DNA of 64,000 bases from Candidatus Krumholzibacteriia bacterium. GTDB lineage: Bacteria; Krumholzibacteriota; Krumholzibacteriia; JAJRXK01. Positions 1 through 64,000 of the stretch are shown here, in pieces. Under the pieces are notes generated by a model. The model was not told the origin of the DNA. It did not search any database and worked only from the letters and a program-made list of their open reading frames with translations. Numbering within the stretch: the first letter of the stretch is position 1; the number at the start of each line of letters is the position of its first letter. The translations under genes were made by a program, and so were the position numbers. The stretch lies in the NCBI GenBank assembly GCA_035268685.1, contig DATFKK010000015.1:1-64000 (forward strand). The letters are read 5' to 3'.

Positions 1-1
1 C

Positions 2-577
2 TACGACTCGAGCGCCGGTCGGTGGGAGGTCCAGGGCTCGGCGGCCTCCGGCGACAGCCTGGCGTTCGAGTACTCCGCCACGGTCGCCTACTTCGACTCG
101 CTCGGCCGCCCCATGCCCACGATCGTCGACACCCTGACCGAGCGCGGGGCCCTGATCGAGTCCGTCGACCTGTTCTTCCGCACCGGCGACTTCGACAGCA
201 CCGCCTCCTACGAGGCGCGTCTGCGGATGCAGCTCGAGGCCGACGTGCACGTCGGCGGCACGGCCGTGGCTCCGGCCGACACCTTCTTCGTCACGGGCAC
301 GTCCTCGGTGTACCGTCGGGCACTGGCCCCCGACGACACCTCCGAGGTCGGGCTCGACGACGTGGGCATGGCCGGCGAGGTCGGCCCCGAGCGCAGCCGC
401 GAGACGCGCTGCTTCCGGGCCAACGAGTTCAACCTGTTCTGGGACCGGTGGCGCGCCGACGTGGCGATCACCAACGCCTCGGTCATCCGCTTCGACTGGC
501 TCGATCCCGACGAGACGATCGGCGACCGCGAGCGGATCCGTTTCACCCAGCAAGTGACCTTCAGGTGCGTGGAATGA
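2..577 (+). CDS. Unknown protein, 3' part only
   Basis: The frame is open from the left window edge to a TGA at 575-577, so only the last ~191 residues are visible and the true start lies outside. I do not recognise a family. The visible part is acidic, has alternating hydrophobic/polar stretches suggestive of beta structure and has one Cys pair (positions ~412 and ~568 in the DNA). That would fit a secreted or envelope protein, but no signal peptide can be seen because the N-terminus is missing. Its stop overlaps the next gene's ATG by four bases (ATGA), so the two are probably co-translated. Confidence 0.6.
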   Translation, partial: YDSSAGRWEVQGSAASGDSLAFEYSATVAYFDSLGRPMPTIVDTLTERGALIESVDLFFRTGDFDSTASYEARLRMQLEADVHVGGTAVAPADTFFVTGTSSVYRRALAPDDTSEVGLDDVGMAGEVGPERSRETRCFRANEFNLFWDRWRADVAITNASVIRFDWLDPDETIGDRERIRFTQQVTFRCVE

Positions 578-993
578 CGACTTCGATCGACATGCAATGG
601 GACGGCGGCCTGCGCTTCCGGGGAACGAACTCCTGGGGCAACACCATCGTCGCCGACGCCGCCCGCGAGGCGGGCGGGAACGAGAGCGGGATCAAGCCCA
701 CCGAGCTGCTGCTCTACGGGGTGGCCTCGTGCACGGGCGTCGACATCGTGCGGATCCTCGAGAAGCGGCGCCAGAAGCTGACCTCGCTGACCATCCGTGT
801 GGAGGCCGATCAGAACGAGGACTACCCGAAGCCCTTCCACACCGTCCGCGTGCACTACGTGGCGAAGGGCGAAGACCTCGATCCGAAGGCCCTGGCCAAG
901 GCGATCGAGCTGTCCGAGGGCAAGTACTGCGTGGTGAGCCAGACTCTGCAGGAGCCGGCGGAGATCACCACCAGCTACGAGATCGTCGACTGA
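574..993 (+). CDS. OsmC family peroxiredoxin-like protein
   Basis: This is a 139-residue OsmC/Ohr-fold protein. The first conserved thiol sits in 'YGVASCTGVDIVRIL' (~residue 52) and the second in 'EGKYCVVSQTL' (~residue 116), the usual spacing of the two reactive cysteines that reduce organic or fatty-acid hydroperoxides in the cytoplasm. Start is the ATG overlapping the upstream stop. Length matches the family. It is clearly different from the second OsmC protein at 5945-6370. The physiological substrate cannot be told from sequence. Confidence 0.85.
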   Translation: MTTSIDMQWDGGLRFRGTNSWGNTIVADAAREAGGNESGIKPTELLLYGVASCTGVDIVRILEKRRQKLTSLTIRVEADQNEDYPKPFHTVRVHYVAKGEDLDPKALAKAIELSEGKYCVVSQTLQEPAEITTSYEIVD

Positions 994-1105
994 CCGTTCA
1001 CGGTGCCTGCGGTCGGTCGCGCTCGCGGTCGACGATGCAGTACGAGCCGAAGGGCTCGTCGGTCTCGGCGCGCAGCCGGGGACGGGACGGCGGCCGAACC
1101 GCGCG

Positions 1106-1522
1106 TCAGCGGGCGCCGGCCTTCAGGAGGTCCGACGCGTAGGCCATGTCGCTACCCTGGATGTGATGGGTCAACCAGTCCCTCAGGAAGCTCATGACCT
1201 CGACACCCAGCACGAAGTCCCCGCGGTCGACCCGCTCCTTCAGCTCGGTGACCTTCTTCCGGAGGGCGTCGTGTTCCCGCGCGTGGCCCGCCGCGTCGCC
1301 GTACCCGAACCGCTCGAAGAGCTCCTCTTCGTAGCGGAAGTGCTGATCCGTGTAGGCGACCAGTTCCCGGAAGATCTGGCGCAGGGCCGAGTCGGTCTCT
1401 CCGGATTCCATGGCCGTGTTCAGCTCGTTGATCAGATCGACGATCTTCCGATGCTGTTGGTCGATGGAGGGAATGCCCACGCTCAGCGCTTCGGTCCACC
1501 CGATCAGGACGTTGGTCGTCAT
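1106..1522 (-). CDS. Bacteriohemerythrin
   Basis: A 138-residue single-domain hemerythrin that binds O2 (or senses it) at a di-iron centre. The iron ligands are visible in order: 'DQQH' near residue 23, 'HFRYEEE' near 61-67, 'HAREH' near 79-83 and 'HHIQGSD' near 118-124. N-terminal 'IGWTEALSVGIPSID' is typical of the family. No partner domain is fused. Start ATG follows an AGCCGGAGG ribosome binding site. It is transcribed away from the CHAD gene. Role is probably oxygen storage, delivery or scavenging in the cytoplasm. Confidence 0.9.
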   Translation of the reverse strand: MTTNVLIGWTEALSVGIPSIDQQHRKIVDLINELNTAMESGETDSALRQIFRELVAYTDQHFRYEEELFERFGYGDAAGHAREHDALRKKVTELKERVDRGDFVLGVEVMSFLRDWLTHHIQGSDMAYASDLLKAGAR

Positions 1523-1650
1523 CCTCCGGCTCCTCGTGGATTCGGCATTGATTGGCTCTCGAAGGCGAATTCATGCTGCTCTCGAGTCGAGCCGCGGCAC
1601 GAGATCGGTATCGGCCGACGCGCGGCGGGCTTGAGTCCGAGCGCGACGGT

Positions 1651-1678
1651 TTGGACGCCGGCGTTACCCGTGTAGAAT
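1651..1678 (+). promoter_or_regulatory. Candidate sigma-70-type promoter for CHAD-parA
   Basis: A -35-like TTGGAC (1651-1656) and a -10 TAGAAT (1673-1678) are separated by 16 bp. Predicted start of transcription is near 1685, just upstream of the GTG at 1717. This supports the GTG rather than codons further upstream as the CHAD protein start. Confidence 0.5.
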
Positions 1679-1716
1679 GGAATTCGACCACTGCACCCTG
1701 CCGGGAGCCGACGCGC

Positions 1717-3315
1717 GTGCCCAGCACCCGATTCCAGATCCCCTCGGCGTCGACCCTCGACGCCCACGAACGGACCCTCGTCCGGACCCTGGGCCTGTCT
1801 CCCGCCTCGGCCGACAGCGACGAAGACGAAGGAGTCCTGCTCGACAGTTTCGACGGCCGCCTGGTCCGCGACGGCGGTATCGCGGTCCGCCGCGACGCCC
1901 CGGACGGCGCCCGGCTGCAGTGGACCGACCTCGACCGTGCCGAGGACCGGGGGCTGCTCCGTGTCGCCCCCGCCGATACCATCGGGCCAGCCGACCTTCC
2001 CCGCGGTCCGGTCGCGGCACGCCTGGTCGGGATCCTCGACGTCCGATCCCTCGTCGCGCTGGCCCGTGTGCGCGAGCGACGGCGCCGGTGGGAGAAGCGG
2101 GACCGCCGCGGCAAGGTCGTGCTGCGTCTCCACGTCGTGGATTCGACCACCGTCATGGCCGAGGGATCGCAGACGTCGGCGTCGCTTCCGCCCCACCTCC
2201 ACCTGATCGGACTCAAGGGCTTCGACCGGGACTACGCCGCCGCGCGCACGCGGATCGACGCCCTGGAGGACACGCAGCCGGCCGCGACCCCGTGGGCCAT
2301 CGAGGTCCTCCGAGCGGCCGGACTGGAGCCCGGCCGCGATCCCGCGCGCGTCGAACTCCACCTGCGGGCCGGCACCCCGGTTCCCGACGCACTGCGCGAG
2401 ATCTTCGGCGCCTACCTCGGCGTGATCCGCGCGCACCGCGAGGGCACGCGGCGCGCCCTCGACCCCGAGTTCCTGCACGACTTCCGGGTGGCCGTCCGAC
2501 GCACCCGCGCCCTGCTCCGGGGGACGAAAGCCGCCCTGCCCCCGTCGCTGTACGAACGCTTCCGCGAGGAATTCCGGTGGTTGGCGCGGCAGACGAGTCG
2601 AGCCCGCGACCTCGACGTGTACCTGCTCGACTTCGACGACTTCACCGGACGACTGCCGCGCCCCGACCGCCCGGCCCTCGAACCCGTCCGCGTCTGGTTG
2701 CAACGCGAAACCGAACGCGAACACGAGCGCCTGGCCGACGTGCTCGCCGGCGAACGCGTCGACACGATTCTCGACGACTGGGCGGCGGCGATCCGCTCCG
2801 ACGCGTTCGGCGCCGGATCGTCGACGCGGGACCCCACGGCCGGCTCCCTCGCCGCCCGCGTCGTCGCGCGCGCCCACCGCCGGGTCCTGCGCGACGGCCG
2901 CACGATCACCGCCGACAGTCCCGACGAAGCCCTGCACGATCTCCGCAAGCGGGCCAAGGCCCTCCGCTACCTCGTCGACGGCTTCCGGGGCGCCTTCGAC
3001 CGCAAGACCGTGAAGAAGCAGATCCGACACCTGAAGGACCTGCAGGACAACCTGGGCCGACACCAGGACCGCGCGGTGCAGGTCGAGACATTGCGTCGCA
3101 TCGCGCACGAACTCGACGGGACGCCGCCGGCGACGTTCATGGCTCTCGGCTACCTCGTCGAGCAGCTCGATCGCGATCGCCACGCCCTGCGCGACGAGTT
3201 CGCCGCCCACTTCGAGGCCTACGACGCTCCGCAGCGTCGGCGGACCTTCGAGCGCATGCTCGACGCTGCTCGCCGCGCCGAGCCCGCCTCCCCGCGCGGC
3301 GAGGCCCGAGCATGA
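1717..3315 (+). CDS. CHAD domain protein with degenerate N-terminal half
   Basis: A 532-residue protein. The C-terminal half (~residues 225-520) is a CHAD domain, an alpha-helical domain that binds inorganic polyphosphate: 'HDFRVAVRRTRALL' near 254 and 'LHDLRKRAKALRYL' near 406 are its two repeat signatures, followed by 'LKDLQDNLGRHQD'. CHAD is often preceded by a CYTH triphosphate-tunnel domain; the N-terminal ~210 residues have a beta-rich pattern that could be a decayed one, but no EXEXK motif is seen. Start GTG 1717 is chosen because a promoter overlaps the region further upstream. The stop overlaps the parA-like ATG (ATGA). Confidence 0.8.
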   Translation: MPSTRFQIPSASTLDAHERTLVRTLGLSPASADSDEDEGVLLDSFDGRLVRDGGIAVRRDAPDGARLQWTDLDRAEDRGLLRVAPADTIGPADLPRGPVAARLVGILDVRSLVALARVRERRRRWEKRDRRGKVVLRLHVVDSTTVMAEGSQTSASLPPHLHLIGLKGFDRDYAAARTRIDALEDTQPAATPWAIEVLRAAGLEPGRDPARVELHLRAGTPVPDALREIFGAYLGVIRAHREGTRRALDPEFLHDFRVAVRRTRALLRGTKAALPPSLYERFREEFRWLARQTSRARDLDVYLLDFDDFTGRLPRPDRPALEPVRVWLQRETEREHERLADVLAGERVDTILDDWAAAIRSDAFGAGSSTRDPTAGSLAARVVARAHRRVLRDGRTITADSPDEALHDLRKRAKALRYLVDGFRGAFDRKTVKKQIRHLKDLQDNLGRHQDRAVQVETLRRIAHELDGTPPATFMALGYLVEQLDRDRHALRDEFAAHFEAYDAPQRRRTFERMLDAARRAEPASPRGEARA

Positions 3316-4127
3316 AGACCCTGGCCCTGTATTCCATCAAGGGAGGTGTGGGGAAGACCTCGGCAGCGGTGAACCTCGCCTGGATCGCGGCCGAACGCGG
3401 AGGCCGCGTCCTGCTCTGGGATCTCGACCCGCAGGCGGCCACCACCTGGTTCCTGCGCGTGCGGGCGCGCATCCCCGGCGGTGGCCGGCACCTCCTCCAC
3501 GGCGACGGCAACCTCCGCGAGCGTGTGCTCGCCTCCGACCATCCGCGCCTCGACCTGCTGCCGGCCGCACTGTCGTTGCGCAAGCTGGAGCGGCGGCTCG
3601 AACGGAAGGGGCCGGCCACCGATCGTATCGCCCGCCGGCTGGCCGGCGTCGCCGAGGACTACGACACGGTGATCCTCGACTGCCCGCCGGGCATTTCGCT
3701 CATGGCCGAGAACGTCTTCGAGGCGGCCAACGCCCTGGTCGTACCGGTGATCCCCTCGCCCCTGTCCGTCCGCACGCTCCACCAGTTGGTGCAGTTCCTC
3801 GTGCCGCGCCGATGGGACCACCGCACCGTGCTCCCGTTCTTCTCGATGGTCGATCGCCGGAAGAGCCTGCACCGGGACGTGGTCTCCCGCCTCTCGGCCG
3901 AGACGCCGGCGGTGCTCGCCGCCTCGATCCCCAACGCGACCGGGGTCGAGCGGATGGGGGTGCACCGGGCCCCACTGGTCGGCACCGCCCCCCGATCCGC
4001 CGCGGCGCGCGCCTACGAGGCTCTCCACGACCTCCTCGAGGACGCCCTCTACGGAACCGATCCCGTCGACCGCTCCGCACGCGCGCTCGAACACCGGCTC
4101 GACGTTGGCGGTCCGCGACGCATGTGA
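3312..4127 (+). CDS. ParA/MinD-family ATPase
   Basis: A 271-residue P-loop ATPase of the ParA/Soj type. It has the deviant Walker A 'KGGVGKT' (residues 10-16), switch I 'LLWDLDPQAATT' and Walker B 'VILDCPPG' (~120). Such proteins use ATP-dependent dimerisation on DNA or membranes to position cargo. No ParB lies next to it. Its partner is a CHAD protein with a 4-bp overlap, so a role in placing polyphosphate granules or a related structure is a reasonable inference rather than chromosome partitioning. This ParA-CHAD link is suggested only by gene order. Confidence 0.85.
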   Translation: MKTLALYSIKGGVGKTSAAVNLAWIAAERGGRVLLWDLDPQAATTWFLRVRARIPGGGRHLLHGDGNLRERVLASDHPRLDLLPAALSLRKLERRLERKGPATDRIARRLAGVAEDYDTVILDCPPGISLMAENVFEAANALVVPVIPSPLSVRTLHQLVQFLVPRRWDHRTVLPFFSMVDRRKSLHRDVVSRLSAETPAVLAASIPNATGVERMGVHRAPLVGTAPRSAAARAYEALHDLLEDALYGTDPVDRSARALEHRLDVGGPRRM

Positions 4128-4196
4128 CACCCTGGGCGCAACCCGGCCCTCCGCGGCTGCGTCCTCCTCGCACCGCCGTCCGCCCGAAGGACCTCC

Positions 4197-5948
4197 ATGG
4201 ATTCCGCTGCCGCGCCGACGACCGACCGCCGCGTTCCCGCCCACTTCCCCGGCGAACGCGGCTCGAGTGGCCCCGACGAGGGGGTCCGGTCCGGATTGCG
4301 AATCGCCGGCGCGATCGTCGCCGCCATCGCCGTCCTCGTGGCGATCGCGGAGTTCGCCGTCGGGCCGCGGCTGCTCCCCGCCGCAGCCACGGCTCCGCAC
4401 GCGGATCCCGGCGTCGCCCTCGTCGCACGCGGGTTGGTCGTCGCCGGAGTGATCCTGGGCCTGCTCGTCCACGTGGTGGCTCGCCACGGACGGATGACCA
4501 CGCGCCAGCTCGTCCACCTGGGCCTTTTCACGGAACTCCTCGGGGCGCTCCTGCTGGCCACCCACAGCCTGCTGGTGCACCGCACCGAGACGTCGGCGGG
4601 CCTGGATCCGACGGTCGACGGTCCCACCCTGGTGGGCCTGTGGGTCCTGCTGCTCCCCCTGGCGGTGCGACCTTCGTGGACCTGGGCCCTGGCCGTCGGC
4701 CTGGTGTCGGTGGCCCTCGAGCCGGGCCTGATCCTTCTGCAGTCGACCCTGGCGACCACCCTGGAGACCGACGTCGGAGCCACCGTGTGGGCCTTCCGCG
4801 CGAACTACCTGTGCGCGGCGCTGGCCGTACTACCGGCCCTGGCGCTCGAGCGATCCCGGCGTCGCGCCGACGAGGAGCGCCGCCGTGCCGAATACGCCGT
4901 CGAGGAGCGGATCGACGGCGCGGGCCCCGGTGAAGTGTGGCGCGCCACGCACCCGCGGCTGGTCCGGCCGGTGGCGGTGCGGATCGTCCGGCCGGCGAGG
5001 GGGGCGGCCTCGGAGCCTTCGCCCACGGTCCTCGACGACTTCGCGCGGGCGGCGGCCGAGGCCGCGCAGCTCGAGTCACCCCACACCGTCGCCACCCTCG
5101 ACCACGGACTCGCGGCCGACGGAACCTTCTACGTCGTCTCGGAGTGGCTCACGGGCCTGGACCTGCAGCGCCTGGTCGAGGACTTCGGGCCCCTCCCGGA
5201 GGAACGCGTCGGCTATCTGCTGGGCCAGGTGTGCCACGCCTTGCACGACGCCCACCTCCGCGGGCTCGCGCACGGCGACCTGAAGCCGGCGAACGTATTC
5301 ACCTGCGTGAAGGGCATCGAGGTCGACTTCGTGAAGGTCGGCGACTTCGGGCTCGACGCGCCGGTGATCCCCGAAGCCGACGGCGCTCGCGGAGTGGCAC
5401 GCGGGACGCCGGCCGTGCTGGCCCCCGAGCGGGTCTCGGGCGCGCCACCCGACGTGCGCAGCGACCTCTACGCACTCGGCTGCCTGGCCCACTGGCTGCT
5501 CTGCGCAGAACCGGTCTTCGCAGGTGGACCGGTCGAGGTCATGGCCCGGCAACTCGGCGACGAGCCGACGCCCATCCGGGAGCGGATCGAACGGACCCTC
5601 GACCCCGGTCTCGAGGCCGTGGTCACGGAGTGCCTGCGAAAGGATCCCGCCGCCCGGCCGGTGGACGCGCGCGAGGTCGGGCGACGGATCGCGGCCACGG
5701 GGCTCGCGGGTCGCTGGTCCGAATCGGAGTGTCGCGCCTGGTGGCACGACCATGCACCGGAGATGCTCGGCGAATCGGGCGGCCCGTCCGGGGACCCGGT
5801 CGAGGCCGGAGAACCTCCGGTGGGCACCACCCTGCGCACGGAGGACGAGTCCGCGGTTCCGGCTGCGCCCGAACCGTCGTTCTTCCGTCGAAGAGCCGCC
5901 CGACGACGTGACACGCCCGAGGGACCCGACCACACGTCCGAGGCCTAG
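4197..5948 (+). CDS. Membrane Hanks-type Ser/Thr kinase, catalytic Lys replaced
   Basis: A 583-residue protein with about six N-terminal membrane segments (~35-55, 75-95, 103-122, 143-157, 161-181, 201-217) followed by a short basic coiled linker and a kinase domain (~236-500). Kinase motifs seen: 'HGDLKPAN' (359-366, catalytic D361), 'DFG' (383-385), 'APE' (409-411), 'DLYALG'. The ATP-anchoring VAIK lysine is replaced by arginine (VAVR, R262) and the glycine loop 'GAGPGEVW' is degenerate. It may be weak, atypical or inactive. The topology (membrane part first, kinase last) differs from PknB, where sensor domains are C-terminal. The last bases overlap the convergent OsmC stop. Confidence 0.85.
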   Translation: MDSAAAPTTDRRVPAHFPGERGSSGPDEGVRSGLRIAGAIVAAIAVLVAIAEFAVGPRLLPAAATAPHADPGVALVARGLVVAGVILGLLVHVVARHGRMTTRQLVHLGLFTELLGALLLATHSLLVHRTETSAGLDPTVDGPTLVGLWVLLLPLAVRPSWTWALAVGLVSVALEPGLILLQSTLATTLETDVGATVWAFRANYLCAALAVLPALALERSRRRADEERRRAEYAVEERIDGAGPGEVWRATHPRLVRPVAVRIVRPARGAASEPSPTVLDDFARAAAEAAQLESPHTVATLDHGLAADGTFYVVSEWLTGLDLQRLVEDFGPLPEERVGYLLGQVCHALHDAHLRGLAHGDLKPANVFTCVKGIEVDFVKVGDFGLDAPVIPEADGARGVARGTPAVLAPERVSGAPPDVRSDLYALGCLAHWLLCAEPVFAGGPVEVMARQLGDEPTPIRERIERTLDPGLEAVVTECLRKDPAARPVDAREVGRRIAATGLAGRWSESECRAWWHDHAPEMLGESGGPSGDPVEAGEPPVGTTLRTEDESAVPAAPEPSFFRRRAARRRDTPEGPDHTSEA

Positions 5949-6370
5949 AACTCGTCGACGTCGAAGATCTCGATCGGCCCTTCGAGCGTGCGGTGCACCG
6001 GGCACCGGTTCGCGATCTCGTGCAGACGCGCCCGCTGCTCGTCGTCGAGATCCCCGGTGACCTCGACCTTGCGACGGAGCCGCGAGAGCTTGCCCTCGCC
6101 CGTCTCGCACTCCTCGCAGTCGTCGGCGTGGACACGATCGTGTTCGAGATCGACGCGCACGTCCTGCAGGTCCCAGCCCTTGCGCTCGGCGTACATGCGC
6201 AGCGTCATGGCGGTGCAGGTGCCCAGGGCGGCGAGCAGGAACTCGTAGGGCGTCATGCCCTGGTCGTCGCCGCCGACGTCCTTCGGCTCGTCACCGATCA
6301 CGGAGTGACCGCGCGACGTGGCCTCGTGCTGGTATTTCTCGACGTGAAGGATCTGCATGTGGGTACTCAT
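5945..6370 (-). CDS. OsmC family protein (YhfA/SACOL1771-like)
   Basis: A 141-residue OsmC-fold protein. Reactive cysteines are in '[21 protein letters not shown]' region (~52) and '[11 protein letters not shown]' (~123), a common signature of the YhfA-type branch that is thought to reduce hydroperoxides. The middle carries an acidic 'DDCEEC' loop. Start ATG overlaps the upstream FKBP stop by four bases, so the two are co-translated. It is distinct from the OsmC copy at 574-993. Confidence 0.88.
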
Positions 6371-7038
6371 GGCAACGACACCAACTCGACGTCGAAGACC
6401 AGGGTGGCGTCGGGCGGGATCACCGGCGGTGCGCCGGCGGAGCCGTACCCCAGTTCGGGAGGAATGATCAACTTGCGCTTGCCGCCCACGCGCATCGACT
6501 GCAGGCCCTCGGTCCAACCCGAGATCACCTGGTTCAGACCGAAGGTGATGGTCTCGCCGCGGTCGACCGAACTGTCGAACTTCGTTCCGTCGGTCAGCCA
6601 ACCGGTGTAGTGCACCTCGACCCGGGCACTCGGTCCCGCGGGCGATTCACCCGCGCCGGGCTCGAGATCGTAGTACATCAACCCGCTGTCGGTCTTCGTG
6701 GACTCGCCCTCGACGGGCGCGCCCGGGAAACGGTTCTTCTCTTCGCTGCTCACGATTCCTCCTGTCTCGAGATCCACCACCACGACGGCGTTCCGTCCAT
6801 CGGCGAGCGCGACCGTCACGATCGCCTGCATCGAGCCGGCCTCCATGGTGGCGGCATGGGCCCGGCCACCGGCGTGTTCCTCGGCCACCTCGACCGCCCG
6901 CGCCAGACCGACGCTCTCCTCGAGCGCCGCGTGGAGACGGGCCGGGTCGGGGGGAACCGTACGCAGGTCGGTCGCGAAGGCCGACGGAGCGACCACAAGG
7001 GCCGCGAACGCCAACCGGAGCGTGCCTCGACGGATCAA
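6367..7038 (-). CDS. Secreted FKBP-type peptidyl-prolyl isomerase
   Basis: A 223-residue periplasmic prolyl isomerase. A signal peptide '[16 protein letters not shown]' opens the protein, then a ~70-residue PepSY-like segment, then an FKBP domain (~110-223) with '[18 protein letters not shown]', '[20 protein letters not shown]' and 'LGYGSAG'. It accelerates cis-trans isomerisation of prolyl bonds and probably helps envelope proteins fold. The start is taken as TTG 7038 because it overlaps the upstream lipoprotein stop (TTGA) and opens directly into a good signal sequence; no ATG fits. Confidence 0.85.
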
Positions 7039-8369
7039 CGATTTCCCGGCGGACGTGGCACCGGTGGGAGCGAATCGACGAGTACGGTACGAGCCGTGCC
7101 GACCCGGAAGGTCGGATCGAAGTCGTTGCGGAATCCGGCGAAGATCGTCTTCTCGCCCAGCCCTTCGCTCAGCGTGAACGCAACGGTGTCCGAATAGGCC
7201 CGCCAGTCCGCGCCGGCGAAGTCGGGCGACTCGCTCAACAGCATCTCGCCCGCCTCGGTGACGAGGGCCGCGACGGTGACCGTACGCCGGGTGGTCACCC
7301 CCGCGCTGTCCACCACGCTCACGTTGGGAGTGCCCACCGGTCCCGCGCGCAGGAACTGCACGATCGACACGGTCGAGAATCCGAGCTCGCTCTCGGCCAG
7401 CAACTCGAAGGTCCACTGCTCGGCCTCTTCGTCGAAACCGAACTCCAGGGGAAGACGGAAGGGAACGTAGGGATCGTCGGGCTCGGCCACGACGATCCGG
7501 TCGGTGCCGGTGGTGTCCGCCGGATCGCCCACCTGCACCACGACGTCGACCACACCGGGACCGGTCGCCACGTAGGTGACGGTATCGTCCACGGCGACGG
7601 ATCCCTGCCGCTCCAGCGAGGGAAAGACACCGGAAACGGGCTGGAACTGCGGTTCGAAGCGGGGACGCAGAGTGACCCCGGCGACCGGACCGATCCCGGT
7701 GGAACTGCGACCCCGGTACCTGACCCGCAAGGTGTCCGCCGCGTCGTCGAAGGGAGGAATCGGAACATCGACCTCGGTACGCACCCCGGGCGTGATGTCG
7801 AAGGTCGCCGGATCGTCGAACGACCCGTCGAAGGAGAACTCGACCTGGGTCGACACCCCACTCCGCACGAGGAAGGGAACGTCGAGACTGCGCGCCTGCG
7901 GCGTGCCGGACGCGGTTCGCACCACGAGAGGTGCGTCGACCGCGACGACGTCGCTCGGCACCACCACCACACCCTCGGGGCGCACGCGGTAGTAGTTGAT
8001 CCGCTCGGGATCGAAGTCGAAGTGCGTGGCTCGGATGGGTTCGCCCGGCAGGGGTTCGGCGTAGCGCAGTCCGGTGGCGGGCGTGTCGACGTCGTCGGGA
8101 TCGCCGACCGAGTGCAACAACGTGTAGCTGGTTAGAGCCGTGTCGGTGCCGGTCTCGAAGCTGGTCTGGTCGGGCAGGACGTTGCGCCACGTGACGACGA
8201 CCGAGTCGCCCGCGACCGAAGCTGCGATCTGCCAGCCCGAACCGACGTCGGGGCTGTCCGGATCGAAGGGGTTGCTGTTGTCGGGCGCATCGACGTCGCG
8301 CGAGCAGGCCGCGAGGCCGGCCAGCAACGCGAGGACCACCACGGCACGCTTGAGGATCAGAACGTCCAT
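7035..8369 (-). CDS. Lipoprotein with fibronectin-like repeats
   Basis: A 444-residue lipoprotein: basic start, hydrophobic core and lipobox 'LAAC' (Cys 22). The acidic 'NPFDPDSPD' after the lipobox is a common linker in this type of bacteria. The rest is beta-rich, with the opening ~100 residues resembling a fibronectin type III domain ('[11 protein letters not shown]...SYTLLHS') and further Ig-like stretches. No enzyme motif was found. Start is the ATG inside the upstream gene's end (overlap 13 bp); a GTG two codons earlier is an alternative. Likely an outer-membrane-anchored surface or adhesion protein. Confidence 0.75.
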
Positions 8370-9118
8370 CGCCACCCCATCTCCACTCCGAGACCACGTG
8401 TCGGCGTCGAGGCCGACGAGAAGGCGGGGCTGTCCACGGTGGGACCCGCGAAGAAGCTCCCGTGGGCGCGCCAGGCGTCGAAGACGCTGTACGCACCGAT
8501 CGCGATGATCGCCACCGTCGCGTAGGTGCGCAGATCGTTCTTCGACTCGACGTCGTCGAAGGTCTCGTCCATCGATTCGCGCGCACGTCGGACCTCGGCC
8601 GAGGTGATCGCGTCCTCGTACGCGGTGACCGCCTCGAGGTAGTCGTCACGCGCGTCCTGGTACTGCGCTTCGGCCCCGGCGAGCGACAACCAAGCCCCCG
8701 CCTGGAGCGCCATCATGGTCCACCCCGACACGGGGCGACGCTGGTAGAGCTGACCCAGACCGGCGAGAACGGACGACGAGCCCATGGCCTGCCATCGGCT
8801 GAGTCGGACCAGGTCGAGGTCGATGGTGATCCGGTCCTCGGGCCCGTCCACCTGGACGGGCTCACGATGGACGGCGTAGCCCGGTGCGCGCACGGCCAGC
8901 ATGCGCAGTCCGGTGGCGATCTCGATGGGTTCGTCCAGTGGCAGTTCGCCGCGGACCTCGCCGTCGATCAGGACCTCCGCGCCGGCGGGGCCCCGCAGAT
9001 CGAGCCGCGCGGCGTCGGCCGACACCACGGACACCGTGATCAAGAGGATCGTGAGGAGCGCGGCCGTGCGGAACGGCGACCCGGACCGGGCCGGCACGTC
9101 GGGACTCGGTGGTTGCAT
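8357..9118 (-). CDS. PEGA-domain membrane protein (DUF5683-like C-terminus)
   Basis: A 253-residue protein. A signal/anchor segment (~20-36) is followed by a PEGA-like domain with '[19 protein letters not shown]' and '[13 protein letters not shown]', typical of surface-layer associated beta modules. The C-terminal part has hydrophobic helices ('[16 protein letters not shown]', '[19 protein letters not shown]'), a pattern of the DUF5683 family. Start ATG has an AGGAG site upstream. It overlaps the downstream lipoprotein, forming a four-gene minus-strand operon PEGA - lipoprotein - FKBP - OsmC. Confidence 0.7.
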
Positions 9119-9206
9119 CAAGAGTGGGGACTCCTGCCGGGTTCGTGAGGACGGCCGGGATTCGGCAGCGACATCCGTCGCAGTATAGGGGAGCACGGGC
9201 GGGGCC

Positions 9207-9320
9207 TCAATCGGCGGACCCTTCCGTACCCCCGATCACGGGGTCGAGCGCGGCGCGGCCGCCGGTCGTGAACACGATCCGCGCGGGAAGCCGCGGTCGG
9301 AAATCGGAAGGAAGCAGCAT
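9207..9320 (-). CDS. Possible 37-residue small protein
   Basis: An ATG-TGA frame of 37 codons lies 9 bp after the arginine deiminase stop on the same strand. The peptide 'MLLPSDFRPRLPARIVFTTG' continues with a Gly/Asp-rich end and has a protein-like composition, but no clear ribosome binding site. It could instead be a chance frame in the gap between genes. Family unknown. Confidence 0.25.
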   Translation of the reverse strand: MLLPSDFRPRLPARIVFTTGGRAALDPVIGGTEGSAD

Positions 9321-9329
9321 CGAACCCGT

Positions 9330-10601
9330 TCATCGGATCCGGTCGCGCCGCAACGCGTGGCTGAGGCAGTGCGGACCGCCCCGCGCGCGGCTCAATTCGT
9401 GGCTGGGCAGGAGGATGCAGGTCGGCTCGGGCCGATCGAGATCGACCGGCACCCGGCCCGCGATCACGTCGTCGGCCTCGACCACGCGGTAGCCGCGCCC
9501 CGCCAGACACTCGGCCGTGGCCACGTTGCGCTCGTACAGCACGATCACGCCGGGCGCCAGTGCCAGCGCATTGGCCCCGTCGGTCCACTGCTCGCGCTGT
9601 TGCTCGAGGGGATCGTCCCCCCCGCAGGGAACTGCTTCGAGATCGACACCCCGGCCGCGCAGCGCCGTGAGCATGTCCGAGGCCGGGCGCGGTCGCGGGT
9701 CCTTCTCGTGCAGATCGAACTCGTAGACGCTCGCCGTGTCGTCGTGGCCGGGCAGGATCACCGGCGGGAAGGCCAGGCAGCTTCCTGCGTCGATCTGCGT
9801 CATGACCGTGTCGAGGTGCATGTAGGCGCGCTTCTGGGGCAGCGACGCGACGATCAACCACCGCGGCCCGTTCTCCATGCGCGTGAGGGCCCGCACCACG
9901 TGGCGCACGCCCGAGCGGTTCGTCCGCTCGGAGTAGCCGATCACCGCCACGTCCTCCGACAGCACCATGACGTCCCCACCCTCGATACGCGGTTGGTGCA
10001 TCCCGATGTACAGGGGACGGTCCGGGGAGGCCTCGAGCGGGTCGTGAAGCACGGGCGTGGCCGCGAGATCCGGATGGAAGCGAAACACCGTGCGCGCCAG
10101 CAGGACCTCGCGCGTGCGCGTGAGCGTGGCCATGGCCGAGAACAGCACGCTGTCGGCCACCACCACCTGCGGATCGCGCTGGAAGCACCAGTTCGGCACC
10201 GGCACGACCTCGAAGAGCTCTTCGCTCGACAGGACGTCGCTACCCTCGGTGAAGCGCACCCCGGCCACGAACATGTCCACGAGGTCCGACGGGCTCGACG
10301 CCTGCATGCGCTCGCCCACCGGCGACGACACGTCGTCGAGCATGGCGTTCAGCAGCCACGAGCGCGCGCCCTCGGCCGCGAGTGCCTCGACGAGCAGGTC
10401 GCGCATGTCGTGCACCCGGACGTCGACCGCGCCGAGCAGACGCCGGAAGCGTTCGTGCTCCTCGCGGGCCCGCTCTCCGAACAGGATGTCGTCGAAGAGC
10501 AGCTCCTCCATCATGTCGGGGACCATGCGGTCGACCTCGGGTCCCGGCGCGTGCACGAGCACCTCGCGCAGTCGGCCCACCTCGGAGCGCACGTCGAGCA
10601 T
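9330..10601 (-). CDS. arcA: Arginine deiminase
   Basis: A 423-residue guanidine-modifying enzyme that hydrolyses arginine to citrulline and ammonia. Signatures: N-terminal 'EVGRLREVLVHAPGPE', 'FQRDPQ', 'GGDVMVLSEDVAVIGYSERTN', 'MHLDTVMTQID' with the catalytic His, and the C-terminal nucleophile loop 'RGGPHCLSHAL' (Cys ~413). Length fits the family. No ornithine carbamoyltransferase or carbamate kinase is adjacent, so whether it feeds an ATP-yielding ADI pathway is open. Start ATG has a GGAGG-like site (CGGAGGAACCG). Confidence 0.92.
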   Translation of the reverse strand: MLDVRSEVGRLREVLVHAPGPEVDRMVPDMMEELLFDDILFGERAREEHERFRRLLGAVDVRVHDMRDLLVEALAAEGARSWLLNAMLDDVSSPVGERMQASSPSDLVDMFVAGVRFTEGSDVLSSEELFEVVPVPNWCFQRDPQVVVADSVLFSAMATLTRTREVLLARTVFRFHPDLAATPVLHDPLEASPDRPLYIGMHQPRIEGGDVMVLSEDVAVIGYSERTNRSGVRHVVRALTRMENGPRWLIVASLPQKRAYMHLDTVMTQIDAGSCLAFPPVILPGHDDTASVYEFDLHEKDPRPRPASDMLTALRGRGVDLEAVPCGGDDPLEQQREQWTDGANALALAPGVIVLYERNVATAECLAGRGYRVVEADDVIAGRVPVDLDRPEPTCILLPSHELSRARGGPHCLSHALRRDRIR

Positions 10602-10620
10602 TTCGGTTCCTCCGTGCGGC

Positions 10621-11433
10621 TCAGCGGTGCCGTCGGGGCCGCGGGGTGTGGGGACGGGGATCGAACACCAGTTCCACCGGGCAGTGGTCGCTGCCCGGTA
10701 CGTCGGCGTGGATCCGGGCGTCGACGATACGATCAGTCGAGGCGGAATCCACGAAGAAGTAATCGAGACGCCAGCCCACGTTCCGCGCCCGGGCCCCGCC
10801 GCGCATGGTCCACCAGGTGTAGGCGTCCTCGGTGTCGGGATTCAGGTGGCGGAAGGTGTCGACGTAGCCGGCCTCGACCATGCGGTCGATCCACTCCCGT
10901 TCCTCGGGCAGGAAGCCGGTGTTCTTCACGTTCGCCTTGGGGCGGGCCAGGTCGATCTCACGGTGCGAGGTGTTCAGGTCACCGCAGAAGACCACGCGTT
11001 TGCCCTGGGAACGAAACTCCTCGCAACGCTCCAGGAAGAGCTCGTAGAAGCGCAGCTTGTAGGGCACGCGGCTCAGATCGTCGCGACCGTTGGGGAAGTA
11101 CGCGCTGAGCAGGACCCAGTCTCCGTAGTCGGCGACGATGGTCCGGCCCTCGATGTCGAACTCCTCCTCGCCCAGGCCGAGTTCCACGGCGAGCGGCTCG
11201 GTGCGCGTGAGGAGGCCGGTCCCGCTGTAGCCCTTCCGAGCCCGCGAGGGGTTCCACACGGCGTGGTAGCCCAGGGGCGAGGCCACGGCAGGATCCATCT
11301 GTTCGGGTTCGGCGCGGATCTCCTGCAGGCACAGGACGTCGGGAGCGGTGGCGTCGAGCCAGGGCAGCAGCCCCTTCCTGTGCACCGATCGGATGCCGTT
11401 GACGTTCCAGCAGAAGAGTCGGAGTGCGGCCAT
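10621..11433 (-). CDS. xth: Exodeoxyribonuclease III
   Basis: A 270-residue AP endonuclease/3'-5' exonuclease of the ExoIII family for base-excision repair. Catalytic motifs: 'WNVNGIRS', 'LCLQEIRA' (metal Glu), 'GDLNTSHREIDL' (Asp/Asn) and 'GSDHCPVEL' (Asp-His pair). 'RRLDYFF'-type motif appears as 'GWRLDYFFVD'. Full length. It lies 19 bp upstream of the arginine deiminase in the same direction; a functional link is not obvious. The C-terminal few residues are Arg/His-rich. Confidence 0.95.
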   Translation of the reverse strand: MAALRLFCWNVNGIRSVHRKGLLPWLDATAPDVLCLQEIRAEPEQMDPAVASPLGYHAVWNPSRARKGYSGTGLLTRTEPLAVELGLGEEEFDIEGRTIVADYGDWVLLSAYFPNGRDDLSRVPYKLRFYELFLERCEEFRSQGKRVVFCGDLNTSHREIDLARPKANVKNTGFLPEEREWIDRMVEAGYVDTFRHLNPDTEDAYTWWTMRGGARARNVGWRLDYFFVDSASTDRIVDARIHADVPGSDHCPVELVFDPRPHTPRPRRHR

Positions 11434-11524
11434 GGACCTGAACCCACCGGGGCGAACGAAGAAGCCCGGCCGACGGGTGCCGACCGGGACTTCGTGATAC
11501 CAGCATCGCCCGGAGGCGGCAAGC

Positions 11525-12289
11525 TCAGCGCTCGAAGCGGAAGAGGTGCTGCTCGCCGTCGATCAGCACGAGCGCGGTCAGCGGGAATCGCGCACCGGCG
11601 GGCTCGAAGTAGGTCCAGAAGGCCTTGCCGTCGTCCGGGCGCACGCGCACGCGCGTCGGCGAGGGCATGACCTCGGTCCGGCTCGTCGCGGCGCCGGGTT
11701 CGACCGTCGCGTAGCGTCGCAGGTCTTCGCGGTCGCGTCGGGTATCCGACGCCTTTCGGCTCTCGAGCTTCGACCCGCTCCGCAGAGGGTACTCCCGGTA
11801 GGCGAGGCCGTCGGGGTCGATTCCGCGCGTCGTGTCGAAGAGTCCGTGGACCTGTGGCCCCGGTCCGTCGGACGCCCGCGCGCCCCGGCCCCGCAGACCG
11901 TAGGTGGCGCCGCCCTCGAAGTCGGGCTTCGGCGTCAGCCAGCGTCCCTCGGCGTCGACGAGGTGCAGGTCGCTACGGGTCAGGTCGATCTCGGTGTCGG
12001 ATCGGTTGAGCACGATCACGTCGAGTGCGAGAACGCCGTCGACCTCGAAAGTGGCGGCCGCCACGAGCACGTCGCGATCGCCGGCGACCAGGGCTTGCCG
12101 CATGACCGACTCGGGGCCGAGGAGGTCGAGATCGCCGAGTTCGGCGATCGGCACCGAGTACTCGGTTTCGATCCCGCGCAGGTAGTCGGCGTCGCCGAGG
12201 CCCGGATCCGTCTCCGGGGAAGGGGCGTTCGAGCAGCCGGCGACGAGGATCAGACCGAGGCCGGTGGTGAGGAGGGGTGCGCGTCCCAT
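11525..12289 (-). CDS. Lipoprotein of unknown function
   Basis: A 254-residue lipoprotein with signal 'PLLTTGLGLILVAGC' (lipobox Cys 19). The mature part has Ig-like beta strands ('VDGVLALDVIVLNRSDTEIDL', 'DLHLVDAEGRWLTP') followed by a disordered Gly/Arg stretch and a C-terminal beta motif. It looks like a DUF4352-type extracellular module but I cannot assign it. Start ATG follows GGGAGACAGC. Transcribed divergently from the gene at 12557. Confidence 0.7.
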   Translation of the reverse strand: MGRAPLLTTGLGLILVAGCSNAPSPETDPGLGDADYLRGIETEYSVPIAELGDLDLLGPESVMRQALVAGDRDVLVAAATFEVDGVLALDVIVLNRSDTEIDLTRSDLHLVDAEGRWLTPKPDFEGGATYGLRGRGARASDGPGPQVHGLFDTTRGIDPDGLAYREYPLRSGSKLESRKASDTRRDREDLRRYATVEPGAATSRTEVMPSPTRVRVRPDDGKAFWTYFEPAGARFPLTALVLIDGEQHLFRFER

Positions 12290-12556
12290 GCTGTCTCCCT
12301 GGTGGTGGAGCCGCGAGGTGACGGCCGCGGTCGAGGCGTCGGGCGCAGTGCGGCCGCGGCACCGTGGTGCAAGTTCCGAGCCCTGCAGAGCCGCACCCGC
12401 GGATCGGGCCGCAGCGTGTCCGGCCGTGGACCGCAATGCCCCCTCCTGTCCCGCTCGGCCCTCCGGAGAGCCTCCGCGCACCGCCTGTCGGGTCGCGGGG
12501 TGCACACCGCGGCTCGGGCGGAGGCCGATCGCGCCCAGTCGTCTACCTTGTCGTCC

Positions 12557-13120
12557 ATGACTGCGCCGAACTCCACTGGACCCTCGCCCCGACGACGGTC
12601 CCGCCGCTTCCGCCTGGTGACGCTGAGCGTGGCGGCGGGCGTTCTGCTCGGGGTGGCGATCGCCCTGACCTTCGACCTGTTCGGGCCGCGCGAGACCGGA
12701 CTCGCGTCGGTCGACGTCCTCATGCTCGATCGCAGCCCGGCCCAGGGTTCGAGCTACGTGATCGAGCTCGAGTCGCTGCGGGCGGGCTACCCCGTGATCC
12801 TGCACGTCGACCGCGACGGATTCCCGTCGATCCTGTTCCCGACCGGGCGGCTCGCCCAGATCGGGGCCGGGCACCGGGTCCGCCTACCCGACCCTCAGGG
12901 CAACGCCACCTGGTGGGCGGGCCCCGACGACGCCGGCACCCTGCTGACGGTCCTCGCGAAGAGCCCACCGGCCGACGTGGACCGCCTGGTCGAGCTGGTC
13001 GAACGGGCAGCGGCGAAGGCCGACGACTCCGAGGACGCGCTGCGCAACGTGGAACGCGTGGTGCGACGCCGCCTGGGGGAGCCCCTCGCGGTCGAACTGC
13101 TCCCGGGGCAGGGCGGCTGA
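12557..13120 (+). CDS. Membrane-anchored DUF4384-like protein
   Basis: A 187-residue protein with a basic N-terminus and one membrane anchor ('LVTLSVAAGVLLGVAIALTF', ~23-42). The exported part has 'YPVILHVDRDGFPSILFP' and 'GNATWWAGPDDAGTLLTVLA', the pattern of DUF4384 domains found next to kinases and CHAT/caspase-like proteins. No such partner is adjacent here. Start ATG 12557 has almost no leader if transcription begins at the TCTACC-like -10 just upstream. Ends 108 bp before malate dehydrogenase. Confidence 0.7.
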   Translation: MTAPNSTGPSPRRRSRRFRLVTLSVAAGVLLGVAIALTFDLFGPRETGLASVDVLMLDRSPAQGSSYVIELESLRAGYPVILHVDRDGFPSILFPTGRLAQIGAGHRVRLPDPQGNATWWAGPDDAGTLLTVLAKSPPADVDRLVELVERAAAKADDSEDALRNVERVVRRRLGEPLAVELLPGQGG

Positions 13121-13228
13121 TCCGGGGCAGAGCAGCCGAAGTGGCCTCCTGCGGAGGCAGGGTCGCGGTACTAGTTTGGCGGGTCGTCACGCACGCGTTC
13201 TCGACTCGACCCCAGCGGAGGAGCACTC

Positions 13229-14224
13229 ATGGCCGATGCCAAGGCCGTCAAGCGGATCGCCGTCACCGGTGCCGCCGGCCAGATCGGATACGCCCTGCTG
13301 CCGCGCATCGCGGCCGGCGAGATCTTCGGACCCGACCAGCCCGTCCAGATCCAGTGCCTGGAGATCCCCCCGGCCATGGACGCCGTGCGCGGCGTGGGCA
13401 TGGAGATGCTCGATGCCGCGTTCCCCCTCCTGGCCGGGTTCACCGCCAGTGATGACCCGCGCGAGGCCTTCGAGGGCGTCGACCTGGCCCTGCTCGTCGG
13501 CAGCAAGCCGCGCAGCAAGGGAATGGAACGCAAGGACCTGATCCGCGAGAACGGCCCGATCTTCACCGGCCAGGGCAACGCCCTGAGCGACGTGGCGAAC
13601 CCGGACTGCCGGGTGGTCGTGGTGGGCAACCCCTGCAACACCAACTGCCTGATCGCCCAGCACAACGCCCCGAAGCTGGAGAAGCAGAACTTCAGCGCCA
13701 TGACCCAGCTCGACCACAACCGCGCGGTGGCGCAGCTGGCCGACAAGGCCGGCCGTCACAACACCGACGTGGCCGGCGTGATCATCTGGGGCAACCACTC
13801 GAACAAGCAATATCCCGACTACCACCACGCCACGATCGGCGGGAAGCCGGCGCTCGACGTGATCGGCGACGAGGCCTGGCTCCAGGGCGAGTTCATCAAG
13901 ACCGTGCAGGAACGCGGCAAGGCGATCATCGAGGCCCGCGGTGCGAGCAGCGCCATGTCGGCGGCCAGCTCGGCGATCGACCACGCGCACGCGCTGTTCC
14001 GCGGCACCCCCGACGGCCGCTGGACCAGCATGGCCGTGACCAGCGACGGCAGCTACGGCGTGCCCGAGGGCCTGATCTGCAGCTTCCCCGTGCGCTGCCC
14101 GGGCGACGGCACCTACGAGATCGTCCAGGGCCTGGAGATCGACGACTTCGGGCGCGCGGCCTTCGGCAAGAGCATCGACGAGCTGCAGCAGGAGCGCGAG
14201 ACGGTCTCCGACCTGCTCGGTTGA
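13229..14224 (+). CDS. mdh: Malate dehydrogenase
   Basis: A 331-residue NAD-dependent malate dehydrogenase (type 2/cytosolic-like group) converting malate to oxaloacetate in the TCA cycle. NAD-binding '[13 protein letters not shown]' is at ~12-24, '[17 protein letters not shown]' carries the substrate arginine, '[10 protein letters not shown]' follows, and the catalytic His is in '[12 protein letters not shown]'. Start ATG has a strong GGAGGAGC site. A stem-loop lies 27 bp after the stop. It appears to be a single-gene unit. Confidence 0.96.
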
Positions 14225-14250
14225 ACCCTGCCACCTTGGGGTCCGTGGCG

Positions 14251-14276
14251 ACGGCGTCCCCATCCGGGGGCGCCGT
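14251..14276 (+). terminator. Stem-loop after mdh
   Basis: An 11-bp stem (ACGGCGTCCCC / GGGGGCGCCGT, one G-T pair) with an ATCC loop lies just after the mdh stop. No T-run follows, so it is either a weak terminator or an mRNA 3'-end stabiliser. Confidence 0.5.
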
Positions 14277-14301
14277 TCGTCGTCCCGGAAGCGGTGCGAG
14301 G

Positions 14302-14330
14302 TTGGGACGACGGCGATCCGCGGGTATGCT
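14302..14330 (+). promoter_or_regulatory. Candidate promoter for 14370-17738 operon
   Basis: TTGGGA (14302-14307) and TATGCT (14325-14330) are spaced by 17 bp, with the coding start 40 bp downstream. This is a good sigma-70-type arrangement for the three-gene unit that follows. Confidence 0.5.
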
Positions 14331-14369
14331 CGGACCACGGTCCCTCCCTCGCTCAGGAGCGTTCCCGTC

Positions 14370-15236
14370 GTGAAGAAATTCTTCGTCGGTTGCGGTGTCG
14401 TCGTGGTCGTCTTCCTCGTCCTGGCCATCGTGGGGATCTACGTGTTCAGTCAGTGGGCGCAGGACATGCTTCCCGAGATCGAAGACTTCGCCCGCAACCG
14501 GGCCGAGCTGGTCGAACGCTACGGTGCCCTGCCCGAATACGTTCCTCCTCTCGACGGTGCGTACGATCCGGGCCTCGTGGCCCGGTTCGTCGACGTGCGC
14601 GAATCTCTGCAGCCCCGGCAGGATGCTCTGGCCGCGGACTTCGACGAAATCCTGGGGCGCGCGCCGGAGGATCGACCCAGCGGCATCGGTGGGTTCATCG
14701 ACGAGATGCGTTCGGCCATGGGAATGGTCGCGCGAACCGCCCGCTACACGGCCTTCAGCGACTCGGTCCTGATGGCCCACGAGATGGGCCGCGGCGAGTA
14801 CGGTCACATCCAGCTCGCGTTCCTGTACGGATGGTCGAACCTCGCCGACGAGCGCGCCGCGTGGTCGGCGGCGCTCGAGACCGGGCGGGCGGACGACGAG
14901 GCGGTCGAGGCAGCCGCGGAACTCTTCGACGCCCACGCGCGCCGTTCCCGCGAAGTGCTGCGCGAACACCTCGCGAACCTGCGGCGGGAGATCGACACAA
15001 GTGCCGCCGGGGATTCCGCACTCGCCTTCCTCGCAGCAGTCGAGGGCGGCTCGTCGGAGCTCCCCTTCACCGACCCCGTGCCGGCGACCCTCGAGGCCGC
15101 GTTCGAGGCCCACGAGGTCCGGCTGCGAGTGACGACGCCCAACACCCTGGGCCAGTGGCTCGCCGAGGCACCGGCCCTGCTCGAGGAGGAGGATTTCGAT
15201 GAGTCCCGGAGTCGTGAGGTCACCGTCGAGTTCTAG
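14370..15236 (+). CDS. Membrane-anchored protein of unknown function
   Basis: A 288-residue protein with one N-terminal membrane segment ('VVVVVFLVLAIVGIYVF', ~9-26) and a largely alpha-helical, acidic exported part. No domain recognised. Its last 38 bp overlap the start of the HtrA protease gene, so it is co-transcribed and probably translationally coupled. A partner or substrate-presenting role for the protease is possible but is inference from position only. Confidence 0.75.
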   Translation: MKKFFVGCGVVVVVFLVLAIVGIYVFSQWAQDMLPEIEDFARNRAELVERYGALPEYVPPLDGAYDPGLVARFVDVRESLQPRQDALAADFDEILGRAPEDRPSGIGGFIDEMRSAMGMVARTARYTAFSDSVLMAHEMGRGEYGHIQLAFLYGWSNLADERAAWSAALETGRADDEAVEAAAELFDAHARRSREVLREHLANLRREIDTSAAGDSALAFLAAVEGGSSELPFTDPVPATLEAAFEAHEVRLRVTTPNTLGQWLAEAPALLEEEDFDESRSREVTVEF

Positions 15237-16644
15237 CGCAGGCCTGCGGCTCGTCACACTGGTCGTGGCGGGCCTGCTACTTTCGGTCCCGGCCGGCGCA
15301 CGAGAGACTGCCGCTGCAGAAACGACGGCGTGGGCCCGCGCTCTTCCCGACCTGGTCGAGCGCGTGGAACCGGCTGTCGTGCAGGTGTTGAGCACACGTT
15401 TCGGCCGTCCGGCGTCGGGTCCCACGCAGCCGCCGGGACAGCAGCTCTCCACGGGCGCGGGCGTGATCGTGGATCCTCGCGGCTACGTCCTCACCAACCA
15501 CCACGTGGTCGACGGGGCCCGCCGGGTCAGGGTCGTGCTGTCGCAGCCGCGGGAAACCGGTCAGCAGACACGGTCGGTCCTCGAGCCGCGTGGCGAGATC
15601 CTGGGCGCCCAGATCGTGGGCACCGATCTCGAAACGGACCTCGCGGTCCTGAAGATCGACGCCGAGAACCTGAACGCGCTGCCCTTCGGCGACAGCGAGG
15701 CCGTCCGACAGGGCCAGTTGGTGTTCGCGCTGGGCAGTCCGCGCGGCCTGGACGGGTCGGTGTCGCTCGGTGTGGTCAGCGCGACCGCCCGGCAGTTCCA
15801 GGACGGCAGTCCCATGATCTACATCCAGTCCGACGTGGCCGTGAATCCGGGCAACAGTGGCGGTCCGCTCGTCGACACCCACGGCCGACTGGTCGGGATC
15901 AACTCCTTCATCGTGAGCGGGTCGGGTGGGAGCGAGGGCCTCAGTTTCGCGGTTCCGAGCAACATCGCGCGGACCGTGTTCGAACAGATCCGCAACACCG
16001 GGCGCGTACAACGCGGAATCGTCGGCGTGAATCCCCAGACCATCACCCCGCTCATGGCGGAGGGTCTGGGCCTGGGACGAAGCTGGGGCGTGGTCCTGGG
16101 TGACGTGTTCCCCGGCGGCCCGGCTGCGATGGCGGGCCTCCGGACCGGCGACGTCGTTCTGAGTCTCGACGGCAAGCCGATGGAGAACGGACGACAGCTG
16201 CGGGTGAACCTCTACGGCAAACCGATCGGGGACTCCGTGCGCCTCGAGGTGCTGCGCGGTTCGCGCCGGCTGGCTTTCGACGTCTCCGTCGCCGAACGTC
16301 CCGACGATCCGCAGCGCTTCGGTGATCTGGTCGACCCGGAGGACGCGACGGTCGAGCGATTGGGGATCATGGGCCTGGATCTCGATCGCGAGCTGGCGTC
16401 GATGTTCGGCGCCGGTCTACGCAGTCGGAGCGGCGTGGTCGTCGCCGCCGTGTTGTTCAGCCTGTCCCCGCTCGAGGGCGGACTGGCACCCGGCGACATC
16501 GTCCGTGGCCTGAACGGTGTCACGATCGGCGGCGTGGACGATCTGCGCCGCGCCGTCGACGATCTCACGATCGGTGAACCGGCGGTGCTGCACGTCGAGC
16601 GCATGGGTCAACTGCTGTACGTCACGCTGCAGATCGACTCGTGA
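15199..16644 (+). CDS. HtrA/DegP-type periplasmic serine protease
   Basis: A 481-residue secreted trypsin-like protease with two PDZ domains. Signal peptide ~15-35; protease domain ~50-255 with catalytic triad His102 ('LTNHHVVDG'), Asp147 ('TDLETDLAVL') and Ser220 ('NPGNSGGPL'); PDZ1 ~270-360; PDZ2 ~370-480. It degrades or refolds damaged envelope proteins. PDZ1 has 'VFPGGPAAMAGLRTGDVVLSL'. Full length. Start ATG lies inside the upstream gene with a GAGGAGGA site. The mannosyltransferase gene follows with a GTGA overlap. Confidence 0.93.
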   Translation: MSPGVVRSPSSSSAGLRLVTLVVAGLLLSVPAGARETAAAETTAWARALPDLVERVEPAVVQVLSTRFGRPASGPTQPPGQQLSTGAGVIVDPRGYVLTNHHVVDGARRVRVVLSQPRETGQQTRSVLEPRGEILGAQIVGTDLETDLAVLKIDAENLNALPFGDSEAVRQGQLVFALGSPRGLDGSVSLGVVSATARQFQDGSPMIYIQSDVAVNPGNSGGPLVDTHGRLVGINSFIVSGSGGSEGLSFAVPSNIARTVFEQIRNTGRVQRGIVGVNPQTITPLMAEGLGLGRSWGVVLGDVFPGGPAAMAGLRTGDVVLSLDGKPMENGRQLRVNLYGKPIGDSVRLEVLRGSRRLAFDVSVAERPDDPQRFGDLVDPEDATVERLGIMGLDLDRELASMFGAGLRSRSGVVVAAVLFSLSPLEGGLAPGDIVRGLNGVTIGGVDDLRRAVDDLTIGEPAVLHVERMGQLLYVTLQIDS

Positions 16645-17738
16645 GCTGGCTGCTGCTCGAGCCCTACCACGACGGCAGTCATCGCCAGCTCGTCGACGGC
16701 CTTCGCGAGCACGTGGTGCCGGATGCCGATCTCTGGACGCTCCCGGCCCGCAAATGGAAGTGGCGGATGCGGGGCGCCGCCCTCGAGTTCTCGCGTCGCG
16801 TCCACGAGAGCGGTACGCGACCCCACGCGATCTTCGCGTCGAGCATGCTCAACGCCGCGGAGTTCCGCGCCCTGCTCCCGGCCACGCGGCGAACGGTCCC
16901 GCTCCTCCTGTACTTCCACGAGAACCAGCTCACCTACCCGGTCCAGCACTTCGATCCACGGGACCACCACTTCGCCTGGACGAACGTGCATTCCGCCCTG
17001 GCCGCCGACCGCGTGCTGTGGAACAGCGCCTACAATCGCGATGCCTTCCTCGGTGCGCTCGAACGCCTGATCCACAAGATGCCCGACGCCCGGCCGGACT
17101 GGGCGGTGGAAGCGATCGCCGCGCGCTCACGGGTCCTGCCCGTGCCGATCGACGACGCGCAGATCCTGGGCGACGTGGCCGACGTCGAACCCCGCCACGG
17201 TGTGTGTCACGTGGTGTGGAACCACCGTTGGGAGCACGACAAGGGCCCCGAACGGCTCCACACGGCGGTGGAGGCCCTGTGCGCTTCGGGACTGGACTTC
17301 GAGATGTCGGTCGTGGGGCAGTGCTTCCGGACATCGCCCTCCGTCTTCGGCGAGATCGGCGAGCGTCTCGGGGACCGACGCCGCGCGTGGGGATTCCTGG
17401 AGTCCCGGCGGGACTATCACCGGCTTCTCGCCACGGCCGATGTCGTGCTGTCGACCGCGGACCACGAGTTCCAGGGGCTCGCCGTGCTCGAAGGCGCGGC
17501 GGCCGGCGCCGTGCCTCTGGTTCCCGACGCCCTCGCGTACCCCGAGATCTGGCCCGGAGCCTGGCGCTACCGCGACGACGAGGACATGGTCACGAAGCTG
17601 CTCGACCGTGTCGGGCAGCCTGGGCGATGGCGCTCCGTGGACGCGCGCCCCACCGCGATCGGATACGGCTGGTCACGACTCGCCCACGTCTGGAACGAAG
17701 AACTGTCGGCGCTCGGCCACGGCGAGGACGTCCACTAG
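16641..17738 (+). CDS. tRNA-queuosine alpha-mannosyltransferase-like glycosyltransferase
   Basis: A 365-residue GT-B enzyme of the DUF3524/GTDC1 family, whose members add mannose to queuosine at position 34 of tRNA-Asp. Signatures: N-terminal 'LLLEPYHDGSHRQLVDGL', 'RKWKWRMRGAALEFSR', 'LLYFHENQLTYPVQ' and the C-terminal acceptor/donor part 'EFQGLAVLEGAAAGAVPLVPD'. Start is GTG overlapping the htrA stop. Bacterial members are less well characterised than the animal enzyme, so activity on tRNA is inferred from family. Confidence 0.85.
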   Translation: MSWLLLEPYHDGSHRQLVDGLREHVVPDADLWTLPARKWKWRMRGAALEFSRRVHESGTRPHAIFASSMLNAAEFRALLPATRRTVPLLLYFHENQLTYPVQHFDPRDHHFAWTNVHSALAADRVLWNSAYNRDAFLGALERLIHKMPDARPDWAVEAIAARSRVLPVPIDDAQILGDVADVEPRHGVCHVVWNHRWEHDKGPERLHTAVEALCASGLDFEMSVVGQCFRTSPSVFGEIGERLGDRRRAWGFLESRRDYHRLLATADVVLSTADHEFQGLAVLEGAAAGAVPLVPDALAYPEIWPGAWRYRDDEDMVTKLLDRVGQPGRWRSVDARPTAIGYGWSRLAHVWNEELSALGHGEDVH

Positions 17739-17916
17739 ACCCGAAAGCGTCCGCCATCTGCCCCGTCGCGCCGCCCGAAGCGAACAAAATACGAACACAT
17801 CAGCACAGCCGAGCCCGGATCGCCGGAGAAATCCGCCCTGGGGGGGTACGCAACGGACTTCGTTTTGATGTAGACTTGTCGGCAGTCAGTCGTGCCTGAC
17901 ACAACACGAGCCAGGG

Positions 17917-17969
17917 GCAGCCCCATACCCGTTCCTCGCGGTGACGGGGCCCGCGCCTACTTTTTTTTT
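17917..17969 (+). promoter_or_regulatory. Leader with short hairpins followed by T9 tract
   Basis: In the leader of the 17988 gene, short GC stems (CCCGT/ACGGG or the alternative CGCGG/CCGCG) are followed by nine consecutive T (17961-17969), 18 bp before the ATG. A stem followed by a T-run is the form of an intrinsic terminator, so this may be an attenuator. The T9 tract is the only such homopolymer noticed in this GC-rich window. Confidence 0.4.
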
Positions 17970-17987
17970 CGCATCCTTGGAGGACTC

Positions 17988-18746
17988 ATGCGCTCCTGGA
18001 GACTGTCCCTCTTCTTCACCCTTGCCCTCGTCCTGATGCTGGCCCCGGCTGCCCATGCGCAGTTCACGGTCAGCTTCGGCAGCAGCTGGGACGGCGTCCC
18101 GCTGCAGGACATCCTCGACGCCGAGTTCGGTCCCGGCACGGTCGACATGATGACCGGCTACGAGGGTTATCTGGCCGGCGACGCCGACCCTTCGTACTGG
18201 GAGGACCTCGGCGCGCAGTCGATCATCATCCGTGAGATCGCCGGCTACGCTGACAACAACATTCTGGGCTGGTACGAGGAGACCCTCGTCGGTGCACCCA
18301 CGATCGATGGCGTGGGAGACGGCGTCATCTTCGCGGGCCCCATGTCCGAGGGCATGGAAGTGACCGTCGACTTCACCGAGGTGACCCGCTTCGGCTTCTA
18401 CCTGAACCCGAACGGCACCGGCGACGGTATCAACGCGCCCGAGCCCGAGCTGTTCTACACCAACCGCAGCTACAACGACCTGGGTGCCGACGGCAGCGGT
18501 GCCGTCAACCCGCCCTTCGACGGGGATGCCCAGTTCCTGGTCTACAACGTGAGCCACCTGCGCGGTACCCCCGCCTACGTGGTCGCGGTCGAGGACCTCG
18601 ACTCGGGTGCAGAGCTGTTCCCGAGCTACACCGCCGGTGGCACCGACAACGACTACAACGATCTCGTCTTCGAGATCCGGGCCGAGTCGCCGGTCGACAC
18701 CGAGAGCAGCAGCTTCGGCGCCGTGAAGTCGCTGTTCGACCGTTAG
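17988..18746 (+). CDS. Secreted DUF4114-like protein
   Basis: A 252-residue secreted protein with a clean Sec signal peptide ('LSLFFTLALVLMLAPAAHA', cleavage ~23). The C-terminal half has the beta-sandwich pattern of DUF4114 domains, including 'YTNRSYNDLGADGSG', 'QFLVYNVSH' and 'GGTDNDYNDLVFEI', the usual acidic Asp/Asn metal-binding end motif. Likely a calcium-binding extracellular or surface protein. Start ATG has a strong TTGGAGGA site. Single-gene unit with its own leader and a terminator. Confidence 0.8.
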   Translation: MRSWRLSLFFTLALVLMLAPAAHAQFTVSFGSSWDGVPLQDILDAEFGPGTVDMMTGYEGYLAGDADPSYWEDLGAQSIIIREIAGYADNNILGWYEETLVGAPTIDGVGDGVIFAGPMSEGMEVTVDFTEVTRFGFYLNPNGTGDGINAPEPELFYTNRSYNDLGADGSGAVNPPFDGDAQFLVYNVSHLRGTPAYVVAVEDLDSGAELFPSYTAGGTDNDYNDLVFEIRAESPVDTESSSFGAVKSLFDR

Positions 18747-18773
18747 GCCGGAACTGCCGAAGAGCATGAGTCG

Positions 18774-18803
18774 CGGCCCATCGCCTCCCCGGGCGGTGGG
18801 CCG
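18774..18803 (+). terminator. Terminator between convergent genes
   Basis: A 12-bp stem (CGGCCCATCGCC / GGCGGTGGGCCG, one G-T pair) with a six-base loop sits midway between the stops of the 17988 gene (+) and the M24 peptidase (-). It can serve both directions. Confidence 0.7.
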
Positions 18804-18815
18804 TACTCGTCTCCC

Positions 18816-19496
18816 TCAGTCGTCGAGCAGGGCCTCCACGAACGCTCCGTAGCCCCGCTCCCGATCCACCAGATGCGATTCCAGGATCCATGTCAGCGGC
18901 GTCCCGTCGGGGAGCCGCCCGCGGAGGGGCGTGGGATTGCGCGGGTGCAGGTAGCTGGTGATGCGATCGTCGGCGATCCGCTCGTGCGGGAACTCACCGA
19001 TGAGGTGCCCGCAGTGATGGTTGCCGAACTCGTAGCCCAGGTCCACCGCCGTGGTCCGCATGAAGTCGTAGAGATCCGCCGCCGTGCACTCGGGGTCGTC
19101 GCGGAAGCGTTGCTGTCCCCGCCGGAACGCGGTCTCGACCGCCTCGCGCACGGAATGCTTGTGGGGGTCGTCGCCCAGCACGTAGGTGCGGCCGAAATCG
19201 GCCTCCCACCCGTCGAACACCGGACCGAGGTCGACGAAGAGGATGTCGTCGGGCTCGATCACACGGTCCGGCGGATGTTCCTGGTACGGATACAGGGTGT
19301 TCGGGCCGGTGCGCACGACACGACGGTGCCACCAGCGGGGTCCGCCGAAGGCGTCGCCAGCGAGGTCGTGGATCCGCCGGCTGGCCTCCGACTCGGTGAT
19401 CCCCGCCCGGAGGATCGCAGCGCACTCGACGGCGTCGAAGAGCCGCTCGGCCAGGCGCTGAGCCGCGAGCAGTCGTTCCTTCACGGGATCGGTCAT
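18816..19496 (-). CDS. M24-family metallopeptidase (Xaa-Pro aminopeptidase-like)
   Basis: A 226-residue pita-bread-fold protein. Metal ligands expected for M24 are seen in order: 'LFVDLGPVFDGWEADFGRT' (two Asp), 'HHCGHLIGEFPHE' (His) and 'WILESHLVDRERGYGAFVE' (Glu, Glu). It is shorter than full Xaa-Pro aminopeptidases because the N-terminal creatinase-like domain is missing, as in methionine aminopeptidase-sized relatives. Start ATG 19496 follows CCGGAGGTCCGC. Substrate unknown. Divergent from the methyltransferase gene. Confidence 0.85.
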   Translation of the reverse strand: MTDPVKERLLAAQRLAERLFDAVECAAILRAGITESEASRRIHDLAGDAFGGPRWWHRRVVRTGPNTLYPYQEHPPDRVIEPDDILFVDLGPVFDGWEADFGRTYVLGDDPHKHSVREAVETAFRRGQQRFRDDPECTAADLYDFMRTTAVDLGYEFGNHHCGHLIGEFPHERIADDRITSYLHPRNPTPLRGRLPDGTPLTWILESHLVDRERGYGAFVEALLDD

Positions 19497-19573
19497 GCGG
19501 ACCTCCGGTGGGGGTCGACGTCGGCCGAACCCGAACCTAGACTGCCGGGGACCCTTCGCACCAGGGAGTTCTC

Positions 19574-20197
19574 GTGAACGACGCATCGCACTTCGACGAG
19601 CTGGCCTCGACCTGGGACGACGACCCTGTGAAACTCGAGCGCGCCCGCGCCGTCGCGCGCGCCATCGTCGACCGTGTGGACCTGCAGGGAGCCCACGTGA
19701 TCGAAGACGGCTGCGGGACCGGCCTCCTGGGCTTCGCGTTGCTCGAGGTCTCGTCGCCGGCCACCATCACCTTCATCGATCCCTCCGAGGCCATGCGGGA
19801 CCAGGTCACCCGCAAGATCGCGAGCCTTCCACCGCAACGGGCGTGTGTGATCGCCCCGCACGAAGAAGTGGGGGCGGGTCGGGATCTCGTCGCCTCGCTC
19901 ATGGTTCTGCACCACGTCGACGATCCGGCCGGGACCATTCGTCACTGGGCCGGGTGGCTGGACCACGGAGCGTACCTGGCGATCGCCGACCTCCACCGCG
20001 AGGACGGATCCTTCCACGGTCACGATCACGGACACGGCCCCCTTCACCGCGGATTCGACCCGACCCGCGTCGCCGACTGGATGCGCGACGCCGGCCTGGA
20101 CCCGCAGGAGCCCGTCGACGTGTTCACCATGGAGAAGGACGTCGACGGTGAGACCCGCCATTACCCGGTGTGGTTGATGACCGGCCGGAAGTCCTGA
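19574..20197 (+). CDS. Class I SAM-dependent methyltransferase
   Basis: A 207-residue small methyltransferase. SAM-binding motif I is 'VIEDGCGTGLLGFALL' (~42-57), with the acidic motif II 'ITFIDPSEAMRDQ' and motif IV 'ASLMVLHHVDDP'. A His-rich loop 'FHGHDHGHG' follows (~150). Start GTG has an AGGGAG site. The substrate cannot be told. Ends 19 bp from the convergent efflux operon. Confidence 0.85.
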   Translation: MNDASHFDELASTWDDDPVKLERARAVARAIVDRVDLQGAHVIEDGCGTGLLGFALLEVSSPATITFIDPSEAMRDQVTRKIASLPPQRACVIAPHEEVGAGRDLVASLMVLHHVDDPAGTIRHWAGWLDHGAYLAIADLHREDGSFHGHDHGHGPLHRGFDPTRVADWMRDAGLDPQEPVDVFTMEKDVDGETRHYPVWLMTGRKS

Positions 20198-20216
20198 GAC
20201 CCCCGACCGGATCGGT

Positions 20217-23200
20217 TCAACCTCTCGACTCGCCACCCTCGACAGCCACCTCGGCCGCCGTCTCGGGTGCGGGTTCCGGAGCGCGTGGCCGGCGCGCGAA
20301 TCCACCGAACACCCAGCGCAGCCCCCGCCGGAGGGGATCGAGCGACGAATACATCACCGGCACCACCACCAGGGTGAGGAAGGTGGCCACGGCCAGCCCC
20401 CAGATCACGGCAACGCCCATCGGCCCCCACCACTGACTCGATTCGCCGCCGATGGTGAAGAGCTTGTCCCACTCGCCGTCGGTCGCGTGGTTGACGTTGA
20501 ACGACACGCCGGTGGTCAGCGGGATCAGACCCAGGATGGTCGTGATGGCCGTCAACACCACCGGCCGGAAGCGCGTCCGACCGGCTTCGACGATGGCCTC
20601 GTACTTCTCCATGCCGGCCGCGCGCAACTGCTGGATGTAGTCGAGCAACACGATCGCGTTGTTCACGACGATCCCGGCCAGCGAGATCACACCGACACCG
20701 GTCATGATGATCCCGAAGGGAGTGTTCGTGACCATGAGCCCGAGGAGAACGCCGATCAGGGACAGGAGAACCGTGCTCAGGATGACGAAGGGGATCAGCA
20801 CGGAATCGAACTGCGTCACGAGCACCACGAAGATCAGCATGACCGCCAGCAGGAAGGCCTTGCCCAGGAAGTCCTGCGCTTCGGCCTGGTCCTCGCTCTC
20901 GCCCGTGTACTCGAGACGGTAGCCCGGCGGCAGCGGGAAGTCGGCCAGCCGCTGCTGCGCCTCGGCCAGCAGCGCGTTGCCGTTGTAGCCGGTGGCGGCG
21001 TCGCCGCTCACGGTGACCACCCGCTTGCCGTCGATGCGCGAGATCGAGGCCAGGCCGGTGGTGAACTCGACCTCGGCGAAGCTGGTCAGTGGAATGTCTT
21101 CACCCTCGTAGAACACGGTCAGGTTCTCGAGGTCCTCGCTCGTGGCCCGGGCCGGCGAGTCGTAACGCACCACGATGTCGTATTCGTCCTCGCCGACGCG
21201 GTACTCGCCCACGTCGTCGCCCTTCACGGCCGTGAGCACGGTACTGGCCAGATCCATGGTGCGGATCCCCATGCGCGCGGCCTTGTCGAGGTCGGGACGC
21301 ACCACCAACTGCGGCAGCCCACGATCGAAGTCGTCCTGGAGGTTCACCAGGCCCGGAACGTCCTCGATCCTCGCCTTGATCCGGTTCGACAACTCACCGA
21401 GCCGCTCGAAGTCCTCGCCCACGATCTCGATGTTCACCGGCTTCCCCGTGGGCGGCCCTTCCTCCTGCTTGTCGATCACCAGCTCGGCCCCGGTGAACTC
21501 GGTGAGCATGCCCCTCAGCCGTTCCAGCATGGCCCGGGAGGAGTGCTCCCGGTCCTCCTGCGCGACGAACTCCATGCTCACGCGCGTGAGGTGCGGAGGT
21601 GCCTCCTGGCTGCCGCCGAACGACTCGTCACCCGCCGCCCCCACCTCGGTCACGTAGACCTTCATGTCGGGGATCTCGCCCACCGCACGCTCCACGTCGC
21701 GCGCATAGGCGTCGCTCTGTTCGATGCGGGTCCCACTCGGCGCGCTGATCTGCACGTAGGCATAGGTGGGGTCGGTATCGGGGAAGAGCTCCACACCGGC
21801 GTTGAAGTTTGCGTACAGGCCGAACATCACGACCAGCAGCACCACCATCGTTCCGATGGTCAGCGCCCGGTGGTTCAGGGCCCAGTGCAGCGTGGGCTCG
21901 TAGCTGCGCAGGCCGAAGTCCATGAGACGATCGCCCAGTCGCTTCTTCGGACCGTCATTGGTGGGAACCCGCATGAACTTGGCGCAGAGCACGGGATTGA
22001 AGATCAAGGCGACCAGCAACGAAGACACCAGCGTGACGATCACCGTGATCGGCAGGTACTTCATGAACTCGCCCATGATCCCCGGCCAGAAGGCCATGGG
22101 TCCGAAGGCGCAGATGGTGGTCAGCGTCGACGCCACGACCGCGGTCCCGACCTGGGTCGTTCCGTCGCTCGCCGCGCGCGGGCCTCCCTTACCGGCCGTG
22201 CGGTGCCGGAAGACGTTCTCGACGATCACGATCGCGTTGTCCACGAGCATGCCCAGCGCCAGGATCAGCGAGAACAGCACGACCATGTTGAGCGTGATTC
22301 CGAAGGCGTTGACCGCGGCAAACGTGATGAGCATCGAGAAGGGGATCGCCACGCCCACGAACAGGGAGTTCGTCAGCCCCAGGAAGAGGAACAGTACCGC
22401 CACCACGAGGATCAGACCCGAGAGGATGTTGTTCTCGAGTTCGGTGACCATGTCGCGGATCACGACCGACATGTCGCTCATGACCGAAATGGTCGTGCCG
22501 TCGGGCAGGGTGGCCCGCAGGCGCTCGAGCTCCTCGTTGACCAGGTCGGCGATGTCGATGATGTTCTCGCCGGTGCGCTTCTTCACGCTCAGGGTGACGG
22601 CCTCGCGACCCTCCTTGCGTGAAATGGTGTCACGGTCCTTGGTCCCGAAGGTCACACGCGCGACGTCACGCACGTAGACCGGCGACTCTGCCCCGGGATT
22701 GACCACGATGTCGGGAATCGCCGTGACCGATTCGAACTCGCCCGGGACCCGGACCGAGTACTCGTAGGTGCCCAGTCCGATCTCGCCGCCGGGAAGGGTG
22801 ACGTTCTCCAGGGATATGGAGTCCTCGAGGTCCTCCAGGGACACGCCGAAGAAGCGCAGGCGCTCCGGATCGACGTCGATCCGGACCTGGCGCTCGACAC
22901 CGCCCGTCAGGTCGACCGAGAGCACGCCGGGCACCTGTTCGAGGTCCTCCTGGACGTCCTCGCCCACCTGCTTCAGCCGGGCCAGGTCGAAGGGTCCGCT
23001 CAGCACCACTTGCATGATGGGCCAGTCGGTGCTGCTGATCTCGGAGACCAGCATGTCGTCCTTCACGTCCTGGGGCAGCTCGGGCTTGGCCAGCTCGACC
23101 GCGTCGCGCACCTTCTGCAGCGCGTCGCTCATGTCGACGCTGGGCTGGAACTCCATGACGACGGTGCTCACACCCTCGCTCGAGGTCGAGGTCATCTCCT

Positions 23201-23432
23201 CGACGTCGGCCACGCCCTTGAGCTGGGTCTCGAGCTTCCGTGTGACCAGATTCTCCATGTCCTCGGGACTGGTCCCGTAGTACGGCGCGTAGACCATCAC
23301 GAACGGGATCTTGACGTCGGGCGAGGACTCGCGCGGCAGCACGACGTAGCTGTAGGCGCCCAGGACGACGACCAGCACCATGAGCGCGATGCTGGTCATC
23401 GACTTGCGGATGGCCAGATCGGTGACCCTCAT
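20217..23432 (-). CDS. RND efflux transporter, HAE1 family
   Basis: A 1071-residue inner-membrane proton/drug antiporter of the AcrB/MexB type. TM1 is near the N-terminus ('SIALMVLVVVLGAYSYVVLP'); the TM4 proton-relay motif reads 'GMLVDNAIVIVENV' (Asp-Asn rather than Asp-Asp as in AcrB); the second half repeats with 'GIVVNNAIVLLDYI' and 'RFRPVVLTAITTILGLIPL'. It would pump hydrophobic compounds using proton motive force in complex with the adjacent MFP and TolC-like proteins. Its ATG overlaps the MFP stop by 4 bp. Full length. Confidence 0.95.
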   Translation of the reverse strand: MRVTDLAIRKSMTSIALMVLVVVLGAYSYVVLPRESSPDVKIPFVMVYAPYYGTSPEDMENLVTRKLETQLKGVADVEEMTSTSSEGVSTVVMEFQPSVDMSDALQKVRDAVELAKPELPQDVKDDMLVSEISSTDWPIMQVVLSGPFDLARLKQVGEDVQEDLEQVPGVLSVDLTGGVERQVRIDVDPERLRFFGVSLEDLEDSISLENVTLPGGEIGLGTYEYSVRVPGEFESVTAIPDIVVNPGAESPVYVRDVARVTFGTKDRDTISRKEGREAVTLSVKKRTGENIIDIADLVNEELERLRATLPDGTTISVMSDMSVVIRDMVTELENNILSGLILVVAVLFLFLGLTNSLFVGVAIPFSMLITFAAVNAFGITLNMVVLFSLILALGMLVDNAIVIVENVFRHRTAGKGGPRAASDGTTQVGTAVVASTLTTICAFGPMAFWPGIMGEFMKYLPITVIVTLVSSLLVALIFNPVLCAKFMRVPTNDGPKKRLGDRLMDFGLRSYEPTLHWALNHRALTIGTMVVLLVVMFGLYANFNAGVELFPDTDPTYAYVQISAPSGTRIEQSDAYARDVERAVGEIPDMKVYVTEVGAAGDESFGGSQEAPPHLTRVSMEFVAQEDREHSSRAMLERLRGMLTEFTGAELVIDKQEEGPPTGKPVNIEIVGEDFERLGELSNRIKARIEDVPGLVNLQDDFDRGLPQLVVRPDLDKAARMGIRTMDLASTVLTAVKGDDVGEYRVGEDEYDIVVRYDSPARATSEDLENLTVFYEGEDIPLTSFAEVEFTTGLASISRIDGKRVVTVSGDAATGYNGNALLAEAQQRLADFPLPPGYRLEYTGESEDQAEAQDFLGKAFLLAVMLIFVVLVTQFDSVLIPFVILSTVLLSLIGVLLGLMVTNTPFGIIMTGVGVISLAGIVVNNAIVLLDYIQQLRAAGMEKYEAIVEAGRTRFRPVVLTAITTILGLIPLTTGVSFNVNHATDGEWDKLFTIGGESSQWWGPMGVAVIWGLAVATFLTLVVVPVMYSSLDPLRRGLRWVFGGFARRPRAPEPAPETAAEVAVEGGESRG

Positions 23433-24628
23433 CGTGGTTCCTCGACGGCGGGGGACGTGGGCAGGGGACGGCTCTCACCGGTCATCATGTCGCGAAGACC
23501 CTCGAGATTGCCCTCTTCCCGGACCTCGGCCGGATCCGCCGGAATGCTCCCGTCGCGGGCGGTGGCGACCTCCTGTACGATCACGCGGGCACCGCCCTGG
23601 AGTTGGCGTTGGCCGCGCACGACCAGGCGTTCCCCTCCGGCGAGTCCCTGTTCGACGATCACCATCATGCCCTGACCCGGGCCCAGCACCACCGGCCGGA
23701 CGCGGGCCCGGTCGTCCTCGATCACGAAGACCGCGTCGCCGTCGACCGTACGCACCACGGCGTCCCGGGGGATCACGAGTGCGTCGGTGTGCACCAGCTT
23801 CAAGACACGCGCACGAGCGACCACGCCTGCTCGGAGTCGGAGATCCGGGTTCTCGACCTGGATCTCGACGGTGAACTTGCCCGACGCGGGGCTGGCCTCG
23901 ACCGCGACGTAGTTCACCCGGCCGGGAGCGACGCCCTCGACCCCGTCGACGCTCACCATCGCCGGGGTGCCCTCGCTCAGGAAGGCCACCTCCCGTTCGG
24001 TGACCGACGTGACGAGTTCGAGCGTGAAGGGATCCACGACGCGGGCCACACGCTGGCCCGGCGACACCAGTTCGCCGATCTCGACGTAGTGCTCCACCAG
24101 CACGCCGTCGAACGGAGCCTTGATGGCGGCGCGCTCGTAGCGGAGTTCGGCCACGCGCGCGGACTCGCGAGCCTGTTGCAACTCGGTGTAGACGCGCAGC
24201 ATCTCCTGCTTGCTCACGGAGTTGGCCTCGAAGAGCGATCGGGTGCGGTCCTCGTTGTACTCGCGCAGGGTGACCGCCGCCTTCGCCGAGTTCATCTCGG
24301 CCTCGAGCAGGTCCCGACCGAGGCCCACGACGACCTCTCCCTCGCGCACCACGGCCCCCTTCTCGACGGGCAGCCGGCGGACGACACCCGACTCCTCGGT
24401 ACTCACGTCGGTGGCCTGCACCGCCTCGAGCCGACCGGTGAGATAGAGGGTCTCGAGCAGGTCACTGCGCTCCAGTTCGAGTGCGCGCACGTTGTGGGGC
24501 CGCTCGGTGGGCGTGTCCTCTGCGTTCGCCTCGACCGAACCGTCACCACCGCCGCACCCCGCCACCAGCAGGGGTACCACGAGGAACAATGTCCGGAAGG
24601 GCGCGAGTCGGGGATCCGGACGGGTCAT
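23429..24628 (-). CDS. RND efflux periplasmic adaptor (membrane fusion protein)
   Basis: A 399-residue HlyD/AcrA-type adaptor with lipoprotein signal ('VVPLLVAGCGGGDG', lipobox Cys). The lipoyl half-motifs ('GVVRRLPVEKGAVVREGEVVVGL' region and 'RAAIKAPFDGVLVEHYVEIGELV' region) flank an alpha-helical hairpin, then a beta-barrel and membrane-proximal domain ('VIPRDAVVRTVDGDAVFVIE'). It links the RND pump to the outer-membrane channel. ATG overlaps the TolC-like stop by 4 bp. Confidence 0.93.
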   Translation of the reverse strand: MTRPDPRLAPFRTLFLVVPLLVAGCGGGDGSVEANAEDTPTERPHNVRALELERSDLLETLYLTGRLEAVQATDVSTEESGVVRRLPVEKGAVVREGEVVVGLGRDLLEAEMNSAKAAVTLREYNEDRTRSLFEANSVSKQEMLRVYTELQQARESARVAELRYERAAIKAPFDGVLVEHYVEIGELVSPGQRVARVVDPFTLELVTSVTEREVAFLSEGTPAMVSVDGVEGVAPGRVNYVAVEASPASGKFTVEIQVENPDLRLRAGVVARARVLKLVHTDALVIPRDAVVRTVDGDAVFVIEDDRARVRPVVLGPGQGMMVIVEQGLAGGERLVVRGQRQLQGGARVIVQEVATARDGSIPADPAEVREEGNLEGLRDMMTGESRPLPTSPAVEEPR

Positions 24629-26148
24629 CGTGATTCCTCCTGCGCGTTCGTCGGAGCGCCGCCGTCGGCGGCGGCGAGGATGCTGGCCAGTGGCAGGGCG
24701 GGCGAGGCACCCATGGCGCGCTTCAGCGTGGCGAGCGAGGTCAGGACGTCGTAGCGGGCCTGGATCAACGTCGATCGGGCCGTGAATCGTTCGGCCTGGG
24801 CGTTGAGGACCTCGAGGTTGTCGGCCTTTCCCAGCTCGTAGCGCAGGCTGATCTGGGTGTAGGCGTCGTTCGCACGGTCGAGGTTGAGCGATGCGGCCGT
24901 CAGGTCGGCCCGCGCGATCTCCAGCATCTCGAGCGCGTCGAGCACCTCGTCGCGGACCTGGCCCTCGAGCTCGTCCACACGGGCCTCGTTGCGCCGCAGC
25001 TGCGCCTGTGCCTCCTGTATCTCGCCGCGGGATCGCAGACCGTCGAACAGCGGGAGGTGCAGGGTCACTCCCGCGCGCCAGAAGTCCTGGCCGTCGTTCG
25101 TCAGATCCTCGAGCTCGCGGGTGACGAATCCCCACTGCCCTTCCACCGTGAGGTACGGGTGGTTCTGGGCGTCGGCCACGCCGCGCCGCAACTCGTACAG
25201 TGAACTCTCGCGGCGCTGGGCCTGGAGGTCGGGCCGGTGCCGGGCCAGCGCGAGGGCGGTCCCGGCGGGGACGACCTCGTCCTCGAGCGGGAACGACGCG
25301 ATCACGGCGACCGGCGTGAGCGGGTCGCGACCGAGCAGCAGGTTGAGCTGCTGACCGGCCCGCCGCAGGTCGTTCGCCCGGCGTCGCGCCTCGGGGCGAA
25401 GATTGGACAGGCTCACCGCCGCCTGCAGCGTGTCGAGCGGGGTGGCGAACTCCAGACGGAAGCGCCGGCGCGTCACCGCCAGGAACTCCTCGCGCGCGTC
25501 GATCTCGCGCTCGATCGCGGCCAGCCGCTCGCGGGCGAGGACGATCGCGTGGTAGGCGCCGACCACGGCCTCCACCGTGCGGTGCTCCGCATCGCGCACC
25601 AGCGCCGCCTGTTGCTCGATCGCACCCTCGGCCGCACTCACCGCCCGCCAGACGCGGGTCGGGCGCAGTTCCCAGAACGCGTCGAGGTAGGTCCGCCAGA
25701 AGGTCTGGGCGGGAATGTCGGCGGGGTCGGGAACGAACGAGAACTCGGCCACGTCGACGGTGTCGGGGAAAAGGATCGAGAAGAAGTCGTCGCCCTCCTC
25801 GCCCCCGCCGAAGGACTCGTCGAGCGCGAAGCTCGGATCACGACTGCGACTCCAGGCGCCCTGCAGCTCGACGACGGGGAAGCCCTCCGACCGGGCCTGT
25901 ACCTTCCGGGCCTCGAGCTCCGACAGGCCCTGGCGCTCCTGACGCAGCCCGTCGTTGGAACGCAACGCCACGTCGATGCAGGTGTCGAGGTCCAGCGGGG
26001 CGGGCTCTTCGCCGATCGCGAGCACGACGTCGCCCTCGGCGATGAAGCGGTCCTCCGCCGCGTCCTGCGCTTCCGCCGGCGCCGCGGCCGTCGACCCCAG
26101 GAGCAGGACGATCAGCGCCGCAGCGCCGCGAACTCGCGGATTCGTCAT
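24625..26148 (-). CDS. TolC-like outer membrane efflux protein
   Basis: A 507-residue outer-membrane factor. Signal peptide 'ALIVLLLGSTAAAPAEA'; two OEP repeats are seen, the first opening 'PLDLDTCIDVALRSNDGLRQ' and the second beginning near 'GTALALARHRPDLQAQRRE', both with long helical coiled-coil pieces ending 'DNLEVLNAQAERFTARS'. It forms the trimeric exit duct for the adaptor and RND pump encoded downstream. Start overlaps the tetR stop by 4 bp. Confidence 0.93.
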   Translation of the reverse strand: MTNPRVRGAAALIVLLLGSTAAAPAEAQDAAEDRFIAEGDVVLAIGEEPAPLDLDTCIDVALRSNDGLRQERQGLSELEARKVQARSEGFPVVELQGAWSRSRDPSFALDESFGGGEEGDDFFSILFPDTVDVAEFSFVPDPADIPAQTFWRTYLDAFWELRPTRVWRAVSAAEGAIEQQAALVRDAEHRTVEAVVGAYHAIVLARERLAAIEREIDAREEFLAVTRRRFRLEFATPLDTLQAAVSLSNLRPEARRRANDLRRAGQQLNLLLGRDPLTPVAVIASFPLEDEVVPAGTALALARHRPDLQAQRRESSLYELRRGVADAQNHPYLTVEGQWGFVTRELEDLTNDGQDFWRAGVTLHLPLFDGLRSRGEIQEAQAQLRRNEARVDELEGQVRDEVLDALEMLEIARADLTAASLNLDRANDAYTQISLRYELGKADNLEVLNAQAERFTARSTLIQARYDVLTSLATLKRAMGASPALPLASILAAADGGAPTNAQEESR

Positions 26149-26855
26149 CGATTCGACTCCTCGGGGCTCGAGTCGTGGAGAACTCCCGCACCGGCGAAGA
26201 ACTGCTCCACCAGATCGTCCACGCGATCGGTCCCGTCCTCGCGCAGCATCTCGAAGAGAGCCGGGTCCGCCGCCAGGAAACGCTGCTCCTCGTAGGTCGA
26301 CATGACGTCCATGTGGACCAGGTTGAAGAGGTAACGCATCAGACGCTCCGGGGTTGCACCGGGACGCACCTCCAGTTCTCCGGACTCGACCGCACGATGG
26401 ATCCGCACCGCCAGCCAGCGGATCACCGGTCGCCAGTAACCGACCAGATCCACGACGGGCTGCCCCTCTTCGGGACCGTAGGCCAGGGCCAGGACGAAAC
26501 GCAGTCCGACCGAGTACTCACGCGCGATGTCCAGATGGACCTGTGCGAAGTGCCGGACGATCGAGCGCAGGTCGGCACCGTCGAGGTCCGTCTCCAGGAT
26601 CGCTTCGGTCGTCGTGAGCATGACGACATCGGCGCAGGCGTGGAACAGGCCCTCCTTGTTCCCGAAGTGGTATCCGATCAGGGGCGCGGTGACCGATGCC
26701 TCGGCCGCGATCGAGCGGGTGCTGGTCCCGCCGTATCCGCGACGGCCGAAGAGTTCGATCGCCTTCCGAAGGATCTCGTGCTCGGCGCCACCCGCGGCGG
26801 GCGCACCCTCGGGGGGCCAGAGATCTGGAAGTCGGATCTTCGATTCCTGCACGGT
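26145..26855 (-). CDS. TetR-family transcriptional regulator
   Basis: A ~236-residue repressor. The N-terminal HTH is 'EILRKAIELFGRRGYGGTS...IAAEASVTAPLIGYHFGNKEGLF' (~25-75), followed by a TetR_C-type ligand domain. As first gene of the efflux operon it probably represses its own operon until a pump substrate binds. GTG 26855 is preferred because GGAG lies 5 bp upstream; codons further up lack a ribosome binding site. Stop overlaps the tolC-like ATG. Confidence 0.88.
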   Translation of the reverse strand, partial: TVQESKIRLPDLWPPEGAPAAGGAEHEILRKAIELFGRRGYGGTSTRSIAAEASVTAPLIGYHFGNKEGLFHACADVVMLTTTEAILETDLDGADLRSIVRHFAQVHLDIAREYSVGLRFVLALAYGPEEGQPVVDLVGYWRPVIRWLAVRIHRAVESGELEVRPGATPERLMRYLFNLVHMDVMSTYEEQRFLAADPALFEMLREDGTDRVDDLVEQFFAGAGVLHDSSPEESNR

Positions 26856-26926
26856 GTCTCCGACGGGTTCGGCCTCGGGGCCGAGCCGGCAGGGGGCGCG
26901 AGTCCGGCCTCGGGGAACGGAGCTGA

Positions 26927-26958
26927 ACGTACGTAAAGGCCTCCTGAACAAGTGTCAA
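26927..26958 (-). promoter_or_regulatory. Promoter and putative operator of efflux operon
   Basis: On the minus strand an exact -35 TTGACA (26953-26958) is followed after 17 bp by TACGTA (26930-26935), which lies inside the perfect palindrome ACGTACGT (26927-26934). A palindrome over the -10 fits TetR autorepression. The -10 itself is a weak match. Confidence 0.45.
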
Positions 26959-27047
26959 GGCATCGCCCGTCGTGGAGATTCTCCTCAGGGTTGATTAGCT
27001 TTCCCCGCCGATGCCCCTCCTTCGTTCCGTTCCATCCTCCCTGCGCC

Positions 27048-27710
27048 ATGAACCGACCTGCACCGGAGTCCTCTCTCGGACTCGAGGGCCCGAGCGGCTA
27101 TCTGGAGAACCTCTACCGTCCCGTGCCGGCGGGGGTGCAAGCCCGTGCCGCAGCCGTCCTGTGCCATCCGCACCCCCTGTTCGGCGGCACGATGCACAAC
27201 AAGACCCTGTACCGGCTGGCCAAGCGCCTCTCGGTCGAGGCCGACATGCCATCGCTCCGGTTCAATTTCCGGGGAACGGGTCGGAGCCTCGGCCGCCACG
27301 ACAACGGCATCGGTGAGGTGGCCGATGTCCGTACGGCCTCGGATCGCCTGGCCGAGGAGCATCCCGGGCTGCCGATCGTGGTCGTCGGCTACTCCTTCGG
27401 CGCGGTGGTCGGGCTGCGGGCCGGTGCCGGCGACCCCCGGGTGACGCATCTCGTGGCCCTGGGCACGCCGGTCGGCGAACCCGACTGGGAGGTCGAACAC
27501 CTGCGGACCACCGAGAAGCCGCGATTGCTGGTCCAGGGCGAGAACGACGAGTTCGGCGACGCCGATGCCATCCGCGCGTTCGCGGCCTCGGCCAAGGGGC
27601 CGGTCGACGTGGAGGTCGTCGCCGGAGCCGACCATCTCTTCCACGGGGTGGAGGACGCGGCGGTCGAAGCCGTGGTGGCCTATATTCAGCGCCACGCGAT
27701 GTCCGTCTGA
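27048..27710 (+). CDS. Alpha/beta hydrolase, COG2945 type
   Basis: A 220-residue alpha/beta hydrolase without lid insertion. N-terminal 'AVLCHPHPLFGGTMHNK' and 'LRFNFRGTGRSLG' are typical of the COG2945/YsgA-like group; the nucleophile elbow is 'VVGYSFGAVVGL' (Ser ~116), and the catalytic His is in 'GADHLFHG'. Substrate unknown; probably a cytoplasmic esterase or thioesterase. Start ATG is chosen at the homologous N-terminus. It is divergent from the efflux operon. Confidence 0.85.
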   Translation: MNRPAPESSLGLEGPSGYLENLYRPVPAGVQARAAAVLCHPHPLFGGTMHNKTLYRLAKRLSVEADMPSLRFNFRGTGRSLGRHDNGIGEVADVRTASDRLAEEHPGLPIVVVGYSFGAVVGLRAGAGDPRVTHLVALGTPVGEPDWEVEHLRTTEKPRLLVQGENDEFGDADAIRAFAASAKGPVDVEVVAGADHLFHGVEDAAVEAVVAYIQRHAMSV

Positions 27711-27741
27711 TCCGCTCGTCCCAGCCCCGGAGCGTCCCTGC

Positions 27742-28308
27742 TTGCTCGTGCCCGTTCAGGCCTACCTCACGCGTGGGGTGGGCGTCCACCGCGAGGAACT
27801 CGTGGCGTTCGAGATCGCACTGCGCGACGCCGGGATCGCCGCGCAGAACCTCGTGGCGGTCTCGAGCATCCTCCCGCCCGCCTGCGAGCTCGTGGCGCGC
27901 GAGGAGGCCGAGAAGCACCTGATGCCGGGCCAGATCCTGCACGTGGTCATGAGCCGCGAGGAGACCGACGAACCCCACCGGGCCGTGGGCGCGAGTATCG
28001 GGATCGCCCGTCCGCGCGACACCTCCCGGCACGGATTCATCGCCGAGCACGGAGGATTCGGACTGGGCGAGGACGAACTGCGCACGCACGCCGAGGACCT
28101 GGCCTCGACCATGCTGGCGAGCACGATGGGCGTCGACGTCGACGCCGATCTCCCCCCGCGGGAGCGCGCTCGCCTCTTCGAGGAGGCCGGAGTCGTCGAT
28201 TTCCGCGATTCGGTGGTCGCCACTGCCCGCGGCGACGAGCGGGGGCGAACCACCTGTGTGGTCGCGGCTGCGGTCTTCGTCATGGATTGGATGGTTCCGA
28301 GCCCCTGA
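27742..28308 (+). CDS. pdaD: Pyruvoyl-dependent arginine decarboxylase
   Basis: A ~188-residue PvlArgDC that converts arginine to agmatine, the first step of polyamine synthesis. The proenzyme self-cleaves between the two serines of 'VAVSSILPPACELV' (S41-S42 from the chosen start) to make the pyruvoyl group. 'YLTRGVGVHREELVAFEIALRDAG' region (residues 8-31) and 'PGQILHVVMSREETDEP' are family signatures. Start TTG 27742 is picked because GGAG lies 9 bp upstream; GTG 27748 is an alternative. Confidence 0.88.
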   Translation: MLVPVQAYLTRGVGVHREELVAFEIALRDAGIAAQNLVAVSSILPPACELVAREEAEKHLMPGQILHVVMSREETDEPHRAVGASIGIARPRDTSRHGFIAEHGGFGLGEDELRTHAEDLASTMLASTMGVDVDADLPPRERARLFEEAGVVDFRDSVVATARGDERGRTTCVVAAAVFVMDWMVPSP

Positions 28309-28369
28309 GGGGCACCGTCAAGATCGCATCAAATCGTACGCCCCCACTTGTCGGTACCACCGTCAACCT

Positions 28370-28378
28370 TGCTATACT
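28370..28378 (+). promoter_or_regulatory. Extended -10 promoter of rpsA
   Basis: TGC-TATACT is a good extended -10 box about 80 bp before the S1 start. A poor -35 (TTGTCG, 28348-28353) lies 19 bp upstream. Transcription would begin near 28385. Confidence 0.5.
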
Positions 28379-28459
28379 CCGGGGCCCGGTCGTCCGATGG
28401 TCCAGCGACGACCGGACCCGACACCCGTCCCTTTGCTCTCCCGCGAGGCCCGTTTGCCC

Positions 28460-30070
28460 ATGACCGATCATTCCGAACGTCCGGACGAGACGCCGAACCA
28501 GAAGCCCGACACGATCGGCGAAGACGCCGCGATCACGCCCGCCGACGCGACCGGCCCCGAGGCCGGCACGCCGGACGCGGCCACGCCCACCGACGAGCCG
28601 AAACGCGAGCCGCCCGAGGCCGAGCCGGAGAAGGACGCCGAGGAAACCTCGGCGACGCCTCCTCCGGCGGCCGATGACGCGGTGGTCATGGAGTCGGCCG
28701 ATACGGAATCGACTCCGGCAGCCGCGGCCGCGGCTGCGTCGAGCCCGACGAGTCCTTCGTCCGACGAGGAGACCACCGATCCCGCGGCGAGTGCCGAACA
28801 GGCCGACGCCGTGGCGAGCGACGAACGTCTCACCTCGAAGTACAAGAGCGGGCAGCGCATGGACGTGAAGCTCGTCCAGATCGGCGAGAAGGATTCCTTC
28901 GTCGACTACGGCGGGACCGCCGAGGGCACCATCGCCACCGCCGAGTTGAAGAACCCCGACGGCGAGATGCGCGTCGACGAGGGCGACACCTTCCCCGCGA
29001 TCGTTCGCAAGGCCGGTGAGACCCTCGAGTTCACGGTGGGTCGCGGCAAGGGCAAGGGCGGCGACCTGCTCCGCATGCGCGAACTGCAGGGTGCACACGA
29101 GGGAGACATCCCCGTCAGCGGCAAGATCAAGTCGACGAACAAGGGTGGATTCGAGGTCGACCTGAACGGCGTGCGGGCCTTCTGCCCGTTCTCCCAGATC
29201 GACACGATCTACTGCGACAAGCCCGAGGAACACGTCGGCAACGAGTACACCTTCCAGATCATCGCCTTCGAGCGCGGTGGCCGGAACATCGTGTTGAGCC
29301 GCCGCAAGATCATCGAGGAAGAGAGCAAGGCCGCCGCCGAGACCACGCGCGAGAACCTCGCGGTGGGCGAGATCTTCGAGGGCACCGTCCGGCGTCTGCA
29401 GCCCTACGGGGCCTTCATCGACCTCGGTGGTGTCGACGGTCTCGTGCACGTCAGCGAGATCAGCCGCGGGCACGTGGCCGATCCGCGCGACGTGCTGTCG
29501 GTCGGCCAGAAGGTGCGCGTGCAGATCATCAAACTCGACGACATCGGTGGCGAGCGTGAGCGCATCAGCCTGTCCATGAAGGTGCTCGAGACCGACCCGT
29601 GGGACAAGGCCGACGAGAAGTGGGCCGTGGGGTCGATCGTGTCGGGCAAGGTCGTCCGCCTGACCGACTTCGGTGCCTTCGTCGAACTCAGTCCCGGCGT
29701 CGACGGTCTGGTGCACGTCTCCGAGATCAGCACCGAACGCGTCGATCACCCCGGTTCGGTGCTCGAGCCGGGGCAGTCCGTCGACGTGCGGATCCTGTCC
29801 GTCGATCCCGATGGGCGCCGGATCTCGCTGACCATGCGCCCCGAGGGCGAGGAGCGCGCGCCCCGTGCTCCGCGGGACGACGCCGATCGTGGAGGCCGCG
29901 GTGACCGCGGCCCGCGCGGCCGACGGGGTCGCGACCACCACGACAACCGGCCGGGCGAGTCCTACACCTTCGGTGCCGAAGAGGAGCCGAAGGACCCGGA
30001 CGTCGACGTGAACGAACTCGACTTCAGCGACGCCGTCGAGCTCCTGAAGCAGAAGTTCAACCGAGACTGA
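28460..30070 (+). CDS. rpsA: Ribosomal protein S1, four S1 domains
   Basis: A 536-residue S1-type protein that helps mRNA bind the 30S subunit. Four S1 RNA-binding domains are seen at ~126-200, ~212-285, ~300-374 and ~388-458; domains 3 and 4 are the best conserved ('YGAFIDLGGVDGLVHVSEIS', 'FGAFVELSPGVDGLVHVSEI'). E. coli S1 has six. An unusually long acidic/Ala/Pro-rich low-complexity N-terminus (~124 residues) and an Arg/Gly-rich C-terminal segment flank the domains. Start ATG fits; no classical SD, as is common for S1 genes. Confidence 0.9.
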   Translation: MTDHSERPDETPNQKPDTIGEDAAITPADATGPEAGTPDAATPTDEPKREPPEAEPEKDAEETSATPPPAADDAVVMESADTESTPAAAAAAASSPTSPSSDEETTDPAASAEQADAVASDERLTSKYKSGQRMDVKLVQIGEKDSFVDYGGTAEGTIATAELKNPDGEMRVDEGDTFPAIVRKAGETLEFTVGRGKGKGGDLLRMRELQGAHEGDIPVSGKIKSTNKGGFEVDLNGVRAFCPFSQIDTIYCDKPEEHVGNEYTFQIIAFERGGRNIVLSRRKIIEEESKAAAETTRENLAVGEIFEGTVRRLQPYGAFIDLGGVDGLVHVSEISRGHVADPRDVLSVGQKVRVQIIKLDDIGGERERISLSMKVLETDPWDKADEKWAVGSIVSGKVVRLTDFGAFVELSPGVDGLVHVSEISTERVDHPGSVLEPGQSVDVRILSVDPDGRRISLTMRPEGEERAPRAPRDDADRGGRGDRGPRGRRGRDHHDNRPGESYTFGAEEEPKDPDVDVNELDFSDAVELLKQKFNRD

Positions 30071-30083
30071 GTCGCCCGGGACC

Positions 30084-30407
30084 TTGGACGACCACCTCCG
30101 CTGGATCGACGTGGCCGGCCTCGACGAGATCGCCGAGGACCGGCCGCTCGCTCGCACCGTCGGTCGGACGGGCGTGGCCCTGCTGCGCCGTGGCGATCAG
30201 GTGGTCGCCGTGCTCGATCGCTGCCCGCACATGGACTTCCCCCTGAGCCAGGGTCGCGTCCACGAGGGCAGGCTCGAGTGCTCCCTCCACCACTGGCGTT
30301 TCGACGTCTTCGAGGATCCCCCGGACTCGGTGCCGCCCGAGGCGCGCTGCGTCCACGTCCCCGTGCGTGTGGTCGAGGGCCGCGTGCTCCTCGGCGCGCC
30401 ACGCTGA
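30084..30407 (+). CDS. Rieske [2Fe-2S] ferredoxin-like protein
   Basis: A 107-residue soluble Rieske protein with cluster ligands Cys47-X-His49 ('DRCPHMDFPLSQG') and Cys66-X2-His69 ('ECSLHHWRFD'). It resembles the small ferredoxin subunits of dioxygenases and NirD-like proteins. No oxygenase lies nearby. Start TTG 30084 is 13 bp after the S1 stop and no ATG/GTG fits the domain start; it could also be slightly longer upstream. Likely cytoplasmic electron carrier. Confidence 0.8.
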   Translation: MDDHLRWIDVAGLDEIAEDRPLARTVGRTGVALLRRGDQVVAVLDRCPHMDFPLSQGRVHEGRLECSLHHWRFDVFEDPPDSVPPEARCVHVPVRVVEGRVLLGAPR

Positions 30408-30417
30408 ACGAACGCGC

Positions 30418-30443
30418 GACGGGCCCCGGAAGCGGGACCCGTC
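30418..30443 (+). terminator. Bidirectional terminator
   Basis: Stem GACGGGCCCC / GGGACCCGTC (one mismatch pair) with a six-base loop lies between the Rieske stop (+) and the lipoprotein stop (-). Confidence 0.6.
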
Positions 30444-30489
30444 GTCGGCCACACCCTCGAACGGGCGCGGAAAGCCGCGAAGACCGGAT

Positions 30490-31608
30490 CTAGGGTGCCG
30501 TCGAACAGATCTCCTCGTAGCGGCCCTCGAAGAAGCCATCGCCCGGTTCGTTCGCATCGTTCTCGAGGTAGCGACCCTGCACGGTGCCCAGGTGCAAGCC
30601 ATTGCGGTTCACCCAACGGGCCTGGAAGGTCCCCATGCCGTCGCCGCTCGTCCCTGGATCCCAGGTCCCGCGGATCAGGCCCTTCACCCGGCCACCGCGT
30701 CCGATGTACTTGCCGATCATCACGCGCTCACCCTGGCTGTCCAGGCCGTAGAGGCCCATCAGGAAGCCGGTGGTCGAGCCGCTGCGACCCACGTAGCGAC
30801 CGCGGAAGGCCCCCATCTCGATGGCGTCGGTCTCGGGCCGATCCTCGACACCCTTCCAGAACCCGGTGACGAAGCCCTCGCCGCAGAACCGTTGGTCCTG
30901 CACGTGGGCCTGGATCGACACGGCGTTGCCGACGTCGTCGACCGCCACGATCCGCTCCGTCCCGTCGAGGGTGTCGATCGTCAACGAAGTCCGGAACAGG
31001 GGCGTTTCGAGGATCAACTCGCCGGGCGCGACGCCGTCCTCCACGCGACTCATCACGCAGACCAGCACGCCATCGTAATGGGGACCGGTCCGGCTGACCC
31101 ACGCCAGACTGTCGCGTTCGACGCGCGGCAGACGATGATCGAAGGGACGCTCGAACAGGATCGTACGCTTCAGCGCGATCACGCCGTCGGTGACCTTCAG
31201 CGAACCGCTCCAGTCCAGGCCGGCCTCCGGGGTGGCCGACACCGTCTCACGGTCGAACTCGCCGTCGAGCTGACCCCAGAGGATCCGCACGAAGGTCCGG
31301 CGCATCCGCGGGTCGGCGAGCGAGGGATCGCGGTCGGTCAGGCTGTCCTCGTCGTCCTCCGCGAGAGCGGCCTCGTCCTCGACCACGGCCGCGCTCACGA
31401 GCGCGGCGTCTCCGAAGCCCTCGGCTTCGTCGGTGTACGCCAGGCCACCGTACTCCTGGTCGAGGTCGAGGGTCTCGAGGGTCTGGGTCCCGCTCACGTC
31501 GTCGTCACCACTCGACAGGGGACCGCTCGTGTCGTCGGAACAGCCCGAGAGGACGAGTCCGAGGACCAGTGCGAACAGGGGGAGCATCGGGATCGGGGTG
31601 CGCTTCAT
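30490..31608 (-). CDS. Lipoprotein of unknown function
   Basis: A 372-residue lipoprotein ('LFALVLGLVLSGCSDD', lipobox Cys). An acidic Ser/Asp-rich linker follows. The C-terminal third contains a run of repeated short beta units of the form 'G.(F/Y).G.Y.G/(R)...G' ('GAFRGRYVGRSGSTTGF', 'MIGKYIGRGGRVKGLIRGTW', 'GTFQARWVNRNGLHLGTVQG'), suggesting a repetitive beta structure similar to MORN-like strands. No enzyme motif. Start ATG has CAGGAGGAACG. Probably surface exposed. Confidence 0.75.
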   Translation of the reverse strand: MKRTPIPMLPLFALVLGLVLSGCSDDTSGPLSSGDDDVSGTQTLETLDLDQEYGGLAYTDEAEGFGDAALVSAAVVEDEAALAEDDEDSLTDRDPSLADPRMRRTFVRILWGQLDGEFDRETVSATPEAGLDWSGSLKVTDGVIALKRTILFERPFDHRLPRVERDSLAWVSRTGPHYDGVLVCVMSRVEDGVAPGELILETPLFRTSLTIDTLDGTERIVAVDDVGNAVSIQAHVQDQRFCGEGFVTGFWKGVEDRPETDAIEMGAFRGRYVGRSGSTTGFLMGLYGLDSQGERVMIGKYIGRGGRVKGLIRGTWDPGTSGDGMGTFQARWVNRNGLHLGTVQGRYLENDANEPGDGFFEGRYEEICSTAP

Positions 31609-31953
31609 CGGTTCGTTCCTCCTGGGGTGTGGCCACGGCCACGTTGGATCAAAGGTCAGCACCCCGGCTCCCAGCATCGCCGGGGCCCAATCGACGTCGA
31701 AGGGCGCAGGTGGCTCGGAGTCAACCACTTGCACTGCCGGACAGGCCTCGCGACTGCCCTCGCGATCGTCCCTCCTCGTACACCAGCGACGCAATCGGTA
31801 CGTCGACGGGCCGACCACCTTGACCCCGAGGGTCCCGGCTTGGCACAATCACCCGGCCTGTCCGATGCCCTCCGTGCTCTGTCATCCGGGTTCCACCACG
31901 GGATCCGCTGCCGTACTCCTCCGAAGGTCGCTCTCGGGCGCCGGCTCCCATCC
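31609..31953 (+). other. Intergenic region, divergent promoters expected
   Basis: This 345-bp gap separates two divergent envelope-protein genes, so it should hold both promoters. I see no convincing -35/-10 pair, no RNA gene and no coding frame. A small TGGCC-AC-GGCCA palindrome is present near 31630. Confidence 0.4.
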
Positions 31954-33951
31954 ATGAGATCGAAACAGCTCGTCTTGTTCCTACTGTGCGGCGCGCTCGC
32001 CCTCACTGCCCGTGACGCGCCGGGTTTCGTCCCCCCGTGGGCGATCGATCCCGAGGCCACCGCGGCGGACTCGCGGACCGTGTCGAGCAACGTTCCTCCC
32101 GACGACGAATCGCAGGCGGCGAATCGGGAGCAGTTCGACGTCCTCGACTACGAGATCAACCTCGTGCCGGACTTCGACACGGAGTCACTGACGGGAACGG
32201 TGAAGATCTCGCTGCGGGCAGAGGAGGACGGGGTCGTCTTCGTCGATCTGGACCTGTCGAACACGCTCACGGTGGGATCGGTGACCAGCGCCGGCACGGC
32301 CCTGCCCTTCGACCACTCCGACGACGTCCTGCGGCTCTACCCCCAGGCGCCACTCCGCGAAGGCGACACGTGGACGGTGACCGTCCACTACGGCGGCGTA
32401 CCTCAGCCGACCGGATTCCTGGGATTCTCGTTCGGAACGACGCCGGCCGGGGATCCACTGCTCGCCACCCTGAGCCAACCCTACGGCGCGCGGAGCTGGT
32501 GGCCGTGCAAGGACACGCCGAGCGACAAGGCCACGGTCCTGCTGCGGGTCGTCGTCCCCACCGGCATGTACGCGGCGAGCAACGGGATTCTGGAACTCGA
32601 GGCGCCCAGCGGCGACCGGACCCTCTTCCAGTGGCGCCACGACTACCCGATCTCGACGTACAACGTGAGCCTCGCCGTGGCCGACTACGTGAGCTGGGAA
32701 GAGACATGGCGCTCACCCGGCGGCCGTGAACTCCCGATCGAGTACCACGTGTTCCCCGAGCACGAGGAAGCGGCGCGCTTCGACTTCGGTCGAACCACCG
32801 ACATCCTCGACTACTACACGGAACTGTTCGGCGAGTACCCCTTCGTCGACGAGAAGTACGGCATGGCCGAGTTCGTGTGGGAAGGTGCGATGGAGCACCA
32901 GACCATGACGAGCTACGGCGACGTGTTCCTGACCGGAGACCGGTTCTACGAGCGGATCATCGGTCACGAGCTCGCGCACCACTGGTGGGGCAACTCGATG
33001 ACCCTGTCCGATTGGGGAGAGCTGTGGGTCCACGAGGGCTTCGCCACCCTCGCCGAGGGCCTGTGGGTCGAGCGCGCCGAGGGAACCGCCGCCTACCGCA
33101 CCTTCCTGCGTCGACGCTCGAACGGCTGTTGCGGCTTCTCCGGGCCGATCAGCCCGCCGGACCGGCTGTTCAACCAGACCGTCTTCAACAAGGCCGCCTG
33201 GATGCTCCACATGCTCCGTGGGTTCCTCGGCGACACGGACTTCTTCGCCGCCATGTACGATCTCGCCCAGCGGCCCGAACTGCAGTACGGATCGATCGTC
33301 ACCGAAGACGTCGTGGAACAGTTCGAGACGTCGACGGGGCGCTCGCTCCAATGGTTCTTCGACCAGTGGTTGTACCGCATCGGGCGTCCGACCTTCACGG
33401 TGGAGTGGACCACGAAGTCCGTGGGTGACCGGACGCGCGTGCAGGTGGAGATCGACCAGTCCGATCTCGCCGCGCCCTGGACCTTCCCGTTGCGACTGCG
33501 CGCCGTCACTCCGTCGGGCACGGTCGACCTCGAGACCTTCGTGGCCAGTGACACGCACCAGTTCACCGCCTTCGTCGAAGGCGACGTCCAGGACCTCCAG
33601 GTCGATCCCGACGAATGGTTGCTGAAGTTCGTCGTCGAGACGGCGACCGACGCCCCGGCGCCCATCGGCGCGACGGCCCAACTGCTGCCCAATGCCCCGA
33701 ACCCCTTCAACCCGCGGACCGCACTGCGCTTCGAGTTGCCGACACCGCAGGACGTCCGGCTCCGAATCCTGGACGCCCGGGGGCGTGTGGTCGACGTGCT
33801 CGATCCCGGCCCCATGCCCGCCGGTCGGCACCGGATGCCCTGGTCGGGGATCGACCGGAAGGGGAACCCGGTTGCCTCGGGGACCTACCGCGTGGTACTC
33901 GAGGCCGACGGGACGGTGTCGTCGGTGCTTCCGATCACACTCGTCCGCTGA
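31954..33951 (+). CDS. M1-family aminopeptidase with FlgD-like C-terminal tail
   Basis: A 665-residue secreted zinc aminopeptidase. Signal peptide ~1-20; N-terminal beta domain ~60-230; catalytic domain with 'HELAHHWWGN' (zinc His pair ~341/345) and the third ligand in 'LWVHEGFATLAEG'. The exopeptidase motif reads 'EGAMEHQTM' (GAMEH in place of GAMEN). Residues ~575-665 form a FlgD-Ig-like tail starting 'LLPNAPNPFNPRTALRFELP' and ending 'GTYRVVLEADG', a surface/secretion tail typical of Eisenbacteria/Krumholzibacteria-like bacteria. Likely degrades peptides at the cell surface. Confidence 0.9.
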   Translation: MRSKQLVLFLLCGALALTARDAPGFVPPWAIDPEATAADSRTVSSNVPPDDESQAANREQFDVLDYEINLVPDFDTESLTGTVKISLRAEEDGVVFVDLDLSNTLTVGSVTSAGTALPFDHSDDVLRLYPQAPLREGDTWTVTVHYGGVPQPTGFLGFSFGTTPAGDPLLATLSQPYGARSWWPCKDTPSDKATVLLRVVVPTGMYAASNGILELEAPSGDRTLFQWRHDYPISTYNVSLAVADYVSWEETWRSPGGRELPIEYHVFPEHEEAARFDFGRTTDILDYYTELFGEYPFVDEKYGMAEFVWEGAMEHQTMTSYGDVFLTGDRFYERIIGHELAHHWWGNSMTLSDWGELWVHEGFATLAEGLWVERAEGTAAYRTFLRRRSNGCCGFSGPISPPDRLFNQTVFNKAAWMLHMLRGFLGDTDFFAAMYDLAQRPELQYGSIVTEDVVEQFETSTGRSLQWFFDQWLYRIGRPTFTVEWTTKSVGDRTRVQVEIDQSDLAAPWTFPLRLRAVTPSGTVDLETFVASDTHQFTAFVEGDVQDLQVDPDEWLLKFVVETATDAPAPIGATAQLLPNAPNPFNPRTALRFELPTPQDVRLRILDARGRVVDVLDPGPMPAGRHRMPWSGIDRKGNPVASGTYRVVLEADGTVSSVLPITLVR

Positions 33952-33980
33952 GACCCGGACCCTCCTCCGAAAGACCCGAC

Positions 33981-34649
33981 GTGCTGCGTATCGGCCTTCT
34001 GCTCTCGGGCTGCGGGGCGCTCGACGGCAGCGACCCCACGCAGGTCGTGCTCTGGCGCCTCGTGGCGGCCCGCGAGGGCCACGTTCTCGTGCCCATGGCC
34101 CCCGACGTCGAACAGCACGACGTCGTGGGCCCACAGGGCGTCGTGGGGGGACCCGGCCGTCGGGCCCGTGACGAGGCCATGCGGTTGACCGGAGGCGTGA
34201 TCGAGTCCGCGGCGGCGATCCGCCCCGACGAGATCGACGTGCTCGTCGTGCCCGGAGGCATGGGAGCCGCGAAGACCCTGTGCGATGCCGCAGTCACCGA
34301 ACCGGTCTCGGTGCTGCCCGAACCCGGGGCGCTGGCCCGGGGTCTCACCGAGGCCGGGGGTGTCGTCGTCGCGGTCGACGAAGCCGTGGTCTGGGCGGCG
34401 TACGTGTTCGCCGAGCACGCCCCTCTCGACCTCGCGACCGACGACCGTTTCCCGGTCGAACGGGACCTCCGTGCCAACGGGCATCGACCCGTCGACACGC
34501 AGACCGCACCGGTGGTCGACACGACCCATCGTGTGGTCTCGCACTGGATCCCCGCCTCGCTCGACGTCGCCGGCGTCCTCGAACACATCGGAACGCTGCT
34601 CGACGCCGCCGACCGGCTGCTCGCGCGAGACCGAGAACAGCACACGTGA
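33981..34649 (+). CDS. ElbB-like DJ-1/PfpI-fold protein, nucleophile Cys absent
   Basis: A 222-residue protein of the ElbB (glyoxalase III-like) family. N-terminal 'RIGLLLSGCGALDGSD' and 'LVVPGGMGAAKTLCD' match. At the nucleophile elbow, where family members carry a Cys ('xxCIxP' type), this protein has 'VVVAVDEAVVWAAYV' with no Cys. It may lack the usual glyoxalase activity or work differently. Start GTG 33981 is 30 bp after the aminopeptidase stop. Confidence 0.75.
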   Translation: MLRIGLLLSGCGALDGSDPTQVVLWRLVAAREGHVLVPMAPDVEQHDVVGPQGVVGGPGRRARDEAMRLTGGVIESAAAIRPDEIDVLVVPGGMGAAKTLCDAAVTEPVSVLPEPGALARGLTEAGGVVVAVDEAVVWAAYVFAEHAPLDLATDDRFPVERDLRANGHRPVDTQTAPVVDTTHRVVSHWIPASLDVAGVLEHIGTLLDAADRLLARDREQHT

Positions 34650-35269
34650 GGACACCCCCCGGCAGGAGCGGAGGGTGCCCTCGGTTCCGGGTCGCCGAAC
34701 CCGGATGCATGGCCCAGATGGATGGGTTCCGGGAAGTGGATGCTCCCTGCGGTGAGACACCTCACACACCCACTCCCCGGCTCCCGGTCGTGCGCCGCGG
34801 CCGAGCATCGGATTCCGACGCGACTCTTCCCCAGACGGATCGACTCCGATGCCTTGCCTCGACGACACGGATCCACCCGAGGGTGGATTCGGGGCGGGCG
34901 TCGTGCGACCGCGGTCGGTCGCACTCGCGTGCCCGCTTCGGGACGACGATCCGTACTCGTGCAGGCGACGCCGGCGAAGGGCGCAGGGCGATGGTGTGGG
35001 CCGACGTGCGCCGTCCCGGGCCATCGGCCCGGACGACAGGAGCACGGCCGTTGGTCGTGTTCGTGGACCGCGGCGGCTCGACCGGAAGTGGGATCGCGTC
35101 AGGCGGTGCGACCATCACCCGCGGGCGAGACGGGTCGGGTCCTCACGGGAGCGCGCGCGGAGGGCTGGATAGGCGACCTGGCCACGTCGACGCTGCCGTG
35201 GAGTGAACTTACGGAGTCGATGACTGCCCGGTCAATATGCTCCCGACGCAGCGCGGGACGAGCGGGGAC
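34650..35269. other. 620-bp hairpin-rich region without a convincing gene
   Basis: No frame here has a recognisable protein or a good start site. Instead there are four perfect or nearly perfect inverted repeats: CCGGGT/ACCCGG (34687-34704), ATCCACCC/GGGTGGAT (34871-34888, extendable by two pairs), the palindrome CGACCGCGGTCG (34906-34917) and CCGGGCC/GGCCCGG (35016-35032). The region could encode a structured RNA or be decayed sequence. Confidence 0.4.
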
Positions 35270-36049
35270 TCATCCGCGCAGCGAGAATCCGCCATCGACG
35301 GACAACACCTGACCCGTCACGTACGGGGCCGTCGCCAGGTAGAGCAGGGCGTCGACGACATCGTCGGGGTCGCCGTACTCACCCAGGGGGATCCGGCCGG
35401 CCGGCGGTCGATCGCCTCCGTCCTCCTCGCCCTCGAGCCGCAGGATTCCCGGTGCGATGGCGTTCACCGTGACCTCCGGCGCCAACGCCAGCGCCAGGGA
35501 CCGGGTGGTCATCACGAGTCCAGCTTTGCTCACGCTGTACGACAGGTGCTGGCGGTAGGGGCGCAGCCCTCCCGTGCTGGCCACGTTCACGATGCATCCC
35601 TCCCCCCGGGCCCGCATGCGGCGACCGCACGCCAGCGACAGCAGATAGGGCGCACGCAGGTTGACCGCGATGCTCTCGTCGAAGTCCGCAGCGCCGCTGG
35701 CCTCGACGTCGGCGTGCAGCAGGACACCCGCATTGTTCACCAGCAGGCCGATCGGGCCCATGTCCCCCTCCACCGCGTCGACCAGGCCCTCGATCGCCGA
35801 GGTCGACCGCAGATCGGTCTCGTAGGCGCCTGCCTCGGTGCCGTCCCGGTCGAGTTCGTCGACGAGACGGCGGGCCTGCTCCCCGCTGCGGTGGTAGGTG
35901 AAGGCCACGTCGAAGCCCTCGTTCGCGAGGGCGCGCACGAAGCGGGCGCCGAGACGGCGGGCCCCTCCGGTGACCAGGGCCAGTACGGGCGCCGCTTCGG
36001 CGTCTGGATCCGCGGACGGGTTGCGATCGAAGGAGCTTTCGTCGGACAC
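35270..36049 (-). CDS. Short-chain dehydrogenase/reductase
   Basis: A 259-residue SDR. Cofactor motif 'LVTGGARRLGARFVRALA' (TGGxRRLG, ~25-42), 'LVNNAGVLLHAD' (~105), the catalytic 'SYSVSKAG' (YxxxK, ~177-181) and C-terminal 'VTGQVLSVDGGFSL'. The Arg-Arg after the glycine motif is typical of NADPH-using enzymes such as FolM/pteridine reductase-like SDRs. Start GTG 36049 has GGGAG 8 bp upstream. Substrate unknown. Divergent from the MoxR ATPase. Confidence 0.88.
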   Translation of the reverse strand: MSDESSFDRNPSADPDAEAAPVLALVTGGARRLGARFVRALANEGFDVAFTYHRSGEQARRLVDELDRDGTEAGAYETDLRSTSAIEGLVDAVEGDMGPIGLLVNNAGVLLHADVEASGAADFDESIAVNLRAPYLLSLACGRRMRARGEGCIVNVASTGGLRPYRQHLSYSVSKAGLVMTTRSLALALAPEVTVNAIAPGILRLEGEEDGGDRPPAGRIPLGEYGDPDDVVDALLYLATAPYVTGQVLSVDGGFSLRG

Positions 36050-36190
36050 TGCTCGTACTCCCGTACGGGACACCGTGGTGCGGGCGCCGCCCGGCGGGGG
36101 ATCGGCGCTGCGTGCGTCCCACGAGTGTATACCTTGTCGACCGGGTCGCGCACCTGAGCGTTTCCCCGGCTCTCCTCCCCTGGCGCCACC

Positions 36191-37699
36191 ATGCAGAACA
36201 TCCGAACGCTCGGCGAGCTCGAACGCACCGATTACCGCCCGTCGGCGGTGAAGGACGAGCTCCGACGCAACGTACTGCGCCGTCTGGGCGAGGGCAGCGA
36301 GCTCTTCCCCGGCGTGGTCGGCTACGACCGGACGGTGATCCCGGAGCTGATCAACGCGCTGCTCAGCCGCCACGACTTCATCCTGTTGGGTCTGCGGGGG
36401 CAGGCGAAGACCCGCCTCGTGCGCGGACTGACGGCCTTCCTCGATCCGCTCGTCCCGGCCGTCGACGGCAGCCCCTTCCACGACGATCCCATGAATCCGG
36501 TCAGTGCCGTGGGCCGCCGGATCGTGGCCGAGGCGGGTCCCGACACCCCCGTGATCTGGGTCACACCCGAGGATCGCTTCGTCGAGAAGCTGGCCACGCC
36601 CGACGTCACGATCGCCGACCTGATCGGAGACATCGATCCGATCAAGGCGGCCAGCGAGGGCCGTCACCTCGACGACGAGGAGATCATCCAGTACGGCATG
36701 GTCCCCCGCGCACACCGCGGTATCTTCGCGATCAACGAGCTGCCCGACCTCGCCCCCCGGATCCAGGTCGGCCTGCTGAACATCATGGAGGAGAAAGACG
36801 TCCAGATCCGCGGCTTCCCGGTGCGCCTGCCGATCGACGTGCAGATGGTCTTCACCGCGAACCCAGAGGACTACACCAACCGCGGTTCGATCATCACGCC
36901 GCTGAAGGATCGCATCGACAGCCAGATCCACACGCACTACCCGCTCGTCCTCTCGCAGGCGATGCAGATCACCGAACAGGAGAGCTGGAAGGACCGGGAC
37001 CTGGAGGTGCACATCCCCTCCTTCCTGCGCCGTGTGGTCGACGAGGTGGTCTTCCTGGCCCGTGAGAGCGAGTTCGTGGACCACGCCAGTGGCGTGAGCG
37101 CCCGCGCGTCGATCAGCGCCTACGAGAACCTGATCAGCAACGTGGAGCGTCGCGTGGCCGAACACGGCCCGGACGCCGCCACGGTGCGCGTCTGCGACCT
37201 CGACTCGATGATCCCGGCCCTGGTGGGGAAGATGGAGCTGGCCTACGAGGGCGAACAGGAGGGGGCCGTCACCATCTGCCGGAATCTCATCGGCAAGGCG
37301 GTGCAGCGGGCCTTCGTCGACGTCTTCCCCGATCCGACCGCACGGAGCGGTCGACGCGAACGCACGGCGCTCGACGACGACACCTCGTCGCACGGCTCCG
37401 AGCTGGACACGTCGATCTACGGCAGTGTCACCGGCCACTTCAGTGGAGGGACACGAGTCCGGCTCGGAGATCGGATGAGCGAGTCCGAGTACCGGGAAGC
37501 CCTCGACGCGGTCCCGGGCCTGGAGGAGCTCGTCCGTCAGCACGTCGACGACGTCGACGAACGCGATGTCCACCCGGCCATGGAGATGGTGCTCGAGGGT
37601 CTCTTCCAGAGCAGCTTCGTGGCCAAGGAGAACCTGGACCGCAACACCTTCTACTCGGACATGCTCCTGCGCATGATGCAGGGCATGGGCAACGACTGA
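36191..37699 (+). CDS. MoxR/magnesium-chelatase-type AAA+ ATPase
   Basis: A 502-residue AAA+ ATPase. Walker A variant 'LLGLRGQAKTRLV' (~65-77), Walker B/sensor region 'GIFAINELPDLAPRIQVGLLNIMEEK' (~183-208; acidic pair replaced by NE), sensor 1 'MVFTANPEDYTNRG'. Such ATPases partner with VWA proteins as metal-insertion or protein-remodelling chaperones, and a VWA gene follows 8 bp downstream. The C-terminal ~130 residues are not recognised. The start follows a TATACC-like -10 box. Confidence 0.88.
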   Translation: MQNIRTLGELERTDYRPSAVKDELRRNVLRRLGEGSELFPGVVGYDRTVIPELINALLSRHDFILLGLRGQAKTRLVRGLTAFLDPLVPAVDGSPFHDDPMNPVSAVGRRIVAEAGPDTPVIWVTPEDRFVEKLATPDVTIADLIGDIDPIKAASEGRHLDDEEIIQYGMVPRAHRGIFAINELPDLAPRIQVGLLNIMEEKDVQIRGFPVRLPIDVQMVFTANPEDYTNRGSIITPLKDRIDSQIHTHYPLVLSQAMQITEQESWKDRDLEVHIPSFLRRVVDEVVFLARESEFVDHASGVSARASISAYENLISNVERRVAEHGPDAATVRVCDLDSMIPALVGKMELAYEGEQEGAVTICRNLIGKAVQRAFVDVFPDPTARSGRRERTALDDDTSSHGSELDTSIYGSVTGHFSGGTRVRLGDRMSESEYREALDAVPGLEELVRQHVDDVDERDVHPAMEMVLEGLFQSSFVAKENLDRNTFYSDMLLRMMQGMGND

Positions 37700-37707
37700 G
37701 GACCCGC

Positions 37708-38802
37708 GTGCTCTACGAGTACTTCGAATGGGATCCCGAACTGTGGAAGGACCTGGTCTCCTTCGACCAGATGAGGAAGTTCTTCCACTACCTCGTCACC
37801 GTCACCGCGGGCGACGTCGACGAAGCCCTGCGAATCATGGAACGGTTGCAGCAACAGGGCTACCTCCCGCAGGACGTCGACCTGCAACAGTTCCGTCGTG
37901 ATCTCGAGGGGCGCGAGGAGATCCGCGCCAACGACGAGGGTGGCTTCGACCTGACGGCGCGTGGCGAACGCGTACTGCGCCGCACGGCGCTCGAACAGAT
38001 GTTCGGCCGACTGCGCAAGCGCGGCGGCGGCGACCACCGGCTGCCGCAGGAAGGCCGCGGCGGGGAGGCCACGAGCGAGACCCGTGAGTGGCGTTTCGGA
38101 GACGAGGTCAGCAAGATCGACTTCCGACGCAGCTACCAGAACGCCCTGCGCCGGGCCGGCCTGCAGAACCTGCACCTGAGCGAGCAGGACCTCGAGGTGC
38201 ACGACACCGAGCACCTCACCAACTGTGCCACCGTTCTACTGCTCGACATCAGCCACTCCATGATCCTCTACGGCGAGGACCGGATCACGCCCGCGAAGCA
38301 GGTCGCCCTGGGGCTGGTCGAACTGATCCGGACGAAGTTCCCGAAGGACTCGATCGACGTGGTCCTCTTCGGCAACGAGGCCTTCCCGGTGTCGATCGAG
38401 GAGCTGCCCTACGTGCAGGTCGGACCCTTCCACACCAACACGCGTGCCGCGCTGCAGGCGGCACGCAAGATCCTGCGGCGGCGAAAGCACAGCAACAAGC
38501 AGGTGATCCTGATCACCGACGGCAAACCCACGGTGATCGCCGACGAAGAAGGGGTGATCTACCGCAACACCTTCGGCCTCGACCCGAAGATCGTGAACAA
38601 GACCCTCGACGAGGCCGTGGCGCTGCGCAAGGAACGCATCCCGATCACCACGTTCATGATCGCCAGCGATCTCTACCTGCAGCAGTTCGTGCACCGGCTC
38701 ACCGAGTTGAACCACGGCAAGGCCTACTTCAGCGAAGCCGGGAACCTGGGCGAGTTCGTGCTCGTGGACTTCGTCCGCAACCGGCGCGGGCGGATGCGTT
38801 GA
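37708..38802 (+). CDS. VWA-domain protein, partner of MoxR ATPase
   Basis: A 364-residue protein with a C-terminal von Willebrand A domain (~175-355). The metal-binding MIDAS is 'LLDISHSMILYG' (DxSxS, ~178-186) with 'VILITDGKPT' as a later strand. The N-terminal half is helical with an Arg/Gly-rich middle. With the upstream AAA+ protein it forms a MoxR-VWA pair. Start GTG 37708. Cytoplasmic; the client protein is unknown. Confidence 0.88.
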   Translation: MLYEYFEWDPELWKDLVSFDQMRKFFHYLVTVTAGDVDEALRIMERLQQQGYLPQDVDLQQFRRDLEGREEIRANDEGGFDLTARGERVLRRTALEQMFGRLRKRGGGDHRLPQEGRGGEATSETREWRFGDEVSKIDFRRSYQNALRRAGLQNLHLSEQDLEVHDTEHLTNCATVLLLDISHSMILYGEDRITPAKQVALGLVELIRTKFPKDSIDVVLFGNEAFPVSIEELPYVQVGPFHTNTRAALQAARKILRRRKHSNKQVILITDGKPTVIADEEGVIYRNTFGLDPKIVNKTLDEAVALRKERIPITTFMIASDLYLQQFVHRLTELNHGKAYFSEAGNLGEFVLVDFVRNRRGRMR

Positions 38803-38818
38803 GCTCCGCGACGCGGCG

Positions 38819-39106
38819 TCAGACGCCCTCGACCACGATCATCCGGGACTCGGCGACCGCCTGTCGTAGCGCCTTGGCCTCGCGGTAGTCCTCCGACGAC
38901 CACCAGGCCTTGGCCCTCTCGTAGGTGGGGAACTCCAGCACCACCACCCGCTGCGGTTCCCAGGCTCCCTCGAGCGGCTCCGATCGCCCACCACGCACCA
39001 CGTAGCGACCGTCGTAGCGTTCGACACTCTCGGCAGCCATGGCTTTGTAGTCCTCGTAGCGCTCGGGATTGCTGACGGCGATGTCGACGATCACGTAGGC
39101 ACTCAC
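38819..39106 (-). CDS. DUF1330 family protein
   Basis: A 95-residue ferredoxin-fold small protein with typical DUF1330 signatures 'YVIVDIAVSNPERYEDYK', 'RYVVRGGRSEPLEG' and 'YERAKAWWSSEDYREAKALR'. Biochemical function of the family is unknown; it belongs to the dimeric alpha/beta barrel superfamily. Start GTG overlaps the upstream hydrolase stop (GTGA). Confidence 0.9.
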   Translation of the reverse strand: MSAYVIVDIAVSNPERYEDYKAMAAESVERYDGRYVVRGGRSEPLEGAWEPQRVVVLEFPTYERAKAWWSSEDYREAKALRQAVAESRMIVVEGV

Positions 39107-39966
39107 GGCGTTCCTCCCCGCAGGTGGCGGTCGAACCAATCGAGCGTGGCTCCGAACACACGGTCGAGATGCGGCGTGCTCCCCTCGTAGGGATGCACGG
39201 CGCCGAAGGTGTGCGTGCCGCCCTCGACCTCGACCAGTTCGCACCCCTGTTCGGGCGTGCGACCGGCACGCAGCAGACGAGCTTCGTCGAGTGGCACGGC
39301 CATGTCGCGCGTTCCGTGCAGGATCAGGTGCGGCACCTCCATGCGCTCGGCGCACAGGGCGGGCTCGACGCGGCCGGCGTGCTCGCGGGCGTCGACCACG
39401 TAGTCCCACGACATGGTCATGCGCTGGCCGGTGCGGGCGTTGGTGAACTCCATCACCCCATCCTCCTCCCAGCGCTCGAGCTGCCCCTCGGTGTAGCGAA
39501 GGGCGCGGCCGACACCACTCCAGGTCACGACCGCGCCGACCTCCTCCGGACGCTCCGAAGCCACGGCCATGACCGGGATCGACCCGCGGCTGTGCCCGAG
39601 CAGTCCGGCTCTCGCCGTGCGCGCTCCGGGATCGATCGGTGCCTCCGTCCGCGCCCACTCGAGCACCTGCTCGAGATCCGCGACCTCGCGGGTCAGGGTG
39701 TTGCGCTCGAAGAGGTCGAGTCGGGAGAACTGTTCGGGGTCGTCTCCGATCCCGTTCATCGAGAAGTCGAGAACGATCGACGCGAAGCCGGCCGCGGCCA
39801 GTCGCTCGCCGAGGTCGGGAAAGAATCCCCAGCGCTTGAATCCCTTGAAGCCGTGGGCGACGATGACGATCGCACGCGGCGGCCGCTCCGGATCGACCCG
39901 AAGGTCGAGACGCAGGGGGAGGTCGTCGGGAGTCCTGAGTTCGATGGTCTCGAGTCGCGTGGCCAT
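39103..39966 (-). CDS. Alpha/beta hydrolase (dienelactone hydrolase-like)
   Basis: A 287-residue alpha/beta hydrolase. 'VIVAHGFKGFKRWGFFPD' carries the oxyanion HGF motif, the nucleophile elbow is 'LLGHSRGSIPVMAVA' (Ser ~121), the acid lies in 'LILHGTRDMAVP' and the catalytic His in 'GGTHTFGAVHP'. Likely a cytoplasmic esterase or acylaminoacyl-peptidase-like enzyme. Start ATG at 39966. Co-transcribed with the DUF1330 gene. Confidence 0.88.
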   Translation of the reverse strand: MATRLETIELRTPDDLPLRLDLRVDPERPPRAIVIVAHGFKGFKRWGFFPDLGERLAAAGFASIVLDFSMNGIGDDPEQFSRLDLFERNTLTREVADLEQVLEWARTEAPIDPGARTARAGLLGHSRGSIPVMAVASERPEEVGAVVTWSGVGRALRYTEGQLERWEEDGVMEFTNARTGQRMTMSWDYVVDAREHAGRVEPALCAERMEVPHLILHGTRDMAVPLDEARLLRAGRTPEQGCELVEVEGGTHTFGAVHPYEGSTPHLDRVFGATLDWFDRHLRGGTP

Positions 39967-40006
39967 GATGCACCCGCTGCCGTGGCGACGAAGCGATGGA
40001 GCTCGC

Positions 40007-40696
40007 ATGACGAGAACGCGCGTGGAAGCCGTCGTCTTCGACCTCGACGGAACGCTCGTCGATTCCGGGACCGCGGTGATCGGAGCGGTCGCCACGGGAA
40101 TCCGTGAAGTGGCGGAACGGCACGGGCACGGAAGGATCGACGTGGATCCGTCGGTGCTGCGTGCCGCGCTCGGACGACCCGCGCGCGAATACTTCCGCAC
40201 GGTCCTGCCGCGGAAGCTAGTGGATCTGGCCGACGAGGTCAAAGAGGTGGCGACCCGACACGAAGTCGATGCGCTGCGCGAAGGCCACGGGCGCACCTTC
40301 GACGCGGTCCTTCCCACTCTCGATGCCCTTCGCAGCTCTGGACGTCGTCTGGCCTGCGTCAGCAACGCCCAGGCTCCCTACTTCCGTGCCGCCCTGGACC
40401 ACCTGGGACTCGGATCCCGCTTCGCGTTCACCGAGTGTCAGGAGGAGCTCCCGGCGGGCGCGGACCCACCCTTCAAGGTGGCGATGTTGCGTCGTGCCCT
40501 GGCAGCACTGGACGTCGCTCCGGCCCGGGCGGTGATGGTCGGGGACCGCGAGGAGGATCTCGTCTCCGGGCGGACCGTCGGATGCCGGACGATCGGAGCC
40601 GTCTACGGTTTCGGCGAACCGGACGAGTTCGTCGACGCGGACGCCACGGTGGAACGCTTCGCCGCACTCGTGGACGTGATCGACGCCTTCGAATGA
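40007..40696 (+). CDS. HAD-family hydrolase (phosphoglycolate phosphatase-like)
   Basis: A 229-residue HAD phosphatase with motif I 'VVFDLDGTLVDS' (nucleophile Asp ~11), motif II 'LACVSNAQAPY', motif III Lys in 'PPFKVAMLRRAL' and motif IV 'VMVGDREEDLVSG'. The cap between motifs I and II is the alpha-helical type of Gph/PGP enzymes. Start ATG 40007 has GGAG. Substrate uncertain. Divergent from the hydrolase at 39966. Confidence 0.9.
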   Translation: MTRTRVEAVVFDLDGTLVDSGTAVIGAVATGIREVAERHGHGRIDVDPSVLRAALGRPAREYFRTVLPRKLVDLADEVKEVATRHEVDALREGHGRTFDAVLPTLDALRSSGRRLACVSNAQAPYFRAALDHLGLGSRFAFTECQEELPAGADPPFKVAMLRRALAALDVAPARAVMVGDREEDLVSGRTVGCRTIGAVYGFGEPDEFVDADATVERFAALVDVIDAFE

Positions 40697-40702
40697 GGGA
40701 GG

Positions 40703-41902
40703 TCAGCCCACGGCTGCGGCCAGCGCCCGCCGCACCGCATCGACCTCTGCGGCCGGAAAACCTCCGCGTGCGTGATCCGGGCGGCCTCCCCCGCGCCCCC
40801 CGACGGGGGTGAGCACCTCGCGTAGCACCGTCGACGCGTCGATCTCGAGGTCGTCGCTCCGCGCCACCGTGAGCGCACCCCGATCGCCGTCGACGGTGAT
40901 CAGTCCGACGAAGGTCCCTTCGTGCTTCGTCAACAGCCGCACCGCCGTGGGCACCGCCAGGGCCTCGTCCTCGTCGAGCTCCCGGATCACCGCGCGCACG
41001 CCCGAGTCCTGCGGCTCGGTCCCGGCCCACCACCGCTCGCACCGCGCCGCCACGAGCTCCCGCGCAAGGGCCTCCAGCCGGCGCAGGCGCTCCTTCGACG
41101 TGCGCATCAGCTTCTCCACCGTGGCGTCGACGAACTCGGCTCCGGTGGTCAGGCGCAGCGCCACGGCATCGAGCCAGCGCTGCCGCTCGCGGCGATGGTG
41201 CAGCGCCCGGTCGCCGCACCAGAAGTTCACGCGCGTGCCGCCCTTGATCTTGTCGGTACCGGTGATCACCACCAGCCCGACCTCGGCCGTGTTCGCGACG
41301 TGCGTACCTCCGCACGGACAACGGTCGACACCCTCGACCTCGACCACCCGGATCGGTCCCGATCGCTTCGAGATCTTGCGCGGACCCATGGCCGCCACTT
41401 CGTCGTGTGAGAGCTGATGCACGTGCACCGGCCGGGCGTCCCACAGGAAGTGGTTGGTGGCGTCCTCGATCTCGTCGAGCTGCGTGTCGGTGAGGGAGTC
41501 GGTGGCCAGGTCCAGGGTGTTGCCGCTCTCGCCCAGGCGGGAACTGACCGTCTGCAGTCCCAGACGGGTGAAGAACACCGCACTGAGGACGTGCTGACCG
41601 CTGTGCTGCTGGCGGTGGTGCGCGCGGCGCTCCGCGTCGATCGTCGCGTGCACCGTCGACCCGGCCGTCGGCGCCGGGCCCTCGACCACGTGGACGATCG
41701 TCCCGTCGTCTCCTTCGACCACGTCGACGACCCGAGCGTCGCCCAGGGTTCCGGTGTCATGCATCTGTCCGCCGCTGGTCGGGTAGAAGAACGATGCGTC
41801 GAGCACGACGTGGCTGAGCCCTCCCTGTCCGGAGACGACGTCGCGCACGACGGCGTCGAATTCGGTGCGGTAGGCGTCGTCGTAGTACAGGCGTCGGGTC
41901 AT
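40703..41902 (-). CDS. Alanyl-tRNA editing protein (AlaX type) with DHHA1 domain
   Basis: A 399-residue free-standing editing enzyme that removes wrongly attached amino acids (Ser/Gly) from tRNA-Ala. Editing-site zinc ligands: 'QQHSGQHVLS' (His100, His104) and 'RCPCGGTHV' (Cys/His). The N-terminal 'FYPTSGGQMHDTG' is the usual AlaRS-like beta barrel; the C-terminal ~130 residues fit a DHHA1 domain ('GGRGGGRPDHARGG'). Start ATG 41902 follows GGAGTGCCC. This is the long AlaX form. Confidence 0.9.
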   Translation of the reverse strand: MTRRLYYDDAYRTEFDAVVRDVVSGQGGLSHVVLDASFFYPTSGGQMHDTGTLGDARVVDVVEGDDGTIVHVVEGPAPTAGSTVHATIDAERRAHHRQQHSGQHVLSAVFFTRLGLQTVSSRLGESGNTLDLATDSLTDTQLDEIEDATNHFLWDARPVHVHQLSHDEVAAMGPRKISKRSGPIRVVEVEGVDRCPCGGTHVANTAEVGLVVITGTDKIKGGTRVNFWCGDRALHHRRERQRWLDAVALRLTTGAEFVDATVEKLMRTSKERLRRLEALARELVAARCERWWAGTEPQDSGVRAVIRELDEDEALAVPTAVRLLTKHEGTFVGLITVDGDRGALTVARSDDLEIDASTVLREVLTPVGGRGGGRPDHARGGFPAAEVDAVRRALAAAVG

Positions 41903-42019
41903 CGGGCACTCCGGGTCCGGGGCGACGGTCGACCGGTCAGGGTAAGCGCTCGGCCGCACACACGAAACCCCCGCACGCTCGCGCGCACGGGGGCTCCGCG
42001 CTCTCCGCTCGTGGAGGGG

Positions 42020-42670
42020 TCAGCGATCCTCGAGGCGCTCCAGCCGTCGTTGCAGACGTTCGAGTTCCCGCTCGAGCACGCGGATCTCGTCGCGGATCGC
42101 GTCGGCCGAGTCGTCGGAGCGACCGGCCTCGCGCTCGTCGCGACGATCATAGCGATCGAGGTGGTCCCGGCCACCGCGACGCTCGTGACGCTCGACGTCC
42201 CGCAGCGCCCGCTCGACCTGCCGTTCGACCCGCCGGCTGATGCGCTCGGCCATGCGGCCCAGGTGCTCGAAGTCCTGATCGTCGAGGTGCTCGAGCCGTT
42301 CCTCGAGGCGACGGGCGAATCGTTCCATGTTCTCTTCGAAGCGCTCGGCGTCGAAGTGGGTGGGGGCGCCGTCATCGCCGTGGACCCAGACCCGGGAGCG
42401 TCCGTCGACCTCGACATCGATGTCGAGGTCCAGGTCCTCGAGCATCCGGATCACGTCCTCGGCGATCCCGGTTCCGAGCTCGCCCATGTCCTCGGCCAGA
42501 CGTTCGATCTCGCGGGTGTCGACCTCGTGCACCACGCGGCCGTCGTCGCCGAGGATCACGATCCGGTCGCCGCCCGTGGCGGGCGTGTCCATCCCGGCGA
42601 GGAGGGCGACCGCGCCGATCACGAGCAGCGCGACTCCCACGGCGGCGTTGGCGTTGCGACGGATTCTCAT
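42020..42670 (-). CDS. Membrane-anchored coiled-coil protein
   Basis: A 216-residue protein with one N-terminal membrane segment ('AVGVALLVIGAVALLAGM', ~11-28) and long, highly charged helices rich in Glu/Arg heptads ('RIRVLERELERLQRRLERLED'-type end). An acidic middle 'LDLDIDVEVDGRSRVWVHGDD' separates helices. No catalytic motif. Unknown function; could be a periplasmic structural or regulatory coiled coil. Start ATG follows GGGGAGGTCC. Confidence 0.7.
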   Translation of the reverse strand: MRIRRNANAAVGVALLVIGAVALLAGMDTPATGGDRIVILGDDGRVVHEVDTREIERLAEDMGELGTGIAEDVIRMLEDLDLDIDVEVDGRSRVWVHGDDGAPTHFDAERFEENMERFARRLEERLEHLDDQDFEHLGRMAERISRRVERQVERALRDVERHERRGGRDHLDRYDRRDEREAGRSDDSADAIRDEIRVLERELERLQRRLERLEDR

Positions 42671-42810
42671 GGGCGGACCTCCCCGGTGTGGGCGCGGACA
42701 CCACGGCGGCACCGCGCAGTTCGTGGACGGGACTACGGGCGCGGGCGGAGAAGGTTACAGGGAAGCTGCGGAGAATCTCGCCGCCGGAGCCCCCGGGGCA
42801 CCGCACCGCC

Positions 42811-43953
42811 TCAGACCACGGCGTCGCGTCGCTCGATCTCGGGCGACAGTCCCGCGACGATCTCGTAGTGGATGGTCTGGGCCCACTCGCCGAGCTGCTC
42901 CGCGGTGAGTTCCTCGTCCCCCTGGCACCCGAGCAGGACCACCTCGTCGCCGTCGCGGGGATCGTCGAGATGGGACACGTCGACCATGATCAGATTCATG
43001 CACACCCGCCCGCGAACCGGGCAGCGGCGACCCTCGACGAGCACGTACGCCCGGCCGCTCATGGTGCGGCGGTAGCCGTCGGCGTAGCCCACCGGAACGA
43101 TGGCGATCCGGGCGTCGACCTCGACCTTGTGCGTGCACCCGTAGCCGATGAAGCCACCGGCCGGAACGGTCTTGATCTCGGTCAGGACGCTCTTCCAGGT
43201 GAGAGCGGATTCGAGGACCAGGCCGGCGGCGCCCTGTTCCCGCGCGCTGATCAGGGTCTCGCGGCTGGGCCAGTAGCCGTAGGCCGCGATCCCCGGGCGG
43301 ACCATGTCGTAGTGCGTCTCCGGGAACAGGATCGCAGCCGCGCTCGACCCGATGTGACGCACGCGTGGCTCGAGGCCCATGTCGCACGCCAGGTCCGACG
43401 CAGCGTCGAAACGCGCGATCTGACTGCGAGCGAAGTCGTGGCGGGTGGTGTCCTCGATGTTGGCGAAGTGACTGTGCAGGCCCACGAACTCGAGACCGGA
43501 CTCCCCCCGGATCCGTTCGAGGCAGCTACGGAGCCCGTCCAGGTCCATGCCCTGCCGGTGCGTGCCGGTCTCGACCTTGAGGTGGAGCATCGCGGGCCGT
43601 CCCGCGGCGGCCGCGGCAGCGACCGCGGCATCCAGACGCCCCGGCACGCTGAGGGTGAGATGGACACCCCGGCGGACGAGTTCGGCCAGCGACTCGGTGT
43701 CCCAGGGACCCACCATCAGGACGGTGTGGTCGAGGCGCAGGTCGAGAACGCGAAATGCCTCGTGGGGCGCGTGGACGCAGATCCAGTCGGCACCACCCGA
43801 GACGAAGGCCCGCGCGGCACGCTCCAGGCCGTGCCCGTAGCCATTGCTCTTCACCACCGGGGCGAGCAGGACGTCGGGCCCGATCCGACGACGAAAGGCC
43901 GCTGCGTTGGCGGCCAACCGCGACGCGTCGACCTCGATCCACTGGTTGCTCAT
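42811..43953 (-). CDS. alr: Alanine racemase
   Basis: A 380-residue PLP enzyme that makes D-alanine for peptidoglycan. The Schiff-base lysine is K35 in 'LLAPVVKSNGYGHGLERAA', 'HSHFANIED' and 'VRPGIAAYGYWPS' follow, and the catalytic Tyr region 'FIGYGCTHKV...VPVGYADGYRR' lies in the C-terminal beta domain. Full length. It starts 7 bp after the tandem-Fur stop and is probably co-transcribed with it. Confidence 0.94.
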   Translation of the reverse strand: MSNQWIEVDASRLAANAAAFRRRIGPDVLLAPVVKSNGYGHGLERAARAFVSGGADWICVHAPHEAFRVLDLRLDHTVLMVGPWDTESLAELVRRGVHLTLSVPGRLDAAVAAAAAAGRPAMLHLKVETGTHRQGMDLDGLRSCLERIRGESGLEFVGLHSHFANIEDTTRHDFARSQIARFDAASDLACDMGLEPRVRHIGSSAAAILFPETHYDMVRPGIAAYGYWPSRETLISAREQGAAGLVLESALTWKSVLTEIKTVPAGGFIGYGCTHKVEVDARIAIVPVGYADGYRRTMSGRAYVLVEGRRCPVRGRVCMNLIMVDVSHLDDPRDGDEVVLLGCQGDEELTAEQLGEWAQTIHYEIVAGLSPEIERRDAVV

Positions 43954-43960
43954 GACCGCT

Positions 43961-44899
43961 TCAACCCGAGGCCGGGCGGGACACGCCGAACAGGTCCTGA
44001 CGGTGGCGGACCAGCGCGAAACCGTGCGCACGGGCGATCTCGTCCTGCCGGCGTTCCATGGCCTCGTCGCGGAACTCCTTCACGTCGCCCGTCTGCTCGT
44101 CGATGAAGTGGTCGTGGTGCTGCTCGTCACGGGGCTCGAACCGCGTGAGACCGTCGCCGAAGTGGCGACAGGCCGCGAGCCCCGAGTCGACCAACAGCTT
44201 GAGCGTACGGTACACCGTGGCGTAGCCGATCGAGGAGTCCCGCGTCTTCACACGGCCCAGCAGATCCTCGACGCTCACGTGGTCCTCGACACCGGCGAAG
44301 AGCTCGGCGATGAGATCGCGCTGCTTCGTGTACTTGAGGCCCTCGCGGTTCAGGTACGTCCGGAACGCCGCGGGAAGGTCCGGCGCCACGTCGTCGGGCG
44401 GGGAGGGCCGCAGTTCGTCGACGATCGCCCGGCCGTGCTCCTCCAGGCAGGCGGGGCACACCCCGAAGAGTTCGTGGCGATGGTGCGTGAGCCGGTAGCC
44501 GAGGTCTTCGGCCACCTGCTCCTGCCGCCGCTCGATGAACTCGTCGTGGAACTCCACGATGGTCTGGCAGACCAGGCAGATCAGGTGGTCGTGGTGGTCC
44601 TCGTCGAGCGGTTCGTAACGCGCGAAGCCCTCGCCGAAGTTCCGCAGCGATGCCATCCCGCCGTCGACCAGCAGCTTCAGCGTGCGGTAGACCGTGGCGT
44701 ATCCGATCGAGGAATCGCGCTCGCGCACCCGCAGGAGCAGGTCCTCGACACTGACGTGGTCCTCGACCCGAGCGAACTCGGCCGCGATCAGCTCGCGCTG
44801 GCGCGTGGTCTTCATGCCCTCGCGCGAGAGGTAGTCGCGGAACGCGGCCACGAGCGCTTCGCTGCGCGGATCCTGGGCTTCGGGCTGCACTCGGTTCAC
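43961..44899 (-). CDS. Tandem fusion of two Fur-family regulators
   Basis: A ~312-residue protein made of two consecutive Fur domains (~12-162 and ~175-312). Both have the winged helix with the identical recognition segment 'DSSIGYATVYRTLKLLVD' (62-79 and 221-238) and the metal-site 'HHDH'. Copy 1 keeps both structural zinc Cys pairs (C108/C111, C148/C151). Copy 2 has lost them ('DHFIDEQTGD', 'FGVSRPASG'). Fur proteins normally work as dimers of ~140-residue chains, so this may be a single-chain dimer. Start GTG 44899 is likely but lacks an SD; GTG 44890 is an alternative. Confidence 0.85.
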   Translation of the reverse strand: MNRVQPEAQDPRSEALVAAFRDYLSREGMKTTRQRELIAAEFARVEDHVSVEDLLLRVRERDSSIGYATVYRTLKLLVDGGMASLRNFGEGFARYEPLDEDHHDHLICLVCQTIVEFHDEFIERRQEQVAEDLGYRLTHHRHELFGVCPACLEEHGRAIVDELRPSPPDDVAPDLPAAFRTYLNREGLKYTKQRDLIAELFAGVEDHVSVEDLLGRVKTRDSSIGYATVYRTLKLLVDSGLAACRHFGDGLTRFEPRDEQHHDHFIDEQTGDVKEFRDEAMERRQDEIARAHGFALVRHRQDLFGVSRPASG

Positions 44900-44940
44900 G
44901 GCGTCGACGCGGGGCTGGGGAATCGTCGGCCCAGAGTGGG

Positions 44941-44970
44941 CCCGCTCGCGGGAGGTGTCAAGCGAGCGGG
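44941..44970 (-). promoter_or_regulatory. Hairpin in fur leader, alternative to the terminator
   Basis: CCCGCTCG pairs with CGAGCGGG across a 14-base loop. It shares GGG (44968-44970) with the hairpin at 44967-45002, so the two stems compete in part. A perfect TTGACA (44956-44961, minus strand) lies in the loop and could be a -35 for the Fur gene, but the matching -10 (CACTCT) is poor. Confidence 0.35.
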
Positions 44971-45002
44971 AGCGGAGGGCACCTCGAGTCCCTCCGCTCC
45001 CG
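44967..45002 (-). terminator. Terminator after the glycine-rich lipoprotein
   Basis: A perfect 12-bp stem (GGGAGCGGAGGG / CCCTCCGCTCCC, extendable by one C-G pair) with a ten-base loop lies 17 bp downstream of the lipoprotein stop at 45019 and upstream of the Fur gene. Confidence 0.7.
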
Positions 45003-45018
45003 TGTCGGGAATCGCCGG

Positions 45019-45771
45019 TCAGCAGTGGTCGGCCGCACCCGACATGGCGCCGGCGAGCAGCCCGATGAAGCCACCGCCTCCGGCCCCCAGGCCCACGCCG
45101 ACGGGCCCGCCGGCCAGACCGAGTCCTCCTCCGACACCGGCGCCCATGAGGCCAGCGCGCAGACTGTCTCCGACGACACCGAGCACACAGGGGAGGAGCC
45201 CTTCGTCCTCCCGCAGGAGAACGGTTCCACGCTGTGCGATCGCCTCGAAGCCGCGTTCCTGGACGTCCAGGTAGAGCCGGACCGCCTGCCGCTCCTGCAC
45301 CGTCCAGGGTGCCGACGTCAGGGTGATCCGTTTGCGCGTCGCCCACCGGCAGAACGTCGCGACGTCGCCGGTGCCCGCCACCGCGGCATCGATCTCGTCG
45401 AGTGCGTTCTGCACCCCGGGGCTCGGGGACTCCGCGCCACTGCGCGGGAACGAGTCACCCTCGGAGGCGCGGTGGAAGCTCTCGAGGGCCGCCGCGCGAG
45501 CCTCCGGGTCGTCGGCGAAGTGTCGATCGATGAAGTCCAGGCTGGCCCGGCGGAGATCCGCCGAGTCGCCCCGAAGGGCACCGGTGAGCTCGAGGTGGTC
45601 GAAATAGGCGTCCACGGACGCGATCATCTTCTCGAGTCCCGGTGCCACGTCGGGCTCCGGCGGTTCCGTGGTGACGATGTCGACGGGCTCTTCGCCACAG
45701 GCGGTGACGACGGTCAGGACGAAGAGGGACAGGAGCGTGCGGAAGGGCGTGATGCCCGTTCGGGTTCTCAA
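45019..45771 (-). CDS. Lipoprotein with glycine-rich C-terminus
   Basis: A 250-residue lipoprotein ('LLSLFVLTVVTACGEEP', lipobox Cys). The middle is helical and charged. The C-terminal ~45 residues are glycine-rich and hydrophobic ('GLMGAGVGGGLGLAGGPVGV...GFIGLLAGAMSG'), like a glycine-zipper membrane hairpin, ending in a lone Cys after His ('ADHC'). Start TTG 45771 is chosen because GGAGG lies 5 bp upstream and no ATG fits. Function unknown. Confidence 0.7.
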   Translation of the reverse strand: MRTRTGITPFRTLLSLFVLTVVTACGEEPVDIVTTEPPEPDVAPGLEKMIASVDAYFDHLELTGALRGDSADLRRASLDFIDRHFADDPEARAAALESFHRASEGDSFPRSGAESPSPGVQNALDEIDAAVAGTGDVATFCRWATRKRITLTSAPWTVQERQAVRLYLDVQERGFEAIAQRGTVLLREDEGLLPCVLGVVGDSLRAGLMGAGVGGGLGLAGGPVGVGLGAGGGGFIGLLAGAMSGAADHC

Positions 45772-45886
45772 TGGGGACCTCCGGTCTCGGGAGTGGTCGC
45801 GGGAGGCGTCCACACACACCGGCGGAGGCTCACGGTTCGGCAGAGGGAGGCGGGCCGAGCTCGCAACGGATCCGGTGCACAGCCTT

Positions 45887-45916
45887 CGTATAGCCATCCG
45901 GACGGACGTATGTCAA
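45887..45916 (-). promoter_or_regulatory. Promoter of the glycine-rich lipoprotein
   Basis: Perfect TTGACA (45911-45916) and TATACG (45887-45892) with an 18-bp spacer on the minus strand. Transcript would start near 45880, ~110 bp before the TTG. Confidence 0.6.
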
Positions 45917-45965
45917 CGCACCCGTGCGAATCGTCACCGCACGTGGACAGAAGACATCGTCTGGT

Positions 45966-47453
<1,488 letters not shown>

Positions 47454-47488
47454 TGTCGATCACCGGCCTCTCTGTTCACGATCCCGAC

Positions 47489-48592
47489 CTAGCGTCCCTT
47501 GCCCAGGAAGGTCTTGATCGACTCGGGGATGTCGTCCTTGCTGTCGACCTGGCTGGTCACCAGGACCTCGTCCTCGCCCAGACGCGACTCGAGATCGCGC
47601 TTGAACTGTCCCGAGCCGTAGGTGGAAGTCACCTGCCCGTAGCTGAACTGGTTCACGCGCGGCAACAGGAATTCCGACAACAGCTCGATGCAGATCTCGG
47701 TGTCGCCGCCGCCCCAGTTGTCGCCGTCGGAGAAGTGGAACGGATAGATGTTCCATTCCTGGTGGGGGTAGTCTTCGTGGATGATCTCGGCGGCCAGGGT
47801 GTAGGCGCTGCTGATCTTCGTTCCCCCGCTCTCGCGGGTGTGGAAGAAGGTCTCGCGGTCGACCTCACGCGCGGTGGCGTCGTGGATGATGAATCGGAAG
47901 TCGACGTTCTTGTACTGGGTACGAAGCCAGGTGTCGATCCAGAAGGCCTCGGTGCGCACGATCTCCTTCTGCTCGTCGCCCATCGATCCCGACACGTCCA
48001 TCATGTACAGGATCGCAGCGTTGCTCGACGGCTCCTGCACCCGGTTCCAGCTCTTGTAGCGCATGTCGCGCTTGATCGGGACGATGTTCGGATCCCGGGG
48101 ATCGTAGGTCCCGGTGGCGACCATGCGCTTGAGCGCCTGCCGGTACGTGCGTTTGAAGTGGCGTAGACCGGGCGGACCGACCTCGCTGATCCCGGTGTAC
48201 TTGTCGCGGTAGTTCTGGATCTGGTTCTTCCCGCGCGGCTCGATCCGGGGGAGTTCGAGTTCCTCACCCAGCATCCGGGCCAGCTCCTCGAGCGTGACCT
48301 CGACCTCGAGGACGTGGTCTCCCTCGCCCTCGCCGGCCTCGCCCGTACCGTCCTGACCGGCGTCGACGGGTTGGCCCTCGCCACCCTCACCCATGCCCAC
48401 GCCGCCCTGCTCCTGCTGACCGAAGCGGAAGTGCGGGATGTCGATCGTGGGCACGGGAATGCTGACGAGGTCCTTGCCCTTCTTCCCGGTCATGGACCCG
48501 TGCGAGATGTACTTGCGGAGGTTCCCCTTGATCTTCCCACGCACGATGTCGCGGAAGCGCCCGAGGTCCCGGTCGATGCGGCTGATTTCCAC
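47489..48592 (-). CDS. yeaH: YeaH/DUF444 protein
   Basis: A 367-residue VWA-like protein. '[20 protein letters not shown]' opens, an acidic/Gly stretch follows (~55-95), and the MIDAS is '[17 protein letters not shown]' (DxSxS). Downstream motifs '[16 protein letters not shown]' and '[17 protein letters not shown]' are typical of DUF444. It is thought to act with the PrkA kinase in stress response. It lies 19 bp after prkA and before spoVR. Confidence 0.95.
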
Positions 48593-48611
48593 GGCTCCCC
48601 CCGAACCCCGG

Positions 48612-50681
<2,070 letters not shown>

Positions 50682-50843
50682 GATGGGTCCTCCACCGGGG
50701 GCTCGGGCTGTGCGCCTCGTGACCGTCGCCTGCTCCCCGAGGGCGACGTCGTTCGCCGCGGCGCGGATCCGCCCGTCCGCGTCGATCCGAACCGCACGAG
50801 GCGTGCTCATGGTGAAAGTAGACCGTTGGTCGAACGCGCGGCA

Positions 50844-50859
50844 AGCACCATGCGTTCCC
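50844..50859 (-). promoter_or_regulatory. Possible sigma-54 promoter of prkA-yeaH-spoVR
   Basis: Minus-strand GGGAACG-N4-GTGCT keeps the invariant GG and GC at the right spacing and matches 9 of 12 positions of the -24/-12 consensus. It lies in the gap before prkA. E. coli yeaGH is sigma-54 dependent, which adds weight, but chance is not excluded. Confidence 0.35.
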
Positions 50860-50892
50860 ACCGACTCCGAGCGAGGCCCGTGCCAGGCGCCC

Positions 50893-51687
50893 TCAGCGGA
50901 GGATCTCGTACCGGATCACGACGCTGTCCGAGGCCGCAGCGGTCCAGAGCAGCTGTCCGTCCCAGCCCAGGGTGAGGTACTCGTCGGGACGGTACAGGAC
51001 AGAGGGATCGATCACGCCGTCGGCACGCCCGTTGTAGGCGCGCACGCGGATCACACGCCCGGTGGCGGCGTCGGCATTCCAGAAGTGGTAGCCGTCGTAG
51101 GCGAGACCCGTGGGGAAGAAGGCCTCGGTGGGGAATCGGCGCGACACCTTGCCCTCTTCCGGCTCGATCCGGGCGATCTGCCGGGCGTCGGCGTCCACCT
51201 GCCAGAGGTACTCCTCGTCCCACGCCAGGCCGGCCGGGTGGTAACCCGCGGCCGGAATCGTCGCGCTGAGACTCCCGTCCTCGCGCTCGATCCGGTACAG
51301 GGCCTCGGCACCGCCCACACGGTAACCACCGGCCCACAGACCCTCACCGTCGAAGGCCAGACCGGTGTCGAAGGAATCGGGTTCCCGCGAGAGGGTGTCG
51401 ACGGTTCCCGTCTCGCGGTCCCATCGCAGGATCGCGGCCTCGCCGACGGAGTCGGGCACCGAGATCCCCTGGTTCGAGGCCATCAACATGAAGACGGTCG
51501 AGTCCCGGAACGCGAGCCCGCGCAGACCGGCCGACGGCAACGACAGCGTGTCGACCACGACGGCATTGACGACGGGCAGGTCGTCCTGGGCCACCGACGG
51601 CTCCGGAGCGACCGCCGCGAGCAGACCCACGACGAACAGGAGGACGCCGGCGCGCGGAAACGGCCGGCGACCGCCCTCAGGCGCCAC
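50893..51687 (-). CDS. Secreted beta-propeller protein
   Basis: A ~264-residue exported protein. Signal peptide '[22 protein letters not shown]' follows a basic start. The rest is a series of beta-propeller-like blades with the repeated 'GLA(F/W)D(G/E)...LW' theme ('[18 protein letters not shown]', '[19 protein letters not shown]', '[17 protein letters not shown]'), as in glutamine cyclotransferase/NHL-type folds. Start GTG 51687 overlaps the sensor-kinase end by 11 bp. Possibly a sensor or binding partner for that kinase. Confidence 0.75.
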
Positions 51688-52825
51688 CGCGTCGCGCGCC
51701 TGAGTTCCGGCGCCGCCGCGTGAGTTCGTAGACCTCGTGGAGGCAGGTTCGCAGTGCATCGAGTCCCAGGGGCTTGGTCACGAGGCGATCGAACGCACGG
51801 CTCGGCGCTGCCTCCCGCGTGACGGGGTCTCCGGTGAGCAGCACGATACCCACGGCAGGGTCGAGTTGTCGAATCTCGATTGCGAGGACGTCTCCCAGGA
51901 CCCCGCCCAGCTGTCGATCGAGGAGGACCACGTCGAAGGCACCGGCGGTGAAGGCCGTGCGCGTGTCGTCGGGCGAACCGACGGGCACCACGTGCTCCAC
52001 GCCGGTGGCGTCGAGCATCTCGGCGAGCACCAATCGGACGTCCGGATCGTCGTCGACCAGCAACACCCGTGGCGGCACGGTCCGCACGGCGGAGGAGGTC
52101 TCGGCCGGCACGTCGGACGCCCCCGCCTGGAGCCGGAGCGTGAAGCGACTGCCTCGCCCCGGACGGGTGGACAGTTGGAGTTCGGAGCCCAGATCACGCG
52201 CCAGAGCGGCCACACGGGCCAACCCGACCCCACGCCCCGGAGCCTTCGTGCTGAAACCCGCCTCGAAACACCGACGCCGGGTCTCGTCGTCCATTCCCGG
52301 GCCGTCGTCCTCCACGCCCACCGTCATCGTTCCGTCTTCGAGCCGGTGGACCACCAGGCGGATCTCTCCGTCGGGCTGCTCGCCCATGGCTTCGTCGGCA
52401 TTGCGGACCAGGTTCAGGAGCACGTCGCGCAGGAGCCCGGGCCGGGTCGACGCCGGACAGGTCGAGCGAGGGACTTCGGGCCGGATCCGCGCCCCGGGAC
52501 AGAGCGCGCGGGCGTCCTCGACGAGGTCGTGCACCACGTCGCGGAGATCGACGGTCTGCATCTGCGGTTCGGCGGTCCATCCGCCCAGGGCGTGCTCGGC
52601 TCCCTGCAGGGACCTCCGGGCGGCGGCCAGACGAACGTCGCCGGCTCCTCCGCAGGTCACGAGCAGATCGAGATGCCCCCGCAGGACGGCGAGCCAGTTG
52701 GCGGCCTCGTGGATCCGCGCCCGAAGGTCTTCCGGGGTCGGAACGAAGGAACCGGACTCCGCAGTGGAGTCCGGTTCCTCGTTCGAGCGATCCAGCGCTT
52801 CGCGATCGTGGGAGCGATGGTGCAT
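51677..52825 (-). CDS. Hybrid sensor kinase with C-terminal receiver
   Basis: A 382-residue protein without membrane segments. Residues ~32-80 resemble a HisKA/NtrB-type dimerisation helix with likely phospho-His39 ('ARIHEAANWLAVLRGHLDLL'). The HATPase (~95-235) has N-box 'LLNLVRNADEAM', 'EDDGPGMDD' and 'GRGVGLARV'. A receiver domain (~252-375) has acidic 'VDDDPD', phospho-Asp303 ('VVLLDRQLGG') and 'VTKPLG'. Expressed from a strong sigma-54 type promoter. Output partner unknown; the nearby propeller protein and sigma-54 activator are candidates. Confidence 0.88.
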   Translation of the reverse strand: MHHRSHDREALDRSNEEPDSTAESGSFVPTPEDLRARIHEAANWLAVLRGHLDLLVTCGGAGDVRLAAARRSLQGAEHALGGWTAEPQMQTVDLRDVVHDLVEDARALCPGARIRPEVPRSTCPASTRPGLLRDVLLNLVRNADEAMGEQPDGEIRLVVHRLEDGTMTVGVEDDGPGMDDETRRRCFEAGFSTKAPGRGVGLARVAALARDLGSELQLSTRPGRGSRFTLRLQAGASDVPAETSSAVRTVPPRVLLVDDDPDVRLVLAEMLDATGVEHVVPVGSPDDTRTAFTAGAFDVVLLDRQLGGVLGDVLAIEIRQLDPAVGIVLLTGDPVTREAAPSRAFDRLVTKPLGLDALRTCLHEVYELTRRRRNSGARRGGA

Positions 52826-52933
52826 GGTGGACTCACTTGCTGGTCGAGCGGCGGAAGCCCCTCGTATGCCTGACACACTTCCGACCGCTCGGCCCAGCAA
52901 GGTGGCCTGTCTGCCTATCCGGTCGGAAGAAAC

Positions 52934-52949
52934 TGCAATCTCCGGGCCA
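52934..52949 (-). promoter_or_regulatory. Sigma-54 (-24/-12) promoter
   Basis: Minus-strand TGGCCCG-GAGA-TTGCA matches the TGGCACG-N4-TTGCA consensus at 11 of 12 positions with invariant GG and GC. It lies 109 bp before the sensor-kinase ATG; transcription would start near 52922. Confidence 0.75.
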
Positions 52950-53064
52950 GGATCTTCCTCGACGAGCCCTTCCCGGAAATCATGGGGAATCCTTTTCCCC
53001 CAAACGACTTACGATCTCGTCGATGAGTCGGACCCATGGCAAGCGCCCCAGGAGCCGGCGAGCC

Positions 53065-53091
53065 CCGTAAATCTAATTTACGGAGCGTAAA
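53065..53091 (-). promoter_or_regulatory. Triple CGTAAA half-site array (putative enhancer/UAS)
   Basis: CGTAAA (53066-53071), TTTACG (53077-53082) and CGTAAA (53086-53091) form two overlapping perfect inverted repeats (CCGTAAAT-CTA-ATTTACGG and TTTACG-GAG-CGTAAA). They are unusually AT-rich for this DNA and lie about 145-170 bp upstream of the predicted sigma-54 transcript start, the normal distance for an activator-binding site. The nearby Fis-type HTH activator is the likely binder. Confidence 0.6.
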
Positions 53092-53100
53092 ACAATCTTT

Positions 53101-53451
53101 CTACTGCTCGCCCCGTCCCGTCTCTTCGTGGAAGAACAGGTCGGCGAAATCGTCGGCCCCTCGGATCCACCCTTCGAAGATCACCTCGTCGGGATCCTCC
53201 GCCAGGGAGATCCGGACCGCGGCGCCGTCGACCCCGGGCAGCAACGCCACATCGGCCACGATCCCGTCGGGGTCGGACCGGAACTCGATCGCCACCGGTG
53301 CACTGGCCTGCACGACCAGGTCGCGGCCGTCGAAAGCCACGGGGGTCACACCTGCGTCGACCACGATCTGGAGGGTGGTCACCGCGGCCACCAGCGGCGC
53401 GGCACCGAGAGCGAGGACGAGCAACGCGGAGAGGAGGCGACGTGTCGACAC
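53101..53451 (-). CDS. Small secreted protein
   Basis: A 116-residue protein with signal peptide 'LLSALLVLALGAAPLVAA'. The mature part is acidic with short beta-like stretches and no Cys. Family unknown. It lies between the large sigma-54 activator and the sensor kinase on the same strand; its stop is only 10 bp from the activator half-site array. Possibly a periplasmic partner in the same system, by position only. Confidence 0.65.
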   Translation of the reverse strand: MSTRRLLSALLVLALGAAPLVAAVTTLQIVVDAGVTPVAFDGRDLVVQASAPVAIEFRSDPDGIVADVALLPGVDGAAVRISLAEDPDEVIFEGWIRGADDFADLFFHEETGRGEQ

Positions 53452-53570
53452 TGTGGACCTCGGATCGATGCAGAGACACGTGCGCGCAGCGGAACTCCGG
53501 GGGACGGCGCGAAGCGACGTGGAACCGCGAGTGCGCTTCTGCCCAGCAGCTTAGTGCTTCGCCGTGCGAA

Positions 53571-53595
53571 AGGGAAGACCCCCGGGGGATCCCCT
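53571..53595 (-). terminator. Hairpin at the end of the activator gene
   Basis: AGGGGA..CCCC / GGGG..TTCCCT forms a ~10-bp interrupted stem around a CCCCGGGG centre, 4-28 bp beyond the stop of the 53599-57777 gene. Confidence 0.45.
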
Positions 53596-53598
53596 GGC

Positions 53599-57777
<4,179 letters not shown>

Positions 57778-57827
57778 CCGGTCGAGACTAGGAGATGCAC
57801 GCGCGCGGCGACAAGCGGCACCGGAGA

Positions 57828-58679
57828 TCAGCCGGAGCGATTCCCCGGATCCTCGCGATCATCGCCCGTCGACCGCGGCGCCGGTCGCCATACGAGCCCC
57901 AGGCTCCACGCGTGGTCCAGGCTGCGGGCGTCCCGGGGTCCCACGTCGAGCAGACCACCGATCCGTACGCCCAGCTCCTCGCTCCAGGACCACTCGGTCT
58001 CGAGCAGGAAGGACGTCGACTCGGGCAGTCCGTCGACCGGATGCCGGGCCGAGGCGATCAGGCCGAAGTCGCCCCACCGCCCCTTCACGGCGACTTCCAG
58101 ACCGGATCCCGACGGGAACGCCGAGAGTGGATCCTCGCGCACGTCCTCGCTGGGTGGAGACACCCGTCGGGCGTAACCGCCGAACCACCACCGCAGCCCC
58201 CCGACCGCGATCGGGGACACACGCAGGCGGACCCGCATGGCCGGCGCCTTGGCCGACAGGGGATGCAACGAGGGGTCGCCGGTGGGAAGAGTCACGGCGA
58301 GATCCAGCGCCGTCGGCACGAACAACAACCCGCCCAGTCGCTGGGTCCATTGCACGTCGGCCCGGCCGCCGCCGTAGCGGAAGCGATCCGCACTCTCGAG
58401 TCCGACGTAGTCGATCGAGACCCGCGCTGCACTGGATCCGGTCAAACGCACCCACCAGCCCAGGCGGATCCACTGCGCCCGGCGGGCGTCGGGCAGCTCC
58501 AGGTCGCGGTAGTCGATCGAGACCGGTCGCTCCCCGGAGGCCGGATCCGGGTCGAGACCCAACGGCAGATACAGAACCTGCCGCGGCAGCATGCGGGAGG
58601 ACGCGTCGTCCTGTGCGGCGACCGGAACGGCGGCGCCGAGGACCAGGATCGCGGTGAGGACGAAGGGAAGACGGGACAC
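57828..58679 (-). CDS. Outer-membrane beta-barrel-like protein (DUF3187-type)
   Basis: A 283-residue exported protein with signal peptide '[16 protein letters not shown]'. Alternating amphipathic strands with aromatic girdle residues ('[12 protein letters not shown]', '[13 protein letters not shown]', '[11 protein letters not shown]', '[19 protein letters not shown]', '[11 protein letters not shown]') point to a 12-14-strand outer-membrane barrel resembling the DUF3187/phenol-degradation MetA type. No partner is obvious. Follows the activator gene on the same strand with a 50-bp gap upstream of it. Confidence 0.65.
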
Positions 58680-58697
58680 GGCGGGGTGGGACGGCGC

Positions 58698-59078
58698 CTA
58701 GGCGCCGCTCCCCTCGATCAGCTGCACCTCACCGTTCTCGGTGAACTGCACGCGGATCATGGTCCGGTTGCCGGGAAGGGCTTCCTTGGCGACGACCCGC
58801 CCGTAGTCGTTCCACCCGCGGTGGTGGACCACGTCGCCGATCTCGTAGTGCTCCTCGGGCGAGTACACACGCGCCGTCTCGGGATCGATCTCCTCGACTT
58901 CGGCGACGGGCTCTTCCTCGGGCTGCGTGGCCTCGGCACCGGCCTCGTCCTCGGCCGGCATGTGCGGCAGGATACCGGCACACTGCGGACACTTCAGCCA
59001 GACGACTCCGTCATCGCTGGCCTCACTGACCACCGTCATGTCGAAGTGGGCCTTGCAGACCGAGCAGTACTGACGCAT
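58698..59078 (-). CDS. Zinc-ribbon plus CarD-like domain protein
   Basis: A 126-residue cytoplasmic protein. N-terminal ribbon: 'YCSVCKAHFD' and 'LKCPQCAGIL' (four Cys, ~5-8 and ~30-33). An acidic linker follows, then a C-terminal beta-barrel ('YEIGDVVHHRGWNDYGRVVAKE...IRVQFTENGEVQLIEG') like CarD/DUF3553 small barrels that bind RNA polymerase or nucleic acid. Probably a transcription- or nucleic-acid-associated factor. Start ATG at the first Cys motif. Confidence 0.75.
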   Translation of the reverse strand: MRQYCSVCKAHFDMTVVSEASDDGVVWLKCPQCAGILPHMPAEDEAGAEATQPEEEPVAEVEEIDPETARVYSPEEHYEIGDVVHHRGWNDYGRVVAKEALPGNRTMIRVQFTENGEVQLIEGSGA

Positions 59079-59150
59079 GCGGGCACCTGCCCCACCACGT
59101 TCGAACCGAACGTGGGGACGATGTGGGCGGAGCGGGAGCCGCGCGAACGC

Positions 59151-59348
59151 CTACAGCTCGCCGGCCTCCAACACGGCGCGGCAGCATTCCTCCGCACCGT
59201 CCTTGTCGAGGTAACGCATTCCGCAGACGATGCAACGATGCGGACCGTTGATGCGACCTTCTTGCTCGGCCTTCGAGACCAGCTGATCGTACTTGACGAA
59301 GGGCTTCTCTTTCACGAGCGGAATTTCCTTCTCCGTACGCGTCGACAC
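59151..59348 (-). CDS. Small Cys-rich protein
   Basis: A 65-residue protein. A basic N-terminus is followed by 'HRCIVCGMRYLDKDGAEECC', a likely single zinc site (C-x2-C ... C-C). Start GTG 59348 is strongly supported by AAGGAGG 6 bp upstream; longer starts lack a ribosome site. It lies 72 bp upstream of the zinc-ribbon/CarD-like gene on the same strand. Function unknown. Confidence 0.75.
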   Translation of the reverse strand: MSTRTEKEIPLVKEKPFVKYDQLVSKAEQEGRINGPHRCIVCGMRYLDKDGAEECCRAVLEAGEL

Positions 59349-59734
59349 GCGATTCCTCCTTGGATCCCATGGACCGGTTCCGTCCGATCCACTCTCCACA
59401 TCCACGGTTCCCCGTTGCGTTGTGCACGCTGGAGACCGAACCCGAATCGGCCGCGGGCGGCCGATGGACCCAATGAACAGGGTCTCTCACGGTCGAAGGT
59501 GCGAGAGCGGCCCCTCGGCAGGCACCTCGATCCGGGTCCGACCTCTCCGTGGTCGTCGTCCGGGCCGGGCGGCGGCGCGCGGGGCGGTCGATGGGAGACC
59601 CAACCGCTAACAGCGGCGGCAGAGTACACAACGGGGGCCAACGAGTCAAGTTGGCCCCCTTCACGGAGTTGTGATGCCCAACGGGTCCGAGTGCGAAGTG
59701 GCCCGCAAATCGGCCGACGAGATGCGGCGGATGA
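59349..59734. other. Intergenic region with two inverted repeats
   Basis: No credible gene in this 386-bp gap. TCGGCCGC/GCGGCCGA (59447-59464) and a perfect 10-bp stem (59633-59659) are the only structures noticed. The promoter of the small Cys-rich gene should be in the left part, but I could not pick a clear box. Confidence 0.4.
59633..59659 (-). terminator. Terminator downstream of cystathionine gamma-synthase
   Basis: Perfect 10-bp stem GGGGGCCAAC / GTTGGCCCCC with a seven-base loop, 76 bp after the stop of the gene at 59735. Confidence 0.55.
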
Positions 59735-60880
59735 CTAGGCCACGACGGCGTCCAGTCCGCGGTGCACGTCGGCGACGAGATCCTCGGCGTCCTCGACGCC
59801 CACGCTGAAGCGCACCAGACCGTCGGTGACCCCGATCGCCTCCCGCTCCTCGCGGGGAACGGCCGCGTGGGTCATCACCGCCGGGTGGCAGACCAGGCTC
59901 TCGACCCCGCCCAAGCTCTCGGCCAGCGTGAACAGTCGCAGTTGTCCGACGAGAGCCTGTGCGTTGTCCAGGCTGCCCACGTCGACCGAGATCATGCCGC
60001 CGTACCCCTTCTGCTGCTTCTTGGCGATCTCGTGTCCGGGGTGATCGGGGAGCCCGGGGTAGTAGATCCTCTTGATCGCGCGGTGCTCGCGGATCGCCGC
60101 GAGCAGGGCGTGCGCGTTCTCCTCGTGGGCCCGCATGCGCAGGTGGAGGGTCTTGGTCCCGCGCAGCGCCAGCCAGCAGTCCCAGGGACCGGGCACGGCA
60201 CCGGCCGCGTTCTGCAGGAACCGCAGACCCTCGGCCATCTCCTCGTCGTCGGTGATCAGGATCCCACCGACCATGTCACTGTGACCGTTCAGGTACTTGG
60301 TCATCGAGTGCACCACGACGTCGGCGCCGAGCGCCAGCGGCTGCTGGAGCGCCGGACTCATGAAGGTGTTGTCGACGCACAGCTTCGCGCCGCGCGCCCG
60401 GGCCAGTTCCGCCGCGGCGGCAATGTCTGTGATCTGCAACACCGGATTGGTCGGAGTCTCGACGAACAGCAGCCGCGTGCGGTCGGTCCAGGCGGCCTCG
60501 ACCGCCGCCAGGTCGCTGGTGTCGACGAACCGGAACTGCATCCCCAGCCGCCGGTACAGCGAGTCGAAGACACGATAGGTCCCACCGTAGACGTTCCGCG
60601 TGCAGATGATCTCGTCGCCCTGGTCGAAGGTCTCGACCAGCGTGCTGATGGCGGCCAGCCCGCTGGCGAAGGCCACACCGAAACGACCGCCCTCGAGCGC
60701 TGCCACGTTGCCCTCGAGTGCCTCGCGCGTGGGGTTCTGCGTGCGGGCGTACTCGTAACCGGTGTGGTCGCCGATCGCCCGCTGCTGGTAGGTGGAGGTC
60801 TGGAACACGGGCACGATGACGGCGCCGGTGTTCGGCTCCGGCTGCTGGCCGGCATGCACGCAGTCGGTGGCGAAACCCAT
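59735..60880 (-). CDS. metB: Cystathionine gamma-synthase/lyase (Cys/Met PLP family)
   Basis: A 381-residue PLP enzyme of the trans-sulfuration family. 'TGYEYARTQNPTREALEGN' and 'FASGLAAISTLV' open the fold, 'CVDNTFMSPALQQPLALGAD' follows and the PLP lysine is in 'VVHSMTKYLNGHSD'; the end has 'SLGGVESLVCHPAVMTHA'. It joins homoserine ester and Cys, or cleaves cystathionine; synthase versus lyase cannot be settled here. Start ATG with AAGGAG site. A 12-bp triple repeat lies just upstream. Confidence 0.88.
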   Translation of the reverse strand: MGFATDCVHAGQQPEPNTGAVIVPVFQTSTYQQRAIGDHTGYEYARTQNPTREALEGNVAALEGGRFGVAFASGLAAISTLVETFDQGDEIICTRNVYGGTYRVFDSLYRRLGMQFRFVDTSDLAAVEAAWTDRTRLLFVETPTNPVLQITDIAAAAELARARGAKLCVDNTFMSPALQQPLALGADVVVHSMTKYLNGHSDMVGGILITDDEEMAEGLRFLQNAAGAVPGPWDCWLALRGTKTLHLRMRAHEENAHALLAAIREHRAIKRIYYPGLPDHPGHEIAKKQQKGYGGMISVDVGSLDNAQALVGQLRLFTLAESLGGVESLVCHPAVMTHAAVPREEREAIGVTDGLVRFSVGVEDAEDLVADVHRGLDAVVA

Positions 60881-60890
60881 GGCACGGACT

Positions 60891-60926
60891 CCTTCGGAAG
60901 GATCTTCGGACGGATCTTCGGACGGG
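60891..60926. repeat. Three 12-bp tandem units
   Basis: CCTTCGGAAGGA, TCTTCGGACGGA and TCTTCGGACGGG follow each other between metB and the exonuclease gene. The copy nearest to metB contributes its AAGGAG ribosome binding site. Confidence 0.7.
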
Positions 60927-60951
60927 TGGACGACGCGACCCGGACGGCGCC

Positions 60952-61788
60952 TCAGTGCGACGCCCGGCGAGCCCTCGTGCCGTTGCGGCCGTGGGCGAGG
61001 AGCTCGCCGACGGTCCGCACCCCCTCCGGCACGAGGTGGTGCTCGACCGCATGAAGGAAGATGCGCGCGGCGGCTTCCGCATCGTCGACGGCGCGATGGT
61101 GGTGTTCCAGCTGGATGTCGAGGCGCTCGGCCAGGGCGTCGAGACGGTAGCTGCCGAACCCGCGCAGTACGCTCCTCGACAGACGCACCGTGCACAACGA
61201 AGGCCACGGTTCGGGTTCGATCCCGCAACTCTGCATCTTCATGCGCAGGAAGCGCTCGTCGAAGTCCACGTTGTGGGCCACGAACACCGAACCGGCCAGC
61301 AGGCCCTCGAGCGCCGGTGCGATCTGGTGGAAGCGCGGTGCGTTCTGGACCTTGGACTCGTCGATCCCCGTCAGTCTCTGGATCCATGCCGGGATCCGGA
61401 CCTCCGGCTGCACCAGCGTGGAGTAGCGTTCGGTGATCACCAGGCCCTCGACGACCACGACGCCGACCTCGATCACCTGGTCCCGGTCGGGGTTGCTGCC
61501 GGTGGCCTCGAGATCGACCACGCTGAAGCGCGCCCGCGACAGCGGCAGGTCGTGGTAACGGGCTCCGAGCAGGTCCCAGGTCCCCCGGTCCATCTCGGCG
61601 AAGCGTTCGTCGCGCCGCAGCAAGGTCCGGATCAGCAACGGTGAGACCTGATCGTCCGGCGCTTCGCTCTGGAACAGGGCCCGGGCCAGCTCGCGCGAGG
61701 GAACCGGACGGTCCACACTACGGACGTAGTCGTGCGCCCGGGCCCGGAGACTCTCCAGGTTCTCGGTCCGGAGTTGAGGAAACTCCAA
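60952..61788 (-). CDS. DEDDh exonuclease (DNA pol III epsilon-like)
   Basis: A 278-residue 3'-5' exonuclease. ExoI motif 'FSVVDLEATGSNPDRDQV' (D92, E94), ExoII 'VFVAHNVDFDERFL' and ExoIII 'HHHRAVDDAEAAA' (His/Asp) are present. The N-terminal ~85 residues resemble a winged-helix module ('RTLLRRDERFAEMDRGTWDLL', like HARE-HTH/UvrC-linked domains). Start TTG 61788 is chosen from GGAG 8 bp upstream; no ATG fits. Likely DNA-repair or proofreading-type nuclease. Confidence 0.85.
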   Translation of the reverse strand: MEFPQLRTENLESLRARAHDYVRSVDRPVPSRELARALFQSEAPDDQVSPLLIRTLLRRDERFAEMDRGTWDLLGARYHDLPLSRARFSVVDLEATGSNPDRDQVIEVGVVVVEGLVITERYSTLVQPEVRIPAWIQRLTGIDESKVQNAPRFHQIAPALEGLLAGSVFVAHNVDFDERFLRMKMQSCGIEPEPWPSLCTVRLSRSVLRGFGSYRLDALAERLDIQLEHHHRAVDDAEAAARIFLHAVEHHLVPEGVRTVGELLAHGRNGTRARRASH

Positions 61789-61873
61789 GGCTTCACTCCA
61801 CGGGCGAGGTCGGCGGAAGGACGGGGACGACGGCCAGGCAGCGCGTCCTACGAGTCTAACACAGCCGGAGGGT

Positions 61874-62641
61874 TCAGGGGCCGCCCGGAAGCAGCCGGCG
61901 TGCGGAATCGTGGCCGAACTCGAGGCACTCGAGACGCCGCTCGGTGACCAGTGGCGGCGCAGCACGGCGGGATCGCGCCGACCCTTCGCCCTCGGTCGTC
62001 GTGGTGACCGTCGAGAGCGTCGTCGCCGTCAGCAGTCCCGCCAACGGAACCTGCGGACTGATCGTGGCCTCGGCCCGCAGCCGGGTGCGCACGACGAGGG
62101 TCGAACGACCGATCGTGCGCTCCTCGCGTCGTTCCTCGACCAGTCGCACACGCTCGCGGGAGATCGTCCGGGAGGCGATGGTCGAGTCCGTCAGCGCCGT
62201 GCGTTCCACCTGCGGATCGACGAAGGGATCGGTCAGATGACGGCGGACCAGCCGGCGATCGCGGTAGGACTCGACGTCCTCGACGATCCACCGTCCGTCG
62301 CGCTCCCGCCGCAACAGGCTGTCGACGGCCGCGAGCGGATCGCCGTCCCGTCGCAGGGCGTCGGGCCGCAAGAGGATGCGATCGACCGTCCCGGCCCCAC
62401 GACTGCGGAGTTCGAGCCAGCGGCGCTCGGGCACCTCGGCCGCATACACGTGCACGGTCACCGTGTCCACCAGCGCTCCGTCCTCGGTGATCTCGACCTG
62501 TGCGTAGGTGGCGAAGTCGCCCGGCTCGAAGCGCACGTCGACCAGGTCGCGGCGCCACCACGAGAGCAGCTCCGAGGCCGACGCGACCGAGGGCCACACG
62601 ACGAGGGCCAGCAACACCGACGACACCACGACCCGGAACAC
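61874..62641 (-). CDS. Secreted protein of unknown function
   Basis: A ~255-residue exported protein. Signal 'VVVSSVLLALVVWPSVASA' is clear. The mature part has beta strands alternating with Arg/Glu-rich pieces ('YAQVEITEDGALVDTVTVHV', 'ERRWLELRSRGAGTVDRILL'). No family recognised. Start is uncertain: GTG 62641 opens directly into the signal; ATG 62728 overlaps the cytochrome gene and adds a long basic leader. Same strand as, and just after, the cytochrome fusion. Confidence 0.6.
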   Translation of the reverse strand: MFRVVVSSVLLALVVWPSVASASELLSWWRRDLVDVRFEPGDFATYAQVEITEDGALVDTVTVHVYAAEVPERRWLELRSRGAGTVDRILLRPDALRRDGDPLAAVDSLLRRERDGRWIVEDVESYRDRRLVRRHLTDPFVDPQVERTALTDSTIASRTISRERVRLVEERREERTIGRSTLVVRTRLRAEATISPQVPLAGLLTATTLSTVTTTTEGEGSARSRRAAPPLVTERRLECLEFGHDSARRLLPGGP

Positions 62642-62696
62642 CGGACGCCCGGGCGTCCGGCCCGGGCGTCCGTGCGAGCGCGGAGCGGAGGTCCGC

Positions 62697-64000
62697 TCAG
62701 TGCGCGATCTGGGCCCAGTAGGTCTCATAGTCGAAGTCCGGGCTGTTCTCCTGGTCGTGGCAGGTGACGCAGGATTCACGCGCCATCGCATTCCAGGTTC
62801 CGTCGCGGGCGTGCTCCGTGCCGTAGCCGTGGCAGGCCTCGCACTGGACGTTCTTCAACGCCTCGCGTCCCGGCACGGACGCATCCGCGACCTGGTCGTA
62901 GCCGTTCTTCCAGTCGAAGCCGACCACGTGACACGACACGCACTCGGGATTCTGGTCCTGGCCCTTCGACACCAGCGACTGGAACGCCCGGGCATGGGCG
63001 GACTCGGCGTAGGAACGCGCCGCGTCGGTGTGGCACCGCGCACAGTTGTGCACACCCAGGAACTTCTCGTCGGCCGAACCGTGGGTCCGCGGGTGGTCGA
63101 AGGACTCGACCTTGCCGATCTGCTCCTTGTTCCGGGCATCGAAGGCGTCGACGGCCTCGCGGATCTCCCCGATCTCGGGGTTGTTCTTGTCGAGGGTGTG
63201 GATGGTGACGGCGGCGTCCTCGATCTGCCCGTCGGGCGTGACGACCATGTCGAGCTGACCGACGTAGCGGCCCTCGTGGTTGGCCGCCACGAGTACGATG
63301 TCGCCGTTCACCCGGTTCACGCGGCGGTACTGCCGCGGGTCGCGTCCCTCGATGCAGATGTCGATCCCCGTGCCCGGGCCCATGTCCATGAGCATCTGTC
63401 GGATCTCCGCGCTCGGCATCTGGGCGAGCAGGATGATCAGGTCGGCTTCTTCGCGCAACGTGGGGAGCACGCCCTCGAGCGCGTCGCGCGGCGACTGCGT
63501 CGTGAAGTTGTCGGCCGACGCGGTCATGGTGACGATCGGGTAGCGGGGGCTGATCACCGACACGTAGCCCACCTTCAGCCCCGCGACCTCACGGATCACG
63601 TAGGGCGGGAAGAGCTCGTCGGGATCGGCGTCCCCGATCGCGAGGTTGGCGTTGGTGAACAGGAATCCGTGCTCACGCTCGGCCTGGCGCAGGAAGTCCA
63701 GACCGTAGTTGAGGTCGTTCGGGCCGACGCCGAAGACCTCGTAGCCGAGTTGCTCGGTGTAGTCGAGCAGGAACTCGGTCTGTCGCCGTTCGGCCTCGCG
63801 GCGGTGGCCGAACAGGTTGCCCGCGTCGATCACGAAGGTGTTCTCGCGAGCCTCACGCACGTTCCGAAACAAGGCGGCCCTCCGGGCCAGCCCGCCCATG
63901 GGGCGGCTCTTTCACCCACAGGGCGCGATCTTCCCCGACACGGAACCGTGGTACATCATGGTGAGTTCGATCGAATCCTGCGCGGTCGCGGGACGGGCGG
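62697..64000 (-). CDS. 5'-nucleotidase-like/tetraheme cytochrome c fusion, probable selenoprotein (5' end off window)
   Basis: The frame enters from the right edge and reads 'SIELTMMYHGSVSGKIAPCG', then TGA (63912-63914), then 'KSRPMGGLARRAALFRNV' and on to a stop at 62697. Related 5'-nucleotidase-like proteins have 'PCGCK...GGLARR' here, so the TGA stands in the second Cys of CGC and is most simply read as selenocysteine. The ~265-residue phosphatase-like part is followed by four heme motifs (CARCH, CVSCH, CEACH, CVTCH), typical of cytochrome c554-like proteins with 'YAESAHARAFQSL'. Probably a periplasmic electron-transfer protein; the phosphatase metal motifs look degenerate. Confidence 0.8.
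63872..63893 (-). promoter_or_regulatory. SECIS-like hairpin after the in-frame TGA
   Basis: Counting from the base after the TGA, 20-22 (GGC) pairs with 37-39, U23 is bulged, 24-28 (GGCCC) pairs with 32-36, and the apical loop 29-31 is GGA. This bulged U plus a loop beginning with G closely follows the E. coli fdhF SECIS, and the loop distance lies in the range accepted for bacterial SECIS. It is also coding sequence. Confidence 0.7.
63912..63914 (-). other. Probable selenocysteine codon (TGA)
   Basis: Single in-frame TGA inside an otherwise open, homologous reading frame, at the position of the second Cys in a CGC motif. Best read as Sec; a sequencing error or a true gene break is the alternative. 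Confidence 0.75.

Follow-up and report, generated by a model that had tools for sequence, protein, structure and literature searches.

With near certainty, the minus-strand gene at the far end of the window (the whole stretch of 64,000 nucleotides analysed) is a selenocysteine (Sec)-encoding member of the known UshA-like PCGU selenoprotein family NF041198. We observed that the frame is open on both sides of a TGA at 63914-63912 (...GSVSGKIAPCG-U-KSRPMGGLARR...), and that one frame running across this codon joins a secreted 5′-nucleotidase-like domain to four CxxCH haem motifs. The first-pass annotation had proposed both an intact in-frame motif around the TGA and a nucleotidase-like/tetrahaem cytochrome fusion, and both hold. 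The start of the gene lies 82 bases beyond the window, with AGGAGG six bases 5′ of the ATG. With the TGA read as Sec, the product counts 461 aa, Sec being residue 57; its N-terminus is a signal peptide, MLRPGSVGGGVRQTLGALALFVLTVVLPARPATAQ, and its sequence around Sec is DSIELTMMYHGSVSGKIAPCG-U-KSRPMGGLARRAALF. The features are as follows:

62697..64000 inside the window, minus strand: UshA-like (seleno)protein gene, its ATG beyond the window at contig position C15:64082
63912..63914, minus strand: in-frame UGA of PCG-U, predicted Sec (from the TGA/Cys column in the relatives examined and the Sec machinery)
63873..63892, minus strand: bacterial SECIS-like hairpin, with 3 bp below and 5 bp above a bulged U and its GGA loop at 63883-63881
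63129..63971, minus strand: 5′-nucleotidase/calcineurin-like phosphoesterase-fold domain with a degraded metal site
62700..63062, minus strand: tetrahaem cytochrome c554-like domain (match to Pfam PF13435 and PDB 1bvb)
63030-63044, 62928-62942, 62829-62843 and 62757-62771, minus strand: CxxCH motifs, four also in full-length relatives
61874..62680, minus strand: secreted protein without Pfam match, next gene downstream of the UshA-like gene

Family membership

The window protein scored 277 bits against NCBIfam NF041198 (UshA_like_PCGU, ‘UshA-like (seleno)protein’), a marginal result only 2 bits above the curated cut-off of 275. Both halves of the model match, its positions 356-519 (the haem part) being matched by C15:62724-63197, and the trait of the family, PCGU (CxU) with Cys homologues, is present in the window protein. 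The latter thus resembles NF041198 (COG0737 UshA-like, CxU; Zhang and Gladyshev 2008) in its PCGU, its nucleotidase-like N-terminal part and its C-terminal haem part, and differs from most relatives of this type by more degraded metal-ligand positions. Similarity to NF049981, the UshA-like (seleno)protein family 2, is weak (44 bits for a cut-off of 140), and the motif there is CxxU instead of CxU.

The family is also in the literature: the 2008 Global Ocean Sampling table has an entry ‘COG0737, UshA-like, CxU’ with 76 sequences, counted already then among previously described families (PMC2398784), and the same protein (COG0737, CxU) appears in the selenoprotein tables of two later reviews, PMC9312934 and PMC13188914. 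Since NF041198 includes the cytochrome part and published tables list the family, neither the selenoprotein nor the cytochrome fusion is new. The first-pass annotation knew of no described selenoprotein in this family and suggested a new Sec family; the first statement is overturned by the 2008 catalogue and by the passing NF041198 score, the second by the curated model itself, within which the fusion already falls. The divergence of the window subgroup, barely above the cut-off, could speak for a new family, but with the UshA-like selenoprotein in both NF041198 and the published tables, and with the fusion inside the model, we consider such a reading extremely improbable.

Decoding of the in-frame UGA

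Sec machinery was sought in the source genome (4.59 Mb in 202 contigs, 99% complete). A tRNA-Sec was detected at 74.2 bits (cut-off 47), ARAGORN likewise reporting a tRNA-SeC with anticodon TCA, and selA (466 bits), selB (336 bits) and selD (325 bits) all scored above their curated cut-offs. All four of selA, selB, selC and selD, whose absence the first-pass annotation had named as an argument against Sec, are therefore present. The selD gene (L019, G000:C87:29957-30889) carries one in-frame TGA at the usual active site, in a GUAAK motif, so that it is probably a second selenoprotein of this genome. The UshA-like gene supports Sec use in Candidatus Krumholzibacteriota; in the open-access literature, no paper was found that names Krumholzibacteriota together with selenoproteins.

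Relatives were searched in genome contigs: a single protein as query returned nothing, and an alignment query succeeded. Among 80 genomes of the phylum, a match to the family model was present in all 80, many of these matches containing exactly one TGA. The motif in the 80 named loci was CGU (TGA) in 57, CGC in 14, CTC in one and AGU, SGU or GGU in eight, so that the Sec position is occupied only by Sec or Cys, and relatives with Cys in the TGA column exist as the first-pass annotation had stated. A maximum-likelihood tree requires at least 5 changes of the Sec/Cys state. At least 65 relatives, from several phyla, share this TGA together with the conserved sequence that precedes it. Alignment rows were chosen by the pattern CG.GG..R, nine loci missed by the pattern being checked by tblastn.

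A different reading would take the TGA as a true stop or an assembly error, with a shorter protein starting at ATG 63899 (MGGLARR...) and the PCG stretch not translated with it; an ATG four codons past the TGA indeed opens an ORF of 400 aa. But Cys relatives read straight through the TGA column, and the codon and the stretch preceding it persist across phyla: identical errors would be needed in so many independent assemblies that an assembly error is not credible. A start at ATG 63899 would moreover delete the export signal needed for c-type haems, and the upstream stretch in relatives contradicts homologues that begin at MGGLARR without an upstream domain. The Sec/Cys pairs thus make a sequencing error or a late start very unlikely, and we give this reading hardly any weight. 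Decoding of TGA 63914-63912 as Sec is almost certain, given the full machinery and the retention of codon and RNA hairpin (described below) in dozens of relatives. The first-pass prediction of Sec is in this way upheld by Sec/Cys exchange, by a covarying SECIS-like hairpin and by the four sel genes.

Some of the loci depart from the common pattern. L087 / L106 (G000:C95:8796-9635), in the same genome, is a Cys paralogue of the UshA-like protein, DDCGCPSRPLGGLARR, in a 786-aa frame with no CxxCH found near the match. L078, L079 and L080 are short relatives (about 317 aa) without CxxCH and with one in-frame TGA each, in which the pattern search gave no CGU..GG motif; L078 scored above the cut-off of neither NF041198 nor NF049981. 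On an Eisenbacteria contig (L138), two UshA-like matches, at positions 3001 and about 5779, are separated by a few kilobases.

The hairpin downstream of the UGA

The hairpin at 63892-63873 reads GGC-U-GGCCC-GGA-GGGCC-GCC: eight pairs with a bulged U, a GGA loop at +29 to +31 nt after the TGA and a folding energy of -13.2 kcal/mol. It folds as the first-pass annotation had drawn it. The E. coli fdhF SECIS likewise combines a bulged U with GG in the apical loop; the stem sequence of the window hairpin differs from that element, and the bulge is not kept in all relatives of the UshA-like family, other members having a continuous stem of 9-10 bp. Rules for bSECIS elements call for a loop of 3-9 nt, an upper stem of 4-16 bp, a G in the first two loop bases, a spacing of 16-37 nt and an MFE of at most -7.5 (PMC13188914). 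The window hairpin agrees with them by its GGA loop, the 5 bp above the bulge, its energy and its spacing of 28 nt, a distance that the first-pass annotation had rightly called acceptable. An Rfam search with the hairpin matched no model.

The energy alone is unremarkable in GC-rich DNA: an equally good fold arises in 19 of 200 shuffled sequences, z is -0.5 for a wider 51-nt fold, and synonymous shuffles are exceeded only modestly for each sequence (0.043 for the window, median 0.07). Folding-energy z-scores are thus uninformative for this hairpin. Comparison of relatives gave a sharper profile. In 51 TGA homologues the position of the loop is unchanged, the stem averages 8.3 pairs and the loop opens with GG in 47; the 15 Cys homologues, mostly without hairpin, show 0.87 pairs at this position. 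Pair 24-36 joins two third codon positions (a Leu/Val/Ile codon and, as a rule, an Ala codon) where changes are silent; it is GC, GU, CG, UG, UA or AU in 46 of 49 distinct sequences for 26.4 expected, a value reached in 0 of 100,000 permutations. In the count made by the covariation program itself, 97.5% of cells are paired and the covariation score is 0.293, compared with 0.108 after shuffling (0/500) and at most 0.114 in a sliding control; the permutation figures are inflated by the shared ancestry of the sequences, an effect from which the sliding control is free.

The hairpin is therefore more than chance, since its position is conserved in TGA homologues and it covaries at silent positions. 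The first-pass view that such a hairpin together with a Cys-to-TGA replacement is hard to explain by chance is borne out by conservation and covariation, and gains nothing from folding energy alone. For comparative work, the family provides a clean example of a SECIS hairpin kept in position within a coding sequence. The +29 position of the hairpin does not hold in every case in more distant phyla. Two Cys homologues with TGT (L135:2974-4233 and L176:2974-4332) still have 6-9 pairs around +29, possibly a fossil SECIS.

Fold, proposed role and a clade without the partner cysteine

An AlphaFold model computed from 72 aligned sequences (pLDDT 91, pTM 0.85) matches 5′-nucleotidases in the PDB with E ~1e-21, and the haem part matches cytochrome c554 by sequence (PDB 1bvb, E = 8e-8). 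The protein thus shares its catalytic-domain fold with 5′-nucleotidase/UshA/CD73 and with the thiosulfohydrolase SoxB. Unlike these enzymes, it lacks the di-metal ligands and carries a tetrahaem domain in place of the nucleotide-binding C-terminal domain. The tetrahaem domain is like the cytochrome c554 of Nitrosomonas (PF13435, PDB 1bvb), but c554 is a tetrahaem protein on its own, with neither Sec nor a nucleotidase domain. The eight di-metal ligand positions, which we assign by what we take to be the UshA ligand numbering, are S, S, N, P, N, Q, R and P in the window protein, so that the ligand set DxH, GDxxxG, GNHE, H and GHxH is absent from it. In the 72 relatives these positions are each kept in at most 47 (D in 47, D in 46, H in 41 and H in 40), and GNHE is lost across the family. 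CG[U/C], GG..R, four CxxCH and two further His are invariant across the same 72, CG and GG..R appearing so partly by construction because the rows were chosen by CG.GG..R.

An active metallophosphoesterase (a nucleotidase or SoxB-like hydrolase), with Sec only as an accessory metal ligand or regulatory switch, would suit the fold and the best sequence relatives (5′-nucleotidases, YfkN, SoxB), as well as the D, D, H and H positions kept in about 40-47 of the 72 relatives. We consider it unlikely for the window protein: all aligned ligand positions are changed here, GNHE is gone family-wide, and the invariant residues are CG[U/C], GG..R and the haem ligands. Many relatives keep some metal ligands and may have a metal role. 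We favour a redox enzyme over a phosphoesterase, since all eight aligned metal ligands are lost and the adjacent Cys-Gly-Sec is kept. For the family as a whole, loss of the metal site beside a conserved Sec/Cys suggests a redox function.

In the scheme we propose for this redox enzyme, SelB, guided by the hairpin with its loop starting 29 nt downstream, would insert Sec at UGA 63914-63912, and the protein would leave through its signal peptide. The C-terminal domain, to judge from its motifs, would bind four c-type haems. The ancestral hydrolase site would have been given up, and its place as active site would have been taken by the Sec/Cys motif that follows the first strand, beside the former metal pocket: selenol/selenylsulfide chemistry may take place at CGU, with the haems carrying electrons. 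The likeliest guess for the substrate is a sulfur or selenium compound, or a protein disulfide. Our best guess is a nucleotidase fold with a decayed metal site that carries, in the periplasm, a Sec redox centre connected to haems, and we hold the chances for and against a haem-coupled redox role to be evenly balanced.

Gene neighbourhoods were compared for 19 loci. In 15 of them (cluster 1) an lptD-like outer-membrane assembly gene stands directly upstream of the UshA-like gene; genes for a DnaQ-type exonuclease and for a secreted protein lacking any Pfam match are frequent downstream. This context suggests that the UshA-like protein is located at the envelope; the 19 neighbourhoods indicated no functional pathway. 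The gene at 61874..62680 has homologues in the corresponding position in relatives; for the window copy, this homology was judged by eye. Gene order is conserved in many Krumholzibacteriota (L009:4257-8128 and its relatives L091-L108), running from a ROK kinase through the lptD-like gene and the UshA-like selenoprotein to the unknown secreted protein and the exonuclease.

The eight loci with AGU, SGU or GGU instead of the partner Cys (L136, L141, L145, L148, L150, L151, L162 and L166, each with a match near 3001-4260) form one well supported clade on the tree. TGA, GG-loop hairpin and haems are all retained in this clade, whose members have two new Cys in common, at positions that correspond to residues 116 and 230 of the window protein. 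If real, the loss of the partner Cys would mean that Sec works here without its neighbour, perhaps with a relocated partner. We advance, tentatively and with somewhat more doubt than confidence, that a hydrolase fold has become a haem-wired selenol redox enzyme and that, in this clade, Sec itself and not the CxU pair does the work. Should Sec react there by itself, or with a relocated Cys as partner, its mechanism would be unlike that of the usual Cys-Sec pair. Two of these proteins were scored against NF041198 and gave 195 and 221 bits, both under the cut-off; one of the two has a lipoprotein-like signal at its N-terminus.
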